Shown: in pieces, positions 1-58,239 of the stretch | How positions within the stretch are numbered: position 1 is the first letter of the stretch | How the letters are laid out: each line of letters starts with the position of its first letter | Assembly (NCBI GenBank): GCA_018607905.1 | Contig: JABBAP010000022.1 | Span: 1-58,239, forward strand | Direction of reading: 5' to 3' | Length of the DNA stretch: 58,239 nucleotides | Source of the DNA: Paracoccaceae bacterium | Lineage (GTDB): Bacteria; Pseudomonadota; Alphaproteobacteria; Rhodobacterales; Rhodobacteraceae | The notes under the pieces: generated by a model | The model's input: the letters and a program-made list of their open reading frames with translations, nothing else | Told to the model about the DNA's origin: nothing | Database searches by the model: none | Made by a program: the position numbers and the translations under genes

Positions 1-639
1 TCGGGGTTTCTATACCGTTCGAATAAGCTGATGTTTGATCGCGAAACGCACACGTTGTGGAACCAATTTACCGGAAAACCTGTGATTGGGCCGCTAGTAG
101 AACAGGATTTGGAGCTACGGCAGAGGCCTGTTGTGATCGCGCCTTGGGGTGAGTGGAAGGCGCAAAATGCGGGTACTCGGGTTTTGTCTTTGGTGACAGG
201 GCATGATCGCGATTACGGATCTGGAGTCGTTTACCGCGACTACTTTTCAAGCGACGATTTGATGTTTCCAACGCAAGTGGATCAGTCGCTTGTTGGGCAA
301 AAAGAGTATGTTTTTGGGGTGCGACAATTTGGAACCGCAAAGGCATGGCCGCTGAGCGCGTTTAAGGATCAACGGGTAATCAACGATCGAATTGGGGATC
401 GTGATGTGGTGCTGATCGGGAATGAGGCGGGACGAACGGTTCGGGCCTATTTGCGCAGTGGCAAAGAGTTTGCGGTGTCGGGGAAAGGGCTGCAAACGGG
501 CGACGGTGTTTTGTGGGAGGTAACCGAAGATGCGCTTGTCGCGGGAGATCAATCGTTGGCGCGGGTGGCTGGGCATGTGGCCTACTGGTTCGCATGGAGC
601 GGGTATTTAGGCGATGCAACGGAGTTGTATCAGCCATAA
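1..639 (+). CDS. DUF3179 domain-containing protein, 5' end missing
   Basis: The reading frame is open from the first base of the window, and the residues before the first ATG (at 31) read SGFLYRSNKLMFDRET, which continues the domain, so the true start lies outside. The visible 212 codons match my memory of the DUF3179 family: an LMFDRET..WNQFTGKPVIGPL block followed by a W..W....P.T.VL-like block. These are mostly secreted or periplasmic proteins of unknown function in marine bacteria. The missing N-terminus would be expected to carry a signal peptide. The peroxiredoxin gene follows 79 bases downstream on the same strand. The family call is good, but no function can be assigned. Confidence 0.8.
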   Translation, partial: SGFLYRSNKLMFDRETHTLWNQFTGKPVIGPLVEQDLELRQRPVVIAPWGEWKAQNAGTRVLSLVTGHDRDYGSGVVYRDYFSSDDLMFPTQVDQSLVGQKEYVFGVRQFGTAKAWPLSAFKDQRVINDRIGDRDVVLIGNEAGRTVRAYLRSGKEFAVSGKGLQTGDGVLWEVTEDALVAGDQSLARVAGHVAYWFAWSGYLGDATELYQP

Positions 640-718
640 GTCGGGCGTGATTTCTGGGTTGTCTTTCTGGTTGTGCAGGCAGAATATGCGGGCAACGTAA
701 CTTTTGAGGAGACCACCC

Positions 719-1372
719 ATGAGCCTTCGTATCAATGATGTAGTTCCAAATTTCACCGCAGAAACGGATCAGGGGACGTATCAGTTCCATGACTGGATCG
801 GGGACAGCTGGGCAATTTTATTTTCGCACCCCAAAGATTTCACGCCTGTGTGCACAACCGAGTTTGGCGCTGTTGCACAATTGGCGGATGAATGGGCAGC
901 CCGCAATACTAAGGTAATGGGCGTGTCTGTGGATGGTGTTGCAGAGCACAAAAAGTGGAAAGTAGACATTGAACAAGTATCTGGCGCGACGGCTGGATTT
1001 CCGATTATTGCTGATGAAGGTTTGGAAGTGTCGAAAGCGTTCGATATGTTGCCAGCCGAATCGTATATGCCCGATGGGCGCACCCCTGCGCACAGTGCCA
1101 CGGTGCGCTCCGTGTTCATCATTGGGCCAGATAAGCAACTGAAGCTCTCGATGACCTATCCGATGACAGTTGGGCGCAATTTTGCAGAGATTGTTCGCGC
1201 GCTCGATGCGCTGCAAACATCAGCCAAACACGGAGTTGCGACGGGCGCGAACTGGACAACGGGTGAAGATGTGATCATCCCGCCAACCGTTTCAAATGAA
1301 GATGCGACAGCGAAATTTGGCGCGTTCGAAACTGTTTTGCCATATCTGCGTAAGACAAAATTGCCAAGCTAA
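719..1372 (+). CDS. 1-Cys peroxiredoxin (Prx6 type)
   Basis: A 217-residue thiol peroxidase that reduces H2O2 and organic peroxides in the cytoplasm. The peroxidatic cysteine is C45 in FTPVCTTEFG, and it is the only cysteine in the protein, so no resolving Cys exists. Length and the long C-terminal extension (PMTVGRNF and beyond) fit the Prx6 subgroup. An in-frame TTG at 704 would add five residues. I chose ATG 719 because GAGGAG lies at 706-711 with a 7-base gap. A strong terminator follows, so the gene is probably monocistronic. Confidence 0.93.
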   Translation: MSLRINDVVPNFTAETDQGTYQFHDWIGDSWAILFSHPKDFTPVCTTEFGAVAQLADEWAARNTKVMGVSVDGVAEHKKWKVDIEQVSGATAGFPIIADEGLEVSKAFDMLPAESYMPDGRTPAHSATVRSVFIIGPDKQLKLSMTYPMTVGRNFAEIVRALDALQTSAKHGVATGANWTTGEDVIIPPTVSNEDATAKFGAFETVLPYLRKTKLPS

Positions 1373-1396
1373 GAGCACCGAAATAAACATTCGAAA

Positions 1397-1424
1397 AACG
1401 CGCCCGTTGAGGCGCGTTTTTTTG
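1397..1424. terminator. Rho-independent terminator after the peroxiredoxin gene
   Basis: An 8-bp stem AACGCGCC (1397-1404) / GGCGCGTT (1411-1418) with a 6-base loop runs into a T tract at 1417-1423. On the other strand the stem is preceded by an A-rich run, so it may also end transcription of the convergent colD-like gene. Confidence 0.85.
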
Positions 1425-1425
1425 C

Positions 1426-2586
1426 TTAAAGTTCGCGCAAAGCTTCGATGGCTTCTTCGATCGGGTAGTGGTGGTTGCCGATGAACAGGCCGTTTTGGTC
1501 GATATACTCGGCGTTTTCGAGGGCGCCGTGGATCGAATGGTCGAAGTGTTTGAGAACTTCGTTCTTGGCGAAGTTTCCAGACACGATAGGACGGCATTCG
1601 AACCCTTTGGCGTTTAGCTGATCGACAAGAATCCGGCGGTTTAATTTGCTTTCAGGTTTGATAACGAGAGAGAAACCAAACCAGCTGGAGTTGCCAGTTT
1701 CGCGTTGGATGCGCAGGTCTGGGTGGTTACCAAGAGCGGATTGGAACAGGGCACCATTGCGACGTCGGCCGTCAATCAGGTCGGGCAGTTTTGCAAGCTG
1801 GGCTTGCCCGATTGCCCCTGACATTTCGAGCGGGCGCAGGTTGTAGCCTGGCAGCACGAAGCGGAAAGATTCTTCGAAGGGGTCATCGGATTTGGTGCCT
1901 GTGACGAGGTTTTCTTTTGGCAGGTTTCGCGTCCAGCCATGGGCGCGCAAGGACAGCATCAGGTGATAGAGTTCTGTGTTGTTGGTGACGACGAGCCCGC
2001 CTTCCATTGTGGAAATGTGATGCGAGAAGAAGGCAGAATAGCTGCCCATGATGCCGAACGTACCTGCTTGTTTGCCGTTCAGGGTCGCGCCCATGCTTTC
2101 ACAGTTGTCTTCGATCACGGGGATGTCGCGATCACCGATAATTTTGTCGATGGCGTCAAAATCGTTGGGGTTGCCAAGCAGGTTCACCACCATGATGAGG
2201 CGGGTTTTGTCTGATATCGCAGTCGCTAACTGATCGAGGTCGTAGTTGAGCGTGTGTGGGTCGATATCGACGAATTTGAGGTGCAGACCGTATTGGTGCA
2301 ATGGCGCGTAGGTTGTGGACCAACTGACGGCTGGCACGATAACCTCGTCGCCACGCTGCAGTGGGGTTTCACGGGTGTAACAAAGAGCGGCAACCATGAG
2401 CAGGTTGGCCGACGAGCCGGAGTTGCACATCACCGCGTGTTTACTGCCCATGATTGCTGCGAATTGCTGCTCAAATTTGGCGACCTCGGGGCCCATCGAA
2501 TACATGTCAGATGCGATGACACGTTGGATGGCGTCTTGTTCGTCTTGGTCCCAAGACGATGTAGCAAGTGGGAACTTGAAGCTCAT
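1426..2586 (-). CDS. DegT/DnrJ-family PLP enzyme, ColD-like GDP-4-keto-6-deoxymannose 3-dehydratase
   Basis: A 386-residue type I fold, PLP-dependent sugar enzyme with the NSGSSANL phosphate-binding block near residue 55 and the IEDNCES Asp block near 160. The stretch usually written SF..xK..TTGEGG reads SAFFSHHISTMEGG here, which puts His189 where family aminotransferases have the Schiff-base lysine. In E. coli ColD the catalytic residue is His188 at this site. ColD removes the 3-hydroxyl of GDP-4-keto-6-deoxy-D-mannose with glutamate and PMP on the way to colitose. Length (386 versus about 388) also fits. The gene starts within the stop of the fcl-like gene (ATGA overlap), so it is the third gene of a gmd-fcl-colD operon. 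A perosamine synthase is less likely because the lysine is absent. Confidence 0.82.
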   Translation of the reverse strand: MSFKFPLATSSWDQDEQDAIQRVIASDMYSMGPEVAKFEQQFAAIMGSKHAVMCNSGSSANLLMVAALCYTRETPLQRGDEVIVPAVSWSTTYAPLHQYGLHLKFVDIDPHTLNYDLDQLATAISDKTRLIMVVNLLGNPNDFDAIDKIIGDRDIPVIEDNCESMGATLNGKQAGTFGIMGSYSAFFSHHISTMEGGLVVTNNTELYHLMLSLRAHGWTRNLPKENLVTGTKSDDPFEESFRFVLPGYNLRPLEMSGAIGQAQLAKLPDLIDGRRRNGALFQSALGNHPDLRIQRETGNSSWFGFSLVIKPESKLNRRILVDQLNAKGFECRPIVSGNFAKNEVLKHFDHSIHGALENAEYIDQNGLFIGNHHYPIEEAIEALREL

Positions 2587-3518
2587 GGTGCGTGGTGCTC
2601 CAGATAGAATTGATAGGTTTTCAGAATGCCTTTGGTGAGGCTGTGATTAGGTTGCCAGCCCCACGTGGTTTGTTTGTCCACAGAGGTGAGTTTTTGCTTC
2701 ATGCCGACAGGTTTTATTAGGTCGTGTGTGAAATCGCCCTGCCAACCAATCGCTGCGGCTGCGGCTGCATAGTATTCGTTAACCGAATGATCATGGCCAA
2801 GTCCAAGGTTCATCAGCGCGGGCAAAGTTTCAAAGTTTTCGACTGCGTGCCAGATACCGTCTGCTGCGTCTTCTGCGTACATAAATTCGCGCCGTGCTGT
2901 GCCGTCGCCCCAAATTTCAACCGATGCCTCGCCAGTTGTCATGGCATCGTGGACTTTGGTGATGATAGCGGGCAGCAAGTGGGATGCACTGGGATCAAAT
3001 TTGTCGTGTGGCCCGTACAAATTGCAAGGGATTAGGGTTTTATACTGCAATTCAGGATCTTCGCGCGTGATGTAATCGCACAGGCGCATGGCAAAGATTT
3101 TGGCGAGCGCGTAGCCTTCGTTGGTTGGTTCCAGCGGGCCCGTGAGGATTTGATCCTCCGTCAAGGGATTACGGCCTGCGGCGGGGTACATGCAGGAGGA
3201 TGACAGGTTCAGCAAACGAGGAATTCGTGCGGCGCGAGCTGCCATCAAAATGTTGCGCCCGATTGTGGTGTTCAGTTCGAGAAATTCAACAGGTGCGGCA
3301 ATGTTAGCTTGGATACCGCCAACTTTGCCAGCGGCATGAATGATCAGGTCGGGCTGATGATGAGCGATGTATGCGTTTGTTGAGGCGGCGTTTGTTAGAT
3401 CGAGGTCGGCACTGCGCGGGGCCAGAATGGTGTGGGAGCTTGCGCGCGCGTGGGCCTGCAGGTTGCGGCCGACCATGCCGCCACCGCCCGTTATCAGTAT
3501 TTTCTGCGACTTTATCAT
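2583..3518 (-). CDS. GDP-L-fucose synthase / GDP-colitose synthase (ColC)-like epimerase-reductase
   Basis: A 311-residue extended SDR enzyme that epimerises C3 and/or C5 and reduces C4 of a GDP-4-keto sugar with NADPH. The Rossmann motif is GGGGMVG (11-17). S107, C109 (SSSCMYP), Y136 and K140 (YALAK) fall at the same numbers as in E. coli GDP-fucose synthase, with the substrate His at 180 in PSASH. The family contains both Fcl and ColC, and sequence alone does not separate them. Coupling to a ColD-type gene downstream favours ColC, while the GT10/GT11 genes nearby favour fucose. It overlaps gmd as TGATG and the colD-like gene as ATGA. Confidence 0.88.
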   Translation of the reverse strand: MIKSQKILITGGGGMVGRNLQAHARASSHTILAPRSADLDLTNAASTNAYIAHHQPDLIIHAAGKVGGIQANIAAPVEFLELNTTIGRNILMAARAARIPRLLNLSSSCMYPAAGRNPLTEDQILTGPLEPTNEGYALAKIFAMRLCDYITREDPELQYKTLIPCNLYGPHDKFDPSASHLLPAIITKVHDAMTTGEASVEIWGDGTARREFMYAEDAADGIWHAVENFETLPALMNLGLGHDHSVNEYYAAAAAAIGWQGDFTHDLIKPVGMKQKLTSVDKQTTWGWQPNHSLTKGILKTYQFYLEHHAP

Positions 3519-4582
3519 CAGCCGTGTCGATCGCGACGGTTGGCCTCGCGTTGCACCACATCAAGGTCGTGAGTGACCATTTCAGCAACCATTTCAGAAA
3601 GCGTAATTGTTGCTTCCCAACCTAGCTTTTCTTTGGCCTTGGTTGGATCACCGATAAGTAATTCAACTTCTGTTGGGCGGAAATAACGAGAATCCACTTC
3701 TACAAGACAGGTACCAGTTGCAGCATCAAAGCCTTTTTCATCAACGCCTTCGCCGCGCCAATCGAGGGTAACGCCGATGGCGGCGAAAGCCTTGTCTACG
3801 AAACTGCGGACAGTGTGTGTTTCACCTGTTGCCAGAACAAAATCCTCTGGCTCGTCGTGTTGAACAATACGCCACATGCCTTCGACGTAATCTTTTGCAT
3901 GGCCCCAATCGCGTTGCGCGTTGAGGTTGCCTAAGAATAGTTTGTCTTGCAGGCCAAGTTTGATTGCGGCAGCGGCGCGGGTGATTTTGCGCGTTACGAA
4001 AGTTTCACCGCGCAGTGGGCTTTCGTGGTTGAACAGAATGCCGTTGGTTGCGTGGATGCCGTAAGCCTCGCGGTAATTTACCGTGATCCAGTAGGCGTAC
4101 ATTTTCGCGGCAGCGTATGGGGAACGCGGGTAAAACGGAGTGGTTTCGCGTTGCGGTACTTCTTGGACAAGGCCGAACAGCTCAGACGTCGATGCTTGAT
4201 AAAAGCGCGTTTTCTTTTCGAGGCCGAGGATCCGAATGGCTTCGAGCAGGCGTAGCGCGCCAATGCCATCTGCGTTTGCGGTGTATTCTGGTGTTTCAAA
4301 ACTGACAGCGACGTGGGATTGCGCCGCTAGGTTGTAAATCTCGTCTGGCTGGACCTCTTGGATCAGGCGGATCAGGTTCGTGCTGTCCGTCATATCACCA
4401 TAATGCAGGGTGTAGTTCACATTACGCTCGTGAGGATCCTGAAACAAATGATCAATGCGCTGGGTGTTAAACGACGAAGCCCGGCGCTTTAGGCCATGTA
4501 CTTCATAGCCTTTGGCCAATAAAAGTTCGGACAGATAGGCCCCGTCTTGGCCTGTGGTTCCTGTGATCAGCGCGCGTTTCAT
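3518..4582 (-). CDS. gmd: GDP-mannose 4,6-dehydratase
   Basis: A 354-residue extended SDR converting GDP-D-mannose to GDP-4-keto-6-deoxy-D-mannose, the common precursor of fucose, colitose, rhamnose and perosamine. It has the nucleotide-binding [11 protein letters not shown] at 8-18, the typical [15 protein letters not shown] segment, a T/E active-site block (STSELFG) and YAAAK as the YxxxK pair. Length and motifs are canonical. First gene of the leftward operon gmd-fcl/colC-colD, transcribed away from manC, which supplies its substrate. Confidence 0.96.
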
Positions 4583-4682
4583 GGTGATCTATGCTCCTTT
4601 GAACGTCTTACATGTCAAAACCATGTTTGCCCTGTGACCTCAAGCACCTTATAGCTTTTATAAAACACGTAAGAGGTTGAGC
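4583..4682. promoter_or_regulatory. Divergent promoter region between gmd and manC
   Basis: A 100-base spacer between two outward-facing operons. A TATAAA box lies at 4659-4664 but is very close to the manC start, and no good -35 partner is visible at normal spacing. AAGAGG at 4671-4676 is the manC ribosome site. Both directions must be driven from here or from inside the flanking genes. No clear operator is seen. Confidence 0.4.
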
Positions 4683-6098
4683 ATGATTACGCCAGTATTG
4701 TTATGCGGAGGGTCTGGAACACGGTTGTGGCCGCTTTCACGCAAAAGCTATCCAAAGCAGTTTGCACCATTAGTGGGCGAAGAAAGCTTGTTTCAAGCAA
4801 GCGCACTGCGTTTAGCTGGGGATGGTTTTGCAGCCCCGGTCGTGCTGACGAACTCTGATTTTCGGTTCATCGTGACAGAACAATTGGCGAGCGTTGGAAT
4901 TGATCCAGGCGCGATACTTATTGAACCAGAAGGGCGTAACACTGCACCCGCGATTTTGGCTGCGGCGTTGTATTTGCAGGCACAAGATGATGATGCGTTA
5001 ATGTTGGTTGCGCCGAGTGATCATGTTGTGCCTGACGCAGCGGCATTTCGCGCGGCCGTTCGGGCTGGTGTAGATCGAGCAAAGGCTGGTGATCTGGTCA
5101 CGTTTGGGATTGCGCCAACGCATCCTGAAACTGGATATGGGTATCTGGAACTGGACGGGCCGCCCGTTGAGGGGGCTGCAGTTGCGCTACGGCGGTTTGT
5201 TGAAAAACCTGACGTGGCAGCGGCGAAATCTATGATGGACGCAGGGAATTACCTTTGGAATGCGGGGATATTTTTATTTACGGCCAAATCAATTGTCGCT
5301 GCGTTTCAGGCGCATTCGTCTGATCTGGTTGATCCTGTGGGACGGTCTTTGACCGAAGCAAAAGTTGATTTAGGATTTTTGCGGTTGGCCGCTGGACCTT
5401 GGGCGCAGGCCGAAGATATTTCGATTGATTATGCGGTGATGGAACGTGCAGAAAATATCGCAGCTGTGCCGTTCAGCGCAAAATGGTCTGATTTAGGTGG
5501 TTGGGATGCGGTTTGGGCGGAAAGTAATCCTGATAAACATGGTGTTGTGACCAACGGCCCAGCGAGCGCGATTGATTGCAAAGACACGCTGTTACGATCA
5601 GAGTCCGAGAACCTTGAATTGGTTGGGATTGGGTTGGACAATATCATTGCTATTGCAATGCCCGATGCGGTGTTGGTGGCGGACAAACGGCGCAGCCAAG
5701 ATGTGAAGCTGGCGGTGCAAGCGCTGAAAGACAAAGGCGCTTTGCAGGCGACACAGTTCCCCCGTGATCATCGTCCGTGGGGTTGTTTTGACAGCCTTGC
5801 CATTGGGACACGATTTCAGGTGAAACGGATCGTCGTGAACCCCGGCGCGGCGCTAAGTTTGCAAAGCCATGTGCATCGCGCAGAACATTGGATTGTTGTT
5901 GAGGGCACGGCGAAAGTGACCATTGATGACAGCGTTCAATTGATTGGGGAAAATCAATCAGTTTACATCCCATTGGGTGCTGTACATCGGATGGAAAACC
6001 CAGGCAAAGTGCCGATGGTTTTGATCGAAGTTCAAACTGGAAGTTATTTGGGCGAAGACGATATTATTCGCTACGAAGATGTTTATGCGCGAGACTAG
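4683..6098 (+). CDS. manC: Mannose-1-phosphate guanylyltransferase / mannose-6-phosphate isomerase (ManC type)
   Basis: A 471-residue bifunctional enzyme. The N-terminal nucleotidyltransferase part starts CGGSGTRLWPLSRKSYPKQF and makes GDP-mannose from Man-1-P and GTP. The C-terminal cupin from about residue 360 (PWGCFDSL, then SLQSHVHRAEHW) resembles type II mannose-6-phosphate isomerase. It supplies substrate to gmd across the divergent promoter. Two starts are possible, TTG 4677 and ATG 4683. I chose ATG because AAGAGG ends 6 bases before it. The GT4 gene follows 19 bases downstream, so they are probably co-transcribed. Confidence 0.95.
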   Translation: MITPVLLCGGSGTRLWPLSRKSYPKQFAPLVGEESLFQASALRLAGDGFAAPVVLTNSDFRFIVTEQLASVGIDPGAILIEPEGRNTAPAILAAALYLQAQDDDALMLVAPSDHVVPDAAAFRAAVRAGVDRAKAGDLVTFGIAPTHPETGYGYLELDGPPVEGAAVALRRFVEKPDVAAAKSMMDAGNYLWNAGIFLFTAKSIVAAFQAHSSDLVDPVGRSLTEAKVDLGFLRLAAGPWAQAEDISIDYAVMERAENIAAVPFSAKWSDLGGWDAVWAESNPDKHGVVTNGPASAIDCKDTLLRSESENLELVGIGLDNIIAIAMPDAVLVADKRRSQDVKLAVQALKDKGALQATQFPRDHRPWGCFDSLAIGTRFQVKRIVVNPGAALSLQSHVHRAEHWIVVEGTAKVTIDDSVQLIGENQSVYIPLGAVHRMENPGKVPMVLIEVQTGSYLGEDDIIRYEDVYARD

Positions 6099-6117
6099 GC
6101 GCTGAGCGGAGAGCATT

Positions 6118-7161
6118 TTGCCAGAAGTTTATGTCACCAATTTCAACCCGAACTTTACGGGCGTGTCTGCCACAGCAGCGGGTGTTTTACGTGTGCAACA
6201 ACGCGATTTAGATGTGGGACTTGTGGGGCATAGGTTGCCAGATTGCGGCACGCCAATGACACGAAAGGCAGCGATTGTAGCGTCAAGAACTATGCCTGAA
6301 GGTCGGCCCTTTTCGATTTGGCATGTGCGGCGCAATCCAGAAATGCGAACAGCAATTTGGGCGCGGGATGTGTTGGGGTTGCCAATTAAAATCGTGTTTA
6401 CATCGGCTGCACAGCGGCGCCATTCAATTTATCCACGCTGGTTAATTAGCCGCATGGATGCGGTGATTGCCACAACTGAAGAGGCGGCAACCTATGTGCC
6501 ACACGTAAAGGCGGTCGTTCCACATGGGGTGGATTTAGATCAATTTTCGCCATCAACGGATCGCGCAACGTCGTGGCAGGCGCTGGGGTATGGCGGGCGG
6601 ATCGGATTGGCAACTGTGGGGCGAGTTCGACCTGAAAAGGGGACGGATTTGTTTGTGGACACGATGATCCGAGTGCTGCCTGATCACCCTGATGCTGTTG
6701 CGCTTATTATTGGGCGTACCACGCGCGAACACCATAGTTTTGAGATGGATCTGAGGCGGCGCATAAAAGCGGCCGGTTTGTCGGAGCGCATTTTGTTTGC
6801 TGGTGAATTACCGCCAGAAGAGCTGCCGCGAGTTATGCAGGGTGTATCCATGCTGGTCGCGATGCCACGTTACGAAGGGTATGGGATGACACCACTGGAG
6901 GCGATGGCCTCTGGCGCGCCTTTTGTGGCTTCTGATACTGGGTATTATCGCGCTTTTAGCGGTGGTGGTGTGGCTGGATCAGTGGTTGGATTGTTCGATG
7001 TAAATGCAGCGACAGCCGAAGTAAGCGGGTTGTTATCTGACGGTGCCCGTTTGGCTGCGATGTCGGATGCGGCATTGAAACGGGTTCGCGCCGAATACAG
7101 TGTAGAGCGCGAAGTTGCGGGAATTCGAAAAGTGTACGAGGATCTATGGGCAGCAGGATAG
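6118..7161 (+). CDS. Glycosyltransferase family 4
   Basis: A 347-residue GT-B retaining glycosyltransferase. The C-terminal half has the family features: VGRVRPEKGTDLF near 168, a GELPPEELPRVM segment, and the EX7E motif EGYGMTPLE. The N-terminal acceptor domain is short and begins almost at once with VYVTNFNPNFTGVSAT, a layout seen in LPS core mannosyl- or glucosyltransferases. The start is TTG, preceded by GCGGAGAG at 6106-6113. Donor and acceptor cannot be read from sequence, though GDP-mannose from the neighbouring manC is a reasonable guess. It overlaps the GT25 gene by 16 bases. Confidence 0.88.
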   Translation: MPEVYVTNFNPNFTGVSATAAGVLRVQQRDLDVGLVGHRLPDCGTPMTRKAAIVASRTMPEGRPFSIWHVRRNPEMRTAIWARDVLGLPIKIVFTSAAQRRHSIYPRWLISRMDAVIATTEEAATYVPHVKAVVPHGVDLDQFSPSTDRATSWQALGYGGRIGLATVGRVRPEKGTDLFVDTMIRVLPDHPDAVALIIGRTTREHHSFEMDLRRRIKAAGLSERILFAGELPPEELPRVMQGVSMLVAMPRYEGYGMTPLEAMASGAPFVASDTGYYRAFSGGGVAGSVVGLFDVNAATAEVSGLLSDGARLAAMSDAALKRVRAEYSVEREVAGIRKVYEDLWAAG

Positions 7162-7865
7162 AAACGTTTGTGGTCCATTTGGCGCGTGCCAAAGGGCGGC
7201 GTGAACAAGTGGAAAAACTGCTTGTTGGATCGCCGTTCCAGGGGCGAATTTTGGATGCTGTGGATGGGTCAAAAATTCCCGCTGAGCAGCGTGCTTCGGA
7301 CATTTCGGAAACGCCATTATTTGAACCTGCCTATCCTTTTACTTTAAATGCAGGAGAATACGGTTGTTTTCAAAGTCATCGTGTTGCTTGGCAAGCAATT
7401 GTGGACGAGGAGTTGGATGCTGCGTTGATTTTGGAAGACGACGTGGCGTTGACGGGCGATTTTGCTGCGGCTGTTGCGCTGGCCGTTGAGCAGATTTCGA
7501 CGTTTGGGTATGTGCAATTTCAGGTGCGAACAGTGGATGAAAGTAACGTAGTGATGCGATCGGAAGGCACCGCGATTGTTCAGCCATGCGTGACGCCACT
7601 GCGGACATCGGCGCAGTTGGTTAGCCGCGGGGCCGCGCAATCATTGTTAGAAATGACCACACAAATAGATCGACCCGTAGACACATTTTTGCAGGCGCAT
7701 TGGCATACCGCGCTGCGACTGGCGTGTGTTGTGCCGTCAGGCGTTGAAGATAGGACGCGAGAAACAGGCGGCAGCACGATTTCGTCGCGCAGATCCATAT
7801 GGAGCAAAATTAAGCGAGAGTTTCTGCGCAACAGATACCGCCGCGCAGTACAGCGATTAAGTTAG
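7146..7865 (+). CDS. Glycosyltransferase family 25 (LPS-type)
   Basis: A 239-residue protein of the GT25/LgtB-like family, which adds beta-linked sugars to lipooligosaccharide. Visible features are the N-terminal VVHLARAKGRRE block, RILDAVDG, the LNAGEYGCFQSHRVAW block near residue 76, and the acidic LILEDDV motif near 97. The C-terminus is basic and lacks a membrane segment, so it is probably a cytoplasmic, membrane-associated protein. The start overlaps the end of the GT4 gene by 16 bases, indicating coupling. It ends tail-to-tail with the FkbM gene, sharing 9 bases. Confidence 0.85.
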   Translation: MGSRIETFVVHLARAKGRREQVEKLLVGSPFQGRILDAVDGSKIPAEQRASDISETPLFEPAYPFTLNAGEYGCFQSHRVAWQAIVDEELDAALILEDDVALTGDFAAAVALAVEQISTFGYVQFQVRTVDESNVVMRSEGTAIVQPCVTPLRTSAQLVSRGAAQSLLEMTTQIDRPVDTFLQAHWHTALRLACVVPSGVEDRTRETGGSTISSRRSIWSKIKREFLRNRYRRAVQRLS

Positions 7866-8528
7866 AGTCCATTGCTCCCAGACAAATGGGTATTCCCAGT
7901 CGCAGGTATGCGTCTTGGACAGTGTGCGTCGGATTGCATTGCGCGCTGCAATATCTGCTTCTGAATAGAGGTGGAATTGAATTTGTAATTTTTTGATGTT
8001 TTTCAACCAATCAGCCTGATCTAAGGCTGGCAGCAAATCGTATTCGCCGCCTTCGATGTTCAATTTTGCAAGCGCCACGGGTGATGCCATTTTCGCTAGA
8101 AATGTTGCGGCTTTTTGAACGCGACCAGAAACTGCATTTTCACGTGTCGTTAGCGCAGATGAGGCATCGCCATCATCAGACAGATCCAGTGTTCCATCAG
8201 CTGTTCCCAGCGCAAGGGCGTGTGTGATGATTTTTGGGTTATTAGCGAATCGGTTTTCAATTTGGGATGCGAATGTCGGGTGGGGTTCAAATACGTGCAC
8301 AGTTGGGCCGTTGTGATTGAATGCGTGCAAGGCCCATTCACCTTTGAAGCCGCCAAAATCAAAAACCGTGTCATCCGCCGAAAGAAAACTGAGGTCCATG
8401 CGTTTGGCTTCGCCATTTTCGCGGCGAAATTTATAAAAAGCGGTCCAAAAAACCTTGCGCCATGGTTCCTGCCACAAGCGATAGTAATGCATCGGAGACA
8501 ATTTCACTGGATTGGTATCCTTTTCCAA
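7857..8528 (-). CDS. FkbM-family methyltransferase
   Basis: A 223-residue SAM-dependent methyltransferase. SAM motif I reads DTVFDFGGFKGEWALHA, followed by VHVFEPHPTF, and the KLNIEGGEYDLL block diagnostic of the FkbM family lies near residue 153. In glycan loci these enzymes commonly O-methylate sugars, which is a likely but unproven role here. It is encoded on the opposite strand to its neighbours and overlaps the GT25 3' end, so it has its own promoter, probably in the 96 bases before the GT11 gene (8529-8624). Confidence 0.83.
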   Translation of the reverse strand: MEKDTNPVKLSPMHYYRLWQEPWRKVFWTAFYKFRRENGEAKRMDLSFLSADDTVFDFGGFKGEWALHAFNHNGPTVHVFEPHPTFASQIENRFANNPKIITHALALGTADGTLDLSDDGDASSALTTRENAVSGRVQKAATFLAKMASPVALAKLNIEGGEYDLLPALDQADWLKNIKKLQIQFHLYSEADIAARNAIRRTLSKTHTCDWEYPFVWEQWTLT

Positions 8529-8624
8529 CTCATCCGCTTTATACGGTTTATCCTATGGTATTTAATAGCCTAAATAAGCATGCTAGATGGTTTTGCGCGC
8601 GAATAAGCGCGGGAAGGTGGGCCA

Positions 8625-9476
8625 ATGATTTCAACACGGATACGCGGTGGATTGGGTAACCAGTTGTTTCAATATTGCGCTGGTCGGGCGTTGGCGTTGC
8701 GCCATGATGTTGATGTGTCTCTGGATGTGCGTGACTATGATCGTGCTAACGCATTCAAGGTGGGTTTGGGGCATTTTGGGGTGCGAACCATACCTGCAGA
8801 ACGATTGCCTGTTGGTCGCGAGGATGGGATCGCCAAAGCCTTGCTGAAAGTTGTGAAAGGCGGTGCTTTGCGGAGTTACCGAGAGGCATCGCTTGGGTAT
8901 GATTTAGCCTTTGCTGATTTGCCAGATGAGACGCATCTAAAGGGTTATTGGCAGAGCGAAAGATACTTCACAGATTTTGAAGATCAAATTCGCGACGATT
9001 TGCGGATTGTTACCAAGCCGTCCCAAGAAAATGTGGATATGTTGGCAGAGATACAAGGATGTAACGCAGTTTCTTTGCACCTTCGACGTGGTGATTACGT
9101 CAGCAACGCGAAATTCAACGCGGCGCATGGAACCTGTGATTTGGACTATTACGCGCGGGCGGCGGCATTTGTCGCACAGCGGGTTGGTGATCCCGTGATT
9201 TATGCCTTTTCAGATGATCCTGCGTGGGTGGCAGAGAATTTGAAACTGCCGTTTGAGATGCGGTTCGTTGGGCACAATGATGGCGACACGAATTACGAAG
9301 ATTTACGACTGATGTCCGCGTGTCAGCATCATATTATTGCCAATTCGTCGTTTTCTTGGTGGGGGGCCTGGTTGAATCCAAATGCGGAGAAGGTTGTGGC
9401 AGCACCAACGCAGTGGTTTGGTGATCCAAAGAAAACGAACCCCGATATTTTGCCCGAAAGTTGGCATCGCGTTTAA
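8625..9476 (+). CDS. Alpha-1,2-fucosyltransferase family protein (GT11)
   Basis: A 283-residue GT-B enzyme of family GT11. It starts MISTRIRGGLGNQLFQYCAG, the family N-terminus, and carries the GDP-fucose binding motif HLRRGDY near residue 152 and the later SSFSWWGAWLN block. These enzymes move L-fucose, and in colitose O-antigens a GT11 member acts in the same position, so donor choice here is open. GGAAGG at 8611-8616 precedes the ATG. It meets the GT10 gene tail-to-tail with a 4-base overlap. Confidence 0.9.
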   Translation: MISTRIRGGLGNQLFQYCAGRALALRHDVDVSLDVRDYDRANAFKVGLGHFGVRTIPAERLPVGREDGIAKALLKVVKGGALRSYREASLGYDLAFADLPDETHLKGYWQSERYFTDFEDQIRDDLRIVTKPSQENVDMLAEIQGCNAVSLHLRRGDYVSNAKFNAAHGTCDLDYYARAAAFVAQRVGDPVIYAFSDDPAWVAENLKLPFEMRFVGHNDGDTNYEDLRLMSACQHHIIANSSFSWWGAWLNPNAEKVVAAPTQWFGDPKKTNPDILPESWHRV

Positions 9477-10522
9477 CGATTTTTGCGGGCTTGTTTCATT
9501 TTTGCGGCGCGAAGTTCGATGTTGGGATTTAGTGCGAGCAAGGCCGAGCGGAGCAAAAATAGCGGAACTGAACCGCGTGATCCTTTTTCAGGCCATAGGG
9601 AGCGTTCTGCGCGAATTAGCCGTGGTTCTTGATCGTTGGGCAAGTGGGCTTTGTCTTTCGCTAACCGCGCGATCAAGCCCATAATGTTAAAGTCATGCAG
9701 GATAAGGTCTCGCGTCTTGGCTAGTGTATCTTTGCGCTGATCCGAGAGGTTATCTTTGCGGGCCTGCATCATCGCATTGATTGCCGCGTCGGGTTCGTCA
9801 AGATTTATCGGAACAATGCTGTCAGCGGGCAGTTCGTCTTGGACGTTTACGCAGCCTGCATAAAATGGCAGCGCCCAGCACAGGAGTGGATCAGAAAGCT
9901 TTTCCGTCCAGCTGTATTTGCCCGCGCCGTTTTCGAGCGCGAGGTGGTATTTATGGGGCAGCATCGCATCCATTTTGTCGGCAATCGGTTTGTGTCCACG
10001 TCCATATAGCGCGATGTGATCGGGAATTTTTTCTTTTAATATTTCAATGAAGGCGAGCCGTTTACGGTGATATTCAGTGCTGGCTTTCGTGGACGTAACG
10101 ATTGAAATTTTGTCGTCTTTTGGTGGGGATTGCAACGCTTTGAAGTGGTCATACCCAAGAGCGGCATCGAGGTTTTCAAAATCCACACCAACAAACCAAA
10201 TGGAACAATAATTGTGATCAATTCGCTGTGTCGTGAGTTGTTTTTCGCCCGGCGCAATGACGGTGCCGAATTGATTGAGGAATGCCGCTGAATAGGGATG
10301 AATATCTTCGGGCTCACCCGCAAGAAAAATCGTACGCATTTTGGGGAGCGTCGTCGGGATCGACCAAGAGGCACGGGTGTAGACCACTAGCATGTCTGCA
10401 TTTTGATCGATGTCTAGGCCAATTGTAAAACGTACGCCTTCAAGCTCGGGCCGCTTGCTTGGCGTTTGCTTAAGCCAAAGGCGGAGATCAATGTCCGTGA
10501 AAATATGTACGTGGAGGGTCAT
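9473..10522 (-). CDS. Glycosyltransferase family 10 (alpha-1,3/4-fucosyltransferase-like)
   Basis: A 349-residue protein whose central block YHLALENGAGKYSWTEKLSD (about residues 192-211) and the following ALPFYAGCVN match the GT10 signature FxxxxENS..dYvTEKl..aL..g.vPv. A preceding SIVTSTKASTEYHRKRL segment is also family-like. No transmembrane anchor is visible and the C-terminus is basic, as in Helicobacter FucTs. The likely donor is GDP-L-fucose, or the 3,6-dideoxy analogue made by the adjacent colD route. It overlaps the upstream small membrane gene by 4 bases. Confidence 0.8.
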   Translation of the reverse strand: MTLHVHIFTDIDLRLWLKQTPSKRPELEGVRFTIGLDIDQNADMLVVYTRASWSIPTTLPKMRTIFLAGEPEDIHPYSAAFLNQFGTVIAPGEKQLTTQRIDHNYCSIWFVGVDFENLDAALGYDHFKALQSPPKDDKISIVTSTKASTEYHRKRLAFIEILKEKIPDHIALYGRGHKPIADKMDAMLPHKYHLALENGAGKYSWTEKLSDPLLCWALPFYAGCVNVQDELPADSIVPINLDEPDAAINAMMQARKDNLSDQRKDTLAKTRDLILHDFNIMGLIARLAKDKAHLPNDQEPRLIRAERSLWPEKGSRGSVPLFLLRSALLALNPNIELRAAKMKQARKNR

Positions 10523-10764
10523 TTTCTTGCGTCCTGAATATCGGTTCGGATATCTTTCCTAAATTCTTTGAATTCTTGCTGCACTGCCTTTTTGATGCTG
10601 TCCAGTGCAATGATCAGTAAGGGAGCGGTAAATGCTCCGAGGCCTGAAAAAATGAGGACGACGGGGCCAATTTCTCCTAGGTTCGAAGTTGGGATAATTG
10701 CGCTTGCTGACAGGGTCGATGCGACGATGAGCAATGCAGCCTTTTTACGCGTGAAGAAGATCAT
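10519..10764 (-). CDS. Small two-helix membrane protein of unknown function
   Basis: An 81-residue protein with two hydrophobic stretches (about residues 8-25 and 32-52) and a charged tail rich in K, E, D and R (about 57-81). I do not recognise a family. Its stop overlaps the GT10 start as ATGA, so the two are probably co-translated. It could anchor or position that enzyme at the membrane, but this is only inferred from the overlap. Confidence 0.6.
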   Translation of the reverse strand: MIFFTRKKAALLIVASTLSASAIIPTSNLGEIGPVVLIFSGLGAFTAPLLIIALDSIKKAVQQEFKEFRKDIRTDIQDARK

Positions 10765-10816
10765 GGGAGATTGTTAGTCTTTGGTGGGCTTGGGGGCAAA
10801 CACAACCGCATGGATC

Positions 10817-10849
10817 GAAAAAAGGCCCCGCGTTTCTGCGAGGCCTTTC
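10817..10849 (-). terminator. Rho-independent terminator of pnp
   Basis: Read leftwards, the strand gives AAAGGCCTCGC, a short loop and GCGGGGCC, followed by a run of T opposite the A tract at 10818-10823. It lies 22 bases after the pnp stop. Confidence 0.8.
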
Positions 10850-10871
10850 TGATTTTTCTATTTGAAAAGAT

Positions 10872-12995
10872 TTACTCTTCGCCAGCGATTTCTTCGCCAG
10901 TTTCTTGGTTTACAACCTTCATGGACAGGCGAACCTTACCACGATCATCAAAGCCCATGAGCTTAACCTTCACGGATTGACCTTCAGAGACAACGTCTTT
11001 GGGGTGGCTTACGCGCTCGTTGGCCATTTGGGATACGTGTACAAGACCGTCCCGTTTGCCAAAGAAGTTTACGAATGCGCCGAAATCCATAACCTTCACA
11101 ACAGTACCTGTGTAGATTGTACCTTCTTCTGGTTCTGCCGCGATGGACATGATCATTTCGCGGGCAGCTTCGATTTGTGCGCCGTTGGAAGATGCGATCT
11201 TGATCACGCCGTCGTCGTTGATATCGACTTTTGCGCCAGATGTTTCAACGATTTCACGGATCACTTTACCACCGGAACCGATCACTTCGCGGATTTTTTC
11301 CGGGTTGATCTGGATGGTTTCAATGCGCGGTGCATGCTCAGAGAAGGAACCAGTCTCGGACAAGGCTTTGTTCATTTCTTCAAGGATGTGCAGACGGCCG
11401 TCTTTGGCTTGGTCGAGCGCTTTTTCCATGATCTCGGTGGTGATGCCAGCAACTTTGATGTCCATTTGCAGGGACGTGATGCCGTTTTCTGTACCAGCCA
11501 CTTTGAAGTCCATGTCGCCGAGGTGATCTTCGTCGCCGAGGATGTCTGTCAGCACGGCGTATTTGCCGTCGTCTTCAAGGATCAAGCCCATCGCGACACC
11601 AGCAACCGGTGCTTTGAGTGGAACGCCAGCGTCCATCATGGACAAGGAACCACCACAAACAGATGCCATTGAAGAGGAGCCGTTGGATTCTGTGATCTCG
11701 GACACAACGCGAATTGTGTACGGGAAATCAGTTGGAGCAGGTAGAACGGCTTGCAATGCGCGCCATGCCAATTTGCCGTGACCAATTTCGCGACGACCTG
11801 GGCCAAAGTTACGGCCCGTTTCACCAACAGAATAGGGAGGGAAGTTATAGTGCAGCAGGAAGTTCGAGCGGAACATGCCTTGCAACGAGTCGATCATCTG
11901 CTCGTCGTCGCCTGTGCCCAAAGTTACAACAGCCAACGCCTGAGTTTCGCCGCGTGTGAACAAGGCGGAACCGTGTGTCCGTGGCAGAAGGCCAGTTTCA
12001 CCAACGATTGCGCGAACAGTTGAAAGATCACGACCGTCGATGCGTTTGCCAGTGTTGACGATGTCACCACGAACAACCGAGCTTTCCAGCTTTTTCATGG
12101 CTGTGGACAAGTTTGTGTCTTCGAGTTCTTCTTCGGACAGGCCTGCTTTGATCACATCACGAGCAGCAGAGATCGCAGTTGTGCGTTCCTGTTTGTCTGT
12201 GTTGCCAAACGCTGCGCGCATGTCTTTTTCGCCAAGCGCGGTGATTTTTGCCAAGATTTCTGAGTAGTCAGGTGCTTGGAAGTCAAACGGCTCGTTTGCA
12301 CAATCTTCGGCCATGTCGATGATCAGGTCGATCACTGGTTGAATCGCTTTGTGTGCAAATTGAACAGCGCCGAGCATTTCTGCTTCGGAGAGTTCGTATG
12401 CTTCGGATTCAACCATCATAACAGCGTCTTTTGTACCAGCGACAACAAGGTCGAGGCGCTGTTCAGGATTGTTACGCAGTTCATGCATGTCGTCCACGGA
12501 TGGGTTCAACACGTATTCACCGTTAACGTAGCCAACACGACAGTTGGCGATTGGGCCCATGAAAGGAGCGCCAGACAGTGTAAGCGCAGCAGATGCGGCG
12601 ATCATTGCAACCATGTCTGGGTCATTTTCCAGATCGTGGGACAATACTGTCAATGTAACCTGTGTTTCGTGTTTAAAGCCCGGAACAAACAGAGGGCGGA
12701 TCGGACGGTCGATCAAGCGTGCTGTCAGTGTTTCTTTTTCTGTTGGGCGTGCTTCACGCTTAAAGAAACCACCTGGGATTTTACCCGCAGCGTAATATTT
12801 TTCTTGGTAGTTTACGGTCAGCGGGAAGAAATCCAGCCCCGGTTTTGGTTTTTTGTCGAAAACGACGGCACACAAGACAGATGTTTCACCCAAAGTGGCG
12901 ATGACTGTGCTGTCTGCTTGGCGGGCGATTTTGCCCGTTTCCAGAGTGAGCGTTTCACCGCCCCATTCGATTGATTTTTTGACTACGTCAAACAT
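10872..12995 (-). CDS. pnp: Polyribonucleotide nucleotidyltransferase (PNPase)
   Basis: A 707-residue 3'-5' phosphorolytic exoribonuclease of the RNA degradosome. Domain order is RNase PH-like 1 (about 10-140), the helical linker, RNase PH-like 2 (about 310-540, with the [15 protein letters not shown] block), KH (about 555-615, with [13 protein letters not shown]) and S1 (about 622-695, beginning [18 protein letters not shown]). Length is canonical. It starts at ATG 12995. The 189 bases upstream up to the MFS stop carry no other gene and must hold its promoter. It is separated from rpsO by the MFS and ilvA genes. Confidence 0.98.
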
Positions 12996-13184
12996 ACTTT
13001 TTCCATTCTAGGCTAAGGGGCCTTCCCGTTAGCCATGTTGTGTATCGGACGCCATATTGCGTCCCGCCCCGTATCATCGTTTGCGGTGGTGGGGCCATAA
13101 CACCGCATTTCAGATGACGCGCGTTTACAGGAGGTTGTGTAGAAAGGGAAGTGGGTCGTAATAAACTGGGCCAATGTGGCGCAA

Positions 13185-14414
13185 TCAGGATGTGTATTGC
13201 GGATTTTGGGCAGACGGCATGAAGGCATAGATTACAGAGGGGATCAAAATCAACAGTGCCATGCTGCCAAATGCGATTTGGTAACTGGATTCTGCGTCCA
13301 GAGTATTGGTGGATTGAATGATGATACCAAAGAGGATTTGGAACGTCGGGATCGCGGCGACCGCGATGATTGTATAAAGGCTGGAAGCGCGACCAATAGC
13401 GGCGTCTGGTACCACGTCGCGAAGTTGAGCGATGAGTGGAACGTAGAATTGTTGGGAAAAGATCATCATAAACAGAAGGGCGGCGGCGGGATAAAGCGGG
13501 AGGTCATTTGTGAAGGTGATAATGAGCAGGCAAATGATAGAAATGAGTGATGCAGTGAGAATGACAGTGTAACGCGAAATGCTGGAATATCGGTCGATAA
13601 GGCCAAAAACCGTGCCTGATGTCATCGTAGCGCAGAAGAACAACATTTGGAACAGTCCCGTGTCATTGAGCGAGAGGCCGTGGACTGCTTTGAAGTAGGG
13701 ACCGCCCCAGAGGCCTGTTATGCAGGTGATTGGCGCCCATGTCACGAACGCCATCAGAAGGATCGGGTGTAAGTTTTTGTCGCTAAGGAGATTGAGGAAG
13801 CTGATGTGTGTTTTGGGCGTATTGGGTTTTTCAGCGGGTTCTTTTTGGGCGGTGGCGAAGATTACGAGCGCGAGAACTGATGTGAAGATGGCCAAGCCGA
13901 TGTACACGTTAGTCCAGCCAAAACGGTTGATGACAAAAGCGAGAGGGTAGGTCGCGAACAGCCCGCCGACCCCGCCAAGCGTGACCATTAGCCCGTTGAG
14001 AAAGCCGAATTGGTTCGCAGGGAAGTTGCGCGCCAGCAGCATGTACATGCCGACGCCGCCGACAGACAGGCCTGCACCAAGGACAATGCGTGCGATGATT
14101 AGGCCGATAAAGGAGTTGGCGTAGATGCAGGTAAGCGTGCCTAGGGCTAGGATCAGCAGGAATGCACTGATTATTAAGCGCGGGCCGTATTTATCAAGCA
14201 ACGTGCCGATAAAACCCTGTGCGACGATGTTGACGATGAAAATGACCGAAATTACAAAGCCGAGCTGATCCGCGCTTAGGGCGAATTGTTCTTGCCAGAC
14301 TGGGGCAACGATCGCGCCTGCTGCGCGGTGAAACTGGCCCATTCCAAACAGAAACACGCATGTCGTGAGAACGACCAGAGATTGTAGGCTGAGGAGGGTG
14401 CGATTAGTGGGCAT
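13185..14414 (-). CDS. Major facilitator superfamily transporter
   Basis: A 409-residue MFS protein with about 12 hydrophobic segments. The loop 2-3 motif appears as GTLLDKYGPRL (near 70) and a central cytoplasmic loop follows about residue 195 (KEPAEKPNTPKTH). It resembles the nitrate/sugar-acid type of MFS only in general layout, and the substrate cannot be called. It is divergent from ilvA across 89 bases and reads towards pnp. Confidence 0.8.
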   Translation of the reverse strand: MPTNRTLLSLQSLVVLTTCVFLFGMGQFHRAAGAIVAPVWQEQFALSADQLGFVISVIFIVNIVAQGFIGTLLDKYGPRLIISAFLLILALGTLTCIYANSFIGLIIARIVLGAGLSVGGVGMYMLLARNFPANQFGFLNGLMVTLGGVGGLFATYPLAFVINRFGWTNVYIGLAIFTSVLALVIFATAQKEPAEKPNTPKTHISFLNLLSDKNLHPILLMAFVTWAPITCITGLWGGPYFKAVHGLSLNDTGLFQMLFFCATMTSGTVFGLIDRYSSISRYTVILTASLISIICLLIITFTNDLPLYPAAALLFMMIFSQQFYVPLIAQLRDVVPDAAIGRASSLYTIIAVAAIPTFQILFGIIIQSTNTLDAESSYQIAFGSMALLILIPSVIYAFMPSAQNPQYTS

Positions 14415-14503
14415 TCGGGTAGGGTATCTGTGGATTTGAGGGCATGCAATGCGGGTTTGCCTAGGATGATAGATGCGTTAGGTCTGGGTGAAATTCAAAA
14501 AAC

Positions 14504-15757
14504 GTGGATCAAATTGTGACAGATTTTCAGGACAAAACGGCGAAAGCAACTGGGGCGATGCGAACATTGTTTGAAATGACGCCGTTGCAGCGAAACGATC
14601 ATCTTTCCCAAAGGTTTGATGCGGATATTTGGCTGAAGCGCGAAGATTTATCGCCCGTGCGATCTTACAAAATTCGCGGCGCGTTCAATGCGATTAGCAA
14701 AGTTTTGGCCACGCGGGCTGATCAGCAATTGTTTGTTTGTGCCAGCGCGGGAAATCATGCGCAGGGCGTGGCATTTGTGTGCAAACATTTCGGAGTGAAG
14801 GGCGTGATTTACATGCCTGTGACGACACCACAGCAAAAGATCATGAAGACGAAGATGTTTGGTGGCGATCAGATTGAGGTGGTTCTGATCGGGGATTTCT
14901 TTGATGATACGCTGGCAGCGGCACAGGCGTATTGCGCGGCTGAGGGCGGCCATTTCTTGTCGCCCTTTGACGATATCGATGTGATTGAGGGGCAATCCTC
15001 GGTTGCGATGGAGATTGCTGAGCAGTTGGGTAAAACGCCTGAGGTGATTGTATTGCCAGTTGGAGGGGGCGGGTTGTCAGCTGGAGTTGTTTCGTACTTT
15101 GGTTTGGATGCGTTAGAGTATGTGTTTGTAGAACCCAAAGGCGGGATGAGTTTGGCGGCGGCCGTTGAAAACAAGGGGCCGCTTACGTTGGGAATTGTCG
15201 ACAACTTTGTGGATGGCGCTGCCGTTGCGCGGATCGGTAGCCGTAATTTTGCGGTCTTGAAGGACGTGCAATCAAACCAAATAAAAGCGATTCCAGAGGA
15301 CCGATTATGTTCAACCATGATTGAAATGTTGAATGTCGAGGGGATCGTTCTGGAACCTGCTGGCGCTTTATCCATTGATGTTTTGGGTGATATTGCTGAC
15401 CAAATCAAAGGCAAGACAGTTGTTTGCGTTTCGTCGGGCGGGAATTTCGATTTCGAACGACTGCCAGAAGTGAAGGAACGGGCGCAGCGTTATTTAGGAC
15501 TGAAGAAGTATTTCATTCTGAGATTGCCACAACGGCCTGGTGCACTGAAAGATTTTCTTGGGATGCTGAGTGAGAGCGACGACATTTCGAGGTTTGAATA
15601 TTTGAAAAAATCTTCGCGAAATTTTGGGACAGTGCTGATTGGGATTGAAACCGATGATCGAGCTAATTTTGATCAGTTGGTGATGCGAACGGCCAAGGCG
15701 GGGTTCGCATTGCGCGATATCACCGATGACACGGCGATTGCGGAATTCCTCGTTTGA
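14504..15757 (+). CDS. ilvA: Threonine ammonia-lyase (threonine dehydratase)
   Basis: A 417-residue PLP enzyme deaminating L-threonine to 2-oxobutyrate, the first step to isoleucine. The PLP lysine is K56 in SYKIRGA, the PLP phosphate loop is GGGGLSAG, and a single C-terminal ACT-like regulatory domain (about 335-417, FILRLPQRPGALKDFL) fits the shorter IlvA type. The start is uncertain: GTG 14504 and GTG 14516 are both in frame and neither has a convincing ribosome site. It is divergent from the MFS gene and its 3' end faces rpsO. Confidence 0.93.
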   Translation: MDQIVTDFQDKTAKATGAMRTLFEMTPLQRNDHLSQRFDADIWLKREDLSPVRSYKIRGAFNAISKVLATRADQQLFVCASAGNHAQGVAFVCKHFGVKGVIYMPVTTPQQKIMKTKMFGGDQIEVVLIGDFFDDTLAAAQAYCAAEGGHFLSPFDDIDVIEGQSSVAMEIAEQLGKTPEVIVLPVGGGGLSAGVVSYFGLDALEYVFVEPKGGMSLAAAVENKGPLTLGIVDNFVDGAAVARIGSRNFAVLKDVQSNQIKAIPEDRLCSTMIEMLNVEGIVLEPAGALSIDVLGDIADQIKGKTVVCVSSGGNFDFERLPEVKERAQRYLGLKKYFILRLPQRPGALKDFLGMLSESDDISRFEYLKKSSRNFGTVLIGIETDDRANFDQLVMRTAKAGFALRDITDDTAIAEFLV

Positions 15758-15760
15758 ACG

Positions 15761-15793
15761 AAAAAGCGCCCGTGCTTTGCAGGACGGGCGCTT
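15761..15793 (-). terminator. Terminator between ilvA and rpsO
   Basis: A 9-bp perfect stem AGCGCCCGT (15765-15773) / ACGGGCGCT (15784-15792). On the minus strand it is followed by five T, so it ends rpsO. On the plus strand it may also block ilvA read-through, but the T tract is weak there. Confidence 0.85.
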
Positions 15794-15835
15794 AATTCTT
15801 ACCAGCAAGCCTTTCAAAAAGGCCTAAACTTGGAT

Positions 15836-16105
15836 TTAGCGGCGAATGCCGAGGCGTTTGATCAGGTCCTGATAGCGCGCATCGTCTTTTGCCTTTGTGT
15901 AGTCCAACAACTTACGACGCAGGGCAACCATCTTCAAAAGACCACGACGACCGTGGTTGTCTTTTTTGTGGGTTTTAAAGTGCTCTGTCAGCGTAGAGAT
16001 GCGGGATGTCAGGATAGCAACCTGTACTTCAGGGGAACCAGTGTCGCCCTCTTTGGTTGCGTATTCTTTCATCAATTGAGCTTTAAGCTCTGGAGTAATC
16101 GACAT
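15836..16105 (-). CDS. rpsO: 30S ribosomal protein S15
   Basis: An 89-residue S15, start [15 protein letters not shown], with the 16S rRNA-binding blocks [17 protein letters not shown] and [12 protein letters not shown]. Canonical length. GGAG lies 6 bases before the ATG on the minus strand. In many proteobacteria rpsO lies directly upstream of pnp. Here an oppositely oriented ilvA and an MFS gene lie between them, and a terminator closes rpsO. Confidence 0.98.
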
Positions 16106-16398
16106 CGGGGTCTCCTTTATCAGTTAAAGGGTTATGGCGCAGGCCGGGATGTCGTCCAGCAAGGCCCGTGGAGTATCCGCAATTAGGCGGATGGGGGTCT
16201 TTAGGCGCAATTGAGAGGAAAGGGAAGAGAAAATTCGGTGAATTGCGATGCCCCATAAATAGACGTTGTATTAACCATGATGAAGATAACTTTGGAAGTT
16301 AACCATTTGTTTCTGTTATCCGCATACCTAAATAGTTCGAGTAAATGGGGCGCTACTAGCAAGATTTGGTTTCAAAGCTACGCTTAGAGGATGTGATT
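16106..16398. other. Intergenic region between rpsO and the RTX gene
   Basis: 293 bases holding the divergent promoters of rpsO and the RTX-like gene. TTAACCAT occurs twice (about 16271 and 16299). The 7-mers GCCCCAT near 16250 and ATGGGGC near 16345 form a distant inverted pair. No RNA gene or convincing ORF is seen. Confidence 0.4.
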
Positions 16399-17286
16399 AT
16401 GTTAGAGATTTTGATCCTTTCAATACTAGGGTTTGCAGGCACTGCGATTGGCGGATTAGTCACTTCAGATGATGAGGGTAACGCTGCTGTTGATGAAGAA
16501 GATGCTGGCTCTGACGCCGCAGACGATCTGAGCGGTGATCTTTTGTTGGAGACGCTAGAAACTGAAATCCCAATTGATCCTGTTGTCGGCGAGCAAGTGG
16601 GTGTTGATGTGCTGATTGGTAGCGACCAAGACGATGTGTTGACGGATTGGACCGGAAGCAACGAGATGTATGGCGGTGACGGCGATGACACGTTGCAAGG
16701 AGGGTTTGACGTTGGCGAACTTAGCGAGCTGCACGGTGATGCTGGGAACGACGTGATCACAGATGGTGCATCCGATGCGATCATCTTTGGCGGTGAAGGT
16801 GATGATAGTATTGTTTCAGGCCACGGTGTCTCTGATATTTATGGCGGCGCGGGTGATGATGCAATTAGTACTGGGATAGACACGGATGTGATTCATGGTG
16901 ATGCTGGGAATGATACGATTACGGCAATTGGTACCGATACTGAAGGCGAAGTTGACGAAGTTTACGGCGGTGAGGGCGATGACACGTTGCAAATACGTGG
17001 CGCGACAGAAGCTTACGGTGGTGAAGGTGCGGACACATTTACAGGCTATTTCAATACCTGGGTAGATGAAGCGCCGACCGTGTTGGATTATAACGCCGCT
17101 GAGGACCAGCTAGAGGTGGATATTTACGCTCACGAAGGTGTCCAAGAATTAGACGATTTTGACATCAATGTTCAAGATTTTGAAGATGGTAGCGGCGCGT
17201 CGATTTACGTCGATGGAATCGAAGTGATGCGCATTCCAGGAGCGCAAGGTTTGGACCTAGCGGATGTGCAGTTGAACCTAGTTTAA
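16399..17286 (+). CDS. RTX-type calcium-binding repeat protein with N-terminal membrane segment
   Basis: A 295-residue, strongly acidic protein. It opens with a hydrophobic stretch (MLEILILSILGFAGTAIGGL), then an acidic linker, then about seven GGxGxD-type nonapeptide repeats between residues 85 and 220 (for example GGDGDDTLQGG, GGEGDDSIVSG, GGEGDDTLQIR). Such repeats fold as a calcium-bound beta-roll and usually mark type I secretion substrates, yet no ABC/HlyD/TolC genes are nearby. The N-terminal segment suggests anchoring, as known for roseobacter RTX proteins. Start ATG 16399 has AGAGGA 7 bases upstream; the longer TTG start at 16366 is less likely. Confidence 0.85.
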   Translation: MLEILILSILGFAGTAIGGLVTSDDEGNAAVDEEDAGSDAADDLSGDLLLETLETEIPIDPVVGEQVGVDVLIGSDQDDVLTDWTGSNEMYGGDGDDTLQGGFDVGELSELHGDAGNDVITDGASDAIIFGGEGDDSIVSGHGVSDIYGGAGDDAISTGIDTDVIHGDAGNDTITAIGTDTEGEVDEVYGGEGDDTLQIRGATEAYGGEGADTFTGYFNTWVDEAPTVLDYNAAEDQLEVDIYAHEGVQELDDFDINVQDFEDGSGASIYVDGIEVMRIPGAQGLDLADVQLNLV

Positions 17287-18143
17287 CGCCCACGCTTCAA
17301 TCCGATAATATTCGAAACAAATAGTGTTGTTAACACGATTGCTCCTCCGATCAGCGCATATTTTCCCGGATTTTCTCCAACGACGTACCAAACTAGTAAG
17401 GGCGCAAGGACAGCCTCGAGAAGGAGAAGAAGCGACACCTCTGATGCTGTGATGTATCGCGGACCCAGTGACATAAGTGCGGTACCCAAAGGGACAAACA
17501 TTGCACCGAGTATGATCAACATGCCCCATTCAAGTTGGGACAATGTTTCAAGTTGAGCAAATGGCAGGCAGATTAGCGCTGTAAGCCCGTAACCAAGCGC
17601 TGTGGCCGGGACCATCGAAACGTCTCTTGCTGAACGTGCCGTTGTGAATGCAAAGGCAAGCGTAGCTGCCGCGCACAAAGCTATCGCATCACCGAACAAG
17701 GACGATTGTCCGCCTGCGTGTGAGCCTGCAGCAATTATTGCAATACCAATGAGTGCAAAAGACGTCGTCCAAATCATACGGGGAGAAAACCGTTCGCCAA
17801 GAAATCCCCAACTGGCAAGCGCGGCAAAGACTGGTGACGTGCTGACAATAAAAAGTGCATTGGCGACTGACGTCAAACGTAGGCCGTAGATAAAACAGAA
17901 AGTCGCGATACACAAAAGGAAACCATACTGCAGTCCAGCGCGCCCCAATTTTTGATAGGCGTCAAGGGTTTGCCCACGGTGCTGCATCAGCGTGAACAAG
18001 AAAATCATGACCGCAGCAAGGCCTGAGCGCACAAGAAGAAATGTAAGGCCATCTGTTTCTACCAGCCGGACAACGAGACTGTCCGGAATAACTGCCAAAA
18101 CGCCGACGCTGGTTAGGATCAAACCCTTGGATTGATCTTTCAT
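17283..18143 (-). CDS. EamA/DMT-family transporter
   Basis: A 286-residue inner-membrane protein with about ten hydrophobic segments in two EamA halves. It begins MKDQSKGLILTSVGVLAVIP and has a second-half block LGTALMSLGPRYITASEVSLL typical of the family. These export amino acids or other small metabolites, but the substrate is unknown. It is the last gene of a leftward three-gene operon with GST and CoA-transferase genes, overlapping the GST stop by 4 bases. It meets the RTX gene end to end with a 4-base overlap. Confidence 0.88.
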   Translation of the reverse strand: MKDQSKGLILTSVGVLAVIPDSLVVRLVETDGLTFLLVRSGLAAVMIFLFTLMQHRGQTLDAYQKLGRAGLQYGFLLCIATFCFIYGLRLTSVANALFIVSTSPVFAALASWGFLGERFSPRMIWTTSFALIGIAIIAAGSHAGGQSSLFGDAIALCAAATLAFAFTTARSARDVSMVPATALGYGLTALICLPFAQLETLSQLEWGMLIILGAMFVPLGTALMSLGPRYITASEVSLLLLLEAVLAPLLVWYVVGENPGKYALIGGAIVLTTLFVSNIIGLKRGR

Positions 18144-18829
18144 TTTTGACCAAACAAGATTTTGCGTTCCGCATCGGTGTGGGGACGATTAGGGCGGCTT
18201 TCTTTGCCCAATGATACACCTCTTTGCACGGCAGGACGGTCTTTTATCCGCGCGCGCCATGCGATTACATTTGGAAACTCGTCTAAACTCAATCCCATTG
18301 CTTTGCCGATCAATACCCAAGGCCAGCACATCATGTCAGCAATGGAGTAGTCATCAACGATATAATCCCGGGCCTCTAACCGCCGTTCTAATACGCCCAG
18401 ACACCGTGTGTATTCACCAGCATATCGTTTAGCGGCATACCCATCTTTTTCATTATCAGGGGCATAATTGAAAAAGTGGCTGTGTTGTCCAGCCATTGGG
18501 CCTTGGTTTCCGGTTTGCCAAAACAACCATTCGAGCGTTTCCTTGCGCTTTATCGGATCGTTCGCGACAAATTTCCCAGTTTTTTCCGCTAAATACCACA
18601 TGATTGCGCCGCTTTCAAAAACGCTGACTGGGGCATCGTCCACGTCGTGATCAACAATAGCTGGCATGCGGTTGTTTGGGCTAATCGCAAGGAATTCGGG
18701 TGTAAACTGTTCACCCCTGCCAATGTGCAACATGTGGGTTGTGTAGGGTAAGCCCATTTCCTCAAGCAAGATAGACACTTTCCATCCATTTGGCGTTGGC
18801 CAGAAGTAGAAATCTAAGGGTTTGGTCAT
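18140..18829 (-). CDS. Glutathione S-transferase family protein
   Basis: A 229-residue protein of the YfcG/Ure2-like GST group. It has a thioredoxin-fold N-domain (about 5-88, with FYFWPTPNGWKVSILLEEMG and a cis-Pro block NNRMPAIVD, then ESGAIMWYLAEK) and a helical C-domain ending in a DYSIADMMCWPW block. It has the glutathione-binding E-S pair in VFESGAI. Its start overlaps the CoA-transferase stop. The role may be detoxification or a step in the pathway served by its operon partners. Confidence 0.9.
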   Translation of the reverse strand: MTKPLDFYFWPTPNGWKVSILLEEMGLPYTTHMLHIGRGEQFTPEFLAISPNNRMPAIVDHDVDDAPVSVFESGAIMWYLAEKTGKFVANDPIKRKETLEWLFWQTGNQGPMAGQHSHFFNYAPDNEKDGYAAKRYAGEYTRCLGVLERRLEARDYIVDDYSIADMMCWPWVLIGKAMGLSLDEFPNVIAWRARIKDRPAVQRGVSLGKESRPNRPHTDAERKILFGQK

Positions 18830-20025
18830 GATGTGTGGCCTAGCTTGATTGCGCCATCTTTTGCTAAAGCGGCGATCTCGCCCTCTGAAAGGCCAGCTTC
18901 TTGAAGGAGCACGGCAGTATGTTCGCCAAGTGCCGGTGGTGGAATACGTATTTCAGTAGGTGTTTTGGAGAACCGAGGTGCAGCACGGGCTTGGCGCAAT
19001 TTGCCAGCAGTTGGGTGCTCGTATTCGATGATTGTTTCGTTCGCCTGAACTTGTGGATGCACACGCATTTCGCGGCGATGTAAAACAGGCGCGCAAGGAA
19101 CGTCGTTTGCCTCAAGTTGGTCCAACCATTCCTGGGTCGTTCGGGTGCGTAAAACATCTTGTGTCAGGCTCAAGCGATCGTCGATGTTTTTACCGCGTAA
19201 CGCAGCAGTTTTGAAACGTGGGTCATCGACAAGTTTGGGCATTTCAAACGCGCGCGAAAGGTTCGCCCATTCTTTGTTTGATTGAACGGCAACCGAAATG
19301 TAACCATCTGCAGTTTCGTATATTAGATCGATAAAACTTTGTGCATTTTCCTGCGCGAATTCATTGCCCACAAATGTGTGCCCGCCCATGTCTGATCCCC
19401 ATAAGAACGAAATCACTGTATCGAGCATCGAGAGTCTTATGTGCTGTCCAGTGCCTGATCGTTCTCGGTGAAATAGCGCAGCGGATATCGCCTGGGAAGC
19501 GGCATAACCTGTGAGTTTGTCTGGTAGAATTGTCCGCACGAGGCGAGGGCGATTTTGATCAGAGCCTGCCTGCACAGTGGTAAGCCCAGATAGGGCCTGC
19601 ACCAATGGATCGTAAACTGGTTTTTGGGCATAAGGACCTACTTCGCCAAACCCAGAAATGGACACATAAATGATGTCGTCCTTGATTTTGCGACAGGCCA
19701 TTTCACCGACACCAATTCGCTCCGCTACCCCTGGGCGAAAATTCTGAACAATTACATCGGCTGTTTTAACAAGCGTATGGAAAGCCGCGAGACAGCGTTT
19801 ATCTTTTAGATCCAAAGTCAGAGATCGTTTGTTGCGATTGTTGTTTACGAAAGAAGCCGACATCCCTGCGTGACGTGTGGAGACCATTCGAGTGTGGTCG
19901 CCATTCTCAGGGGTTTCAATTTTGATCACATCCGCGCCTTGGTCGGCAAGGATCATTGTGGTCGTGGGGCCAGATATCATCGAGGTTAAATCTAAGATGC
20001 GAATGCCGTCAAACAGGGATGCCAT
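18826..20025 (-). CDS. Class III CoA-transferase (CaiB/BaiF family)
   Basis: A 399-residue enzyme of the formyl-CoA transferase fold, moving CoA between organic acids. N-terminal GIRILDLTSMISGP, ADVIKIETPENGD and the VQNFRPGV block are canonical. The acyl-anhydride-forming Asp is D139 in VYDPLVQ. Substrates cannot be named. It is the first gene of the operon CoA-transferase-GST-DMT transporter, which suggests uptake or export of an organic acid coupled to CoA activation. Confidence 0.9.
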   Translation of the reverse strand: MASLFDGIRILDLTSMISGPTTTMILADQGADVIKIETPENGDHTRMVSTRHAGMSASFVNNNRNKRSLTLDLKDKRCLAAFHTLVKTADVIVQNFRPGVAERIGVGEMACRKIKDDIIYVSISGFGEVGPYAQKPVYDPLVQALSGLTTVQAGSDQNRPRLVRTILPDKLTGYAASQAISAALFHRERSGTGQHIRLSMLDTVISFLWGSDMGGHTFVGNEFAQENAQSFIDLIYETADGYISVAVQSNKEWANLSRAFEMPKLVDDPRFKTAALRGKNIDDRLSLTQDVLRTRTTQEWLDQLEANDVPCAPVLHRREMRVHPQVQANETIIEYEHPTAGKLRQARAAPRFSKTPTEIRIPPPALGEHTAVLLQEAGLSEGEIAALAKDGAIKLGHTS

Positions 20026-20098
20026 ATAGCTGCCTTATTGTTGAGAGGTTGTCGGCAGTTCATTAGAAAACAACGAAGTTAGCAAGCGTTGCTATCGC

Positions 20099-21623
20099 TT
20101 ATCGTGCGGTTAAGACAATCTCGATCCACCCATTTTCAGTTGCGTCTGAAAACGATTTTGCATTGATCAAACCATTCGCTGAGACTTTGGTGCCGCCAAA
20201 TCTACCGTTTGTGATCAAACTTTGAGCGACTGATAATGCGCGGTTTTGGCTTAGAAACCATGCTTCATCTGTTTTGCCTGTACCATAACTGTCGACTCGG
20301 ATTATCCATTCAATCCCGTCAGGAATCCGCGATGTCGTATCTTTCAGGATGGCTGCAACTTCGTTTAGTTTTACGCCATTAGATTTTTGCAGTTTTGCGG
20401 AATTCTTCGAAAACAGAATGCTGGAAGGGATAAGAATGCGATCTGTCGAGGTGGTCGTATCTGCGTTTGGTACTGAGGGTGCGAGCAAATTGCGCATCTC
20501 TGCGTTTAAGTTCGCGACAATGGCCGCGGCTTCGATCGAGCGCTTCTTCTGGTCAACGCGGAGGGTCGCTTGTGCGGTATTCAGGGCGATTTGGGCTCGA
20601 TCAACATTAGATTGAAGATCGGACAATTTGTTTGAAGCGGTGGTTTGTTTTGCAGAAAAATCCTGCATTGTCAGAGATTCGTTTTGCAAAATTGCCTGTT
20701 GAGCTTCTAGTTCGCTTTGGGCGGCATTCAACCCTTCGGTGATTTGGGCGATCAAATTGTTTCGGGCGTCGATTTTTACTTTGCGTTCTGCTTGATGCTT
20801 TTTGAATGCTGCATCTGCCGCGGCAAATTTTTCGTAATAGCTGGTTTCAGAAATTTTCGCATTTTCAAGCTGCTCGTCGGCCGTTAACAAGCGTTCGCCG
20901 ACTGCGATTTGTCGCTTTCTAGTTGCGGCAAGCGCAACTTTTGCCGCTGCTTCGGATTTACGGGCATTTTCTGCCTGAGAGACGGCGTCTTTAAAGAAAT
21001 CGGTATCCAAGTCGGACTCGTTACCATCTTCTCCCTCAGAGATTACCAACTGTGCGGATTTGAGCTTCAACGAGGACTTCTGCAGCGCTTACGGCTGCCT
21101 GGGCAGCTGCTGCGGCAGATTTAAGTTTGTCAGCGGTGGAGCGAAGCTTTTCATGTTCGATTTTCATGGCTTCGATATTTTGACGAAGTGTTTCAGATGT
21201 TGTGATGACCGTATTTAGGTCGGTTTGGCTTTTGACTAAAGCAGAAGACAGTTCTTGGCCCTTTGGATCTGCATCTGATGTATCGACTTGCGATAGCTTC
21301 TTTTTTGCCCCCGCCACCTTTAGGACAGCACTGCTTAACCCTTCTTTGGCGGCGTCAATTTTGGCTTGTTGAGCGTTGGCACCTTGCGTCAGTGCTTCAG
21401 TCTCTTTTTCATATTTCGTTTGTGTTTCTAGTGCCGTTTCAAGCGCGTCCCGTTTGTTTTGCCAATCAGATATCAAGGCATTATGTTCAGAAATCGGGGC
21501 GGGTGTTAGATTAACCGATTGTGCGAGCGCGCTGTTTGGTAAAGCTGAAGAGAATAGCACCACAAGAGCCAGTGTTAGCATCGAAACCAAAGGGTGTTTT
21601 ATTTGAGAAAAAAGATGTGTCAC
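20099..21623 (-). pseudogene. Frameshifted coiled-coil, OmpA-like periplasmic protein
   Basis: Two overlapping frames form one gene. The upstream part (to 21036) has a signal peptide (IKHPLVSMLTLALVVLFSSALPNSALA) and heptad-rich coiled coil. The downstream part (20099 to about 21087) continues the coiled coil and ends in an OmpA/MotB-type domain (SSILFSKNSAKL, then WIIRVDSYGTGKTDEAWFLS, LSQNRALSV). The downstream frame has only a weak TTG start at 21070 and no signal peptide, so it would not reach the periplasm by itself. One extra base, or two missing, between about 21036 and 21087 would explain it. The usual peptidoglycan-binding GHTD Asp and the terminal Arg of NRRIEI are both absent (SYGT and NGWIEI). 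I chose GTG 21623 as start; ATG 21581 is an alternative. Confidence 0.7.
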
Positions 21624-22109
21624 GCGAACTATTCCACTCTGATAACATTTGGGTCTTGGCTGGGGTATTTGTAAGCGCCGATTTAATTGGCGAGCGCTTT
21701 GTTTTGTGTTTGTCACACCGTGATTTTGATGAATTACAAACGACAATATATGCCCCGTTCATTTCCTTATCCTTTCAGTAGACAGGTTTTGATAGAGCGT
21801 CAACGAATGCAAACCACATATAGATACATAGAGAATTTCTGGGGCAAAGATCGCTAAGCCAACAACATCTTGTAGTTGATTTGGAGTTTTTTGATGAAAT
21901 GTAGGTTGAAATTGCTCCAATTTGAGAATCATCAAGAATTGAGGGAAATAAAGAATAGCCTGAGTTTAAGTTCCATATGCTGCCGGTGGCAGTTTCAGCG
22001 GGAATGCTCGAAAAATAGACACAAAAATGGAAAATTTACCTGTCAACTACTGTTGCTTGTCATCCCCAATACTGGCAACTTACCGCTAAATGTATGGGAG
22101 AGCTGAGAG
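21624..22109. other. AT-rich intergenic region
   Basis: 486 bases between divergent genes. A nested dyad occurs at about 21891-21935: TTGATGA with TCATCAA, and inside it AAATTG with CAATTT. The 76-codon frame at 21876-22106 looks non-coding, with unusual composition and no ribosome site. No RNA gene is recognised. Confidence 0.35.
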
Positions 22110-23213
22110 ATGATAACTAGATGTTTGATTGCGGCGGGTATTTCGCTTGTATTGGGTGCTGGAACTGTCGCTGCTCAAGGTTGTGGTGGCCTGTATACGA
22201 TCAAGCGGGGAGATTCCCTGTCGCTGATCGCAGATTCTCAATATAAAGATGCCAAAAAGTGGTCGGCTATCCATCAAAGCAACATCCAGAGCATCGGCAA
22301 AAACCCTGATAGCATCCGAGTTGGCCAGAAATTGCGCCTAACGTGCATCGGTGGGTTGCCTCAAGGGCTGGAAGGCGGGACAGAACAAACCGCTGCAAGC
22401 TCGATTGATGATACGGCTGTGGTCAAAACATCCAATAGCGCATCCGCGGCTGTTTAAGTTGCAGCAACAAATCGAAAAATCAAACTAGTTACTGCGGACG
22501 ATTACGCCCCGTTTACTGATCGAAAACTACCTGGCGGTGGTTTGATAACTGAAGTTGTTGATAGCGCGATGAAGAATAACGCGGAAGTCAAAGACTTTGG
22601 CATCTACGTCGTTAATAATTGGTCATCCCACTTAGATCCATTGCTGACAGATGCTGTGATGGATTTGGCATACCCGTGGTACAAGCCAGACTGTAAGGCG
22701 ATGCCAGACAATTGGCGGTGCGAAAATCTCTATTTCTCAGAGCCGATGTTTGAAATTTTGGTCCTACTGTTCACATCAAAAGATCGACCGATCGCGTTTA
22801 ATTCGGACAAAGACATGGAAGGTAAAACACTTTGTCGCCCGAAAGGGTACTTTACCCATGATCTGGAAGGAAATGGACGCCTTTGGCTGACCAAGGGGTT
22901 GGTGAAGCTAGTGCAACCAATCACGATGGCTGATTGTTTTGAAATGCTTGAAGAGGGCAAGATCGACGCGGTTGCGATCAATGAATTCACGGGCCGAACA
23001 GCCCTGAAAGATCTTAATCTTGAAGGTAAAGTAGACATTGTTCAATCGCGTCCTTTGTCGATTGAAGGCTTGCATGTTGTGGTTGGCAAATCGCACCCAC
23101 AAGCAGAAGAAATGTTAAACTTGATCAATGCAGGGCTATCTGGCCTGAAAGATTCAGGTGATTATCAAAAAATTATCGACAGCCACATGACGCGGATTTG
23201 GGAGAGCTTTTAG
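22110..23213 (+). pseudogene. LysM plus solute-binding fusion protein, copy 1, interrupted by in-frame TAA
   Basis: A signal peptide (MITRCLIAAGISLVLGAGTVAAQ) is followed by a LysM domain (YTIKRGDSLSLIAD, about 30-75) and a low-complexity linker. The frame then stops at TAA 22455-22457 and continues open in the same frame as VAATNRKIKLVTADDYAPF and a family-3-like solute-binding domain to 23213. The full 367-codon layout matches the adjacent copy (369 residues) domain for domain, so this is one gene with a single nonsense codon in the linker. The 223-codon downstream part has an ATG at 22542? no good start is visible there, and its first candidate lies inside the binding domain. It may be recent decay, sequencing error, or a split gene making a secreted LysM-only protein. 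Confidence 0.8.
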
Positions 23214-23249
23214 GAGCGAGATAATCCAAGCTGTGTTCGGGGAGACGTT

Positions 23250-24359
23250 ATGCTGAGACGATGGATTTTAAGTGGTGTGTTGGCATCTATTGCCGGCACT
23301 TCGATGGCACAAGAAGACTGTGGGCAAACGTATGTTCTGAAAAAGGGCGATACGCTTTTGTCTGTTGCGCAGGAGTATTATCAAGACCGCGGGAAATGGT
23401 CGGTTATCTATTACGCCAATGAGGAAGCATTGGGCGGAAATCTGGTTGATTTGCCAGAAGGCGTGACGTTGGACGTTCCTTGTATTGATGGTCAAAAACC
23501 AATTGTTGCTGCCATGCAGGCAGAAGAGCAACCTGTTGTGAAGGATGAAGAGCCCGTGGCGAAAACGGAACCGGTTCAGACGTTGCAGGCTGATCCAACC
23601 CCTTTGTTGCAAGATAACGCAGATATAAAGTTACTGACAGGATCGAACTACGCGCCATTTACCCAGCAAGATTGGCTTGGTGGTGGGATGTTTACTGAAT
23701 TGGTAAATGCGTCTTTTGAATCCGCACCAAGTCCGCTGCCGTTTTCAGTTACTTGGGAAAACGATTGGTCAAAACATCTGTTTCCACTGTTGGATGAAAA
23801 GAAATTCGATATGGGATTTCCTTGGATTCGCCCGAACTGCGATGCTGACCCCAAGAACGAACGTTGCGTCAATTTCCACTTTTCTGAACCTGTGTTTGAG
23901 GTTCTCGAATTGTTGTTTGCGAAAGCTGATAGCAAACTAGGCTTTTATGATGACTCTGATATTCACGGGGCATCTATTTGTCGCCCGACCGGCTATTTCA
24001 TCCATGACCTTGAAGAAAACGGGCGGCTATGGCTGACAAATAATTTGATTGATTTGGTGCGCGCCGACAGCCCGGCCGATTGTTTCAAAATGTTGACTGA
24101 TGGCAAAGTTGATTTTGTATCTGCCAACGAATTTTTAGGGCCAAGCACTATTGCTGAAATGGGGAAAACGGGCGCATTTAAAGCTATGGAGCGTGCGCTT
24201 TCGACATCCAGTTTGCATGTGGTTATTTCCAAAAATCACTGGCGTGGCACGACGAACCTGTATCGGTTCAATGCTGGCTTAGAGAAATTGAAAAAAACGC
24301 CTCGCTATAGTCAGATCGTTGACCGACACTGGAAGGTGTTTCGTGACAGCTTGAAATAA
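23250..24359 (+). CDS. LysM domain fused to a bacterial solute-binding-like domain, copy 2
   Basis: A 369-residue secreted protein. Order: signal peptide (about 1-20, ending TSMAQ), LysM (about 25-75, YVLKKGDTLLSVAQEYYQD), a glutamate-rich linker (about 80-130), and an SBP_bac_3-like periplasmic binding domain (about 130-369, starting IKLLTGSNYAPFT, with ICRPTGYFIHDL and PADCFKMLTDGKVDFVSANEF). LysM binds peptidoglycan, so the fusion would tether a ligand-binding domain to the cell wall. Four or more conserved Cys in the binding domain (RPNC, RC, SIC, ADC) suggest disulfides. No ABC permease is present, so sensing or scavenging is as likely as transport. It is a tandem paralogue of copy 1, 36 bases apart. 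Confidence 0.82.
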   Translation: MLRRWILSGVLASIAGTSMAQEDCGQTYVLKKGDTLLSVAQEYYQDRGKWSVIYYANEEALGGNLVDLPEGVTLDVPCIDGQKPIVAAMQAEEQPVVKDEEPVAKTEPVQTLQADPTPLLQDNADIKLLTGSNYAPFTQQDWLGGGMFTELVNASFESAPSPLPFSVTWENDWSKHLFPLLDEKKFDMGFPWIRPNCDADPKNERCVNFHFSEPVFEVLELLFAKADSKLGFYDDSDIHGASICRPTGYFIHDLEENGRLWLTNNLIDLVRADSPADCFKMLTDGKVDFVSANEFLGPSTIAEMGKTGAFKAMERALSTSSLHVVISKNHWRGTTNLYRFNAGLEKLKKTPRYSQIVDRHWKVFRDSLK

Positions 24360-24381
24360 TCTCGGGACGTTCAAAAAGGTA

Positions 24382-24813
24382 TTAGGCCTTTTGATGTCTA
24401 GCCCGTGCGCCCCGTTCAATGGCGGCACCTGCGAGACGATCAATGAATAGCTCGTAGCGAATTTCTTCTAAGAAGCGGAGTTCACCTTCACGAAGAAGGC
24501 CATCAGCAGCAGCGACATCACAACATAACGCATAAGCGGTTTCATTGAACTTTTCTGGCATCGCGGCCCGAACGAGACCAAAGAGCGCATCAAGCCCGTC
24601 TTCATCTTCGAGGATATCGAACACGGTTTGCGAGATAATGGTCATTCGATCAGCATCATAACTCGCGAAAATAGGTAAATGATCTACTACACGCTGGATC
24701 GACAGTAATTCTAGCGTTCGAACGCGCGCATCAGACACAGAGGTCGAGACCATAAGCGCGATAAGCGCATCTTGTAGGGTCCATGGGCTTTCGTTGAGGT
24801 CATCTGTTGTCAT
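24382..24813 (-). CDS. TerB-like domain protein
   Basis: A 143-residue, all-helical acidic protein. The pattern [22 protein letters not shown] near the start and [15 protein letters not shown] near residue 107 match the TerB-like family, whose paired acidic loops bind metal. The family is linked to tellurite and stress resistance, but isolated copies like this have no assigned role. It is transcribed away from lysS and ends 22 bases from the LysM fusion gene. Confidence 0.75.
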
Positions 24814-24912
24814 CTGATTGGCCTTTGGTGGTTATTCTACGCGATAATATTGACGCTTGGGGGCAGGAGCAATAGGGAGTGCGTCAGACACCTATTAAAA
24901 CTGGAATGTAAT

Positions 24913-26559
24913 ATGTCCGATCTCCGTGATCTTGCGATGAGCTCTAAAGCGTGGCCCTTTGAAGAAGCCCGTAAGATTTTGAAGCGGTATTCGAATGGTG
25001 CGCCTGAAAAAGGCTATGTTTTGTTTGAAACAGGGTATGGGCCGTCTGGTCTACCGCATGTCGGTACGTTTGGTGAGGTTGCGCGGACAACTATGATCCG
25101 TCGCGCATTCGAAGTGTTGTCAGACATTCCGACGCGGTTGATCTGTTTTTCGGATGATTTGGATGGAATGCGCAAAGTGCCTGGAAATGTTCCTAATCCA
25201 GAGTTGTTGGAAGAGCATTTGCAACGCCCTTTAACCTCCGTGCCAGATCCGTTTGGAACACACGAGAGTTTTGGTGCGCACAACAATGCCAAGCTGAATA
25301 GCTTTTTGGATGCATTTGGATTTGAATACGAGTTCATCAGCTCGACCGAGTATTACCGATCAGGCAAGTTTGACGATGTCTTACTGCAAGCCTGTGAAAA
25401 ATACGACGATGTGATGAAGGTGATGTTGAAGTCTCTGCGTGAAGAACGTCAGGGCACCTATTCAATCTTTCTACCGATCCATCCTGAAACAGGACGTGTT
25501 TTGTACGTGCCGATGAAAGACGTCGACGGAAAGAACGGAACAATCACGTTTGATGATGAAGACGGCAAGGAATTCACGCTGCCTGTGACAGGTGGGAATG
25601 TGAAACTGCAATGGAAGCCCGATTTTGGCGCACGTTGGGCGGCGCTGGATGTGGATTTTGAAATGTATGGCAAAGACCATTCTACCAATACACCGATCTA
25701 TGACCGTATCTGCGAAATTTTGGGCGGCAAAAAGCCTGACCACTTTGTTTATGAATTGTTCTTGGACGAACAGGGTCACAAAATTTCTAAAACGTCGGGA
25801 AATGGAATTTCGATTGATGAATGGCTGACCTATGCATCAGCTGAATCGTTGTCGTATTTTATGTACCTGAAGCCGAAGACAGCAAAGCGGATGCATTTCG
25901 ATGTGATTCCAAAAGCGGTAGACGAGTATCACCAACAATTGCGAGCCTTTGCGACACAGGATACCGCTGCAAGGTTGAGCAATCCTGTTTTTCATATTCA
26001 TGGGCTCAATGTTCCGGCCAGTGACATGGTTGTGCCGTTCTCGATGCTCTTGAATTTGGCCTCTGTTTCATCGGCTGAAACCAAAGATGCGATGTGGGGT
26101 TTCATCAACAAATATGCGCCTGATGCGTCCCCTGCTGGCAATCCAAGTTTGGACGCGGCTGCTGGGTTTGCGGTGCGGTACTATCATGACTTTGTGAAGC
26201 CGCAAAAGCAGTTCCGAACACCTTCGGATCAAGAACGTGCGGCATTCGCAGATTTGGCGGCAGCATTGCGCGATACTAATGTTGCCAAAGCAATGATCGA
26301 CAAAAAGAACGCCGCAATGGGCAATGACGAGCCGCCTGTTGAAGCATTGGACCTGACAAACGCAGATGACCTGCAATCAATTGTGTTTGCGGTTGGCAAA
26401 AACCACGGGTTTGAACCGCTGCGCCATTGGTTTACTGCGATTTATGAGGTTCTTTTAGGTGCGTCTCAGGGCCCGCGTTTCGGTGGTTTCATTGCATTGT
26501 ACGGTGTAAACGAAACCATCGCTTTGATTGATGCCGGACTTAACGGCGAGTTGGTGTAG
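24913..26559 (+). CDS. lysS: Lysyl-tRNA synthetase, class I
   Basis: A 548-residue class I LysRS, the archaeal-type enzyme used by many alphaproteobacteria in place of class II. The HIGH motif reads HVGT ([13 protein letters not shown]) and KMSKS reads KISKTSG. The frame is open from 24850, but [14 protein letters not shown] at ATG 24913 is the conserved N-terminus, so I use it. It stands alone, divergent from the TerB-like gene, with its 3' end 13 bases from chrA and no hairpin between. Confidence 0.96.
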
Positions 26560-26572
26560 ATGTTACGCGCCT

Positions 26573-27832
26573 TCAGACCAAAGATGATGCGAACCCAAGC
26601 AGGCCAGAAATAGCCAGCACCCAAAGAAGGTTCATGTGGCGCACGAGCAGTAAGTAGCCACTCAGGATCGCCAAGGCGACGACTATTGGGTTTATGCTGA
26701 TAATGGTGGGGAGCCAGAGCGTAAAGACCCCGGTTTGTTGTAGTGTGACCTCGCCAAAAAAGACGTGAAGTGCGAACCAAACTGATAGGTTTAGGATTAC
26801 GCCAACGACTGCTGCGGTGATCGCATTTAGCGCGCCGCGTAATCGCGGTTGGGCGCTGATCCATTCTACGTAGGGCGCCCCCGCAAATATCCACAAAAAA
26901 CAGGGTGTGAATGTGACCCACAGTGTGATGCCTGCCGCCAAGATGGCAGTGGGCCATCCAGCGTTGGCATACCCCGCGAGGAAACCGACGAATTCAGTTA
27001 CAAGGATCAATGGTCCAGGGGTGGTTTCAGCCAATCCAAGGCCATCCATCATTTGCCCCGCCGTGAGCCACTCTTTTGCCGTAACCACATCCTGACCCAT
27101 GTAAGCGAGAACGGCATAGGCACCGCCGAATGTGACCGTTGCGAGTTTTGAAAAGAAGTAGGCGATTTCGGTTAAGATTGAGGCAGGCAAAAGCGCATCA
27201 AGAGCCAAAATCGGGACCCACCAAATCGCGATCCATATTGCTACATTTCTCAGAGTTTGGCTCAGCGAATGAGTTTCGGTGGATGGAACTGTTTCGTCAG
27301 CAGGAGAAGATACGAATAGGCCGAACAGCCCGGCGACAAGAATAATCAGTGGGTAGGGCAGGTTTAGAAAAAAGATGGCGATGAAGGCGAGCGCCGCGAG
27401 TACCCAATGAGACGTATTCTGGAGGGCTTTCGTGGATACCCGTAGAAGTGCCTCGATGACGATGATTACAACGGTTGCTTTGATGCCAAGAAAGATTGCT
27501 TCGACGGAAGGGAGTTGACCAAAATGGATGTACAGCGTTGCAAGTGCTAGGATGACACATGCGCCTGGCAGCACGAACAGCAGGCCTGCAATTATGCCCC
27601 CAAGCGTACCATGAAGCCGCCAACCTGCAAATGTTGCGAGTTGCATTGCTTCTGGTCCTGGTAACAACATGCAAAAGCTAAGGGCATTTAGGAACTGGCG
27701 TTCTGAGAGCCAATTTCGCACCTCGACGACCTCTTTGTGCATCAATGCGATTTGCCCGGCGGGGCCGCCAAAGGACAAAAAGCCAATTTTGGCCCAAACT
27801 TTGGTGGCTTCGGAAAGGGATGGCGTGCTCAT
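26573..27832 (-). CDS. chrA: Chromate transporter (CHR family)
   Basis: A 419-residue long-chain CHR protein with two homologous halves, about 10-12 membrane segments, exporting chromate in exchange for protons. The N-terminal half has FLSFGGPAGQIALMH and LLPGPEAMQLATFAG; the second half has FFSKLATVTFGGAYAVLAYMG and GLAETTPGPLILV. The FGGP and PGPE repeats are the family hallmark. Start ATG 27832 is chosen because it overlaps the stop of the rhodanese-ChrB gene as ATGA; the longer start at 27847 would lie deep inside that gene. Confidence 0.93.
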   Translation of the reverse strand: MSTPSLSEATKVWAKIGFLSFGGPAGQIALMHKEVVEVRNWLSERQFLNALSFCMLLPGPEAMQLATFAGWRLHGTLGGIIAGLLFVLPGACVILALATLYIHFGQLPSVEAIFLGIKATVVIIVIEALLRVSTKALQNTSHWVLAALAFIAIFFLNLPYPLIILVAGLFGLFVSSPADETVPSTETHSLSQTLRNVAIWIAIWWVPILALDALLPASILTEIAYFFSKLATVTFGGAYAVLAYMGQDVVTAKEWLTAGQMMDGLGLAETTPGPLILVTEFVGFLAGYANAGWPTAILAAGITLWVTFTPCFLWIFAGAPYVEWISAQPRLRGALNAITAAVVGVILNLSVWFALHVFFGEVTLQQTGVFTLWLPTIISINPIVVALAILSGYLLLVRHMNLLWVLAISGLLGFASSLV

Positions 27833-28626
27833 TTCGCATCTTCCCAAATATGGGTTTCACCTGTTGCATCGCGGGCCCAACGATACAGGGCGTCGTACAG
27901 GTGTAGGCCTTGCTCCAATTGTTCAAGGTCGTCGCGGTACATGCGTGACACGCCGAGAGAGAGCGCGAGAAGGCCTGCTGCTTCTGGTTCGGCAGCGAGC
28001 GTATCGGTGTCTGCGGCGCGGACAATGCGCGCGACGTGGTTAAGGGCAGGCAGATCGAGGCCGAACCCTTTGATCATTGCGTCAAAGGTGCATTCGCCGT
28101 CTTTGTGGGTCCAATCGCAATCGGGCACATCAAAGGCGATGGCGTCGAATTTTTCGGCGACTGCGTTCACTTGGCTTGCGGCAACGAAGAGGAACCGGGC
28201 CGTTGGATCAATGAACCGACGAATGAGCCAAGGGCACGCGATGCGGTCAATTTTTGGTCGGTGACGTGTAACCCAAAGGCTATTTCTGTTTGGTGTTAAA
28301 TTGGTTGGGATGAGTGGTAAGCCTGCTGCGACCCAAGCGAGGTGCCCCCCTGCAAGCGTCTCGGTAGTGATTCCATGGAGGCGTAACACTGCTGCTGCGC
28401 CCTGCGAAAGTTTCAGTCCTTTGTGGCACGTGATAACGACGTTTTTTCCGATCAAAGTCGGCGCAAGTGATTCAATGTCTGAGTGCGGGTGACGCGTGGT
28501 GGTTGGGATAACGCGTGGGTCTAATGCGAAATCATCATCTTGGCGTACGTCAATAATGATCTGGCAATCTGGTGTGCCAATGCGGCGAGATAATTGTGTC
28601 GTTGTAATTTCATTGAGGGCGGCCAT
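27829..28626 (-). CDS. Rhodanese domain fused to ChrB C-terminal domain
   Basis: A 265-residue fusion. Residues about 1-115 are a rhodanese-like domain with the active cysteine C67 in TCHKGLKLS. The rest, from about 120, is the ChrB C-terminal chromate-resistance domain (KIDRIACPWLIRRFIDP, FDVPDCDWTHKDGECTFD). ChrB-type proteins sense or help process chromate in chr operons; the rhodanese part may act in sulfur transfer or redox handling. It is the first gene of a two-gene chr operon, coupled to chrA. Its start lies next to a GGATGCTTC-like ribosome region on the minus strand. Confidence 0.88.
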   Translation of the reverse strand: MAALNEITTTQLSRRIGTPDCQIIIDVRQDDDFALDPRVIPTTTRHPHSDIESLAPTLIGKNVVITCHKGLKLSQGAAAVLRLHGITTETLAGGHLAWVAAGLPLIPTNLTPNRNSLWVTRHRPKIDRIACPWLIRRFIDPTARFLFVAASQVNAVAEKFDAIAFDVPDCDWTHKDGECTFDAMIKGFGLDLPALNHVARIVRAADTDTLAAEPEAAGLLALSLGVSRMYRDDLEQLEQGLHLYDALYRWARDATGETHIWEDAK

Positions 28627-28795
28627 GAAGCATCCTTCCTTGGTTAAGGTGTGTGGATGCGAAACTCTGGCTGTCGCCTCACGGGGCGTTCGCGCTCCCC
28701 TTGCCTTGTTGTAACAAAGCGGCGGTTTGGGTCAAGAGGTTTGACGAATTTGATTGGTGAGTTAGGTTGTTGAATTAATGTAGGGGAGAGAAAAT

Positions 28796-29194
28796 ATGAA
28801 ATTTCTTAACACGATGGTGGCGCTGTTCCTGATGGTTTTGCCGCTACAAGCACAACAAGATGAGATAAAATCTGTTATTTCAGGGCAAATTCAATCGCTT
28901 TTGAAGGATGATTTTGATACTGCATTCAGCTATGCAGCACCAAACATTAAGCAGATATTCCAAACGCCAGAACGGTTTGGGCAGATGGTCGCAAATGGCT
29001 ATCCGATGGTTCACCGCCCCGCTGAAATAACATTTCAAGACCTTTTTGAAAGCGATGGCGGATTCACGCAAGATGTTTTGTTGCGTGATGCCCAGGGGCT
29101 ATATTATGTGGCGCGTTATACGATGGTGATGGTCGGTGATGTTTGGCAAATAAGCGGTGTGAATATTTTGGATTCCGCAGGCGTTGGTGTCTAA
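28796..29194 (+). CDS. DUF4864 domain protein, exported
   Basis: A 132-residue protein with a signal peptide (MKFLNTMVALFLMVLPLQAQ) and a DUF4864 domain. The fold is probably NTF2-like (SVISGQIQSLLKDDFDTAFSYA, then MVMVGDVWQISGV). The family is common in Rhodobacterales and uncharacterised. GGGAGAG stands 5-11 bases before the ATG. It is a single gene closed by a strong terminator. Confidence 0.85.
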   Translation: MKFLNTMVALFLMVLPLQAQQDEIKSVISGQIQSLLKDDFDTAFSYAAPNIKQIFQTPERFGQMVANGYPMVHRPAEITFQDLFESDGGFTQDVLLRDAQGLYYVARYTMVMVGDVWQISGVNILDSAGVGV

Positions 29195-29216
29195 CACGAT
29201 TTCACATTTTCTAGTT

Positions 29217-29242
29217 GAGGGGCGCTTTGGGCGCCCTTTTTT
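29217..29242 (+). terminator. Rho-independent terminator after the DUF4864 gene
   Basis: Stem GGGGCGC / GCGCCC with a TTTGG-type loop, then TTTTTT at 29237-29242. Confidence 0.88.
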
Positions 29243-29349
29243 GTTGCGCAGTCCGACAATCCAGCGAGCGGCCCTGTCAGAGTGGCTTAAACCTCATTTG
29301 TTATCCCATCCCAACATCGCGCTGATCTGTCAGCCTGATTTGAATTTTT

Positions 29350-29388
29350 CGTAACGGACAAACACCCTTTTGGGCACGTTTCGTTACG
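29350..29388 (+). promoter_or_regulatory. Nested dyad in the leader of the beta-helix gene
   Basis: CGTAACG (29350-29356) is mirrored exactly by CGTTACG (29382-29388). Between them, AAAC pairs with GTTT and CCC-TTTT-GGG forms a tip. It starts 75 bases before the ATG. It could be an operator or an RNA hairpin in the 5' leader. No T run follows, so it is not a standard terminator. Confidence 0.5.
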
Positions 29389-29424
29389 GGGCATGTGCGC
29401 CCGTTTGTTTGGAAAGGACATTTG

Positions 29425-31719
29425 ATGAATAAGGCACTTACCGACGGTATCCAACTGATGCCCCCTGCGTTTGCGTTGGGGTTGGACGTGTGGTCTAGCG
29501 AAGACGGAACACCGGGATCAGACACATATGATGGGGCAAGCAATGCCACATTGATCGCCGCCGACGCAGATTTCGGTGGATGTTTAGAGCTGCTAAAAAC
29601 TTCCAATACTCAAAAGCTACGATATTCTGGGAACACGCCGATGTACCCTGGTTGCTACTGGCAAATCCGCGCTCGGATTAAAGCGGTGGCGGGACCATTG
29701 CCCTCTGTGCGGATTGCGGCTTGGGCTGGTGATGAAAACGGTGGTCACGTAACTGGGCTTGATGAAACAGGAAGTTCTACCGCGCTTGAAAACTATGGTG
29801 AAGTGGTTGAGGTTTCGGCGATTGTTGGGTCAGGTTCACGTGGCGGCGTGGATATGATTTGGGGGCAGGACCCGACATTTGGGCATTTTGGCATTGATTT
29901 GACGGGTGTTCAGGATGGCATCGTTCGCATTGATGATATTGTCATCGAAGATGTGACGAGCATTTATACGCTGTCAAAACTGGACGTTGTGGATGTGACA
30001 GATTTTGGGGCTATCGGCGATGGAAACACAAACAATGTTGCAGCCTTTGAAGCAGCTGATGCTGCTGCAAATGGGCGAACTGTTTTGGTTCCGGCAGGTG
30101 TTTTTCAGCTAAACAGCTCAGTTACAATTGCGTCAGAAATTAGGTTTCATGGTACAGTTTCAATGCCGAGCAATGCAAAGCTCCAATTGTTGCAAAATTT
30201 TGATTACCCAACATACTTCACGGCATTTGGGGATGAACAGGTTGCGCTGGAAAAAGCAATCCAAGCACTGTTCAACTTTACGGACCATGAATCGCTCGAT
30301 CTGAAAGGCCGCTCTGTTCAGCTGACCAGTCCGATCGACGTTCAGGCAGCAGTTGGGAATAAATCGTCGTTTTCAACGCGGCGCGTTATTCGAAACGGGC
30401 GAATTGAAGCTGCGTCTAGTTCGGCCTGGAATGACGAAGAGGTTTCGCGAACCGCGTCATATAATCCAAATAATCCCGGGAAATTGACAGGTATTTCGAA
30501 TGCGAGCGGTGTAATACCTGGCTCGCTGGTACAAGGAACGGGCGTAGGCCGAGAAGTTTACGTGCGCTCTGTTGATGTGAACAATGGTGAGATTACGCTC
30601 AGTCGTGAATTGTGGGGAGCACCTTCGAGCCAAAGCTATACCTTTACACGATTCAAATACCTGTTGGATTTCTCTGGGTTCAATTACCTTTCACGGTTTT
30701 CGCTGGATAGTATCGATTTTGCTTGTAACGGACGATCGAGCGGCGTGATGATTGCTGATGGTGGCTTGATCTTTCACGTTCGCGACTGTTTTTTCACAAC
30801 GCCAAAAGATCGTGGGCTTAGTTCGGCCGGGCATGGCTGCGCTGGAATGCTTTTGGATCGCAATCAGTGGCTTTCTAATGAGCAGGAGATTTCGGTTAGC
30901 CAGCGCCATACGATTGGTTTCAACACCAATTGCAATGATATCAAAATTCGTAACAACCGTTCGCTTCGCTTCCTACATTGGGGGGTTATAGGCGGCGGCG
31001 GTGCACTGATTACCGGCAATCACTTTTTCCAAGATGACAACACAGGTGGAAACATTCGATCATCCGGTTTGATCATCGCCGCCAATCATCCGAAGTTGTC
31101 CTTTGTTGGCAACTATGTAGATAATTGCTCGATTGAGTGGACGAATGAACATGATGCAACACCCGACATTGTTACGGGTTATTCATTCGGTGGAATGACC
31201 ATCACGGGCAACCACTTCACGTCCGCAGGGTCTGCGTCGTGGTTCCGATGGATTTCGATCAAACCCCACGGCACCGGGCACTTCATTAACGGGCTGAATA
31301 TCAGTGGTAATGTGTTCAAGGCGTTTTCAGGGCCAAACCTAGGTCGTGTCGATGGTGTAGATACTTCTATTGCTCCGTTGCTACCGCAAAAATTCCGCAA
31401 CATGACTATGATCGGGAATACGTTCACTGGAGTCGATGATACGTTCATGAACCCCGTGACGATGGAAGTCAGCCGAACCAGTGCAGGAGCTGGCTGGCGA
31501 ACTGGTATCCCGAATTATTTGCCCTTTAAATCAGAAGCGCAATATGTCGTTGCAGCAATGCCTGATGGTCAAATGCTAAGCAGTTCGAATACCCCTGTTT
31601 ACACGCAGCCCTATTTTGAGGGCAGCGTTGGGAATAATGGGCAAAGTTTCGATTTGAATTGGTCACAACCAGTAAAAGGCAAAGTGCGGGTTACAGTTCG
31701 GTGTGACGATCCAGACTAG
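29425..31719 (+). CDS. GH28-related right-handed beta-helix protein
   Basis: A 764-residue protein with a conserved non-signal N-terminus (MNKALTDGIQLMPPAFALGL), a carbohydrate-binding-like beta-sandwich (about 20-190), then a pectate-lyase-3 type helix start (VTDFGAIGDGNTNNVAAF, about 197) and repeating beta-helix coils (SGNVF, TGNHF, IGNTF turns) to the C-terminus. I recall this architecture as widespread in Rhodobacteraceae. It resembles tailspike or polysaccharide lyase folds, so binding or cleaving exopolysaccharide is plausible. No catalytic set is clear. GGAAAGGA at 29411-29418 supports ATG 29425. Confidence 0.83.
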   Translation: MNKALTDGIQLMPPAFALGLDVWSSEDGTPGSDTYDGASNATLIAADADFGGCLELLKTSNTQKLRYSGNTPMYPGCYWQIRARIKAVAGPLPSVRIAAWAGDENGGHVTGLDETGSSTALENYGEVVEVSAIVGSGSRGGVDMIWGQDPTFGHFGIDLTGVQDGIVRIDDIVIEDVTSIYTLSKLDVVDVTDFGAIGDGNTNNVAAFEAADAAANGRTVLVPAGVFQLNSSVTIASEIRFHGTVSMPSNAKLQLLQNFDYPTYFTAFGDEQVALEKAIQALFNFTDHESLDLKGRSVQLTSPIDVQAAVGNKSSFSTRRVIRNGRIEAASSSAWNDEEVSRTASYNPNNPGKLTGISNASGVIPGSLVQGTGVGREVYVRSVDVNNGEITLSRELWGAPSSQSYTFTRFKYLLDFSGFNYLSRFSLDSIDFACNGRSSGVMIADGGLIFHVRDCFFTTPKDRGLSSAGHGCAGMLLDRNQWLSNEQEISVSQRHTIGFNTNCNDIKIRNNRSLRFLHWGVIGGGGALITGNHFFQDDNTGGNIRSSGLIIAANHPKLSFVGNYVDNCSIEWTNEHDATPDIVTGYSFGGMTITGNHFTSAGSASWFRWISIKPHGTGHFINGLNISGNVFKAFSGPNLGRVDGVDTSIAPLLPQKFRNMTMIGNTFTGVDDTFMNPVTMEVSRTSAGAGWRTGIPNYLPFKSEAQYVVAAMPDGQMLSSSNTPVYTQPYFEGSVGNNGQSFDLNWSQPVKGKVRVTVRCDDPD

Positions 31720-31736
31720 AACTCGCTAAATTTGTT

Positions 31737-31765
31737 GGCCCTCGTTGATCACGAGGGTCAATTTT
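31737..31765. terminator. Bidirectional hairpin between beta-helix gene and uvrB
   Basis: A 9-bp stem with one G-T pair (31737-31745 with 31751-31759), loop TGATC, followed by AATTTT on the plus strand. The convergent uvrB stop is just beyond. Confidence 0.75.
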
Positions 31766-31766
31766 G

Positions 31767-33953
31767 CTAGAGCTTTTTCCGTTTGCTTTTACCTTTGAAG
31801 ACAGTGGTCCCTGCACGGCCTGCGGTGCTGCGGCCTTTGGTTTTTTGTGCGGCCGCGCTGGCGGCTTCTACAGCGGATTGGCGGGCCAACGGATCGTCAG
31901 CGATTGTGAGTTCGACCGCTTCAAGGCGTTTGACTTCATCACGTAAGCGGGCTGCTTCTTCAAACTCGAGGTTCTCTGCGGCTTTGAACATGTCTTTGCG
32001 CATTGCATCGAGGTGCGTTTGTAAGTTTTCGCCAACCATTGGTTTTTCAACACGTGCGGTGACACGGGACTGATCTGTATCGCCATTGTAAAGTCCTGCT
32101 AAAACGTCTTCGACGTTCTTTTTAACAGTTTCAGGCGTGATACCGTGTTTCAAGTTATACGCATGTTGCTTTTCGCGGCGTCGGTTGGTTTCGCCGATTG
32201 CACGCTCCATCGAGCCGGTAATGCGATCTGCGTACATTATCACACGACCATCTTCATTACGCGCGGCACGACCGATGGTTTGTACAAGCGAAGTTTCTGA
32301 ACGCAAGAAACCTTCTTTGTCAGCATCAAGGATCGCGACCAGCTTACATTCGGGAATATCCAATCCTTCGCGCAAAAGATTGATCCCAATCAGAACGTCA
32401 AAAGTACCGAGTCGTAGATCACGCAGGATCTCGATCCGTTCAAGGGTATCGATGTCTGAGTGCATGTAACGGACACGAATGCCCTGTTCGTGCATGTATT
32501 CGGTCAAATCTTCGGACATACGTTTGGTTAGGGTTGTAACCAAAACTCGTCCACCATCTTGGGCAACTTTGCGCACTTCATCCAGTAAATCGTCTACTTG
32601 CGTTTCGACCGGGCGAATTTCGACCGGTGGATCAAGCAAACCTGTTGGACGAATAATCTGTTCTGCGAAAACACCGCCAGATTGCTCCATTTCCCATTTT
32701 TGTGGGGTTGCTGAAACAAATACGGATTGCGGGCGCATAGCATCCCACTCCTCAAACTTCAGGGGGCGATTGTCCATACAAGATGGAAGGCGAAATCCAT
32801 GTTCAGCCAGCGTGAATTTGCGCCGGTAATCGCCTTTGTACATGCCACCAATTTGCGGGACCGAGACGTGGCTTTCATCCGCAAACACGATTGCGTTGTC
32901 AGGGATGTATTCAAACAATGTGGGTGGTGGTTCGCCTGGGGCACGGCCAGTCAGGTAACGAGAGTAGTTTTCGATCCCGTTACAAACGCCAGTCGCTTCA
33001 AGCATTTCAAGATCAAAATTGGAGCGTTGCTCCAAACGTTGCGCCTCTAGTAGTTTGCCTTCATCGACGAGCTGTTTCAAACGGATCGCCAACTCTGCTT
33101 TGATGCCTTTGATTGCTTGGTGCATTGTGGGGCGCGGGGTGACGTAGTGTGAATTCGCATAAACGCGCACTTTATCCAGCGCCGCATGCTTTTCACCGGT
33201 TAGAGTGTCGAATTCGATGATGCTTTCCAGCTCCTCACCAAAAAACGAAAGGCGCCAACCACGATCTTCTAAGTGGGCAGGCCAAATTTCCAAGCTGTCA
33301 CCGCGTACGCGAAATGACCCACGTACAAATGCGCTGTCATTACGTTTGTATTGTTGGGCGACTAAATCTGCCATCACATCACGCTGATTGTATTCGTTGC
33401 CAGTGATAAGGTCGATCGTCATCGCAGTATATGTTTCGACCGACCCAATGCCGTAAATGCAAGAAACAGATGCTACGATGATAACATCGTCGCGTTCCAT
33501 CAAGGCCCGCGTCGCAGAGTGGCGCATGCGATCGATCTGCTCGTTTATTTGGGATTCTTTTTCGATGTAGGTGTCAGAACGGGCAACATAAGCCTCTGGT
33601 TGGTAATAATCGTAGAAACTGACGAAATACTCGACAGCATTTTCTGGGAAAAAGGATTTGAACTCGCCATACAGCTGCGCCGCAAGTGTTTTGTTGGGGG
33701 CGAGGATGATTGCTGGTCGTTGCGTTTCTTCGATAACCTTCGCCATCGTAAAGGTTTTACCAGTACCTGTGGCCCCCAACAAAACTTGGTTTTGCTCACC
33801 GTCGTTTATACCTTCGCGCAATTCCTTAATTGCAGTCGGTTGGTCGCCTGCAGGTGAAAAGGCAGTATGCAAAACAAGGGGTTTTCCACCTTCGAGTTTT
33901 GTTCTGCTTTCGGCACCGGGCGTTGTAAGAGAAGATGTCTGTACATGGTTCAT
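31767..33953 (-). CDS. uvrB: UvrABC excinuclease subunit B
   Basis: A 728-residue DNA-damage recognition helicase. Walker A is [10 protein letters not shown] (about 59-68), the beta-hairpin [11 protein letters not shown]-like block follows near 111, ADESHV-type DEAD box is near 355, and the UVR domain that binds UvrC lies near 655-690 ([20 protein letters not shown]). The C-terminal tail is basic (KGKSKRKKL). Canonical length. It is alone on the minus strand with its promoter in the 502-base region upstream. Confidence 0.98.
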
Positions 33954-34199
33954 ATCGAATCCTTTGGCGTATTACATGATTGTCTTGGAAAGGGTTCAAC
34001 CCTTACGACGCAGATTTTCATCAAGTCACCATAAAGAGGGAGTATTTTGAGCAGTTCTACTGACATAATCTGTCAACGATGGTGGATTGTAATGGTTCAT
34101 CGAACTTGAGTTTTCTGGCCGAGCAGTAAGTGGTAAATAAAGTATTAAAATCTGTGATTGAAATTGAAAATATCTACGCAACTTTTAGGTAATTTTTGA

Positions 34200-34229
34200 T
34201 TGCTTTGGTTAACCAGAAGTGGCTATAGT
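34200..34229 (+). promoter_or_regulatory. Candidate promoter upstream of the structured element
   Basis: TTGCTT (34200-34205) and TATAGT (34224-34229) are 18 bases apart. This would start transcription near 34236-34238, exactly where the long hairpin begins. The -35 box is weak; the -10 box is good. Confidence 0.45.
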
Positions 34230-34237
34230 TAATTTGC

Positions 34238-34322
34238 AAGCAGCAAGACTGGTTACTGACCGGGTGCATACCACCCACCCCACCCCTCGCTCCCATGTGC
34301 ACGGTCGGTAACCTAACTGCTT
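34238..34322 (+). ncRNA. Long structured element (sRNA or mscS leader), C-rich loop
   Basis: Three coaxial stems can be drawn: AAGCAG (34238-34243) with CTGCTT (34317-34322); a 12-bp stem 34251-34262 with 34302-34313 (one G-T pair); and TGCA (34265-34268) with TGCA (34298-34301) after a GG bulge. The 29-base apical loop holds C-runs of 3, 4, 4 and 3, which on the other strand fit a G-quadruplex pattern. The C-rich loop resembles anti-Shine-Dalgarno loops of alphaproteobacterial sRNAs in style only. No T tract follows, so it may be a 5' leader of the channel gene 134 bases downstream. I do not recognise an Rfam family. The rest of 33954-34455 shows nothing else. Confidence 0.5.
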
Positions 34323-34455
34323 TCCCCAAATCCAATTCCGTCATACCACTTGCATCGTTTCAGCAATTTTGTTTGTTTTGACGTGGAACGGGATGATTGA
34401 ACTGTTGCCGACAAAAGAGCGACGGATCTCGTTATCAGTGAAACTGGGGATTGTT

Positions 34456-36751
34456 ATGCGTCGATTGATAAATGTTTTTGGACTATTGTTTTTTGCAGCG
34501 ATGCTATTTGTGCCAATTCATTCCAAGGCACAGATGGCATTACCTGGGATGAGCACCAGCAATGAGGGTGACTCCAAGGCGATTGCCCCTACAGATGTGA
34601 CACCCGAGGCCGTGCGCGACATGGTTTCACGAATGTCCGATGAAGAGGTTCGTGGGATGTTGCTCGATCGCTTGGATGCTGTGGCCAAATCCAAGGCAGA
34701 GACGCAGACAAATGCGTCAGTTATCGATTTTCTTGGTAAAGCGGCAAACGGGACATGGATGACCGTGTTTGATGCGGTCAAACGCCTACCGGTCCTTGTT
34801 TCGAGCCAAAAACGTAGCTTCACAAATTTTTATGACACACTTGGCGGTATGGGTATTCTTCGCTTGTTCGGCTCACTCTTGCTCGGGCTTTTTGCAGGCC
34901 TAGGTGTTGAACGCATTGTGAATTTGATCACGCGAAACTGGCATGCGCAAGCGATCGGGAACGACGCCACGCTTTTTGAATCTATTAAATTCCTAAGTTT
35001 TCGCCTTTTGAAACAAATTTACGGTCATCGCATTTTTTATCGTGGCTCGGTCGGTCACAATCCAATTAATTACGCCCGAAATGGTAGGGTTTGTGCAAAT
35101 CATCGTTTTCAATTTGGTTGTGCTGCCGCGGGTCGCATTGGCCATCGGTCGGTTCTTATTGGCGCCAACTAGATCAGAACTCCGATTGGTACATACCGAT
35201 GATTGGACTGCGAAATATTTGTATTGGCACCAATTTGGCCTTTTCTTGCTTATGGGCTTTTCTGCTGCCATCATCGAATTTAATGCTTTGAACGATATAC
35301 CGATAGGAACGTCGAGGTTAGGATTTTGGCTCAATCTCGCTGTCCATTTCTATGTAATTTACATTGCTTGGCGTGCGTGGGATGGGCTCGTCTTAATGGC
35401 ACGTGGACGCGAAGATGTGACCCCCTTTGAGGAGCGCTTGTCACGCTTGTACCCGCCCTACCTAATAGGACTTTCGATCTTTACATGGTTGTTGATAAAC
35501 ATAATTGCTAGTTTCAAGATGTTCGACCTGTTGTCGACGCAGCCACATTATAAGATGATGATTTTGTTGGCGATGGGACCAGTTTTTGACACCGCTGTTC
35601 GCGCACTTGTTTGTCATCTCGTTCCGCCCATGCAAGGCGAAGGATTGATTGCCGAACGCGCCTATTTGTCCACAAAACGAAGCTACATTCGCATCGGGCG
35701 GTTGATCGTCTTTGCCATTGTGATAGTGATGATTGCAGAGTTTTGGGGGATTGATCTTAACAATCTAGCTGCGGCTGGTGTCGGTGTTCAAGTTGCAGGC
35801 CGATTGATCGAAATACTGATGGTCATTGCGATGGGATATTTCGTCTGGGAGATTGTGTCATTATGGATCAACCGCAAACTTGCAGCGGAACAAACGGCAC
35901 TTGGATTCGATCTAAATGACGACGAACCAGGGGGCGGTGAAGGTGGCGGTGCAGGCGGTTCGCGTCTCTCGACTGTTTTGCCCTTGGTCTTGGGGATGGC
36001 CAAATTTGCGATTGCCGCAATCTTTGGATTAATCGCGTTGGGCAATATCGGAATTGATATCACACCGCTGTTGGCTGGTGCTGGTATCATTGGTTTGGCT
36101 GTTGGTTTTGGTGCGCAAAAACTTGTGGCAGACATCGTGTCTGGGATATTTTTCTTGGTGGATGATGCGTTTCGCACAGGCGAATACGTGGAAGTTGATG
36201 GCACCATGGGCACGGTTGAGAAGATTTCGATCCGCTCGATGCAACTGCGCCATCATCGTGGCTTGGTTCACACAATCCCATTTGGAGAGATCCCGAAACT
36301 GACCAATTACAGTCGCGACTGGGTTATTATGAAGCTGATGTTTACGGTTCCATTCGATACCGACCCGAACAAAGTGAAGAAGATTTTCAAAAAAATCGGC
36401 AATGAAATGATCGCGGATCCAGTTTGGAAAGATGATTTCTTGCAACCGTTTAAATCCCAAGGCGTGTTTGGTTTTGATGATGTTGGCATGGTGATGCGCG
36501 GAAAATTTATGGCCAAACCGGGTAAGCAATTCATGGCCCGCAAGGAGATTTACAACCGCGTGAAAGCAGAATTTGATGCTGCTGGAATCGATTTTGCGCG
36601 CCGTGAAGTACGTGTTGCGATCCCCGGGTTGGAAAATGGGGATGATTTGACCCCAGCACAAAAAACCGCAATTGAAGCGGTCGCCACGGATGTTGCCGCC
36701 CAAGAGCAAGAAAAACTGGATAAGGCGGCACAAGATGCAGCAAAGAAATAA
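34456..36751 (+). pseudogene. MscS-family mechanosensitive channel, frameshifted
   Basis: The first frame gives a signal peptide (MRRLINVFGLLFFAAMLFVP), a periplasmic region and a first membrane helix (LRLFGSLLLGLFAGLG), then runs out of sense after FRLLKQI near 35012. From 35012 the next frame continues with membrane helices (FTVIAFFIVARSVTIQLI) through the MscS core (LLAGAGIIGLAVGFGAQKL, pore helix) and the soluble beta domain. Skipping one base between 35012 and 35041 restores about 765 residues, a normal size for large MscS-like proteins. The downstream frame could start at ATG/other codon 35042 but would lack the export signal. Decay or a sequence error are both possible. Confidence 0.8.
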
Positions 36752-36818
36752 TGGATTGAGGCTTTTGTCGTTTTGAAAAATGCGTTAAACGCCGTTTCTA
36801 GGATACTTGAGGATCGCC

Positions 36819-37130
36819 ATGCTTGCCAAGATTTATCAACCAGCGCGTAACGCCATGACATCTGGTCAGGCGAAAACCAAAACATGGATGCTGGAATTTA
36901 ATCCAGAAGAAGCGCGCAAAATCGACCCTTTGATGGGGTGGACCAGTTCTGGCGATATGAACAGCCAAGTGCGATTGATGTTTGAAAGCAAAGAAGCAGC
37001 TGTTGATTATGCGACGTCTGCTGGTATTCCCTACACTGTCTTTGAGCCGCAAAAGCGCAAACCAAACGTGCGTTCCGGTGGCTACGCTGATAATTTTTCC
37101 ACAAATCGTCGGACAGTCTGGACGCACTAA
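36819..37130 (+). CDS. NDUFS4-like accessory subunit of respiratory complex I
   Basis: A 103-residue protein of the ETC complex I conserved-region family (18-kDa, NDUFS4), an accessory subunit in alphaproteobacteria and mitochondria. It has AKIYQPARNAMTSGQAKTKTW at the start and PLMGWTSSGDMNSQVRLMFES in the middle, as in the family, and ends with SYNF-like YADNFSTNRR. ATG 36819 is preceded by TTGAGGA; the longer TTG at 36807 is that ribosome site itself. It is followed 41 bases later by tRNA-Arg, an arrangement seen in related genomes. Confidence 0.92.
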   Translation: MLAKIYQPARNAMTSGQAKTKTWMLEFNPEEARKIDPLMGWTSSGDMNSQVRLMFESKEAAVDYATSAGIPYTVFEPQKRKPNVRSGGYADNFSTNRRTVWTH

Positions 37131-37171
37131 CCCTTGATTGCGCCGCGCATTTGGCGCATCAGGCAAACAAC

Positions 37172-37248
<77 letters not shown>

Positions 37249-37324
37249 ATCTGGCCTTTCAAAAATACGTTGATTTCGTTGCGTGCTCAAGACACGATGC
37301 GGTTTCGTAATTGATGAGGAAATG

Positions 37325-38497
37325 ATGGTAAATCTTGCACCAGTCGATGAACAAATAGCGATCCCTGACCTAATTAATGATCCGTATGCGATTTACAAAC
37401 GTCTGCGCGCGCAAGCCCCGGTTTTGCGCGTGAAATCAATTGGTCGCACGATGTTAACCAAGGCCTCAGATACGCGAATGGCAAAAGACACGCCTGCGAT
37501 TTTTAGCTCTAACGATCCGAATACACCAATGGAACGCGCGTTTCAGGCCCACACTTTGATGCGCAAAGATGCAGACGAACATGCGCGCGAACGCGGCGCA
37601 ATGGCTCCGAGCTATATGGCTAAGAACATCAAAGGGACTTGGGAGGAAATCTATCAAAAGATCGCTGAGCGACACGTTGCAGAACTGCCCCGTGGCGAGA
37701 CCGTTGATCTGTATACCGCACTTGCAGGACCATTTGCGGCGGAATGTCTGACGCATCTTTTGGGTATCACCAACGCGAGCATTGACGAGATGCAACGATG
37801 GTCGCAGGTCCTGATCGATGGGGCCGGAAATTTTGGCTGGGCAGATGCTCCTTTTCAGGCGAGCGATATTGCAAATACCGAAATGAACGCCTGTTTTGAC
37901 GCAATGATCGCGCATCACAAAGCGGACCAAGGGCCAAGCGCGCTGTCCGTGATGGTAAATTCAGATGATCCAATAGAAATGAGCCAAATTCGCAGCAACA
38001 TTAAGATCGCAATTGGAGGCGGGATAAACGAACCACGGGATGCGCTGTTAACCATCGTTTATGGCTTGCTAAGCAACCCCGAACAGTTCGCGGCCGCCAA
38101 GGCCGACGCCCTGTGGGGAAATGCGTTTGATGAGGGTATTCGGTGGTGCGCACCAATTCAGGTCAGCAGCCGATTGGTCAAAGAAGATGTTGAAATTCGC
38201 GGCTGTCTTGTACCAAAAGGCGATACCGTGATGACGATACAAGCATCTGCCTGCCACGACGAAGACTTGTACGATGCGCCAGAGCTCTACGATATTTTTC
38301 GCAAAAAGCAGCCACACCAAGCGTTTGGAAATGGACCGCATTTTTGCCAAGGGATGCACATTGCCAAACGGATGCTTGCCCAAATAATGCTACCGATGTT
38401 GTTTGATCGTTTTCCAAATATGGAGCTCGCGGGGCCAGTGGATTTCACCGGTTTTGGATTTCGCGGCCCCGCTGCCGTGCCTGTTAAACTGGTCTAG
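37325..38497 (+). CDS. Cytochrome P450
   Basis: A 390-residue soluble bacterial P450. The haem cysteine is about residue 341 in FGNGPHFCQGMHIAK, and EGIR in the K helix supplies the ExxR pair. The I helix reads IGGGINEPRDAL, so the usual Thr of the proton-relay A-G-x-D/E-T is replaced, as in a few bacterial subfamilies. Substrate unknown. No ferredoxin or reductase gene is adjacent. ATG 37322 and 37325 are adjacent; TGAGGA at 37316-37321 fits the second. It runs tail-to-tail into the SDR gene with 4 bases shared. Confidence 0.92.
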   Translation: MVNLAPVDEQIAIPDLINDPYAIYKRLRAQAPVLRVKSIGRTMLTKASDTRMAKDTPAIFSSNDPNTPMERAFQAHTLMRKDADEHARERGAMAPSYMAKNIKGTWEEIYQKIAERHVAELPRGETVDLYTALAGPFAAECLTHLLGITNASIDEMQRWSQVLIDGAGNFGWADAPFQASDIANTEMNACFDAMIAHHKADQGPSALSVMVNSDDPIEMSQIRSNIKIAIGGGINEPRDALLTIVYGLLSNPEQFAAAKADALWGNAFDEGIRWCAPIQVSSRLVKEDVEIRGCLVPKGDTVMTIQASACHDEDLYDAPELYDIFRKKQPHQAFGNGPHFCQGMHIAKRMLAQIMLPMLFDRFPNMELAGPVDFTGFGFRGPAAVPVKLV

Positions 38498-39261
38498 CGT
38501 GGTGCCATTCGGATTGCGCCATCCAAACGGATAACCTCGCCGTTGATCATCGGATTGTCGATGATGTGACCAACCAGTGCCCCAAATTCTGCAGGATTTC
38601 CAAGGCGCGATGGGAAGGGCACTTGTGCGCCAAGGCTGTCTTGAACCTCCTGGGGTAAACCTTCCAATAGTGGGGTTTTGAACAATCCAGGTGCGATGGT
38701 TGCGATCCGGACGCCTTTGTCGGCCAAATCACGGGCCATTGGCAGGGTCATTCCAACGACCCCGCCCTTTGATGCAGCATAGGCAACCTGACCAACTTGG
38801 CCTTCATAGGCAGCGACAGATGCCGTATTTACCACCACACCGCGTTCGCCGTCAGGCATCGCTGGGTCTTCGTTTACCATGCCCGCAGCGGCCATTGATG
38901 CACAGTAAAACGAACCCAGCAAATTCACACCAATTACCTTTGCAAACAAAAGCGGGTCATGGGGTTCGCCACGCGAAACCGTTTTAGATGCGGGGCCGAT
39001 GCCCGCACAATTGACAAGAATGCGTTCTTGCCCCTGTGTCGCACGCGCTTTTTCAAATGCGGTTTTCACGCTGTCAGGATCGGACACATCCACCTGTTGC
39101 CACGTTGCGCCCAACTTCGCGGCCGTGGCAGTTGCGGCGTCTGCGTTCATATCAAACAAGCACACTTTTGCACCACGCCCTGCCAAATGAGCAGCCACAG
39201 CGGCCCCGAGGCCCGATGCACCGCCAGTAACAATCGCGGATTTATTGGATAGGTCGGGCAT
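38494..39261 (-). CDS. SDR dehydrogenase, 3-hydroxyacyl-CoA dehydrogenase type II-like
   Basis: A 255-residue classical SDR. Cofactor motif TGGASGLG (12-19), NAG reads NCAG, catalytic Ser near 148 (NTASVAAYEG) and YAASK. The insert FAKVIGVNLLGSFYC and the ending MINGEVIRLDGAIRMAPR match human HSD17B10-like enzymes, which oxidise 3-hydroxy-2-methylbutyryl-CoA and related acyl-CoAs in isoleucine or branched fatty acid breakdown. It stands alone on the minus strand between P450 and pcaD-like genes. Confidence 0.88.
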   Translation of the reverse strand: MPDLSNKSAIVTGGASGLGAAVAAHLAGRGAKVCLFDMNADAATATAAKLGATWQQVDVSDPDSVKTAFEKARATQGQERILVNCAGIGPASKTVSRGEPHDPLLFAKVIGVNLLGSFYCASMAAAGMVNEDPAMPDGERGVVVNTASVAAYEGQVGQVAYAASKGGVVGMTLPMARDLADKGVRIATIAPGLFKTPLLEGLPQEVQDSLGAQVPFPSRLGNPAEFGALVGHIIDNPMINGEVIRLDGAIRMAPR

Positions 39262-39345
39262 GATGTTTCCTCAATTATTGTCTTGTTTGCTTCTTTATGA
39301 AAGATGTTACAGAATTATTGCATCGAGTGAAAAGGGTCAGATCAC

Positions 39346-40140
39346 ATGGTTTCCAGAATTGTCACAACAAACGGCGCGGCGCTACATTGCCAGATCGACG
39401 GGCCAGCCGATGCTCCTGTTGTTGTCTTCTCAAACTCACTTGGTACAGATTTTCGGATTTGGGATGCTGTTGTTGCGGATCTTGCACAAGATCATCGCGT
39501 GTTGCGCTATGACAAGCGCGGGCACGGATTGTCTGACGATCCAGACAACGGTTGGGCAATGGGCGAATTGGTTGGCGATATCGCGTCGCTCATGGATCAT
39601 TTTGGCCTGAAAAACGCGGCCTTTGTCGGGCTGTCTGTTGGCGGGTTGATCACTCAAGGATTGGCTGCGGAACGCCCTGATTTGGTACGTTTGATGGTGC
39701 TTGCAGATACCGCTGCACGAATTGGCAATGACGACATGTGGAACGCCCGTATCGCCCAAGTGAACACAGATGGTTTGGGTTCGATGGCAGACGCGATTTT
39801 GGAGCGCTGGTTTGCGCCTGATTTCCACGCAGATAGCAACTTTGCGATGTGGCGCAACATGTTGGTGCGCACGACCGATCAAGGTTATGCGCGTGTGTCA
39901 GCAGCGATCCGTGATACAGATTTGAAGGTCAGCACATCACGGCTAGCATTGCCCACGATGGCTATTGTCGGTGATCGCGATGGGGCAACGCCGCCCGATT
40001 TGGTGCGCGAGACCGCCGAACTGATCGACGGTGCATTGTTTGAGGTTATTCGCGGAGCGGGCCATTTGCCCTGCGTTGAAAAACCAGATGTATTTACTGG
40101 ATTGCTGCGCGGTTTCTTTGCCGAAAACAAACACGTCTGA
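39346..40140 (+). CDS. 3-oxoadipate enol-lactonase-like alpha/beta hydrolase
   Basis: A 264-residue alpha/beta hydrolase with nucleophile Ser in GLSVGG (near 105), an oxyanion block SNSLGT, Asp in VGDRDGATPP and His in GAGHLPCVE. The blocks VLRYDKRGHGLSD and GLITQGLAAERPDLVR match PcaD, which hydrolyses 3-oxoadipate enol-lactone in the beta-ketoadipate route. No other pca genes are near, so the substrate may differ. GTCAGATCACATGG gives no clear ribosome site; the start follows conserved N-terminal MVSRIVTTNG. Confidence 0.82.
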   Translation: MVSRIVTTNGAALHCQIDGPADAPVVVFSNSLGTDFRIWDAVVADLAQDHRVLRYDKRGHGLSDDPDNGWAMGELVGDIASLMDHFGLKNAAFVGLSVGGLITQGLAAERPDLVRLMVLADTAARIGNDDMWNARIAQVNTDGLGSMADAILERWFAPDFHADSNFAMWRNMLVRTTDQGYARVSAAIRDTDLKVSTSRLALPTMAIVGDRDGATPPDLVRETAELIDGALFEVIRGAGHLPCVEKPDVFTGLLRGFFAENKHV

Positions 40141-40267
40141 TATTTAACCTAACTTGACGGGCCAACGCGTGAGCAATTCTTGCAAACGACGCGGCGTCTG
40201 CATCTGTGGTCCTTGCTCTTTTGCACCAACTTCGATTGGGTAAAGATATTCTGAGCTTGGATTGATC

Positions 40268-41185
40268 ATGACAGCACTGCCACAAACACTACCTGTTGGC
40301 CGCCCTTGGGTGGGGATCGGTTGGATGGTGGTGACAGGCCTGATGTTTGTGTGCGTAACGGGCATTGTGCGCTACATCGGATCCGATGTTCCTGCGGCAC
40401 AAGCGGCCTTTATTCGCTACATCATTGGTCTTTTGATCATGCTGCCCTTCATGGGTGAAGTGTTCAAAGGCGGGTTCAGCGGCAAGATTATCACCCTTTA
40501 TTCCATACGCGGTTTTTGTCACGCGCTGGGCGTTATTTTGTGGTTCTACGCGATGGCCCGCATCCCAATCGCAGAGGTAACAGCGATTGGCTACCTTGCG
40601 CCAATTTATATCGCGATTGGTGCTGCGATCTTTTTGGGCGAAAAGCTAGCAGCGCGGCGTATTCTGGCGATTGTTGCAGCCTTTATCGGGGCAATGGTGA
40701 TTTTGCGGCCTGGATTCCAAGAAATCAGCAACGGACAAATGGCGCAGGTTATTTCTGCGCCGTTGTTCGCAGTGTCGTACCTTTTAGCAAAGCGTCTGAG
40801 CATGGAAGCAAACCCCGCTGTGGTGGTTGGAATGTTGTCAGTGTTCGTGACCTTGGGCCTTGCCCCCTTTGCCTATGCCGTGTGGATTCCACCAACCTGG
40901 AGCGATGTTATGTGGCTCGGACTGGTTGCCGTTTTCGCAACCATCGGTCATTTCACCATGACCAAAGCCCTAAGCGCGGCACCGTTGGCCGTTACGCAGC
41001 CCGTTACATTTCTTCAATTGGTTTGGGCCACCCTGCTGGGCGCACTCGTGTTTGGCGAGGCCGTCGATATCTGGGTTTTAACGGGTGGCGGAATTATTAT
41101 CGCTGCGGTCAGTTTTATTTCGTATCGCGAATGGGTGCTATCGCGGCGCCAATCAACGCCGCCAGCCGCGGCGATTAAAAGTTAG
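40268..41185 (+). CDS. EamA/DMT-family transporter
   Basis: A 305-residue inner-membrane protein with ten hydrophobic segments in two EamA repeats. Landmarks are FIRYIIGLLIMLPFMG, EVTAIGYLAPIYIAIGAAIFLGEKL and SAAPLAVTQPVTFLQLVWATLLG. ATG 40268 is preferred to TTG 40262. Gene order suggests an exporter for a metabolite of the neighbouring aminotransferase, but no substrate is readable. Confidence 0.88.
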   Translation: MTALPQTLPVGRPWVGIGWMVVTGLMFVCVTGIVRYIGSDVPAAQAAFIRYIIGLLIMLPFMGEVFKGGFSGKIITLYSIRGFCHALGVILWFYAMARIPIAEVTAIGYLAPIYIAIGAAIFLGEKLAARRILAIVAAFIGAMVILRPGFQEISNGQMAQVISAPLFAVSYLLAKRLSMEANPAVVVGMLSVFVTLGLAPFAYAVWIPPTWSDVMWLGLVAVFATIGHFTMTKALSAAPLAVTQPVTFLQLVWATLLGALVFGEAVDIWVLTGGGIIIAAVSFISYREWVLSRRQSTPPAAAIKS

Positions 41186-41280
41186 CAAATCTATTGCCTG
41201 TCAGCACGATTGGCCGAAAACGTTTGACGTTTTTCAAACCCGCGCGTTAGATCGCAGCAAAGCACGAAAAGGACCCCATC

Positions 41281-42669
41281 ATGAAGCGCATCGACAATCA
41301 TTTGCCCACAGTAGACATGCAACGACTGGACGCTGCGCACCACATGCACCCTTTCACCAAAGGGGATGAGCTGAACGCTAAAGGCGCGCGGGTGATTACC
41401 AAAGCCAAGGGCGTGATGCTGACGGACAGTGAAGGTGTTGAAATTCTTGACGGTATGGCTGGTCTTTGGTGCGTAAATATCGGCTACGGGCGTCGCGAAT
41501 TGGCGGATGTTGCCGCAGCACAGATGGAACAACTGCCTTACTACAACACGTTTTTTCAAACGACCCATCCACCCGTTGTTGCCCTGTCAACGCGCATCGC
41601 GGAATTAGCGCCAAAGGGCATGAATCACACGTTTTTTGCGTCATCTGGCTCCGAAGCAAATGACACGAACATCCGATTGGTGCGTCAGTATTGGGCGTTG
41701 ATGGGCAAGCCAGATAAAAAGGTCATCATCAGTCGCAAAAACGGATATCACGGATCGTCGATGGGGTCTGCGAGCCTTGGTGGCATGGCGTTTATGCATG
41801 CCCAAGGCGGAATGCCGATCCCTGATATCACCCATATTGATCAGCCGTACTGGTACGCCGAGGGTGGCGATATGGATCCAAACGAGTTTGGTTTGGCGCG
41901 TGCAAAATTGCTCGAGGCAGAGATCGACCGCCTTGGTGAAGGCAATGTCGCCGCGTTTATCGCCGAGCCAATCCAGGGTGCGGGTGCGGTGATTATTCCG
42001 CCTGAAACCTACTGGCCTGAAATTCAGCGCATTTGCGATGAACATGATATTTTGCTGATCGCAGACGAAGTAATTTGCGGATTTGGACGTACTGGTGAAT
42101 GGTTCGGATCGCAAACCTTGAACATTCGTCCAGACGTGATGACAATCGCAAAAGGCCTATCGAGCGGATACCAACCCATCGGCGGCTCCGTTATCAGTGA
42201 TGCCGTTGCCGACGTGATCAATTCGGATGAGTTTGCGCACGGGTACACCTATTCTGGCCACCCAGTTGCCTGCGCTGTCGCGCTCGAAAATCTACGATTG
42301 TTGGATGAAGAAGGCATCGTTGACTATGTTCGAACCGAGGCCGCACCGTATCTTGCGCAGAAATGGAAAGAGATTGGTGATCATCCTTTGGTGGGCGAAG
42401 CACGTTCAATCGGTTTGATGGCCGCGTTAGAACTAAGCCCGGACAAGGCGAACCGCGCAGCGTTTAAGACAGATGCGGGCACAGTTGGCCTGCGATGCCG
42501 CGAACGGTGTTTTGCAAATGGTTTGGTGATGCGGCATGTGGGCGATACGATGATTATTTCGCCACCCCTGATCATTTCAAAAGATGAAATTGATCTTTTG
42601 TGTGCTCGTGCCGTTCAGGCATTGGATGAGACCCTTGCGGGTCTCAAATCCGATGGATTAATGCAGTAA
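41281..42669 (+). CDS. Class III aminotransferase (omega-amino acid/polyamine:pyruvate type)
   Basis: A 462-residue PLP enzyme. The Schiff-base lysine is K291 in TIAKGLSSGYQP and the pyridine-N Asp is D262 in LIADEVICGFGRTG. The N-terminal DAAHHMHPFTKGDELNAKGARV and HPPVVALSTRIAEL blocks match omega-transaminases that take putrescine, taurine, beta-alanine or amines and pyruvate. This substrate range fits the agmatinase pair 8 kb away in principle. AAAGGA sits 8 bases before the ATG. Confidence 0.92.
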   Translation: MKRIDNHLPTVDMQRLDAAHHMHPFTKGDELNAKGARVITKAKGVMLTDSEGVEILDGMAGLWCVNIGYGRRELADVAAAQMEQLPYYNTFFQTTHPPVVALSTRIAELAPKGMNHTFFASSGSEANDTNIRLVRQYWALMGKPDKKVIISRKNGYHGSSMGSASLGGMAFMHAQGGMPIPDITHIDQPYWYAEGGDMDPNEFGLARAKLLEAEIDRLGEGNVAAFIAEPIQGAGAVIIPPETYWPEIQRICDEHDILLIADEVICGFGRTGEWFGSQTLNIRPDVMTIAKGLSSGYQPIGGSVISDAVADVINSDEFAHGYTYSGHPVACAVALENLRLLDEEGIVDYVRTEAAPYLAQKWKEIGDHPLVGEARSIGLMAALELSPDKANRAAFKTDAGTVGLRCRERCFANGLVMRHVGDTMIISPPLIISKDEIDLLCARAVQALDETLAGLKSDGLMQ

Positions 42670-42673
42670 TCGC

Positions 42674-42904
42674 TTACGGCAGAAGTTTGTCGCGAAACAC
42701 GTAGCCTACGATTTGGCTGCGTGTAATGCCGTGCTTTGCTTTCAACGTAGTGTCGTCCATCGCTTGCAATTCTTGAATTGCTTCTGAACGTGCGCTTGCG
42801 CGATAAACATCTGCAAAGAATGTGGAAATTGCGTGTGTGAATGTGCCCCATGCAGCAGAGATCACTGCGCCAAAGCTGTTAGTGTGTTCTGTAATATAGG
42901 CCAT
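42674..42904 (-). CDS. DUF1127 family small protein
   Basis: A 76-residue basic, helical protein. The C-terminal half RSEAIQELQAMDDTTLKAKHGITRSQI follows the DUF1127 pattern with the final GITR-S-x-I box. In Rhodobacter and Agrobacterium, such proteins act in RNA turnover and phosphate or carbon adaptation. It lies 5 bases from the aminotransferase stop, on the opposite strand. Confidence 0.75.
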   Translation of the reverse strand: MAYITEHTNSFGAVISAAWGTFTHAISTFFADVYRASARSEAIQELQAMDDTTLKAKHGITRSQIVGYVFRDKLLP

Positions 42905-43116
42905 TTAGGAACCCTTTCGTAATTTTTTCGAACCAGAGCAAATGCTCTTTGTGTGGGTCTTAAATGGGTTTACGGACACGCTAAGACAACGCACAATTTC
43001 GAAATGCCGTTATGCGTTAGACGCAAGGCTCGCCTTGGCGTAAGTTTTTTCTGTTACAGGGTTGAGGTGATCTGGAGAATCCGACATGCAAGGTTCACAC
43101 GGGAAAGGTTTTTAAA

Positions 43117-44151
43117 ATGGACCCACAGATTGAGAGCATTCTTGATGCGTTAAGCGTGGCCGTTTTTATCGTGGATGCGAAACAAAAAATTACCTATCGA
43201 AACGCCGCTTCAGTGAGCCTGTTTGGCGCGGTTATTCCAAACAAAAAGCTGTCGTATTTTGTCCCTAAAAAGCGCTGTATTCGTGCCGTCAAAAAGGTAT
43301 TGGCTGGAGGAGAACGGCAAAGCGTTGATGTGCGTTTACAACTTGTTGTGCCAACGTCTTTTCGCATGACCGTTGTGCCGTTGAACACCGCTGGTACCGA
43401 AGCCGATGTTACGGCAGTCGTGAGTTTTGAAGATGTCAGCCACATTCTAGAAGCCGAGCAGATGCGCACCGATTTTGTGGCGAACGTAAGCCATGAATTG
43501 CGCTCACCTCTGACCGCGCTTTACGGTTTCATCGAAACTTTACAAGGCGCAGCGCGGTCTGACCAAAATGCCTCTGACCGGTTTTTAAAGCTGATGGAAC
43601 AAGAAGCAGCGCGCATGGCGCGTTTGGTTGATGATCTTTTGTCTCTGTCAAAATTGCAGTCCGAAGAACGCTATGCCCCGACCGAAAAAGTGAACGTAAA
43701 TCCCATATTGGAACGGGTTACAGCAACGCTCGCGCCCATTTTGAATACTGAAAAAGTTACCGTAGTCCCAAAACTGTCGTCAACGCTTCCAGACGTGTTT
43801 GGAAATGTTGACGAGTTAACACAAGTGTTTTCAAATTTGATCGAAAACGCAGCGAAGTATTCGCGGATTGGAGCAGAGATATCGATTTCCTCAACGGTTG
43901 ATGACAAAGAGCCTGACATGGTTCGCATCACTGTTTCTGATCAGGGCGAAGGCATCGCACCCGAACATATTGCTCGCTTGACGCAGCGGTTTTACCGCAT
44001 TGATAAAGGCCGGTCGCGCGATAAAGGGGGGACGGGATTGGGGTTGGCGATCGTCAAACATATCCTGATGCGCCATCGTGGCCGCCTGCAAATTAACAGT
44101 GTTTTGGGACAGGGCAGCACCTTTTCAGTGGTTTTACCGCGCGCAATCTGA
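43117..44151 (+). CDS. PhoR-type sensor histidine kinase without membrane helices
   Basis: A 344-residue kinase. A PAS-like domain (about 5-115) is followed by HisKA with phospho-acceptor H126 in FVANVSHELRSPLTALYG and HATPase (N box LIENAAKYS, G1 DQGEGI, G2 GGTGLGL). The block DFVANVSHELRTPLT with a soluble N-terminus is typical of roseobacter PhoR, which responds to phosphate together with the Pst system. Neither pst genes nor a response regulator are adjacent. The 212 bases upstream hold its promoter and that of the DUF1127 gene. Confidence 0.85.
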   Translation: MDPQIESILDALSVAVFIVDAKQKITYRNAASVSLFGAVIPNKKLSYFVPKKRCIRAVKKVLAGGERQSVDVRLQLVVPTSFRMTVVPLNTAGTEADVTAVVSFEDVSHILEAEQMRTDFVANVSHELRSPLTALYGFIETLQGAARSDQNASDRFLKLMEQEAARMARLVDDLLSLSKLQSEERYAPTEKVNVNPILERVTATLAPILNTEKVTVVPKLSSTLPDVFGNVDELTQVFSNLIENAAKYSRIGAEISISSTVDDKEPDMVRITVSDQGEGIAPEHIARLTQRFYRIDKGRSRDKGGTGLGLAIVKHILMRHRGRLQINSVLGQGSTFSVVLPRAI

Positions 44152-44274
44152 TGGGGCGTGAAAATTACGTAAATTACCAAGTTCTACTGTCGGTAGTGTT
44201 TGACAGATTGGGATGTTTCACCGTCTGATAAGACATCATATTTTATTCGATTATTATCTATGAAAGGGAGCGGG

Positions 44275-46353
44275 ATGAATTTCACCTGGAACACACCCAA
44301 AATGTCAGATGCGGCGGATGCCTATCTGGATTGGTTTGATCATGTCTATCAACCGGGCACCGATGGTGCGTATGGGTATGAAATCACGTTTGTGAAAATC
44401 AAACCGACGGGCAGCCCTGCCAGTTTTGCGAACACGTTGTCTTGGCTTGCGGATAAAGCCGACAATGCGACCGCCAGCTCGGATTTCTTGATGGACAATG
44501 TGGAAAGGGAGCGCCTTTCTGCTTTGTTGACCTCTCCGCCCTCCGGCGATGATGCACCCGATTTGTTTTTACACAGGAATCGGTCTGACAAAGATTTTGC
44601 GGCAAAATATGAAATGGAATTTGACGTCATTGCGAATGGTGCAGCACGCCCGACCAATCCTTTGTCGCCTAAACCAACGACGCCAATGCCTGCACCGATC
44701 GTGGCAATCGTGGACGATGCAATCGGATATTTGAATGCACGATTTTGCTCGGATGCAACGGGTACACGAAAAACCCGGCTGAACCGTATCTGGTTGCAAA
44801 CTGAGGATGAATTAGTGGCTGAAGGAAGCCTCTTGGCTATGCAAAATGGCCAGCAAATTGACGCCGATGCCATTGATGCGCTTCTTTCAAAGGGATCAGC
44901 GTTGGATGAGTCTGCGCAATATGGGGCGATCAATGATGCCTTGTTTGGCAGCCGGATCAGCTCGATTTGGCACGGCATAACGGCGGGTGCTGGATCTGAA
45001 TTGGCAAGCACTCATGGATCACACGTTGCTGATATTGCCGCCGGTGCGGACCCTGCAAATGCAACCGATCCATTGCTGTCTTGCCCAATGCTCGCAGTGC
45101 AACTTCCGCCCCAAGCGGTCGAAGATACTTCAGGGTCAAAACTGCAACCCTATGTTGTTCGCGCCATTCGCTGGATTATTGAACAAGCAGATGCGTTGAT
45201 CGTGGACGGCGTTCATCGTCCATTGATCGTGAACCTATCATTGGGCGTTTTGGCTGGATCAAAAGACGGAACCAGCCTGATTGAGCGCCAAATCGCAGCG
45301 GAAGTGATCCGCCGAGAAGCCCGCGCTGGCATGCCAATGCGTGTGGTTTTCGCGTTCGGTAACGACAATCTAACCCGCCAAACGGGGTATATGGAGTTGA
45401 AACCAGATGCCCCGCAAGATGTGACACTGCGTGTGCAGCCCGAAGATTACACACCAAGTTTTGTCGAGCTGCGCGGCGATGAACCCCAAGATTTACGTCT
45501 GGAAATTGACTGTTTAGGCGCAGCTCCATTGGCTTTGGCATCCATCCCAGCGGGCAAATCAGTATCTCTGGTTGGATCAAATGGGCAGGGCGTAGCACGC
45601 GTATATTCAATGGCATCCACGCCCCTAGACGGCGGCAGCGAAACCAAAGCCTTTTATGTTGTGGCAATCGCGCCAACAGCTTCGTTCGAAGGTGGAAAAC
45701 CAATAGCACCTTGTGGCTCATGGAAAATTACGCTTGGCACACAAACCAAAGCGCAAAACGTCCGGATCGAAGTCCAAAGAGACGATCGTCCCCTCGGCTT
45801 TCAGGCATTGGCGCGACAGGCCTATCTTGATGACGCTGCATTATGGGATTGGACTGAACCCAAAAAGGAACCTTACACCCCGCGTGCAAATGGGCCTGTT
45901 ACGTCGCGCGGTACGCATTCGGCTTGGCTGTCAGAAACCATGCCTGAACAAATCTACAGCGCTGGTGCAATGCTAGAGGACACTGGTTTTGCAGCTCCCT
46001 ATAGCGCAACAGGTGCGCCTTATGTTCGCAAAGAACCGAGCCTTTCGGCGGTCGGAGACAGCAGCTGGACCTTGCGCGGTGTGATGGCCAGCGGCACGCT
46101 AAGTGGAACGACGGCCGTGCTTTCAGGTACATCAGTGGCTGCTCCTCAAATCACCCGAGAATTGGCGATTTTGTTCTCAAGTAATCCCGATATCGGGCCT
46201 TGGAACACGGCGGCGCAGAACGCCAATCACGAAATGGATTGGCTGAAAAACCTGCCTTGGTCGTTTGAGCCTGCGGTCCAAACTGATCAACTTGGGCCCG
46301 TGACAATTTCAAGCAAAGTGGGGATACGGCCCCGCATGGATCAGGCCCACTAA
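44275..46353 (+). CDS. Leaderless subtilisin-like (S8) serine peptidase
   Basis: A 692-residue S8-family protein. Catalytic Asp is D147 in VAIVDDAIG, His H247 in THGSHVADIAAG, the oxyanion Asn N362 in FAFGND, and Ser S619 in LSGTSVAAP. The spacing from N362 to S619 is much longer than in subtilisin, because a beta-rich insertion (about 370-500) is present. An N-terminal 140-residue region without similarity that I know and no signal peptide precede the domain. ATG 44275 follows GGGAG at 44266-44270; longer in-frame starts exist at 44200 and 44260. It shares a bidirectional terminator with the collagen-PAP2 gene. Confidence 0.85.
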   Translation: MNFTWNTPKMSDAADAYLDWFDHVYQPGTDGAYGYEITFVKIKPTGSPASFANTLSWLADKADNATASSDFLMDNVERERLSALLTSPPSGDDAPDLFLHRNRSDKDFAAKYEMEFDVIANGAARPTNPLSPKPTTPMPAPIVAIVDDAIGYLNARFCSDATGTRKTRLNRIWLQTEDELVAEGSLLAMQNGQQIDADAIDALLSKGSALDESAQYGAINDALFGSRISSIWHGITAGAGSELASTHGSHVADIAAGADPANATDPLLSCPMLAVQLPPQAVEDTSGSKLQPYVVRAIRWIIEQADALIVDGVHRPLIVNLSLGVLAGSKDGTSLIERQIAAEVIRREARAGMPMRVVFAFGNDNLTRQTGYMELKPDAPQDVTLRVQPEDYTPSFVELRGDEPQDLRLEIDCLGAAPLALASIPAGKSVSLVGSNGQGVARVYSMASTPLDGGSETKAFYVVAIAPTASFEGGKPIAPCGSWKITLGTQTKAQNVRIEVQRDDRPLGFQALARQAYLDDAALWDWTEPKKEPYTPRANGPVTSRGTHSAWLSETMPEQIYSAGAMLEDTGFAAPYSATGAPYVRKEPSLSAVGDSSWTLRGVMASGTLSGTTAVLSGTSVAAPQITRELAILFSSNPDIGPWNTAAQNANHEMDWLKNLPWSFEPAVQTDQLGPVTISSKVGIRPRMDQAH

Positions 46354-46355
46354 TT

Positions 46356-46389
46356 GCAAAACGCGGCGCATTTTTGTGCCGCGTTTTGC
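46356..46389. terminator. Strong bidirectional terminator
   Basis: A 14-bp stem with one G-T pair (46356-46369 with 46376-46389) and a T-rich loop sits between the two convergent stop codons. AAAA/TTTT inside the stem gives a U tract in both directions. Confidence 0.8.
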
Positions 46390-46406
46390 TTAGTTGATTT
46401 TTGTAC

Positions 46407-47552
46407 TTAGTCAGCCCATTCGTCAGCCGCTGCATCCCACAGTTTCGACAGCAAATTTGTTCGGCCTTTTGTAGGCAGATCAAATTCTGTCTTTGTGATC
46501 GTAGGGTTGCTACCGCTTTCGCCAGCGGGCGGCATCGTTTCACCCAAAAGCGTAAGATTGAAATCACCGTCAAACGCGCCACCATTAAACGCATAGCTTG
46601 ATGCCTTTTTCGCACCGCGAGAATAGTTGATGATAAGCTCAGCAATCCCGATCCCAAGGGCCGCACCCGCAACGCTGTCGGTTGGAAAATGAACCCCCGC
46701 CACAGTTCGGTTCAGCGCAATACGTGCCGCCAAACGGTATGCAGGCAATTGATCGCGTACCCCTTTCACCGGGTTTTTGTAATTGAGATCCGTTAAATAC
46801 GCCATCAAAGTCGCTGCTGCAAACGCCTCTGTCGCATGACCGCTTGGCCAAGTCCCGTGCCCAGGCGTTTGGATCATCGGTTGGACCTCTTGGGCAAAAG
46901 CAATCGGACGCGGGCAATCAAACAACTGCTTCAATCGCATTTCGCACACCTGACACGTGCGCTGGATCAAAGCGTACATTTCCAGCGTCCATTTATTGCT
47001 GCTGCTGGACAGATAACTTAACGCACCAAAAAACGGCGTAAGATCACCGACTTGCGTTTCAATTTCGGCTTGGCGATCAAACCGAAGATCGGCAGCGGCA
47101 CGTAAATATCGCAATTGATCCTCAAAATTCTCAAGGCTTGGTCTGGATAAGTTAACAATCGGCTCATCCATGCCACCGCCAACAAAGCGAATACCTGCGG
47201 TGTTGTGTTCAACGGTCGAATCGACACGAATAACCCCCATAATCTCCGCTAAAATGGCTGCTGATCGGGGATAGGCCCCCATTTTCTTAAAGGTTTTCCA
47301 CTGCCGTTCTGCGCTGCTGCCATTGCCAGATTGATAATGCACTGGCCGTGTCGGCGTGCCGTCCCAAAACCGCTGTGTACCATCGCGCGTGGTAATTAAC
47401 GCAGTTCCAGCATATGGGTTTCCCGAATATCCCTGTGGCCCTTGTGGACCCTGCGGGCCTTGTGGTCCCTGGGGCGTTTGTGGCCCCTGCGGGCCTTGGG
47501 GCCCCTGTGGACCTTGCGGGCCCTGAGGTCCTTGCGGGGTAAAAACTGCCAT
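46407..47552 (-). CDS. Collagen-like repeat fused to PAP2 phosphatase/haloperoxidase-like domain
   Basis: A 381-residue protein. Residues 6-41 are twelve P-Q-G triplets with one PQT break, a collagen-like stretch in register as Gly-Pro-Gln. The rest is a PAP2-superfamily domain with the complete signature: KX6RP (K208, R215), PSGH (236-239) and N-RX5HX3D (R282, H288, D292), with Asn replacing the usual Ser before Arg. This active site holds phosphate in acid phosphatases and vanadate in haloperoxidases. No membrane helices and no signal peptide are seen. The fusion is unusual. Neighbours are a leaderless subtilase and a SARP-like regulator. Confidence 0.85.
47430..47537 (-). repeat. 9-bp repeats encoding PQG triplets
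   Basis: Twelve 9-bp units encode Pro-Gln-Gly. Codons vary (CCG/CCT/CCA/CCC, CAA/CAG, GGA/GGC/GGT/GGG), so the pattern is held at protein level rather than by recent DNA slippage. Confidence 0.95.
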
Positions 47553-47736
47553 TTTTCAATCTCCATTTTTCTATCCGTTGATTGAAATTCTTACCAACGC
47601 CCTTGTCAAATTTTCAAAGAGCTTGGGTTCGATTATTCACGATTTTTTCACAAAACACCAAAAAGACCTGCTAGTCTGCTACCAAGGGGTGACTAAGCGT
47701 GGCTTTCGCGCGGTCCATGAATACCAGAAGGCGAAG

Positions 47737-49335
47737 TTGGGCGAAGTGTCGAAGTTTATCAAAATTCAGGTTATTGGGCCATTTCAAGCAATTGGACCTA
47801 ACGGCGAAAATTTGACGCCCAAGGGTGCAAAGGCGTGTGCATTGCTCGCGATTTTGGCTTTGACTGATGGAAAGTCACGCCCAAGACGCTTTCTTGAAGA
47901 AAAATTATGGAGCGGGCGGGCCCCCGAGCAAGCGGGGCAAAGCCTTCGCCAAGAACTTACACAAATTCGCCGTGCTTTTGGGGATCATGCAGATTTTTTT
48001 ATCGTTGATCGTTCCAGTGCAAGGCTCGACCCAGAGTTCGTGAGTGTTGATCTAGATGATCTTTTGACCGTACCCGAGGATGGACGCGAACTGCTCGAAG
48101 GATTGTTGGTGCGCGACGCCGCGTTTGATGCATGGCTCACTGAAGTACGAAGCGCGTTTGGGCGCCGAAAAACTGCGATAGCTGCCAAACAAAAGGGCCT
48201 TGTCCTTCGGACGCGCCCGATTGCGCCAAATTCAGGTGCACAGGGTATTCTTGGCGATGTATTGGCCAATCAAATCGGCGAAAATATTGCAGAACAGGTA
48301 CGGGCATGGCGTCAAGTAAATGTGCGTATGGCCCAAACTGATCAAGACGCCGCCGAAATTGAAATTGATGCGCAAGTGGCGGAAGAGAATGGCCAAAGCC
48401 TTGCGTTTATTCGGCTAATTCATGCTGGAACTGGTCGTGTTTTGCATACCCAAAAGGCCCAAGTGGATGCCAGTTCGATGCGCGCTGCGACCGAGGATCT
48501 ATTGGCAGATATCACCATTGAGGCCGCGGAGAAAACGCTGGACGCGATGGCGCTTGCCTTTCCTTCAGAGCGCCCAGAATTGGCGTCGGCTGCGATGGCA
48601 CGGCGCGCTGTGCGTGAAATGGAAACATTTGAAGCCAGCCGATTGGATGTGGCGGATCAATTATTACGAACTGCCTTTGATATTGATCAAAATGGGCTTT
48701 TCCTCGCGTGGCAAAGCCTGTTGAAGACAATCCAAATGACCGAGTTGCTGAGTTCTGATGGGGCCGCTGATCTGGAAATGGTCGAAAGTTTAAACCGAAA
48801 AGCCATAGAAATGGACGGCGACAACCCCTTAGTGCAGGCGTTGGTTAATCAGGTCCAAGTTTTGATGTTTACGGATTTGGGTGCCGCCAATGCAGCCGCA
48901 AGTAGTCGTCTCGATCCAAATCTTTCCGGCGCGTTCTCTATGTCTTCGATGGCCAGTGCAAATATGTGGGAAGGCGACACGGAAACCGCCTATCACTTGA
49001 CCAAAAAAGCGACGACTTTGGCCAGGCGGTCCAGCTTTCATCATTGGTGGGACACGTTCCACTGTATTAGCTGCATCGCATCAGGGCGATACGAAGAAGC
49101 CATTCAGTTTGGCGAGTCCGCCGCCCGTGTAACGCCAAATTTCCGCCCCCCGCTCCGACATCTTTTGGCGTTGTACGCACATATGGGGGATCGCGAAAAA
49201 ATGTGGGATATGGTTGCCGCATTGCAGCGTTTAGAACCTGATTTCTCGCTTGATAAGTTCAAGTTTGACGAGTCTTATCCCGTGCGCACCCTTCGTCGCG
49301 CCAAATTATTGGATTTTCCCACAGAAGAGTCATAG
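47737..49335 (+). CDS. SARP-like transcriptional regulator with TPR-type C-terminus
   Basis: Residues after the chosen start give an OmpR/SARP-like winged helix (IKIQVIGPFQAIGPNGE, then LLAILALTDGKSRPRRFLEEKLWS and SLRQELTQIRRAFG), a BTAD-like part, a beta-rich middle domain as in adenylate cyclase-type regulators, and helical TPR-like repeats at the end (AAFTDLG.., HHWWDTFHCISCIASGRYEEAIQFGE). The frame is open from TTG 47578, but that would leave only 25 bases to the divergent gene. TTG 47737 (or GTG 47746) puts the start just before the domain. It probably controls the subtilase/collagen-PAP2 locus. Confidence 0.75.
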   Translation: MGEVSKFIKIQVIGPFQAIGPNGENLTPKGAKACALLAILALTDGKSRPRRFLEEKLWSGRAPEQAGQSLRQELTQIRRAFGDHADFFIVDRSSARLDPEFVSVDLDDLLTVPEDGRELLEGLLVRDAAFDAWLTEVRSAFGRRKTAIAAKQKGLVLRTRPIAPNSGAQGILGDVLANQIGENIAEQVRAWRQVNVRMAQTDQDAAEIEIDAQVAEENGQSLAFIRLIHAGTGRVLHTQKAQVDASSMRAATEDLLADITIEAAEKTLDAMALAFPSERPELASAAMARRAVREMETFEASRLDVADQLLRTAFDIDQNGLFLAWQSLLKTIQMTELLSSDGAADLEMVESLNRKAIEMDGDNPLVQALVNQVQVLMFTDLGAANAAASSRLDPNLSGAFSMSSMASANMWEGDTETAYHLTKKATTLARRSSFHHWWDTFHCISCIASGRYEEAIQFGESAARVTPNFRPPLRHLLALYAHMGDREKMWDMVAALQRLEPDFSLDKFKFDESYPVRTLRRAKLLDFPTEES

Positions 49336-49393
49336 CCCACTTGCCTTTTTGAACCGATATGCAAATGCTGTTTTGCAAATAGGGAGATACCAC

Positions 49394-50362
49394 ATGGCAT
49401 TGGAAGACGCAGCAACATCTATCGACGAAGCCTTCACCCGCGAAGGTTATAAGGGTAACGCTTTTGAGGCAACTTATGCAGGCGCGCTATCGTTTTTACG
49501 ACGAACCTATACCAAGGACCTAACGGATGCTGATGTTGCTGTGACCGGAATTCCGTTCGATTGCGCGGTCACTAATCGGCCAGGAACGCGGTTTGGTCCA
49601 CGCGCTGTTCGAGAGGCAAGTGCGCTGCAATCACCAGATGCGCCCTATGGCTGGGATGTGAATCCGATGACGGAGTTTAATGTGGTTGATTATGGCGACG
49701 TGGCCTTTGATCATGCAAAAATTTGGGAGTTTCCAAAGGCGTTGCAAGACCACATTGCGGGTATTTTAGCGACGGATACGGCTTGTTTGGCCATCGGTGG
49801 CGATCATTATGTCAGTTACCCGATTTTAAAGGCCCATGCCGAAAAGTACGGTCCGCTATCCCTGCTACATTTTGATGCGCATTCAGACACTTGGGTGGAT
49901 GACGACCCTGATCGGATTGATCACGGGACGATGTTTTACAAGGCCGTCAAAGAGGGTTTGATTGATGTGGAGCGATCTGTTCAGGTTGGAATTCGCAGCA
50001 CAAACGAAGACAATTTGGGTGTCCCTACAATTGATGCGGCAGAGGTGCATCGCATAGGCCCAGAAGCAGTGGTGGATAAGATCAAGTCTATCTTGAAGGA
50101 TCATCAAACCTATCTAACTTTTGATATTGATTGCCTTGATCCTGCTTTCGCACCTGGTACCGGGACGCCCGTTTGGGGCGGATTATCGAGCGGACAGGCA
50201 GCGGCGATTCTACGGGGATTGGCGGGGATCAATATTGTTGGCATGGATGTTGTCGAGGTTTCACCACAATATGACGTAAGCGGAGCAACAGCCATCGCGG
50301 GCGCGCATGTAGGCGTAGAATTGTTGTGCCTTTGGGCGCATCGTCAAAAGTTTGGAGGCTGA
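49394..50362 (+). CDS. Agmatinase-family ureohydrolase, copy 1
   Basis: A 322-residue binuclear manganese hydrolase that splits guanidino compounds into an amine and urea. Metal ligands: H138 (GGDHY), D161, H163, D165 (FDAHSD) and TFDIDCLDPAF. The first block DCAVTNRPGTRFGPRAVREAS is typical. Only about half as similar to the next gene as two agmatinases of one type would be, so substrates may differ (agmatine, guanidinobutyrate or others). ATG 49394 follows AGGGAGA; the longer start at 49250 overlaps the regulator. One base separates it from copy 2. Confidence 0.88.
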   Translation: MALEDAATSIDEAFTREGYKGNAFEATYAGALSFLRRTYTKDLTDADVAVTGIPFDCAVTNRPGTRFGPRAVREASALQSPDAPYGWDVNPMTEFNVVDYGDVAFDHAKIWEFPKALQDHIAGILATDTACLAIGGDHYVSYPILKAHAEKYGPLSLLHFDAHSDTWVDDDPDRIDHGTMFYKAVKEGLIDVERSVQVGIRSTNEDNLGVPTIDAAEVHRIGPEAVVDKIKSILKDHQTYLTFDIDCLDPAFAPGTGTPVWGGLSSGQAAAILRGLAGINIVGMDVVEVSPQYDVSGATAIAGAHVGVELLCLWAHRQKFGG

Positions 50363-50363
50363 T

Positions 50364-51308
50364 ATGCCAAACCAACCCCTAGGTGGAAATGAGATGCCGC
50401 GTTTTGCGGGGCCGGGAACATTTATGCGTTTACCTGCGGCTGAAACAGCCGAGGGCCTTGATGTTGGGTTTATCGGCATTCCGATGGATATCGGCACCAG
50501 TTGGCGCTCTGGCACGCGGTTTGGCCCCAAACAAATTCGCGCCGAAAGCAATATGCTGCGCCCCTATAATATGTGGACCCGTGCCGCGCCGTTCGATCAT
50601 CTGCAATGTGCTGATCTAGGCGACGTGCCGATCAATACCTTCGATCTAAAGGACTCGGTTCGCCGTATTACACAATACTATGACACGGTTTTGGAACACG
50701 ACGTGATCCCGATGACGTTGGGGGGCGATCACACGCTGACCCTGCCTATTTTACGATCAATCGCCAAGAAACACGGACCTGTGGCGCTGGTGCATGTGGA
50801 TGCCCACGCCGACATAAACGAACACATGTTTGGTGAAGAAATTGCCCACGGAACACCCTTTCGCCGCGCCCATGAAGAAGGGCTACTGCAAGACGACAAA
50901 GTGTTTCAGATCGGCTTGCGCGGAACAGGATATGCCGCCGATGATTTCGACGAAGCCCGCCGCTGGGGATTTACCGTTATCCAAGCCGAGGAGTTGTGGC
51001 ACAAATCGCTGGCCCCTTTGGCAGAGCGGATCAAAGCGCATATCGGCGATGTGCCGTGTTACATTACCTATGACATCGACAGCCTTGACCCTGCCTTTGC
51101 GCCCGGCACTGGGACACCCGAAATTTGTGGTCTGACGCCGCCCCAAGCCGTGGAATTGATCCGTGGCTTGCAGGGACTGAACATTGTTGGCGCGGATCTG
51201 GTCGAAGTATCACCGCCCTATGATCCAACGGGAAATACGGCGCTTGTGGGTGCAAATATCTTATACGAAATGCTGTGCATTTTACCGGGTGTGGAAACCG
51301 GAAACTGA
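50364..51308 (+). CDS. Agmatinase-family ureohydrolase, copy 2
   Basis: A 314-residue enzyme of the same family. Metal blocks GGDHTLTLP, VHVDAHADIN and TYDIDSLDPAFAPGTG are complete, and GTSWRSGTRFGPKQIRAES matches alphaproteobacterial agmatinases (SpeB type). GGAGG at 50354-50358 is inside the end of copy 1, 5 bases before the ATG, so the pair is coupled. It would make putrescine and urea from agmatine if it is a true agmatinase. The zinc dehydrogenase follows 22 bases downstream. Confidence 0.9.
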   Translation: MPNQPLGGNEMPRFAGPGTFMRLPAAETAEGLDVGFIGIPMDIGTSWRSGTRFGPKQIRAESNMLRPYNMWTRAAPFDHLQCADLGDVPINTFDLKDSVRRITQYYDTVLEHDVIPMTLGGDHTLTLPILRSIAKKHGPVALVHVDAHADINEHMFGEEIAHGTPFRRAHEEGLLQDDKVFQIGLRGTGYAADDFDEARRWGFTVIQAEELWHKSLAPLAERIKAHIGDVPCYITYDIDSLDPAFAPGTGTPEICGLTPPQAVELIRGLQGLNIVGADLVEVSPPYDPTGNTALVGANILYEMLCILPGVETGN

Positions 51309-51330
51309 AAAATATGACAGGGAAAAGAAC

Positions 51331-52413
51331 ATGAAAGCTGCAGTTTGCCGCGAATTTGGTGCAGATCTATGCATTGAAGACATCACATTAGAGGCCCCTA
51401 AACGTGGGCAAGTCCAAGTGAAATTGGAAGCCTGCGCAATTTGCCATTCCGACATTCTCGCACAAGAGGGCGCTTGGGGCGGTTATCTGCCAGCCGTGTT
51501 CGGGCACGAAGCTGCAGGGCGCATTACGGAAGTCGGTGATGGGGTTAAAGGCTACAGTGTTGGCGACCCTGTTTTGGTTACTTTACTGCGCTCTTGTGGC
51601 GCTTGCCCATCTTGTGGCTCTGGTCATTTGGTGAATTGCGAAGAGCCCTATGACCGCGTCGCTGAATCGCCGATCCGATTGGGTGAGGGCGAAATTGCGC
51701 AACAGGGGATCGGCACAGGGGCTTTCGCAGAAAGCGTCGTGGTGGATCAAAGTCAAATCGTTTCGATCCCCGAAGATTTGGGGATGGATGTCGCAAGCCT
51801 GTTGTCATGTGGTGTAATCACGGGATTGGGCGCGGTGACGAATACCGCAAGCGCACGTCCTGGCAGCACGGTCGCAGTCATTGGCGCTGGCGGCGTTGGC
51901 TTGAACGCGATCCAAGGCGCTGCTCTGAGTGGATGCGTCACGATCATTGCGCTCGATCTAGAAGACGAAAAGCTGGACGGCGCGATGGAGTTTGGGGCAA
52001 CCCACGCGATCAAAGCAACGGATGCAGACGTTGTTAAAAAGGTGAAAGCCGCCACAGGTGGGCGCGGCGTTGACTATGTTTTTGTGACTGTTGGCGCGAT
52101 AAAAGCGTTTGAAACAGCGACAGATTATCTTGCGCCACGCGGCGAAGTCATCATGGTTGGGATGCCGCCGTCTGGGCAATTCGCCAGTTATGAACCTGTG
52201 ATGATCACGGCGTTGAGCCAGTCGATCAAAGGATCGCTGATGGGCGAGACCGTTTTGAAACGCGATATTCCGTGGTTGATCGAACAATACAAACAAGGGC
52301 GTTTAATGCTCGATGAATTAATCAGCAATCGGTATTCCCTAGATCAAATCAACGAAGCGATTGTCGATACAAAGGCGGGTAAATCACGCCGCAATGTTAT
52401 CATCTTTGACTGA
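51331..52413 (+). CDS. Zinc-dependent alcohol dehydrogenase (MDR)
   Basis: A 360-residue medium-chain dehydrogenase. Catalytic zinc site: CAICHSD (C36), GHEAAG (H-E), and later C; structural zinc: CGACPSCGSGHLVNC. The NAD(P) motif is GAGGVGLNA near 190. It belongs to the group with Zn-ADH I/III type (formaldehyde or alcohol dehydrogenase). Linked to the ureohydrolases by short spacing, it may oxidise or reduce an alcohol/aldehyde related to guanidino or polyamine metabolism; this is inference. ATG 51331 follows AGGGAAAAG. Confidence 0.88.
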   Translation: MKAAVCREFGADLCIEDITLEAPKRGQVQVKLEACAICHSDILAQEGAWGGYLPAVFGHEAAGRITEVGDGVKGYSVGDPVLVTLLRSCGACPSCGSGHLVNCEEPYDRVAESPIRLGEGEIAQQGIGTGAFAESVVVDQSQIVSIPEDLGMDVASLLSCGVITGLGAVTNTASARPGSTVAVIGAGGVGLNAIQGAALSGCVTIIALDLEDEKLDGAMEFGATHAIKATDADVVKKVKAATGGRGVDYVFVTVGAIKAFETATDYLAPRGEVIMVGMPPSGQFASYEPVMITALSQSIKGSLMGETVLKRDIPWLIEQYKQGRLMLDELISNRYSLDQINEAIVDTKAGKSRRNVIIFD

Positions 52414-52425
52414 TCTATTCGTGCG

Positions 52426-52452
52426 CTATCGGGGGCTAGTGGCTCCCGATAC
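52426..52452. terminator. Candidate hairpin between the ADH and SulP genes
   Basis: A 10-bp stem from 52427-52436 with 52442-52451 (one G-T pair), loop TAGTG. It contains the SulP stop codon. No T tract follows on either strand, so its strength is doubtful. Confidence 0.5.
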
Positions 52453-54058
52453 GGCCGAGTTGAACATCGTAATCGACAGTTAAACGATAATCTGGATCGT
52501 CGTCTGTATCGACCATCAACTGTCCAGCAGTTGTCAAAAGCTGATGACAATCTTGGCTAAGATGGCGCAACATTAATCGTTTACCAGCAGCGCTATATTT
52601 CTCGGCAACGGCCTCGATCGCTTGAAGGGCAGATTGATCCACAACGCGGGATCCTGCGAAATCGAGGATCACAGTTTCTGGATCATTCTCTGGATCAAAC
52701 AATTCTTGAAACCGTGTTGCGGAGCCAAAGAACAACGGGCCTTGTACGTCATAAACCCGTGCGCCTGGTTCTGTTTTGGACGGGTGAGAGGAGGCAGAAA
52801 TCTGCGCCGCGGCGTTCCAGGCGTAAACCAGCGCGGACACAATCACACCAACGACGACAGCGATTGCAAGGTCTTCGGCAACGGTAACTGCTGTCACGAG
52901 AATGATCACAAATGCATCTGCGCGGGGCACGCGGGCCAAAATTTTCAGCGATTGCCAAGCGAATGTGCCGATAACAACCATGAACATAACGCCGACAAGT
53001 GCGGCCAATGGGATCAGTTCAATGATGCTGCTGCCGACTAGAATGAATGCGAGCAAGAACAGCGCCGCGGAGATGCCAGACAACCGCCCTCGACCACCAG
53101 AGTTTACGTTGATCATGGATTGCCCGATCATCGCGCAACCGCCCATGCCACCAAAGAAGCCTGTGACAGTATTTGCGGCGCCTTGAGCGATACATTCTTT
53201 GGATGCGCCGCCCCGTTGATTGGTGATTTCGCCAACAAGGTTCAGAGTCAAAAGGCTCTCAATCAAGCCAATCGCCGCGAGGATGACGGCGTAAGGCAGG
53301 ATGATCCAAAGGGTCTCAAACGTGAAAGGAACCATCGGGATGGAGAACGCAGGCAAGCCGCCCTCAATGGAGGCAAGATCGCTGACGCGTGGGACTGGAA
53401 CGTCGAACAGGATAACGGCAGCAGCCACCAAACCGATCGCGGCAAGGGGGGCGGGAAATGCTTTGGTAAGGCGCGGTGTGACCCAGATGATTGCCATGGT
53501 CGCAACGACTAATGCGAGGGAAATCCAGAGCGTTGAACCCGTCATCCATGTATGGTGGCCGTTGCCATCTGGGACGCGGAATTGTTCAAGTTGGGCCAAG
53601 AAAATAACGATTGCAAGGCCGTTCACAAAGCCAAGCATCACAGGATGTGGAACCATTCGGATGAATTTCCCAAGGCGGAAAATACCTGCAGAAATCTGCA
53701 AAATACCCATAAGAACAACGGTGGCGAACAAGTATTGAACACCGTGATCCGCGACCAACGAAACCATCACAACCGCGAGCGCACCTGTCGCGCCAGAAAT
53801 CATGCCAGGGCGGCCGCCAAATGCAGCGGTGATCAGGCCCACGATAAACGCGGCGTAAAGGCCAACAAGTGGATCAACACCTGCAACAAATGCGAAAGCC
53901 ACGGCCTCTGGAACCAAGGCCAATGCGACGGTTAAGCCGGACAAGATATCGGTGCGCGTTTGCGGCAAATTCAATTCACGAGGATGCGAAAAATACGAAT
54001 TGTTGCGCAAATTTTCTGCGAAGTCTGAAATCGGGGTGCGTTTGGTCACGAGCGTCAT
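52436..54058 (-). CDS. SulP-family anion transporter with STAS domain
   Basis: A 540-residue inner-membrane transporter (sulfate, bicarbonate or other anions). The SulP core starts DILSGLTVALALVPEAVAFAFVAGVDPLVGLY and includes the signature INVNSGGRGRLSG. The C-terminal STAS domain (about 430-540) contains GPLFFGSATRF and VILDFAGSRVVDQSALQ. The frame could start at 54289, but the first 77 codons lie across the divergent enolase-type gene. ATG 54058 is the sensible start. The substrate is not decidable from sequence. Confidence 0.9.
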   Translation of the reverse strand: MTLVTKRTPISDFAENLRNNSYFSHPRELNLPQTRTDILSGLTVALALVPEAVAFAFVAGVDPLVGLYAAFIVGLITAAFGGRPGMISGATGALAVVMVSLVADHGVQYLFATVVLMGILQISAGIFRLGKFIRMVPHPVMLGFVNGLAIVIFLAQLEQFRVPDGNGHHTWMTGSTLWISLALVVATMAIIWVTPRLTKAFPAPLAAIGLVAAAVILFDVPVPRVSDLASIEGGLPAFSIPMVPFTFETLWIILPYAVILAAIGLIESLLTLNLVGEITNQRGGASKECIAQGAANTVTGFFGGMGGCAMIGQSMINVNSGGRGRLSGISAALFLLAFILVGSSIIELIPLAALVGVMFMVVIGTFAWQSLKILARVPRADAFVIILVTAVTVAEDLAIAVVVGVIVSALVYAWNAAAQISASSHPSKTEPGARVYDVQGPLFFGSATRFQELFDPENDPETVILDFAGSRVVDQSALQAIEAVAEKYSAAGKRLMLRHLSQDCHQLLTTAGQLMVDTDDDPDYRLTVDYDVQLGRIGSH

Positions 54059-54200
54059 CCTGCATTGGCTTTGGGCGTGCAATAGGGCGTTCGTGCCCAA
54101 AGGTCTAGGAAGCATTCGCACAAAACGACGAAGACTTCGTAAATGTGCTGGAAAATAAGCGTTTCTAGGGCCAGTGTAGGGCAAATAATGGAGGCGTGAC

Positions 54201-55439
54201 ATGAAGCTGAAAGACTTGGAGATTTTTGTTGTTGGAAACAAGCCACCTGGTTGGGGTGGGCGGTATTTCATCTTTGTGAAATTGACCACCGATACGGGTA
54301 TTGTTGGCTACGGCGAAGTCTATGCGGCGGCCGTGGGCCCCGATGCAATGTGTGCGGTTATCAATGATGTGTTTGAACGTCATATGCTGGGGGAAAGCCC
54401 TGAAAACATTGAGTTAATGTTCCGTCGTGTTTATTCCAGCGGCTTTACCCAACGCCCTGATCCGACAACGATAGGTGCGTTTTCGGGCATGGAAATCGCC
54501 TGTTGGGATATTCTGGGCAAGGCGTTTGAACGGCCTGTTTACGCGCTGATGGGCGGATTGATGAACGAACGCATCCGATCCTACACCTATCTTTATCCGA
54601 TGGAACACCACGATATGACCGCGTTTTGGTCCTCCCCTGAAATGGCGGCGGAATCGGCGATTCACGCGGTAAATCAAGGGTTTACAGCAGTGAAATTTGA
54701 TCCTGCGGGGCCGTATACGGCGCGCGGTGGGCACATGCCATCAATGGGGGATATCGCGCAATCCGTGGCATTTTGTAAGGCAATCCGCGAAGCGGTTGGG
54801 GATCGGGCGGACTTGTTGTTTGGAACCCACGGACAGTTCAGTACCGCAGGTGCAATTCGGCTCGGTCAGGCGCTGGAACCCTATTCGCCACTGTGGTTTG
54901 AAGAGCCTGTTCCGCCCGACAATATTGGCGAAATGGCCAAGGTCGCGAGCGCGGTTCGTATACCTGTTGCAACGGGCGAACGCCTTGTTACTAAAGCGGA
55001 ATTTGCACCTGTGTTAAGGTCTGGTGCAGCGACTATTTTGCAACCTGCGCTGGGGCGTTCTGGCGGTATTTTGGAAACCAAAAAGATCGCGGCGATTGCC
55101 GAAGTGTACAACGCGCAAGTGGCACCGCATTTGTACGCTGGGCCCGTGGAATGGGCGGCGAATATTCAGCTGGCAGCGAATATTCCCAACCTGCTGATGG
55201 CCGAGACGATACAAACGGGTGGGGATTTCCACCTCGACCTGATTAAACATACGATTCAATGGGATAGCGGGTATATTATCGCGCCCACAGCACCGGGTTT
55301 GGGCATTGAATTTGACGAGGATTTGGCCCGCGCGAACCCTTGGACGGGGGATGGACTGCATTTAGAAATGCAAGATGAACCCTGCCGATACGACGCGCCA
55401 AATTGGTTTGCAGGTGGCGCGCCGCCGATGAGCGAGTAA
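54201..55439 (+). CDS. Mandelate racemase/muconate lactonizing enzyme family protein
   Basis: A 412-residue enolase-superfamily enzyme that abstracts an alpha proton from an acid sugar or similar acid. The capping domain is N-terminal; barrel blocks are KFDPAG (K165), WFEEPVPPDN (E234/E235), GER (E260) and the His of APHLYAGP (H310). The site where the first acidic metal ligand normally occurs (DxHG) reads GTHGQF instead. The layout resembles the galactonate/tartronate dehydratase group, but the exact substrate is unknown. ATG 54201 follows GGAGGCG. Divergent from SulP. Confidence 0.82.
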   Translation: MKLKDLEIFVVGNKPPGWGGRYFIFVKLTTDTGIVGYGEVYAAAVGPDAMCAVINDVFERHMLGESPENIELMFRRVYSSGFTQRPDPTTIGAFSGMEIACWDILGKAFERPVYALMGGLMNERIRSYTYLYPMEHHDMTAFWSSPEMAAESAIHAVNQGFTAVKFDPAGPYTARGGHMPSMGDIAQSVAFCKAIREAVGDRADLLFGTHGQFSTAGAIRLGQALEPYSPLWFEEPVPPDNIGEMAKVASAVRIPVATGERLVTKAEFAPVLRSGAATILQPALGRSGGILETKKIAAIAEVYNAQVAPHLYAGPVEWAANIQLAANIPNLLMAETIQTGGDFHLDLIKHTIQWDSGYIIAPTAPGLGIEFDEDLARANPWTGDGLHLEMQDEPCRYDAPNWFAGGAPPMSE

Positions 55440-55500
55440 GCAACGCACGCTGGGGTAAGATTTGGAGCGTACGCTGCTTTTTGGGGGCCAAAAAAGGGCT

Positions 55501-55544
55501 GCAAAGCGTATGCAAACGGTATGCAAAGCGTATGGCACCTGTAT
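55501..55544 (+). repeat. Four 11-bp tandem repeats upstream of the MFS gene
   Basis: Units are GCAAAGCGTAT, GCAAACGGTAT, GCAAAGCGTAT and GGCACCTGTAT, end to end; the first and third are identical. The 11-bp period is close to one helical turn, so the units face the same side of the DNA. They begin 163 bases before the MFS start, in a 224-base gap that holds no gene. They could be regulator sites. Confidence 0.75.
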
Positions 55545-55663
55545 GGCACTTTTGGCGTTAACCTTTGACGCAACGGTGTTGCGTGGGGTGATGATTTTGC
55601 CCTCTTGTAAGCAATGCTCTCTTGTACTAAATACAGCATACTGAGTTAAAGGCTTTGCGGATC

Positions 55664-56866
55664 ATGTCCAACAAACGTGCTGTTTATTTCATCCTGCTGA
55701 CGGTGATGATTGATGCCATTGGCATTGGTCTGATCATGCCTGTGATGCCGGCGCTTTTGCTCGATCTGGGCGGGTCCACTTTGGCGAATGCGGCGATTTG
55801 GGGTGGGATATTGTCCACCGTTTTCGCGCTGATGCAGTTTTTGTTTGGGCCGTTGGTCGGCAATCTTTCGGATCGGTTTGGGCGGCGCAAAGTGTTGCTG
55901 GTATCATTAAGCGTGATGGCGGCGGATTATGTGGTGATGGGGTTTGCGCAATCGATGTGGCTGCTGTTTGTGGCGCGTATTGTCGGCGGGATAACGGCGG
56001 CGAACCATTCAACGGCCTCGGCAGTGATTGCGGATGTTTCCCCGCCAGATGAGCGCGGTGCGAATTTCGGATTGCTAGGCGCGGCGTTCGGGATCGGGTT
56101 TATTTTGGGGCCTGTGATCGGCGGGATCGCGGCGGAATGGGGCCCGCGTGCGCCGTTCTTTGTGGCTGCTGTTTTGGCAGGTGCGATTGCGCTGTTCGGG
56201 TTGTTCGCGCTGGACGAAACCGTGAGCGAGGAAAACCGCCGCGCGTTTGAATGGCACCGTGCGTTGCCTTGGGGTGCGTTTGCACAAGTGGGCAAACTGG
56301 CAGGGCAGACGCGGTTGTTGATCGTGCTGTTTTTCCAAGAAATCGCCTTCATGGTCTACCCCGTTGTTTGGGCGTTTTACACGATTGCGAAATTTGGCTG
56401 GGATGCTTGGTTGGTTGGCCTGTCGCTCGGCTCATTTGGATTGATGATGGCGTTTAGCCAAGGGGTGCTGATCCGCTATGTGATCCCGCGGTTGGGGGAG
56501 CACCGCACGGCAATTTTGGGGCTGTCGATGGAGTTGTTGTCGTTTGTCGGCATCGCGTTTGCGCCCGCGACTTGGGTGATTTTTGCGCTGCTGCCGCTGA
56601 GTGCGGTGGGCATGTTGGCGGGGCCAGCGATGCAAGGCATCATGAGCCGTGCGGTGCCTGATAATGCGCAAGGCGAGCTGCAAGGTGTTGTGAGTTCGGT
56701 GCGCGCGGTTGCGTCGATCCTCGCGCCTTTGGTGATGACGGGACTGTTCTGGGCGTTCAGCCGTGAGGGCTGGTTTTTCGAATTTCCGGGTGCGCCATTT
56801 GTGTTGTCCGCGATCCTGATGGGGATCGCGATCCGTATTATGTGGGGCTTTGGGCGAACCGCCTAG
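55664..56866 (+). CDS. TetA-like MFS efflux transporter
   Basis: A 400-residue, 12-helix MFS drug exporter. The N-terminal block DAIGIGLIMPVMPALLLDLGG, motif A GNLSDRFGRRKVLL, and ANHSTASAVIADVSPPDERG are the TCR/TetA family pattern. These pump tetracycline-like compounds or other drugs with proton exchange, but resistance is not proven by similarity. No divergent tetR-type gene is present. ATG 55664 is used rather than TTG 55655. Confidence 0.88.
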   Translation: MSNKRAVYFILLTVMIDAIGIGLIMPVMPALLLDLGGSTLANAAIWGGILSTVFALMQFLFGPLVGNLSDRFGRRKVLLVSLSVMAADYVVMGFAQSMWLLFVARIVGGITAANHSTASAVIADVSPPDERGANFGLLGAAFGIGFILGPVIGGIAAEWGPRAPFFVAAVLAGAIALFGLFALDETVSEENRRAFEWHRALPWGAFAQVGKLAGQTRLLIVLFFQEIAFMVYPVVWAFYTIAKFGWDAWLVGLSLGSFGLMMAFSQGVLIRYVIPRLGEHRTAILGLSMELLSFVGIAFAPATWVIFALLPLSAVGMLAGPAMQGIMSRAVPDNAQGELQGVVSSVRAVASILAPLVMTGLFWAFSREGWFFEFPGAPFVLSAILMGIAIRIMWGFGRTA

Positions 56867-57657
56867 CCGTCGATGCGTTTGGCCATGATTGCGATGGCTT
56901 TTTGGTACACGCCAGCGGCATTCCACTGCTTAATCACTTTGAAATTTGGCTGGCCTTCTTGATAACCTTTGCCCGGTTTCCAGCCTTTTTGACGCAAGAA
57001 ATTGGCGGTGGAAGCCAGCGCGTCTGTTTGGTTGTAAAAATCAACCCGACCGTCGCCGTTGGCATCGACGCCGTATTGCAGCGCGTTCCCTGGCAGGAAT
57101 TGAGTGTGGCCCAATTCGCCGTGTTTCGCGCCCTTGGTGGCCGTTGTGATCGCGCCTTGGTCCACAAGGATCAGCGCGCCGATGGCGTGGGGTTTAAAGA
57201 AATCTGAGCGGCGGCAATCGTAGGTGAGCGTGGTGATCGCCGAGACCACTTGGCTGTTGCCCATGAAGCCGCCAAACCCTGTTTCCATGCCGTGGATTGC
57301 GAGGATCACGCCAGCCGGGACGCCGTATTTCTTTTCGAGTGAGTTGAAGAAACTGGCGCTGCTGGCTTTGCGTTTTTTGCCTTTGGCGACGATGGTCGGT
57401 GCGCCGCGAACTTTCATGAATTTTTCGAGCGTGTATTTGAACGACTTTTGATTGCGATCCGCCGCGATGGTGCCTTTGGCATAGCTGGCGGAGGCGAGCG
57501 CCTGAAGGCCGCGTTTTTTGACGCCTGCTTTCTTGGCTTCTGATGCGAATTCTTTTTTCCAAGCGTTGAACCCTGCGCTGGTGTTACCGCACGTGGCGGC
57601 GAGCGCAGGTGCGGTGGCTAGGATGGCTGTTGCGAAAATTATGCTGCGTAAAATCAT
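56863..57657 (-). CDS. Lytic murein transglycosylase, MltB-like
   Basis: A 264-residue secreted enzyme that cleaves peptidoglycan to anhydromuropeptides. Signal peptide about 1-20 (ILATAPALA), SLT2/MltB catalytic domain with catalytic Glu in IHGMETGFGGFMG (near 126), followed by TYDCRRSDFFKPH, GELGHTQFLPGNAL and NGDGRVDFYNQTDAL. No peptidoglycan-binding domain follows, so it is the short form. ATG 57657 has GAGGGG a few bases upstream; the longer start at 57669 lies in that site. Its stop overlaps the MFS stop region by 4 bases. Confidence 0.92.
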   Translation of the reverse strand: MILRSIIFATAILATAPALAATCGNTSAGFNAWKKEFASEAKKAGVKKRGLQALASASYAKGTIAADRNQKSFKYTLEKFMKVRGAPTIVAKGKKRKASSASFFNSLEKKYGVPAGVILAIHGMETGFGGFMGNSQVVSAITTLTYDCRRSDFFKPHAIGALILVDQGAITTATKGAKHGELGHTQFLPGNALQYGVDANGDGRVDFYNQTDALASTANFLRQKGWKPGKGYQEGQPNFKVIKQWNAAGVYQKAIAIMAKRIDG

Positions 57658-57782
57658 GGGGCCCCTCATTATGACTAGGATTTAAATATAGGGTTAATTC
57701 GCAAAGGTGAATAGGGAGGTGGGTTGAACCTGCAAGTGAGAAGTGCTTACTTGTGGGGGAATTTAACGAATTGGGGGATGTT

Positions 57783-58239
57783 ATGGCCGTAAGAACGCAA
57801 AGCTGTGCCTGCGGGCAGGTGCGATTTGAAGCTGTGGACGAGCCGATTTTGGCAGCGGTGTGTTACTGTGATGACTGTCAGGCGGGGGGGCGTTTGATCG
57901 AGGCATTGGACGGCGCGAAACCTGTTCTGGATGCGGACGGCGGCGCGGATTATCTAACCTACCGAGATGATCGGTATCGCTGTGTTCAGGGGGCGGAATT
58001 GCTGGTGGGGTATGCGTTAAAACCAAAATCACCGACCAAGCGGTTTGTGGCGGGGTGTTGCAACACGGCGATGTATTTGAAGTACAAACGCGGGCATTGG
58101 ACCTCGACGTTTCGGAGCGCGTTTGAAAGTGCAGATTTGCCCGCCGTTGAAATGCGCACGAATGTACGGTTTCGCGCCAGCGACGATGCGTTTGTGGATG
58201 ATGCGCCACGGTATCAGCGGTTCCCGTTGGCGCTGTTTG
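57783..58239 (+). CDS. GFA/CENP-V-like zinc protein, 3' end missing
   Basis: A frame runs from ATG 57783 to the window edge, at least 152 residues, starting MAVRTQSCACGQVRFEAV. The pattern C-x-CGxVRF, CYCDDCQ and CCNTAMYLKY matches the GFA (glutathione-dependent formaldehyde-activating enzyme) or DUF6151 fold with zinc-binding cysteines. The function is not established for this subgroup. A GGGGGA ribosome site precedes the ATG. Confidence 0.78.
   Translation, partial: MAVRTQSCACGQVRFEAVDEPILAAVCYCDDCQAGGRLIEALDGAKPVLDADGGADYLTYRDDRYRCVQGAELLVGYALKPKSPTKRFVAGCCNTAMYLKYKRGHWTSTFRSAFESADLPAVEMRTNVRFRASDDAFVDDAPRYQRFPLALF

Follow-up and report, generated by a model that had tools for sequence, protein, structure and literature searches.

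Class A acid phosphatases are exported enzymes. The Csp proteins, a group of subtilases, function in clostridial spore germination. RRNPP regulators carry a DNA-binding domain of the XRE type and read peptides in Gram-positive bacteria. The locus described here has a likeness to each of them: a peptidase (SUB), an enzyme of the PAP2 superfamily and a regulator with TPR repeats (REG) are encoded side by side, and the enzyme begins with an array of one short peptide.

Layout of the locus

The window, which is the whole stretch of 58,239 nucleotides analysed from a Paracoccaceae bacterium, contains the following features.

44275..46353, + strand: SUB, an S8 subtilase of 692 aa (PF00082; triad D147, H247, S620)
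About 46350..46395, no strand: hairpin where the SUB and PAP2 genes converge, a probable two-way terminator (folding energy)
46407..47552, - strand: PAP2-superfamily enzyme of 381 aa (PF01569 and invariant residues)
47433..47540, - strand: N-terminal array TPQ(GPQ)6TPQ(GPQ)4, 12 tripeptide units (residues 5-40 of PAP2)
47553..47739, no strand: intergenic stretch of the divergent PAP2-REG pair; contains conserved blocks (alignment)
47740..49335, + strand: REG, with an AfsR/SARP-type winged helix, a middle domain and a C-terminal TPR region (profile matches)

PAP2 and REG are divergently oriented, and the trio is therefore not a single operon. The conserved blocks in the stretch between them are common to the window and five loci of the same genus. 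The position of the REG start codon is uncertain.

The hairpin has a core stem of 15 bp (-30.4 kcal/mol, z -6.8) and probably terminates both SUB and PAP2. The first-pass annotation had described a shared strong terminator framing the trio; a strong hairpin is indeed present, but it sits between SUB and PAP2 and leaves the trio unframed. A promoter and terminator scan, with terminators restricted to loops of 3-8, yielded no more sites than shuffled sequences did, and this hairpin is absent from its output.

The three proteins

SUB matches PF00082 at 4.4e-14. It is built of an N-terminal region, a catalytic domain and an inserted beta domain (AF2 pLDDT 90), with a CspB-like fold (best Foldseek match 4i0w, E 8.3e-21, TMt 0.76). 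Residues D147, H247, G618 and S620 are invariant in a 65-row alignment. The complete triad proposed for this S8 peptidase in the first-pass annotation is right as to D147 and H247; the serine, counted from the ATG at 44275, is S620 and not S619.

As for the PAP2 protein, the domain is clear (PF01569, 1.4e-15) and the superfamily motifs KX6RP, PSGH and RX5HX3D are all present, with K208, R215-P216, P236-S237-x-H239, R282, H288 and D292 invariant in a 74-row alignment. The AF2 model has a pLDDT of 87. Both Foldseek (E 4.9e-5, TMt 0.66) and profile search (1.5e-19) place 7f17 at the top. By eye, no signal peptide is visible in this protein or in SUB, in agreement with the earlier statement that neither has an export signal.

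The chemistry of the PAP2 protein may be phosphoester hydrolysis or vanadate-dependent halide oxidation. The superfamily motifs cannot distinguish phosphatases from vanadium haloperoxidases. A bromoperoxidase-like family is found among the neighbours in 24 of 100 loci, a set that contains six genomes twice under two locus numbers, and haem peroxidases are among the neighbour genes in some other loci.

The single REG sequence has only weak Pfam matches (Trans_reg_C 0.018, TPR_2 0.2). The family profile recognises an N-terminal winged helix of AfsR/SARP type (AfsR 8hvr, 7.4e-6) and a C-terminal TPR region (TPR structures), in line with its description as a SARP-like regulator. Among the 56 members of the REG alignment, TPR_19 is matched in 27 and Trans_reg_C in 9, the latter weakly (best 4.6e-4). 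No BTAD model was matched by the window protein or appeared among the 20 families matched by the 56 members; TPR is found instead.

Other lineages keep the TPR part and exchange the output domain. A cyclase is present in loci L225, L258, L259, L264 and L268, and a winged helix in L265, L266 and L270, several of these domain matches being below Pfam's cut-off.

Linkage of the three genes

SUB and REG adjoin the PAP2 gene in 78 of 80 loci, the remaining 2 being interrupted by contig ends. These loci are the best 80 of at least 575 relatives from a scan of one genome per species (84,980 species), and are thus biased toward near relatives. In 101 related genomes, all 17 SUB places have PAP2 and REG matches adjacent, in one case across two contigs. 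Likewise, the 17 PAP2 places with E < 1e-70 in a set of 398 genomes all have SUB on the same contig. Such linkage excludes chance neighbours. The three genes had been put forward as an undescribed system, an idea that survives this check of co-occurrence in related genomes: judged from these sequences, the trio is a genuine conserved system of three linked parts. No description of the trio or of such arrays was found in the titles and opening parts of abstracts of the open-licence PMC papers retrieved.

Considering the weaker relatives, a peptidase is present in all 12 array loci examined, from family S8 in 10 and from family A4 in 2. These relatives were chosen: 8 of the 11 genomes in the 398-genome set where PAP2 is matched and SUB is not, six from a much longer list, and L256, whose genome has both matches. 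A putative action of the peptidase on the repeat gains weight because a peptidase persists even where its family is swapped.

We reject a phage or defence origin on the following searches. The trio matches no system among the PADLOC models, with just a weak match to a subtilase model (7.5e-4), and a search of 50,697 phage records with PAP2 at E 1e-5 gave zero matches. Viral contigs hold three weak PAP2 relatives; two distinct ones passed the motif filter, both without an array.

The genes of the system occur in marine and soil Proteobacteria, including plasmids of Phaeobacter, and are presently named by domain only.

The array and its unit

The 149 PAP2 ORFs merge into 121 distinct homologues, 118 of which have one short peptide repeated in an array at the N-terminus. 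Of the other three, two read as masked bases (L185, L209) and one gene is truncated (L059). The array is almost limited to this gene: in the 100 loci with six genomes counted twice, it is present in 95 of 98 PAP2 genes and in 4 of 870 other genes of at least 120 aa. Every complete, unmasked homologue beside a regulator in the loci examined has one, with the sole exception of the decayed locus L267, where REG is kept, the array is absent, and PAP2 and peptidase look degenerate. Array and REG go together: among ORFs that contain PS[GAN]H in loci from L016 onward, the 12 complete relatives lacking an array match weakly, and no REG lies within the short stretches examined.

The unit is highly variable between arrays, with 69 forms across the 118. 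It is GPQ in the window and, for instance, NSQ, GGL, GKM, NAE, SR or GGGAG in others; NK, DAR, NRD and GWE were also seen. The period ranges from 2 to 6 residues, and net charge is positive in 16 arrays, negative in 18 and zero in 84. Many units are rich in glycine.

Copy number varies between close relatives; nine records from Phaeobacter have NSF in 5-7 copies. Three relatives with enzymes 85-89% identical carry GGF x12, GGL x11 and SGF x11. The array is predicted to be disordered (AF2 pLDDT blocks 35-41). An exact (GPQ)3 occurs nowhere else in the window's genome (assembly stated as 95.9% complete), and on this ground we reject a second such stretch as a partner.

Selection on the repeat

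Comparison of codons in adjacent units within arrays gives 861 identical, 2,233 synonymous and 33 non-synonymous pairs. With so few non-synonymous differences against the synonymous ones, the repeat peptide is under selection. Adjacent units share codons less often than in permutations (z +14), and the six adjacent units compared in the window are six different DNA words. Mutational slippage without function would fit the copy-number differences between close relatives, but the codon counts rule it out as the source of the pattern; adjacent identical codons are under-represented, and the three of the 121 distinct homologues in which no array was seen are masked or truncated. We give slippage practically no chance. 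As read from the codons, the exact repeat is strongly selected, yet the unit is replaced between lineages.

Proposed mechanism and alternatives

In the loci examined, the sequences combine linkage, array, selection, unit replacement, and exchange of peptidase family and of output domain with the TPR retained. Our preferred reading, held tentatively and at somewhat under even chances, is that the array serves as a recognition code, with the TPR regulator as its reader and the peptidase acting on it. The array would be a multivalent tag bound by the TPR superhelix of REG. Through it REG, a DNA-binding protein or, in other lineages, a nucleotide cyclase, would sense how much of the tagged enzyme is present, or in what state. 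The peptidase would remove or cut the array, and so toggle binding, perhaps the enzyme too, on or off. We propose that the need for every repeat to fit one groove keeps the array uniform, and that joint change of tag and reader lets its spelling drift.

Covariation of unit and regulator was assessed with several statistics, and the signal is weak. Pairs with the same unit have REG TPR regions more alike than in tree simulations (P 0.009-0.037, two covariate sets); the values are P 0.047-0.092 after controlling for the rest of REG and P 0.11-0.30 under faster simulated switching. For the catalytic part of SUB the tests detected no such covariation (probability of a value as large as that observed or larger, 0.95-0.97), an argument against a peptidase adapted to the unit. 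Periods from 2 to 6 are also hard to fit into one groove.

Other roles of the array can be weighed against the same data. The repeats may join PAP2 copies into bundles, filaments or condensates, to be dissolved by the peptidase, with the regulator controlling expression only. Uniform repeats favour packing of like with like, glycine-rich units are common, and the monomer model predicts disorder; however, units such as SR, NK, NAE, DAR, NRD and GWE, with their different periods and mixed charges, point to no common packing mode, and the link with a TPR protein is left unexplained, so that we consider self-assembly unlikely. By analogy with RRNPP systems, the peptidase might cut the array into identical oligopeptides to be read by the TPR regulator. 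Such a released signal would account for uniformity, lineage-specific spelling, tolerance of copy number (as with the NSF units of Phaeobacter), the constant peptidase and the retained TPR. It is made doubtful by a PAP2 protein without visible signal peptide (by eye), by a peptidase that does not covary with the unit, and by a candidate precursor that is an enzyme rather than a small exported peptide. We also see a rather low probability that the array is a lineage-specific peptide alphabet, from which a peptidase of any family would free many identical di- to hexapeptides, to be read by the TPR regulator as a private signal of how abundant or damaged the enzyme is.

An improbable alternative is a loading or export tag for a delivery route bypassing the Sec pathway. 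The position of the array would suit it, N-terminal, disordered and ahead of an enzyme without visible signal peptide, but no secretion machinery was recognised among the 25 largest neighbour clusters of the 100 loci (six genomes twice; most clusters unannotated), and so many spellings are unlikely for one machine. Lastly, the first-pass annotation saw in the Gly-Pro-Gln repeat a collagen-like module that could form trimers. The PAP2 domain and the GPQ array both stand, and the GPQ/TPQ array of the window does score against the Pfam collagen model (1.4e-5), at 25.2 bits under a cut-off of 27.2. Family-wide, however, the label fails: Gly-X-Y with proline is confined to the window's genus, glycine is missing from 26 of 118 arrays and proline from 111 (six of the seven with proline being from the window's genus), and periods of 2, 4 and 5 are incompatible with a triple helix. 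Composition and period together rule out the trimer, and a collagen-like module is very improbable.

Significance

A repeat that is nearly constant within a gene and respelled between lineages hints at a so far undescribed kind of recognition code. The wholesale replacement of the unit under protein-level selection is a natural experiment in the rewriting of such a code, in which the probable reader (the TPR protein) and a putative processing enzyme (the peptidase) adjoin the gene that bears it. For domain-named genes of marine and soil Proteobacteria, those on Phaeobacter plasmids included, this offers a testable function. If the reading as an alphabet of freed peptides were true, it would amount to a proteobacterial class of peptide signalling with message and effector in one protein, and the whole message could be respelled in concert.

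Comparison with known systems

The PAP2 protein shares catalytic motifs and core fold with class A acid phosphatases (7f17, PhoN, PhoC). It differs from them in being larger, in having no signal peptide visible by eye, in its array, and in an additional conserved stretch, LRxYADLRxDRxxEI. With vanadium-dependent haloperoxidases it has superfamily and motif spacing in common (profile 1.6e-8 to 1qi9), and its structural match to 4cit (E 6e-3) is weaker than that to 7f17. The GPQ array of the window's genus is similar to bacterial collagen-like proteins (Scl, Lcl, BclA), with weak matches to Scl/Lcl models, whereas the PAP2 family does not keep its unit as Gly-X-Y.

In terms of fold, SUB is closest to the Csp germination subtilases (CspB, CspC, CspA), which have different partner genes. 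As in RRNPP systems, a DNA-binding domain is fused to TPR, and a peptidase is encoded in the locus together with a protein that may supply the peptide; in contrast to them, REG has a winged helix, and the peptides would have to come from an array carried by an enzyme of 381 residues, in which no signal peptide is visible by eye. Finally, REG has the architecture of SARP/AfsR regulators, a winged helix plus TPR, but it adjoins a PAP2 enzyme and a peptidase, and other lineages have a cyclase as output.

Gene organisation and predicted folds

The first-pass annotation had claimed three contiguous genes, and all three are real in the window. They lie among the following features:

43117-44151, same direction as the subtilase and directly upstream of it, PAS/HisKA histidine kinase
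44275-46353, plus strand, S8 subtilase
46407-47552, minus strand, PAP2-superfamily protein
ending at 49335, plus strand, regulator
49394-51308, downstream of the regulator, two neighbouring ureohydrolase-type (agmatinase/arginase-like) genes, named by eye

Where the subtilase and PAP2 genes converge, there is a strong hairpin with a folding energy of -30.4 kcal/mol (z -6.8). The PAP2 and regulator genes are divergent, and the region between them has blocks that are conserved across the window and five loci of the same genus. Kinase homologues also adjoin the trio in other same-genus loci. Elsewhere in the window, two similar solute-binding-like proteins, perhaps a duplication, lie side by side at 22542-24359, and a short, acidic, RTX-like repeat protein is located at 16366-17286, both seen by eye.

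The AF2 model of the PAP2 protein has a pLDDT of 87, with residues 1-42 below 50. Its top Foldseek matches are class A acid phosphatases (7f17, E 4.9e-5, TMt 0.66), with a bacterial vanadium iodoperoxidase ranked lower (4cit, 6e-3), and a profile search agrees with this order. The subtilase model (pLDDT 90) is closest to CspB (4i0w, TMt 0.76). By profile, the regulator consists of TPR and an AfsR winged helix.

Linkage of the three genes

The subtilase was found at 17 places in 15 of the 101 related genomes searched. Co-occurrence of the families, the check proposed with the first-pass annotation, is seen at every one, with PAP2 and regulator matches beside all 17, spread over two contigs in one genome (G005). 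Gene order and strand are variable: one genome (G034) has subtilase>, regulator<, PAP2>, and Phaeobacter has regulator>, PAP2>, subtilase>.

From a scan of 84,980 species genomes, we kept the best 80 of at least 575 PAP2 relatives with 6-kb flanks. All three genes are present in 78 of these 80, and in the remaining two (L159 and L131) the contig stops short. Among 398 genomes of the phylum, 27 contain a match to PAP2 at E 1e-15 and 22 a match to the subtilase at E 1e-12, with 16 genomes in both sets; at the 17 PAP2 places with E < 1e-70, the subtilase is always on the same contig. Six of the 398 have a subtilase match without a PAP2 match, and stretches of 9.7-15 kb from five of them (L251-L255) contain no PAP2, regulator or array.

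The N-terminal array

A tandem array of a short peptide unit is present at the N-terminal of 118 of 121 distinct PAP2 homologues. The other three have no visible array, two because of masked bases (L185 and L209 are records whose array region reads this way) and one where the gene is cut at a contig end. In 100 loci, arrays occur in 95 of 98 PAP2 genes, and among the 870 other genes called with at least 120 aa they occur in 4. The three PAP2 exceptions come from a single truncated gene that is counted twice and from one array that is masked.

With rotations merged, the 118 arrays comprise 69 distinct units. Most have period 3 (103), followed by 4 (7), 2 (3), 5 (3) and 6 (2), with a median of 9 copies and 28 residues. 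Deviating units occur, such as two TPQ in the GPQ array of the window. The collagen-like reading first given to this repeat did not hold; the resemblance is accidental to one genus.

When the codons of adjacent units are paired, 861 pairs are identical, 2,233 are synonymous and 33 are non-synonymous, and we read this as the array peptide itself being held fixed. Adjacent copies differ in codon in 2,242 of 3,087 comparisons, more often than in permuted arrays (1,911 +/- 23), which in our reading means that identical neighbouring DNA words are avoided or lost. At spacings of two and three units, copies resemble each other more closely than under permutation (z -5.8 and z -3.2), and we read this as growth in blocks of two or three.

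From one species to another, it is the entire unit that changes. The unit is shared by 10/10 pairs at 90% enzyme identity or more, 17/23 at 80-90%, 13/18 at 70-80% and 17/103 at 60-70%. Three relatives with pairwise identities of 85-89% carry GGF x12, GGL x11 and SGF x11. NSF is kept in nine of nine Phaeobacter records (of 21 found), with copy number alone varying, from 5 to 7.

Covariation of the partners with the unit

Regulator TPR regions are more similar in same-unit pairs at matched enzyme divergence, by +0.057 +/- 0.015 (213 pairs, 23 same-unit, 74 loci; the error treats pairs as independent). Unit switching was also simulated on a tree, with rates that give counts of same-unit pairs below and above the observed one. 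The TPR region then has P 0.009-0.037, or 0.047-0.092 once the rest of the regulator is controlled for, and the winged-helix part has P 0.065-0.161. The subtilase catalytic part shows no covariation with the unit (P about 0.95). Under too-fast switching (rates 6 and 8) the TPR effect is not significant (P 0.11-0.30), and rates above 8 gave few valid simulations. We take these comparisons as a hint that the unit is matched by the regulator rather than by the peptidase. The mechanism that we infer, with the array as a recognition tag for the TPR region, handled by the peptidase, is tentative.

Weaker relatives and exchanged parts

We chose 15 weaker-PAP2 loci (L256-L270) from longer match lists. 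Twelve have an array (QTQ, DAR, TGN, AGN, NK twice, GGNWF, SR, SK, NR, NAV and NRD), and all twelve also have a regulator match and a peptidase. This is S8 in ten (L256, by profile, L257, L260, L261, L264, L265, L266, L268, L269 and L270), and an A4-family peptidase (PF01828) replaces the subtilase in two (L258:6002-7051 and L259:7783-8850). Because one system uses two peptidase families, proteolysis itself is suggested to be required. L257 and L269 have the peptidase on the far side of the regulator.

Neither array nor regulator was found in L262 and L263. L267 (5449-8128) is a decayed copy: it keeps the regulator match, its PAP2 protein has no array and a motif reading PGHH, and the peptidase is fragmented.

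The regulator carries a nucleotide cyclase as its output part in L225, L258, L259, L264 and L268, and a winged helix in L265, L266 and L270. TPR matches (E up to 0.01) were obtained in all ten regulators scanned, some below Pfam's cut-off.

Peroxidase-type neighbours and relation to known systems

In 24 of 100 loci (two genomes counted twice), a family of about 500 residues adjoins the subtilase or is one small ORF away, for example at L138:9529-11121. None of 14 members scanned has a Pfam match. A profile from 14 of the 25 ORFs, aligned, matches vanadium bromoperoxidases (5lpc, 3.5e-58), and the active-site motifs look degenerate by eye in the alignment, which would fit a possible pseudo-haloperoxidase family. 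In 7 of 100 loci, from several lineages (L065, L074, L180, L184, L190, L198 and L202), and also in L265, the trio is next to a gene for an animal-type haem peroxidase; PF03098 was confirmed for the two scanned, the others being assigned by similarity. In the window, neither gene lies beside the trio. Since both adjoin it elsewhere, an oxidant or halogen context is favoured.

We are nearly certain that a conserved, linked system with uniform, re-spelled arrays exists and, as far as the titles and abstracts of the literature searched show, it is undescribed.
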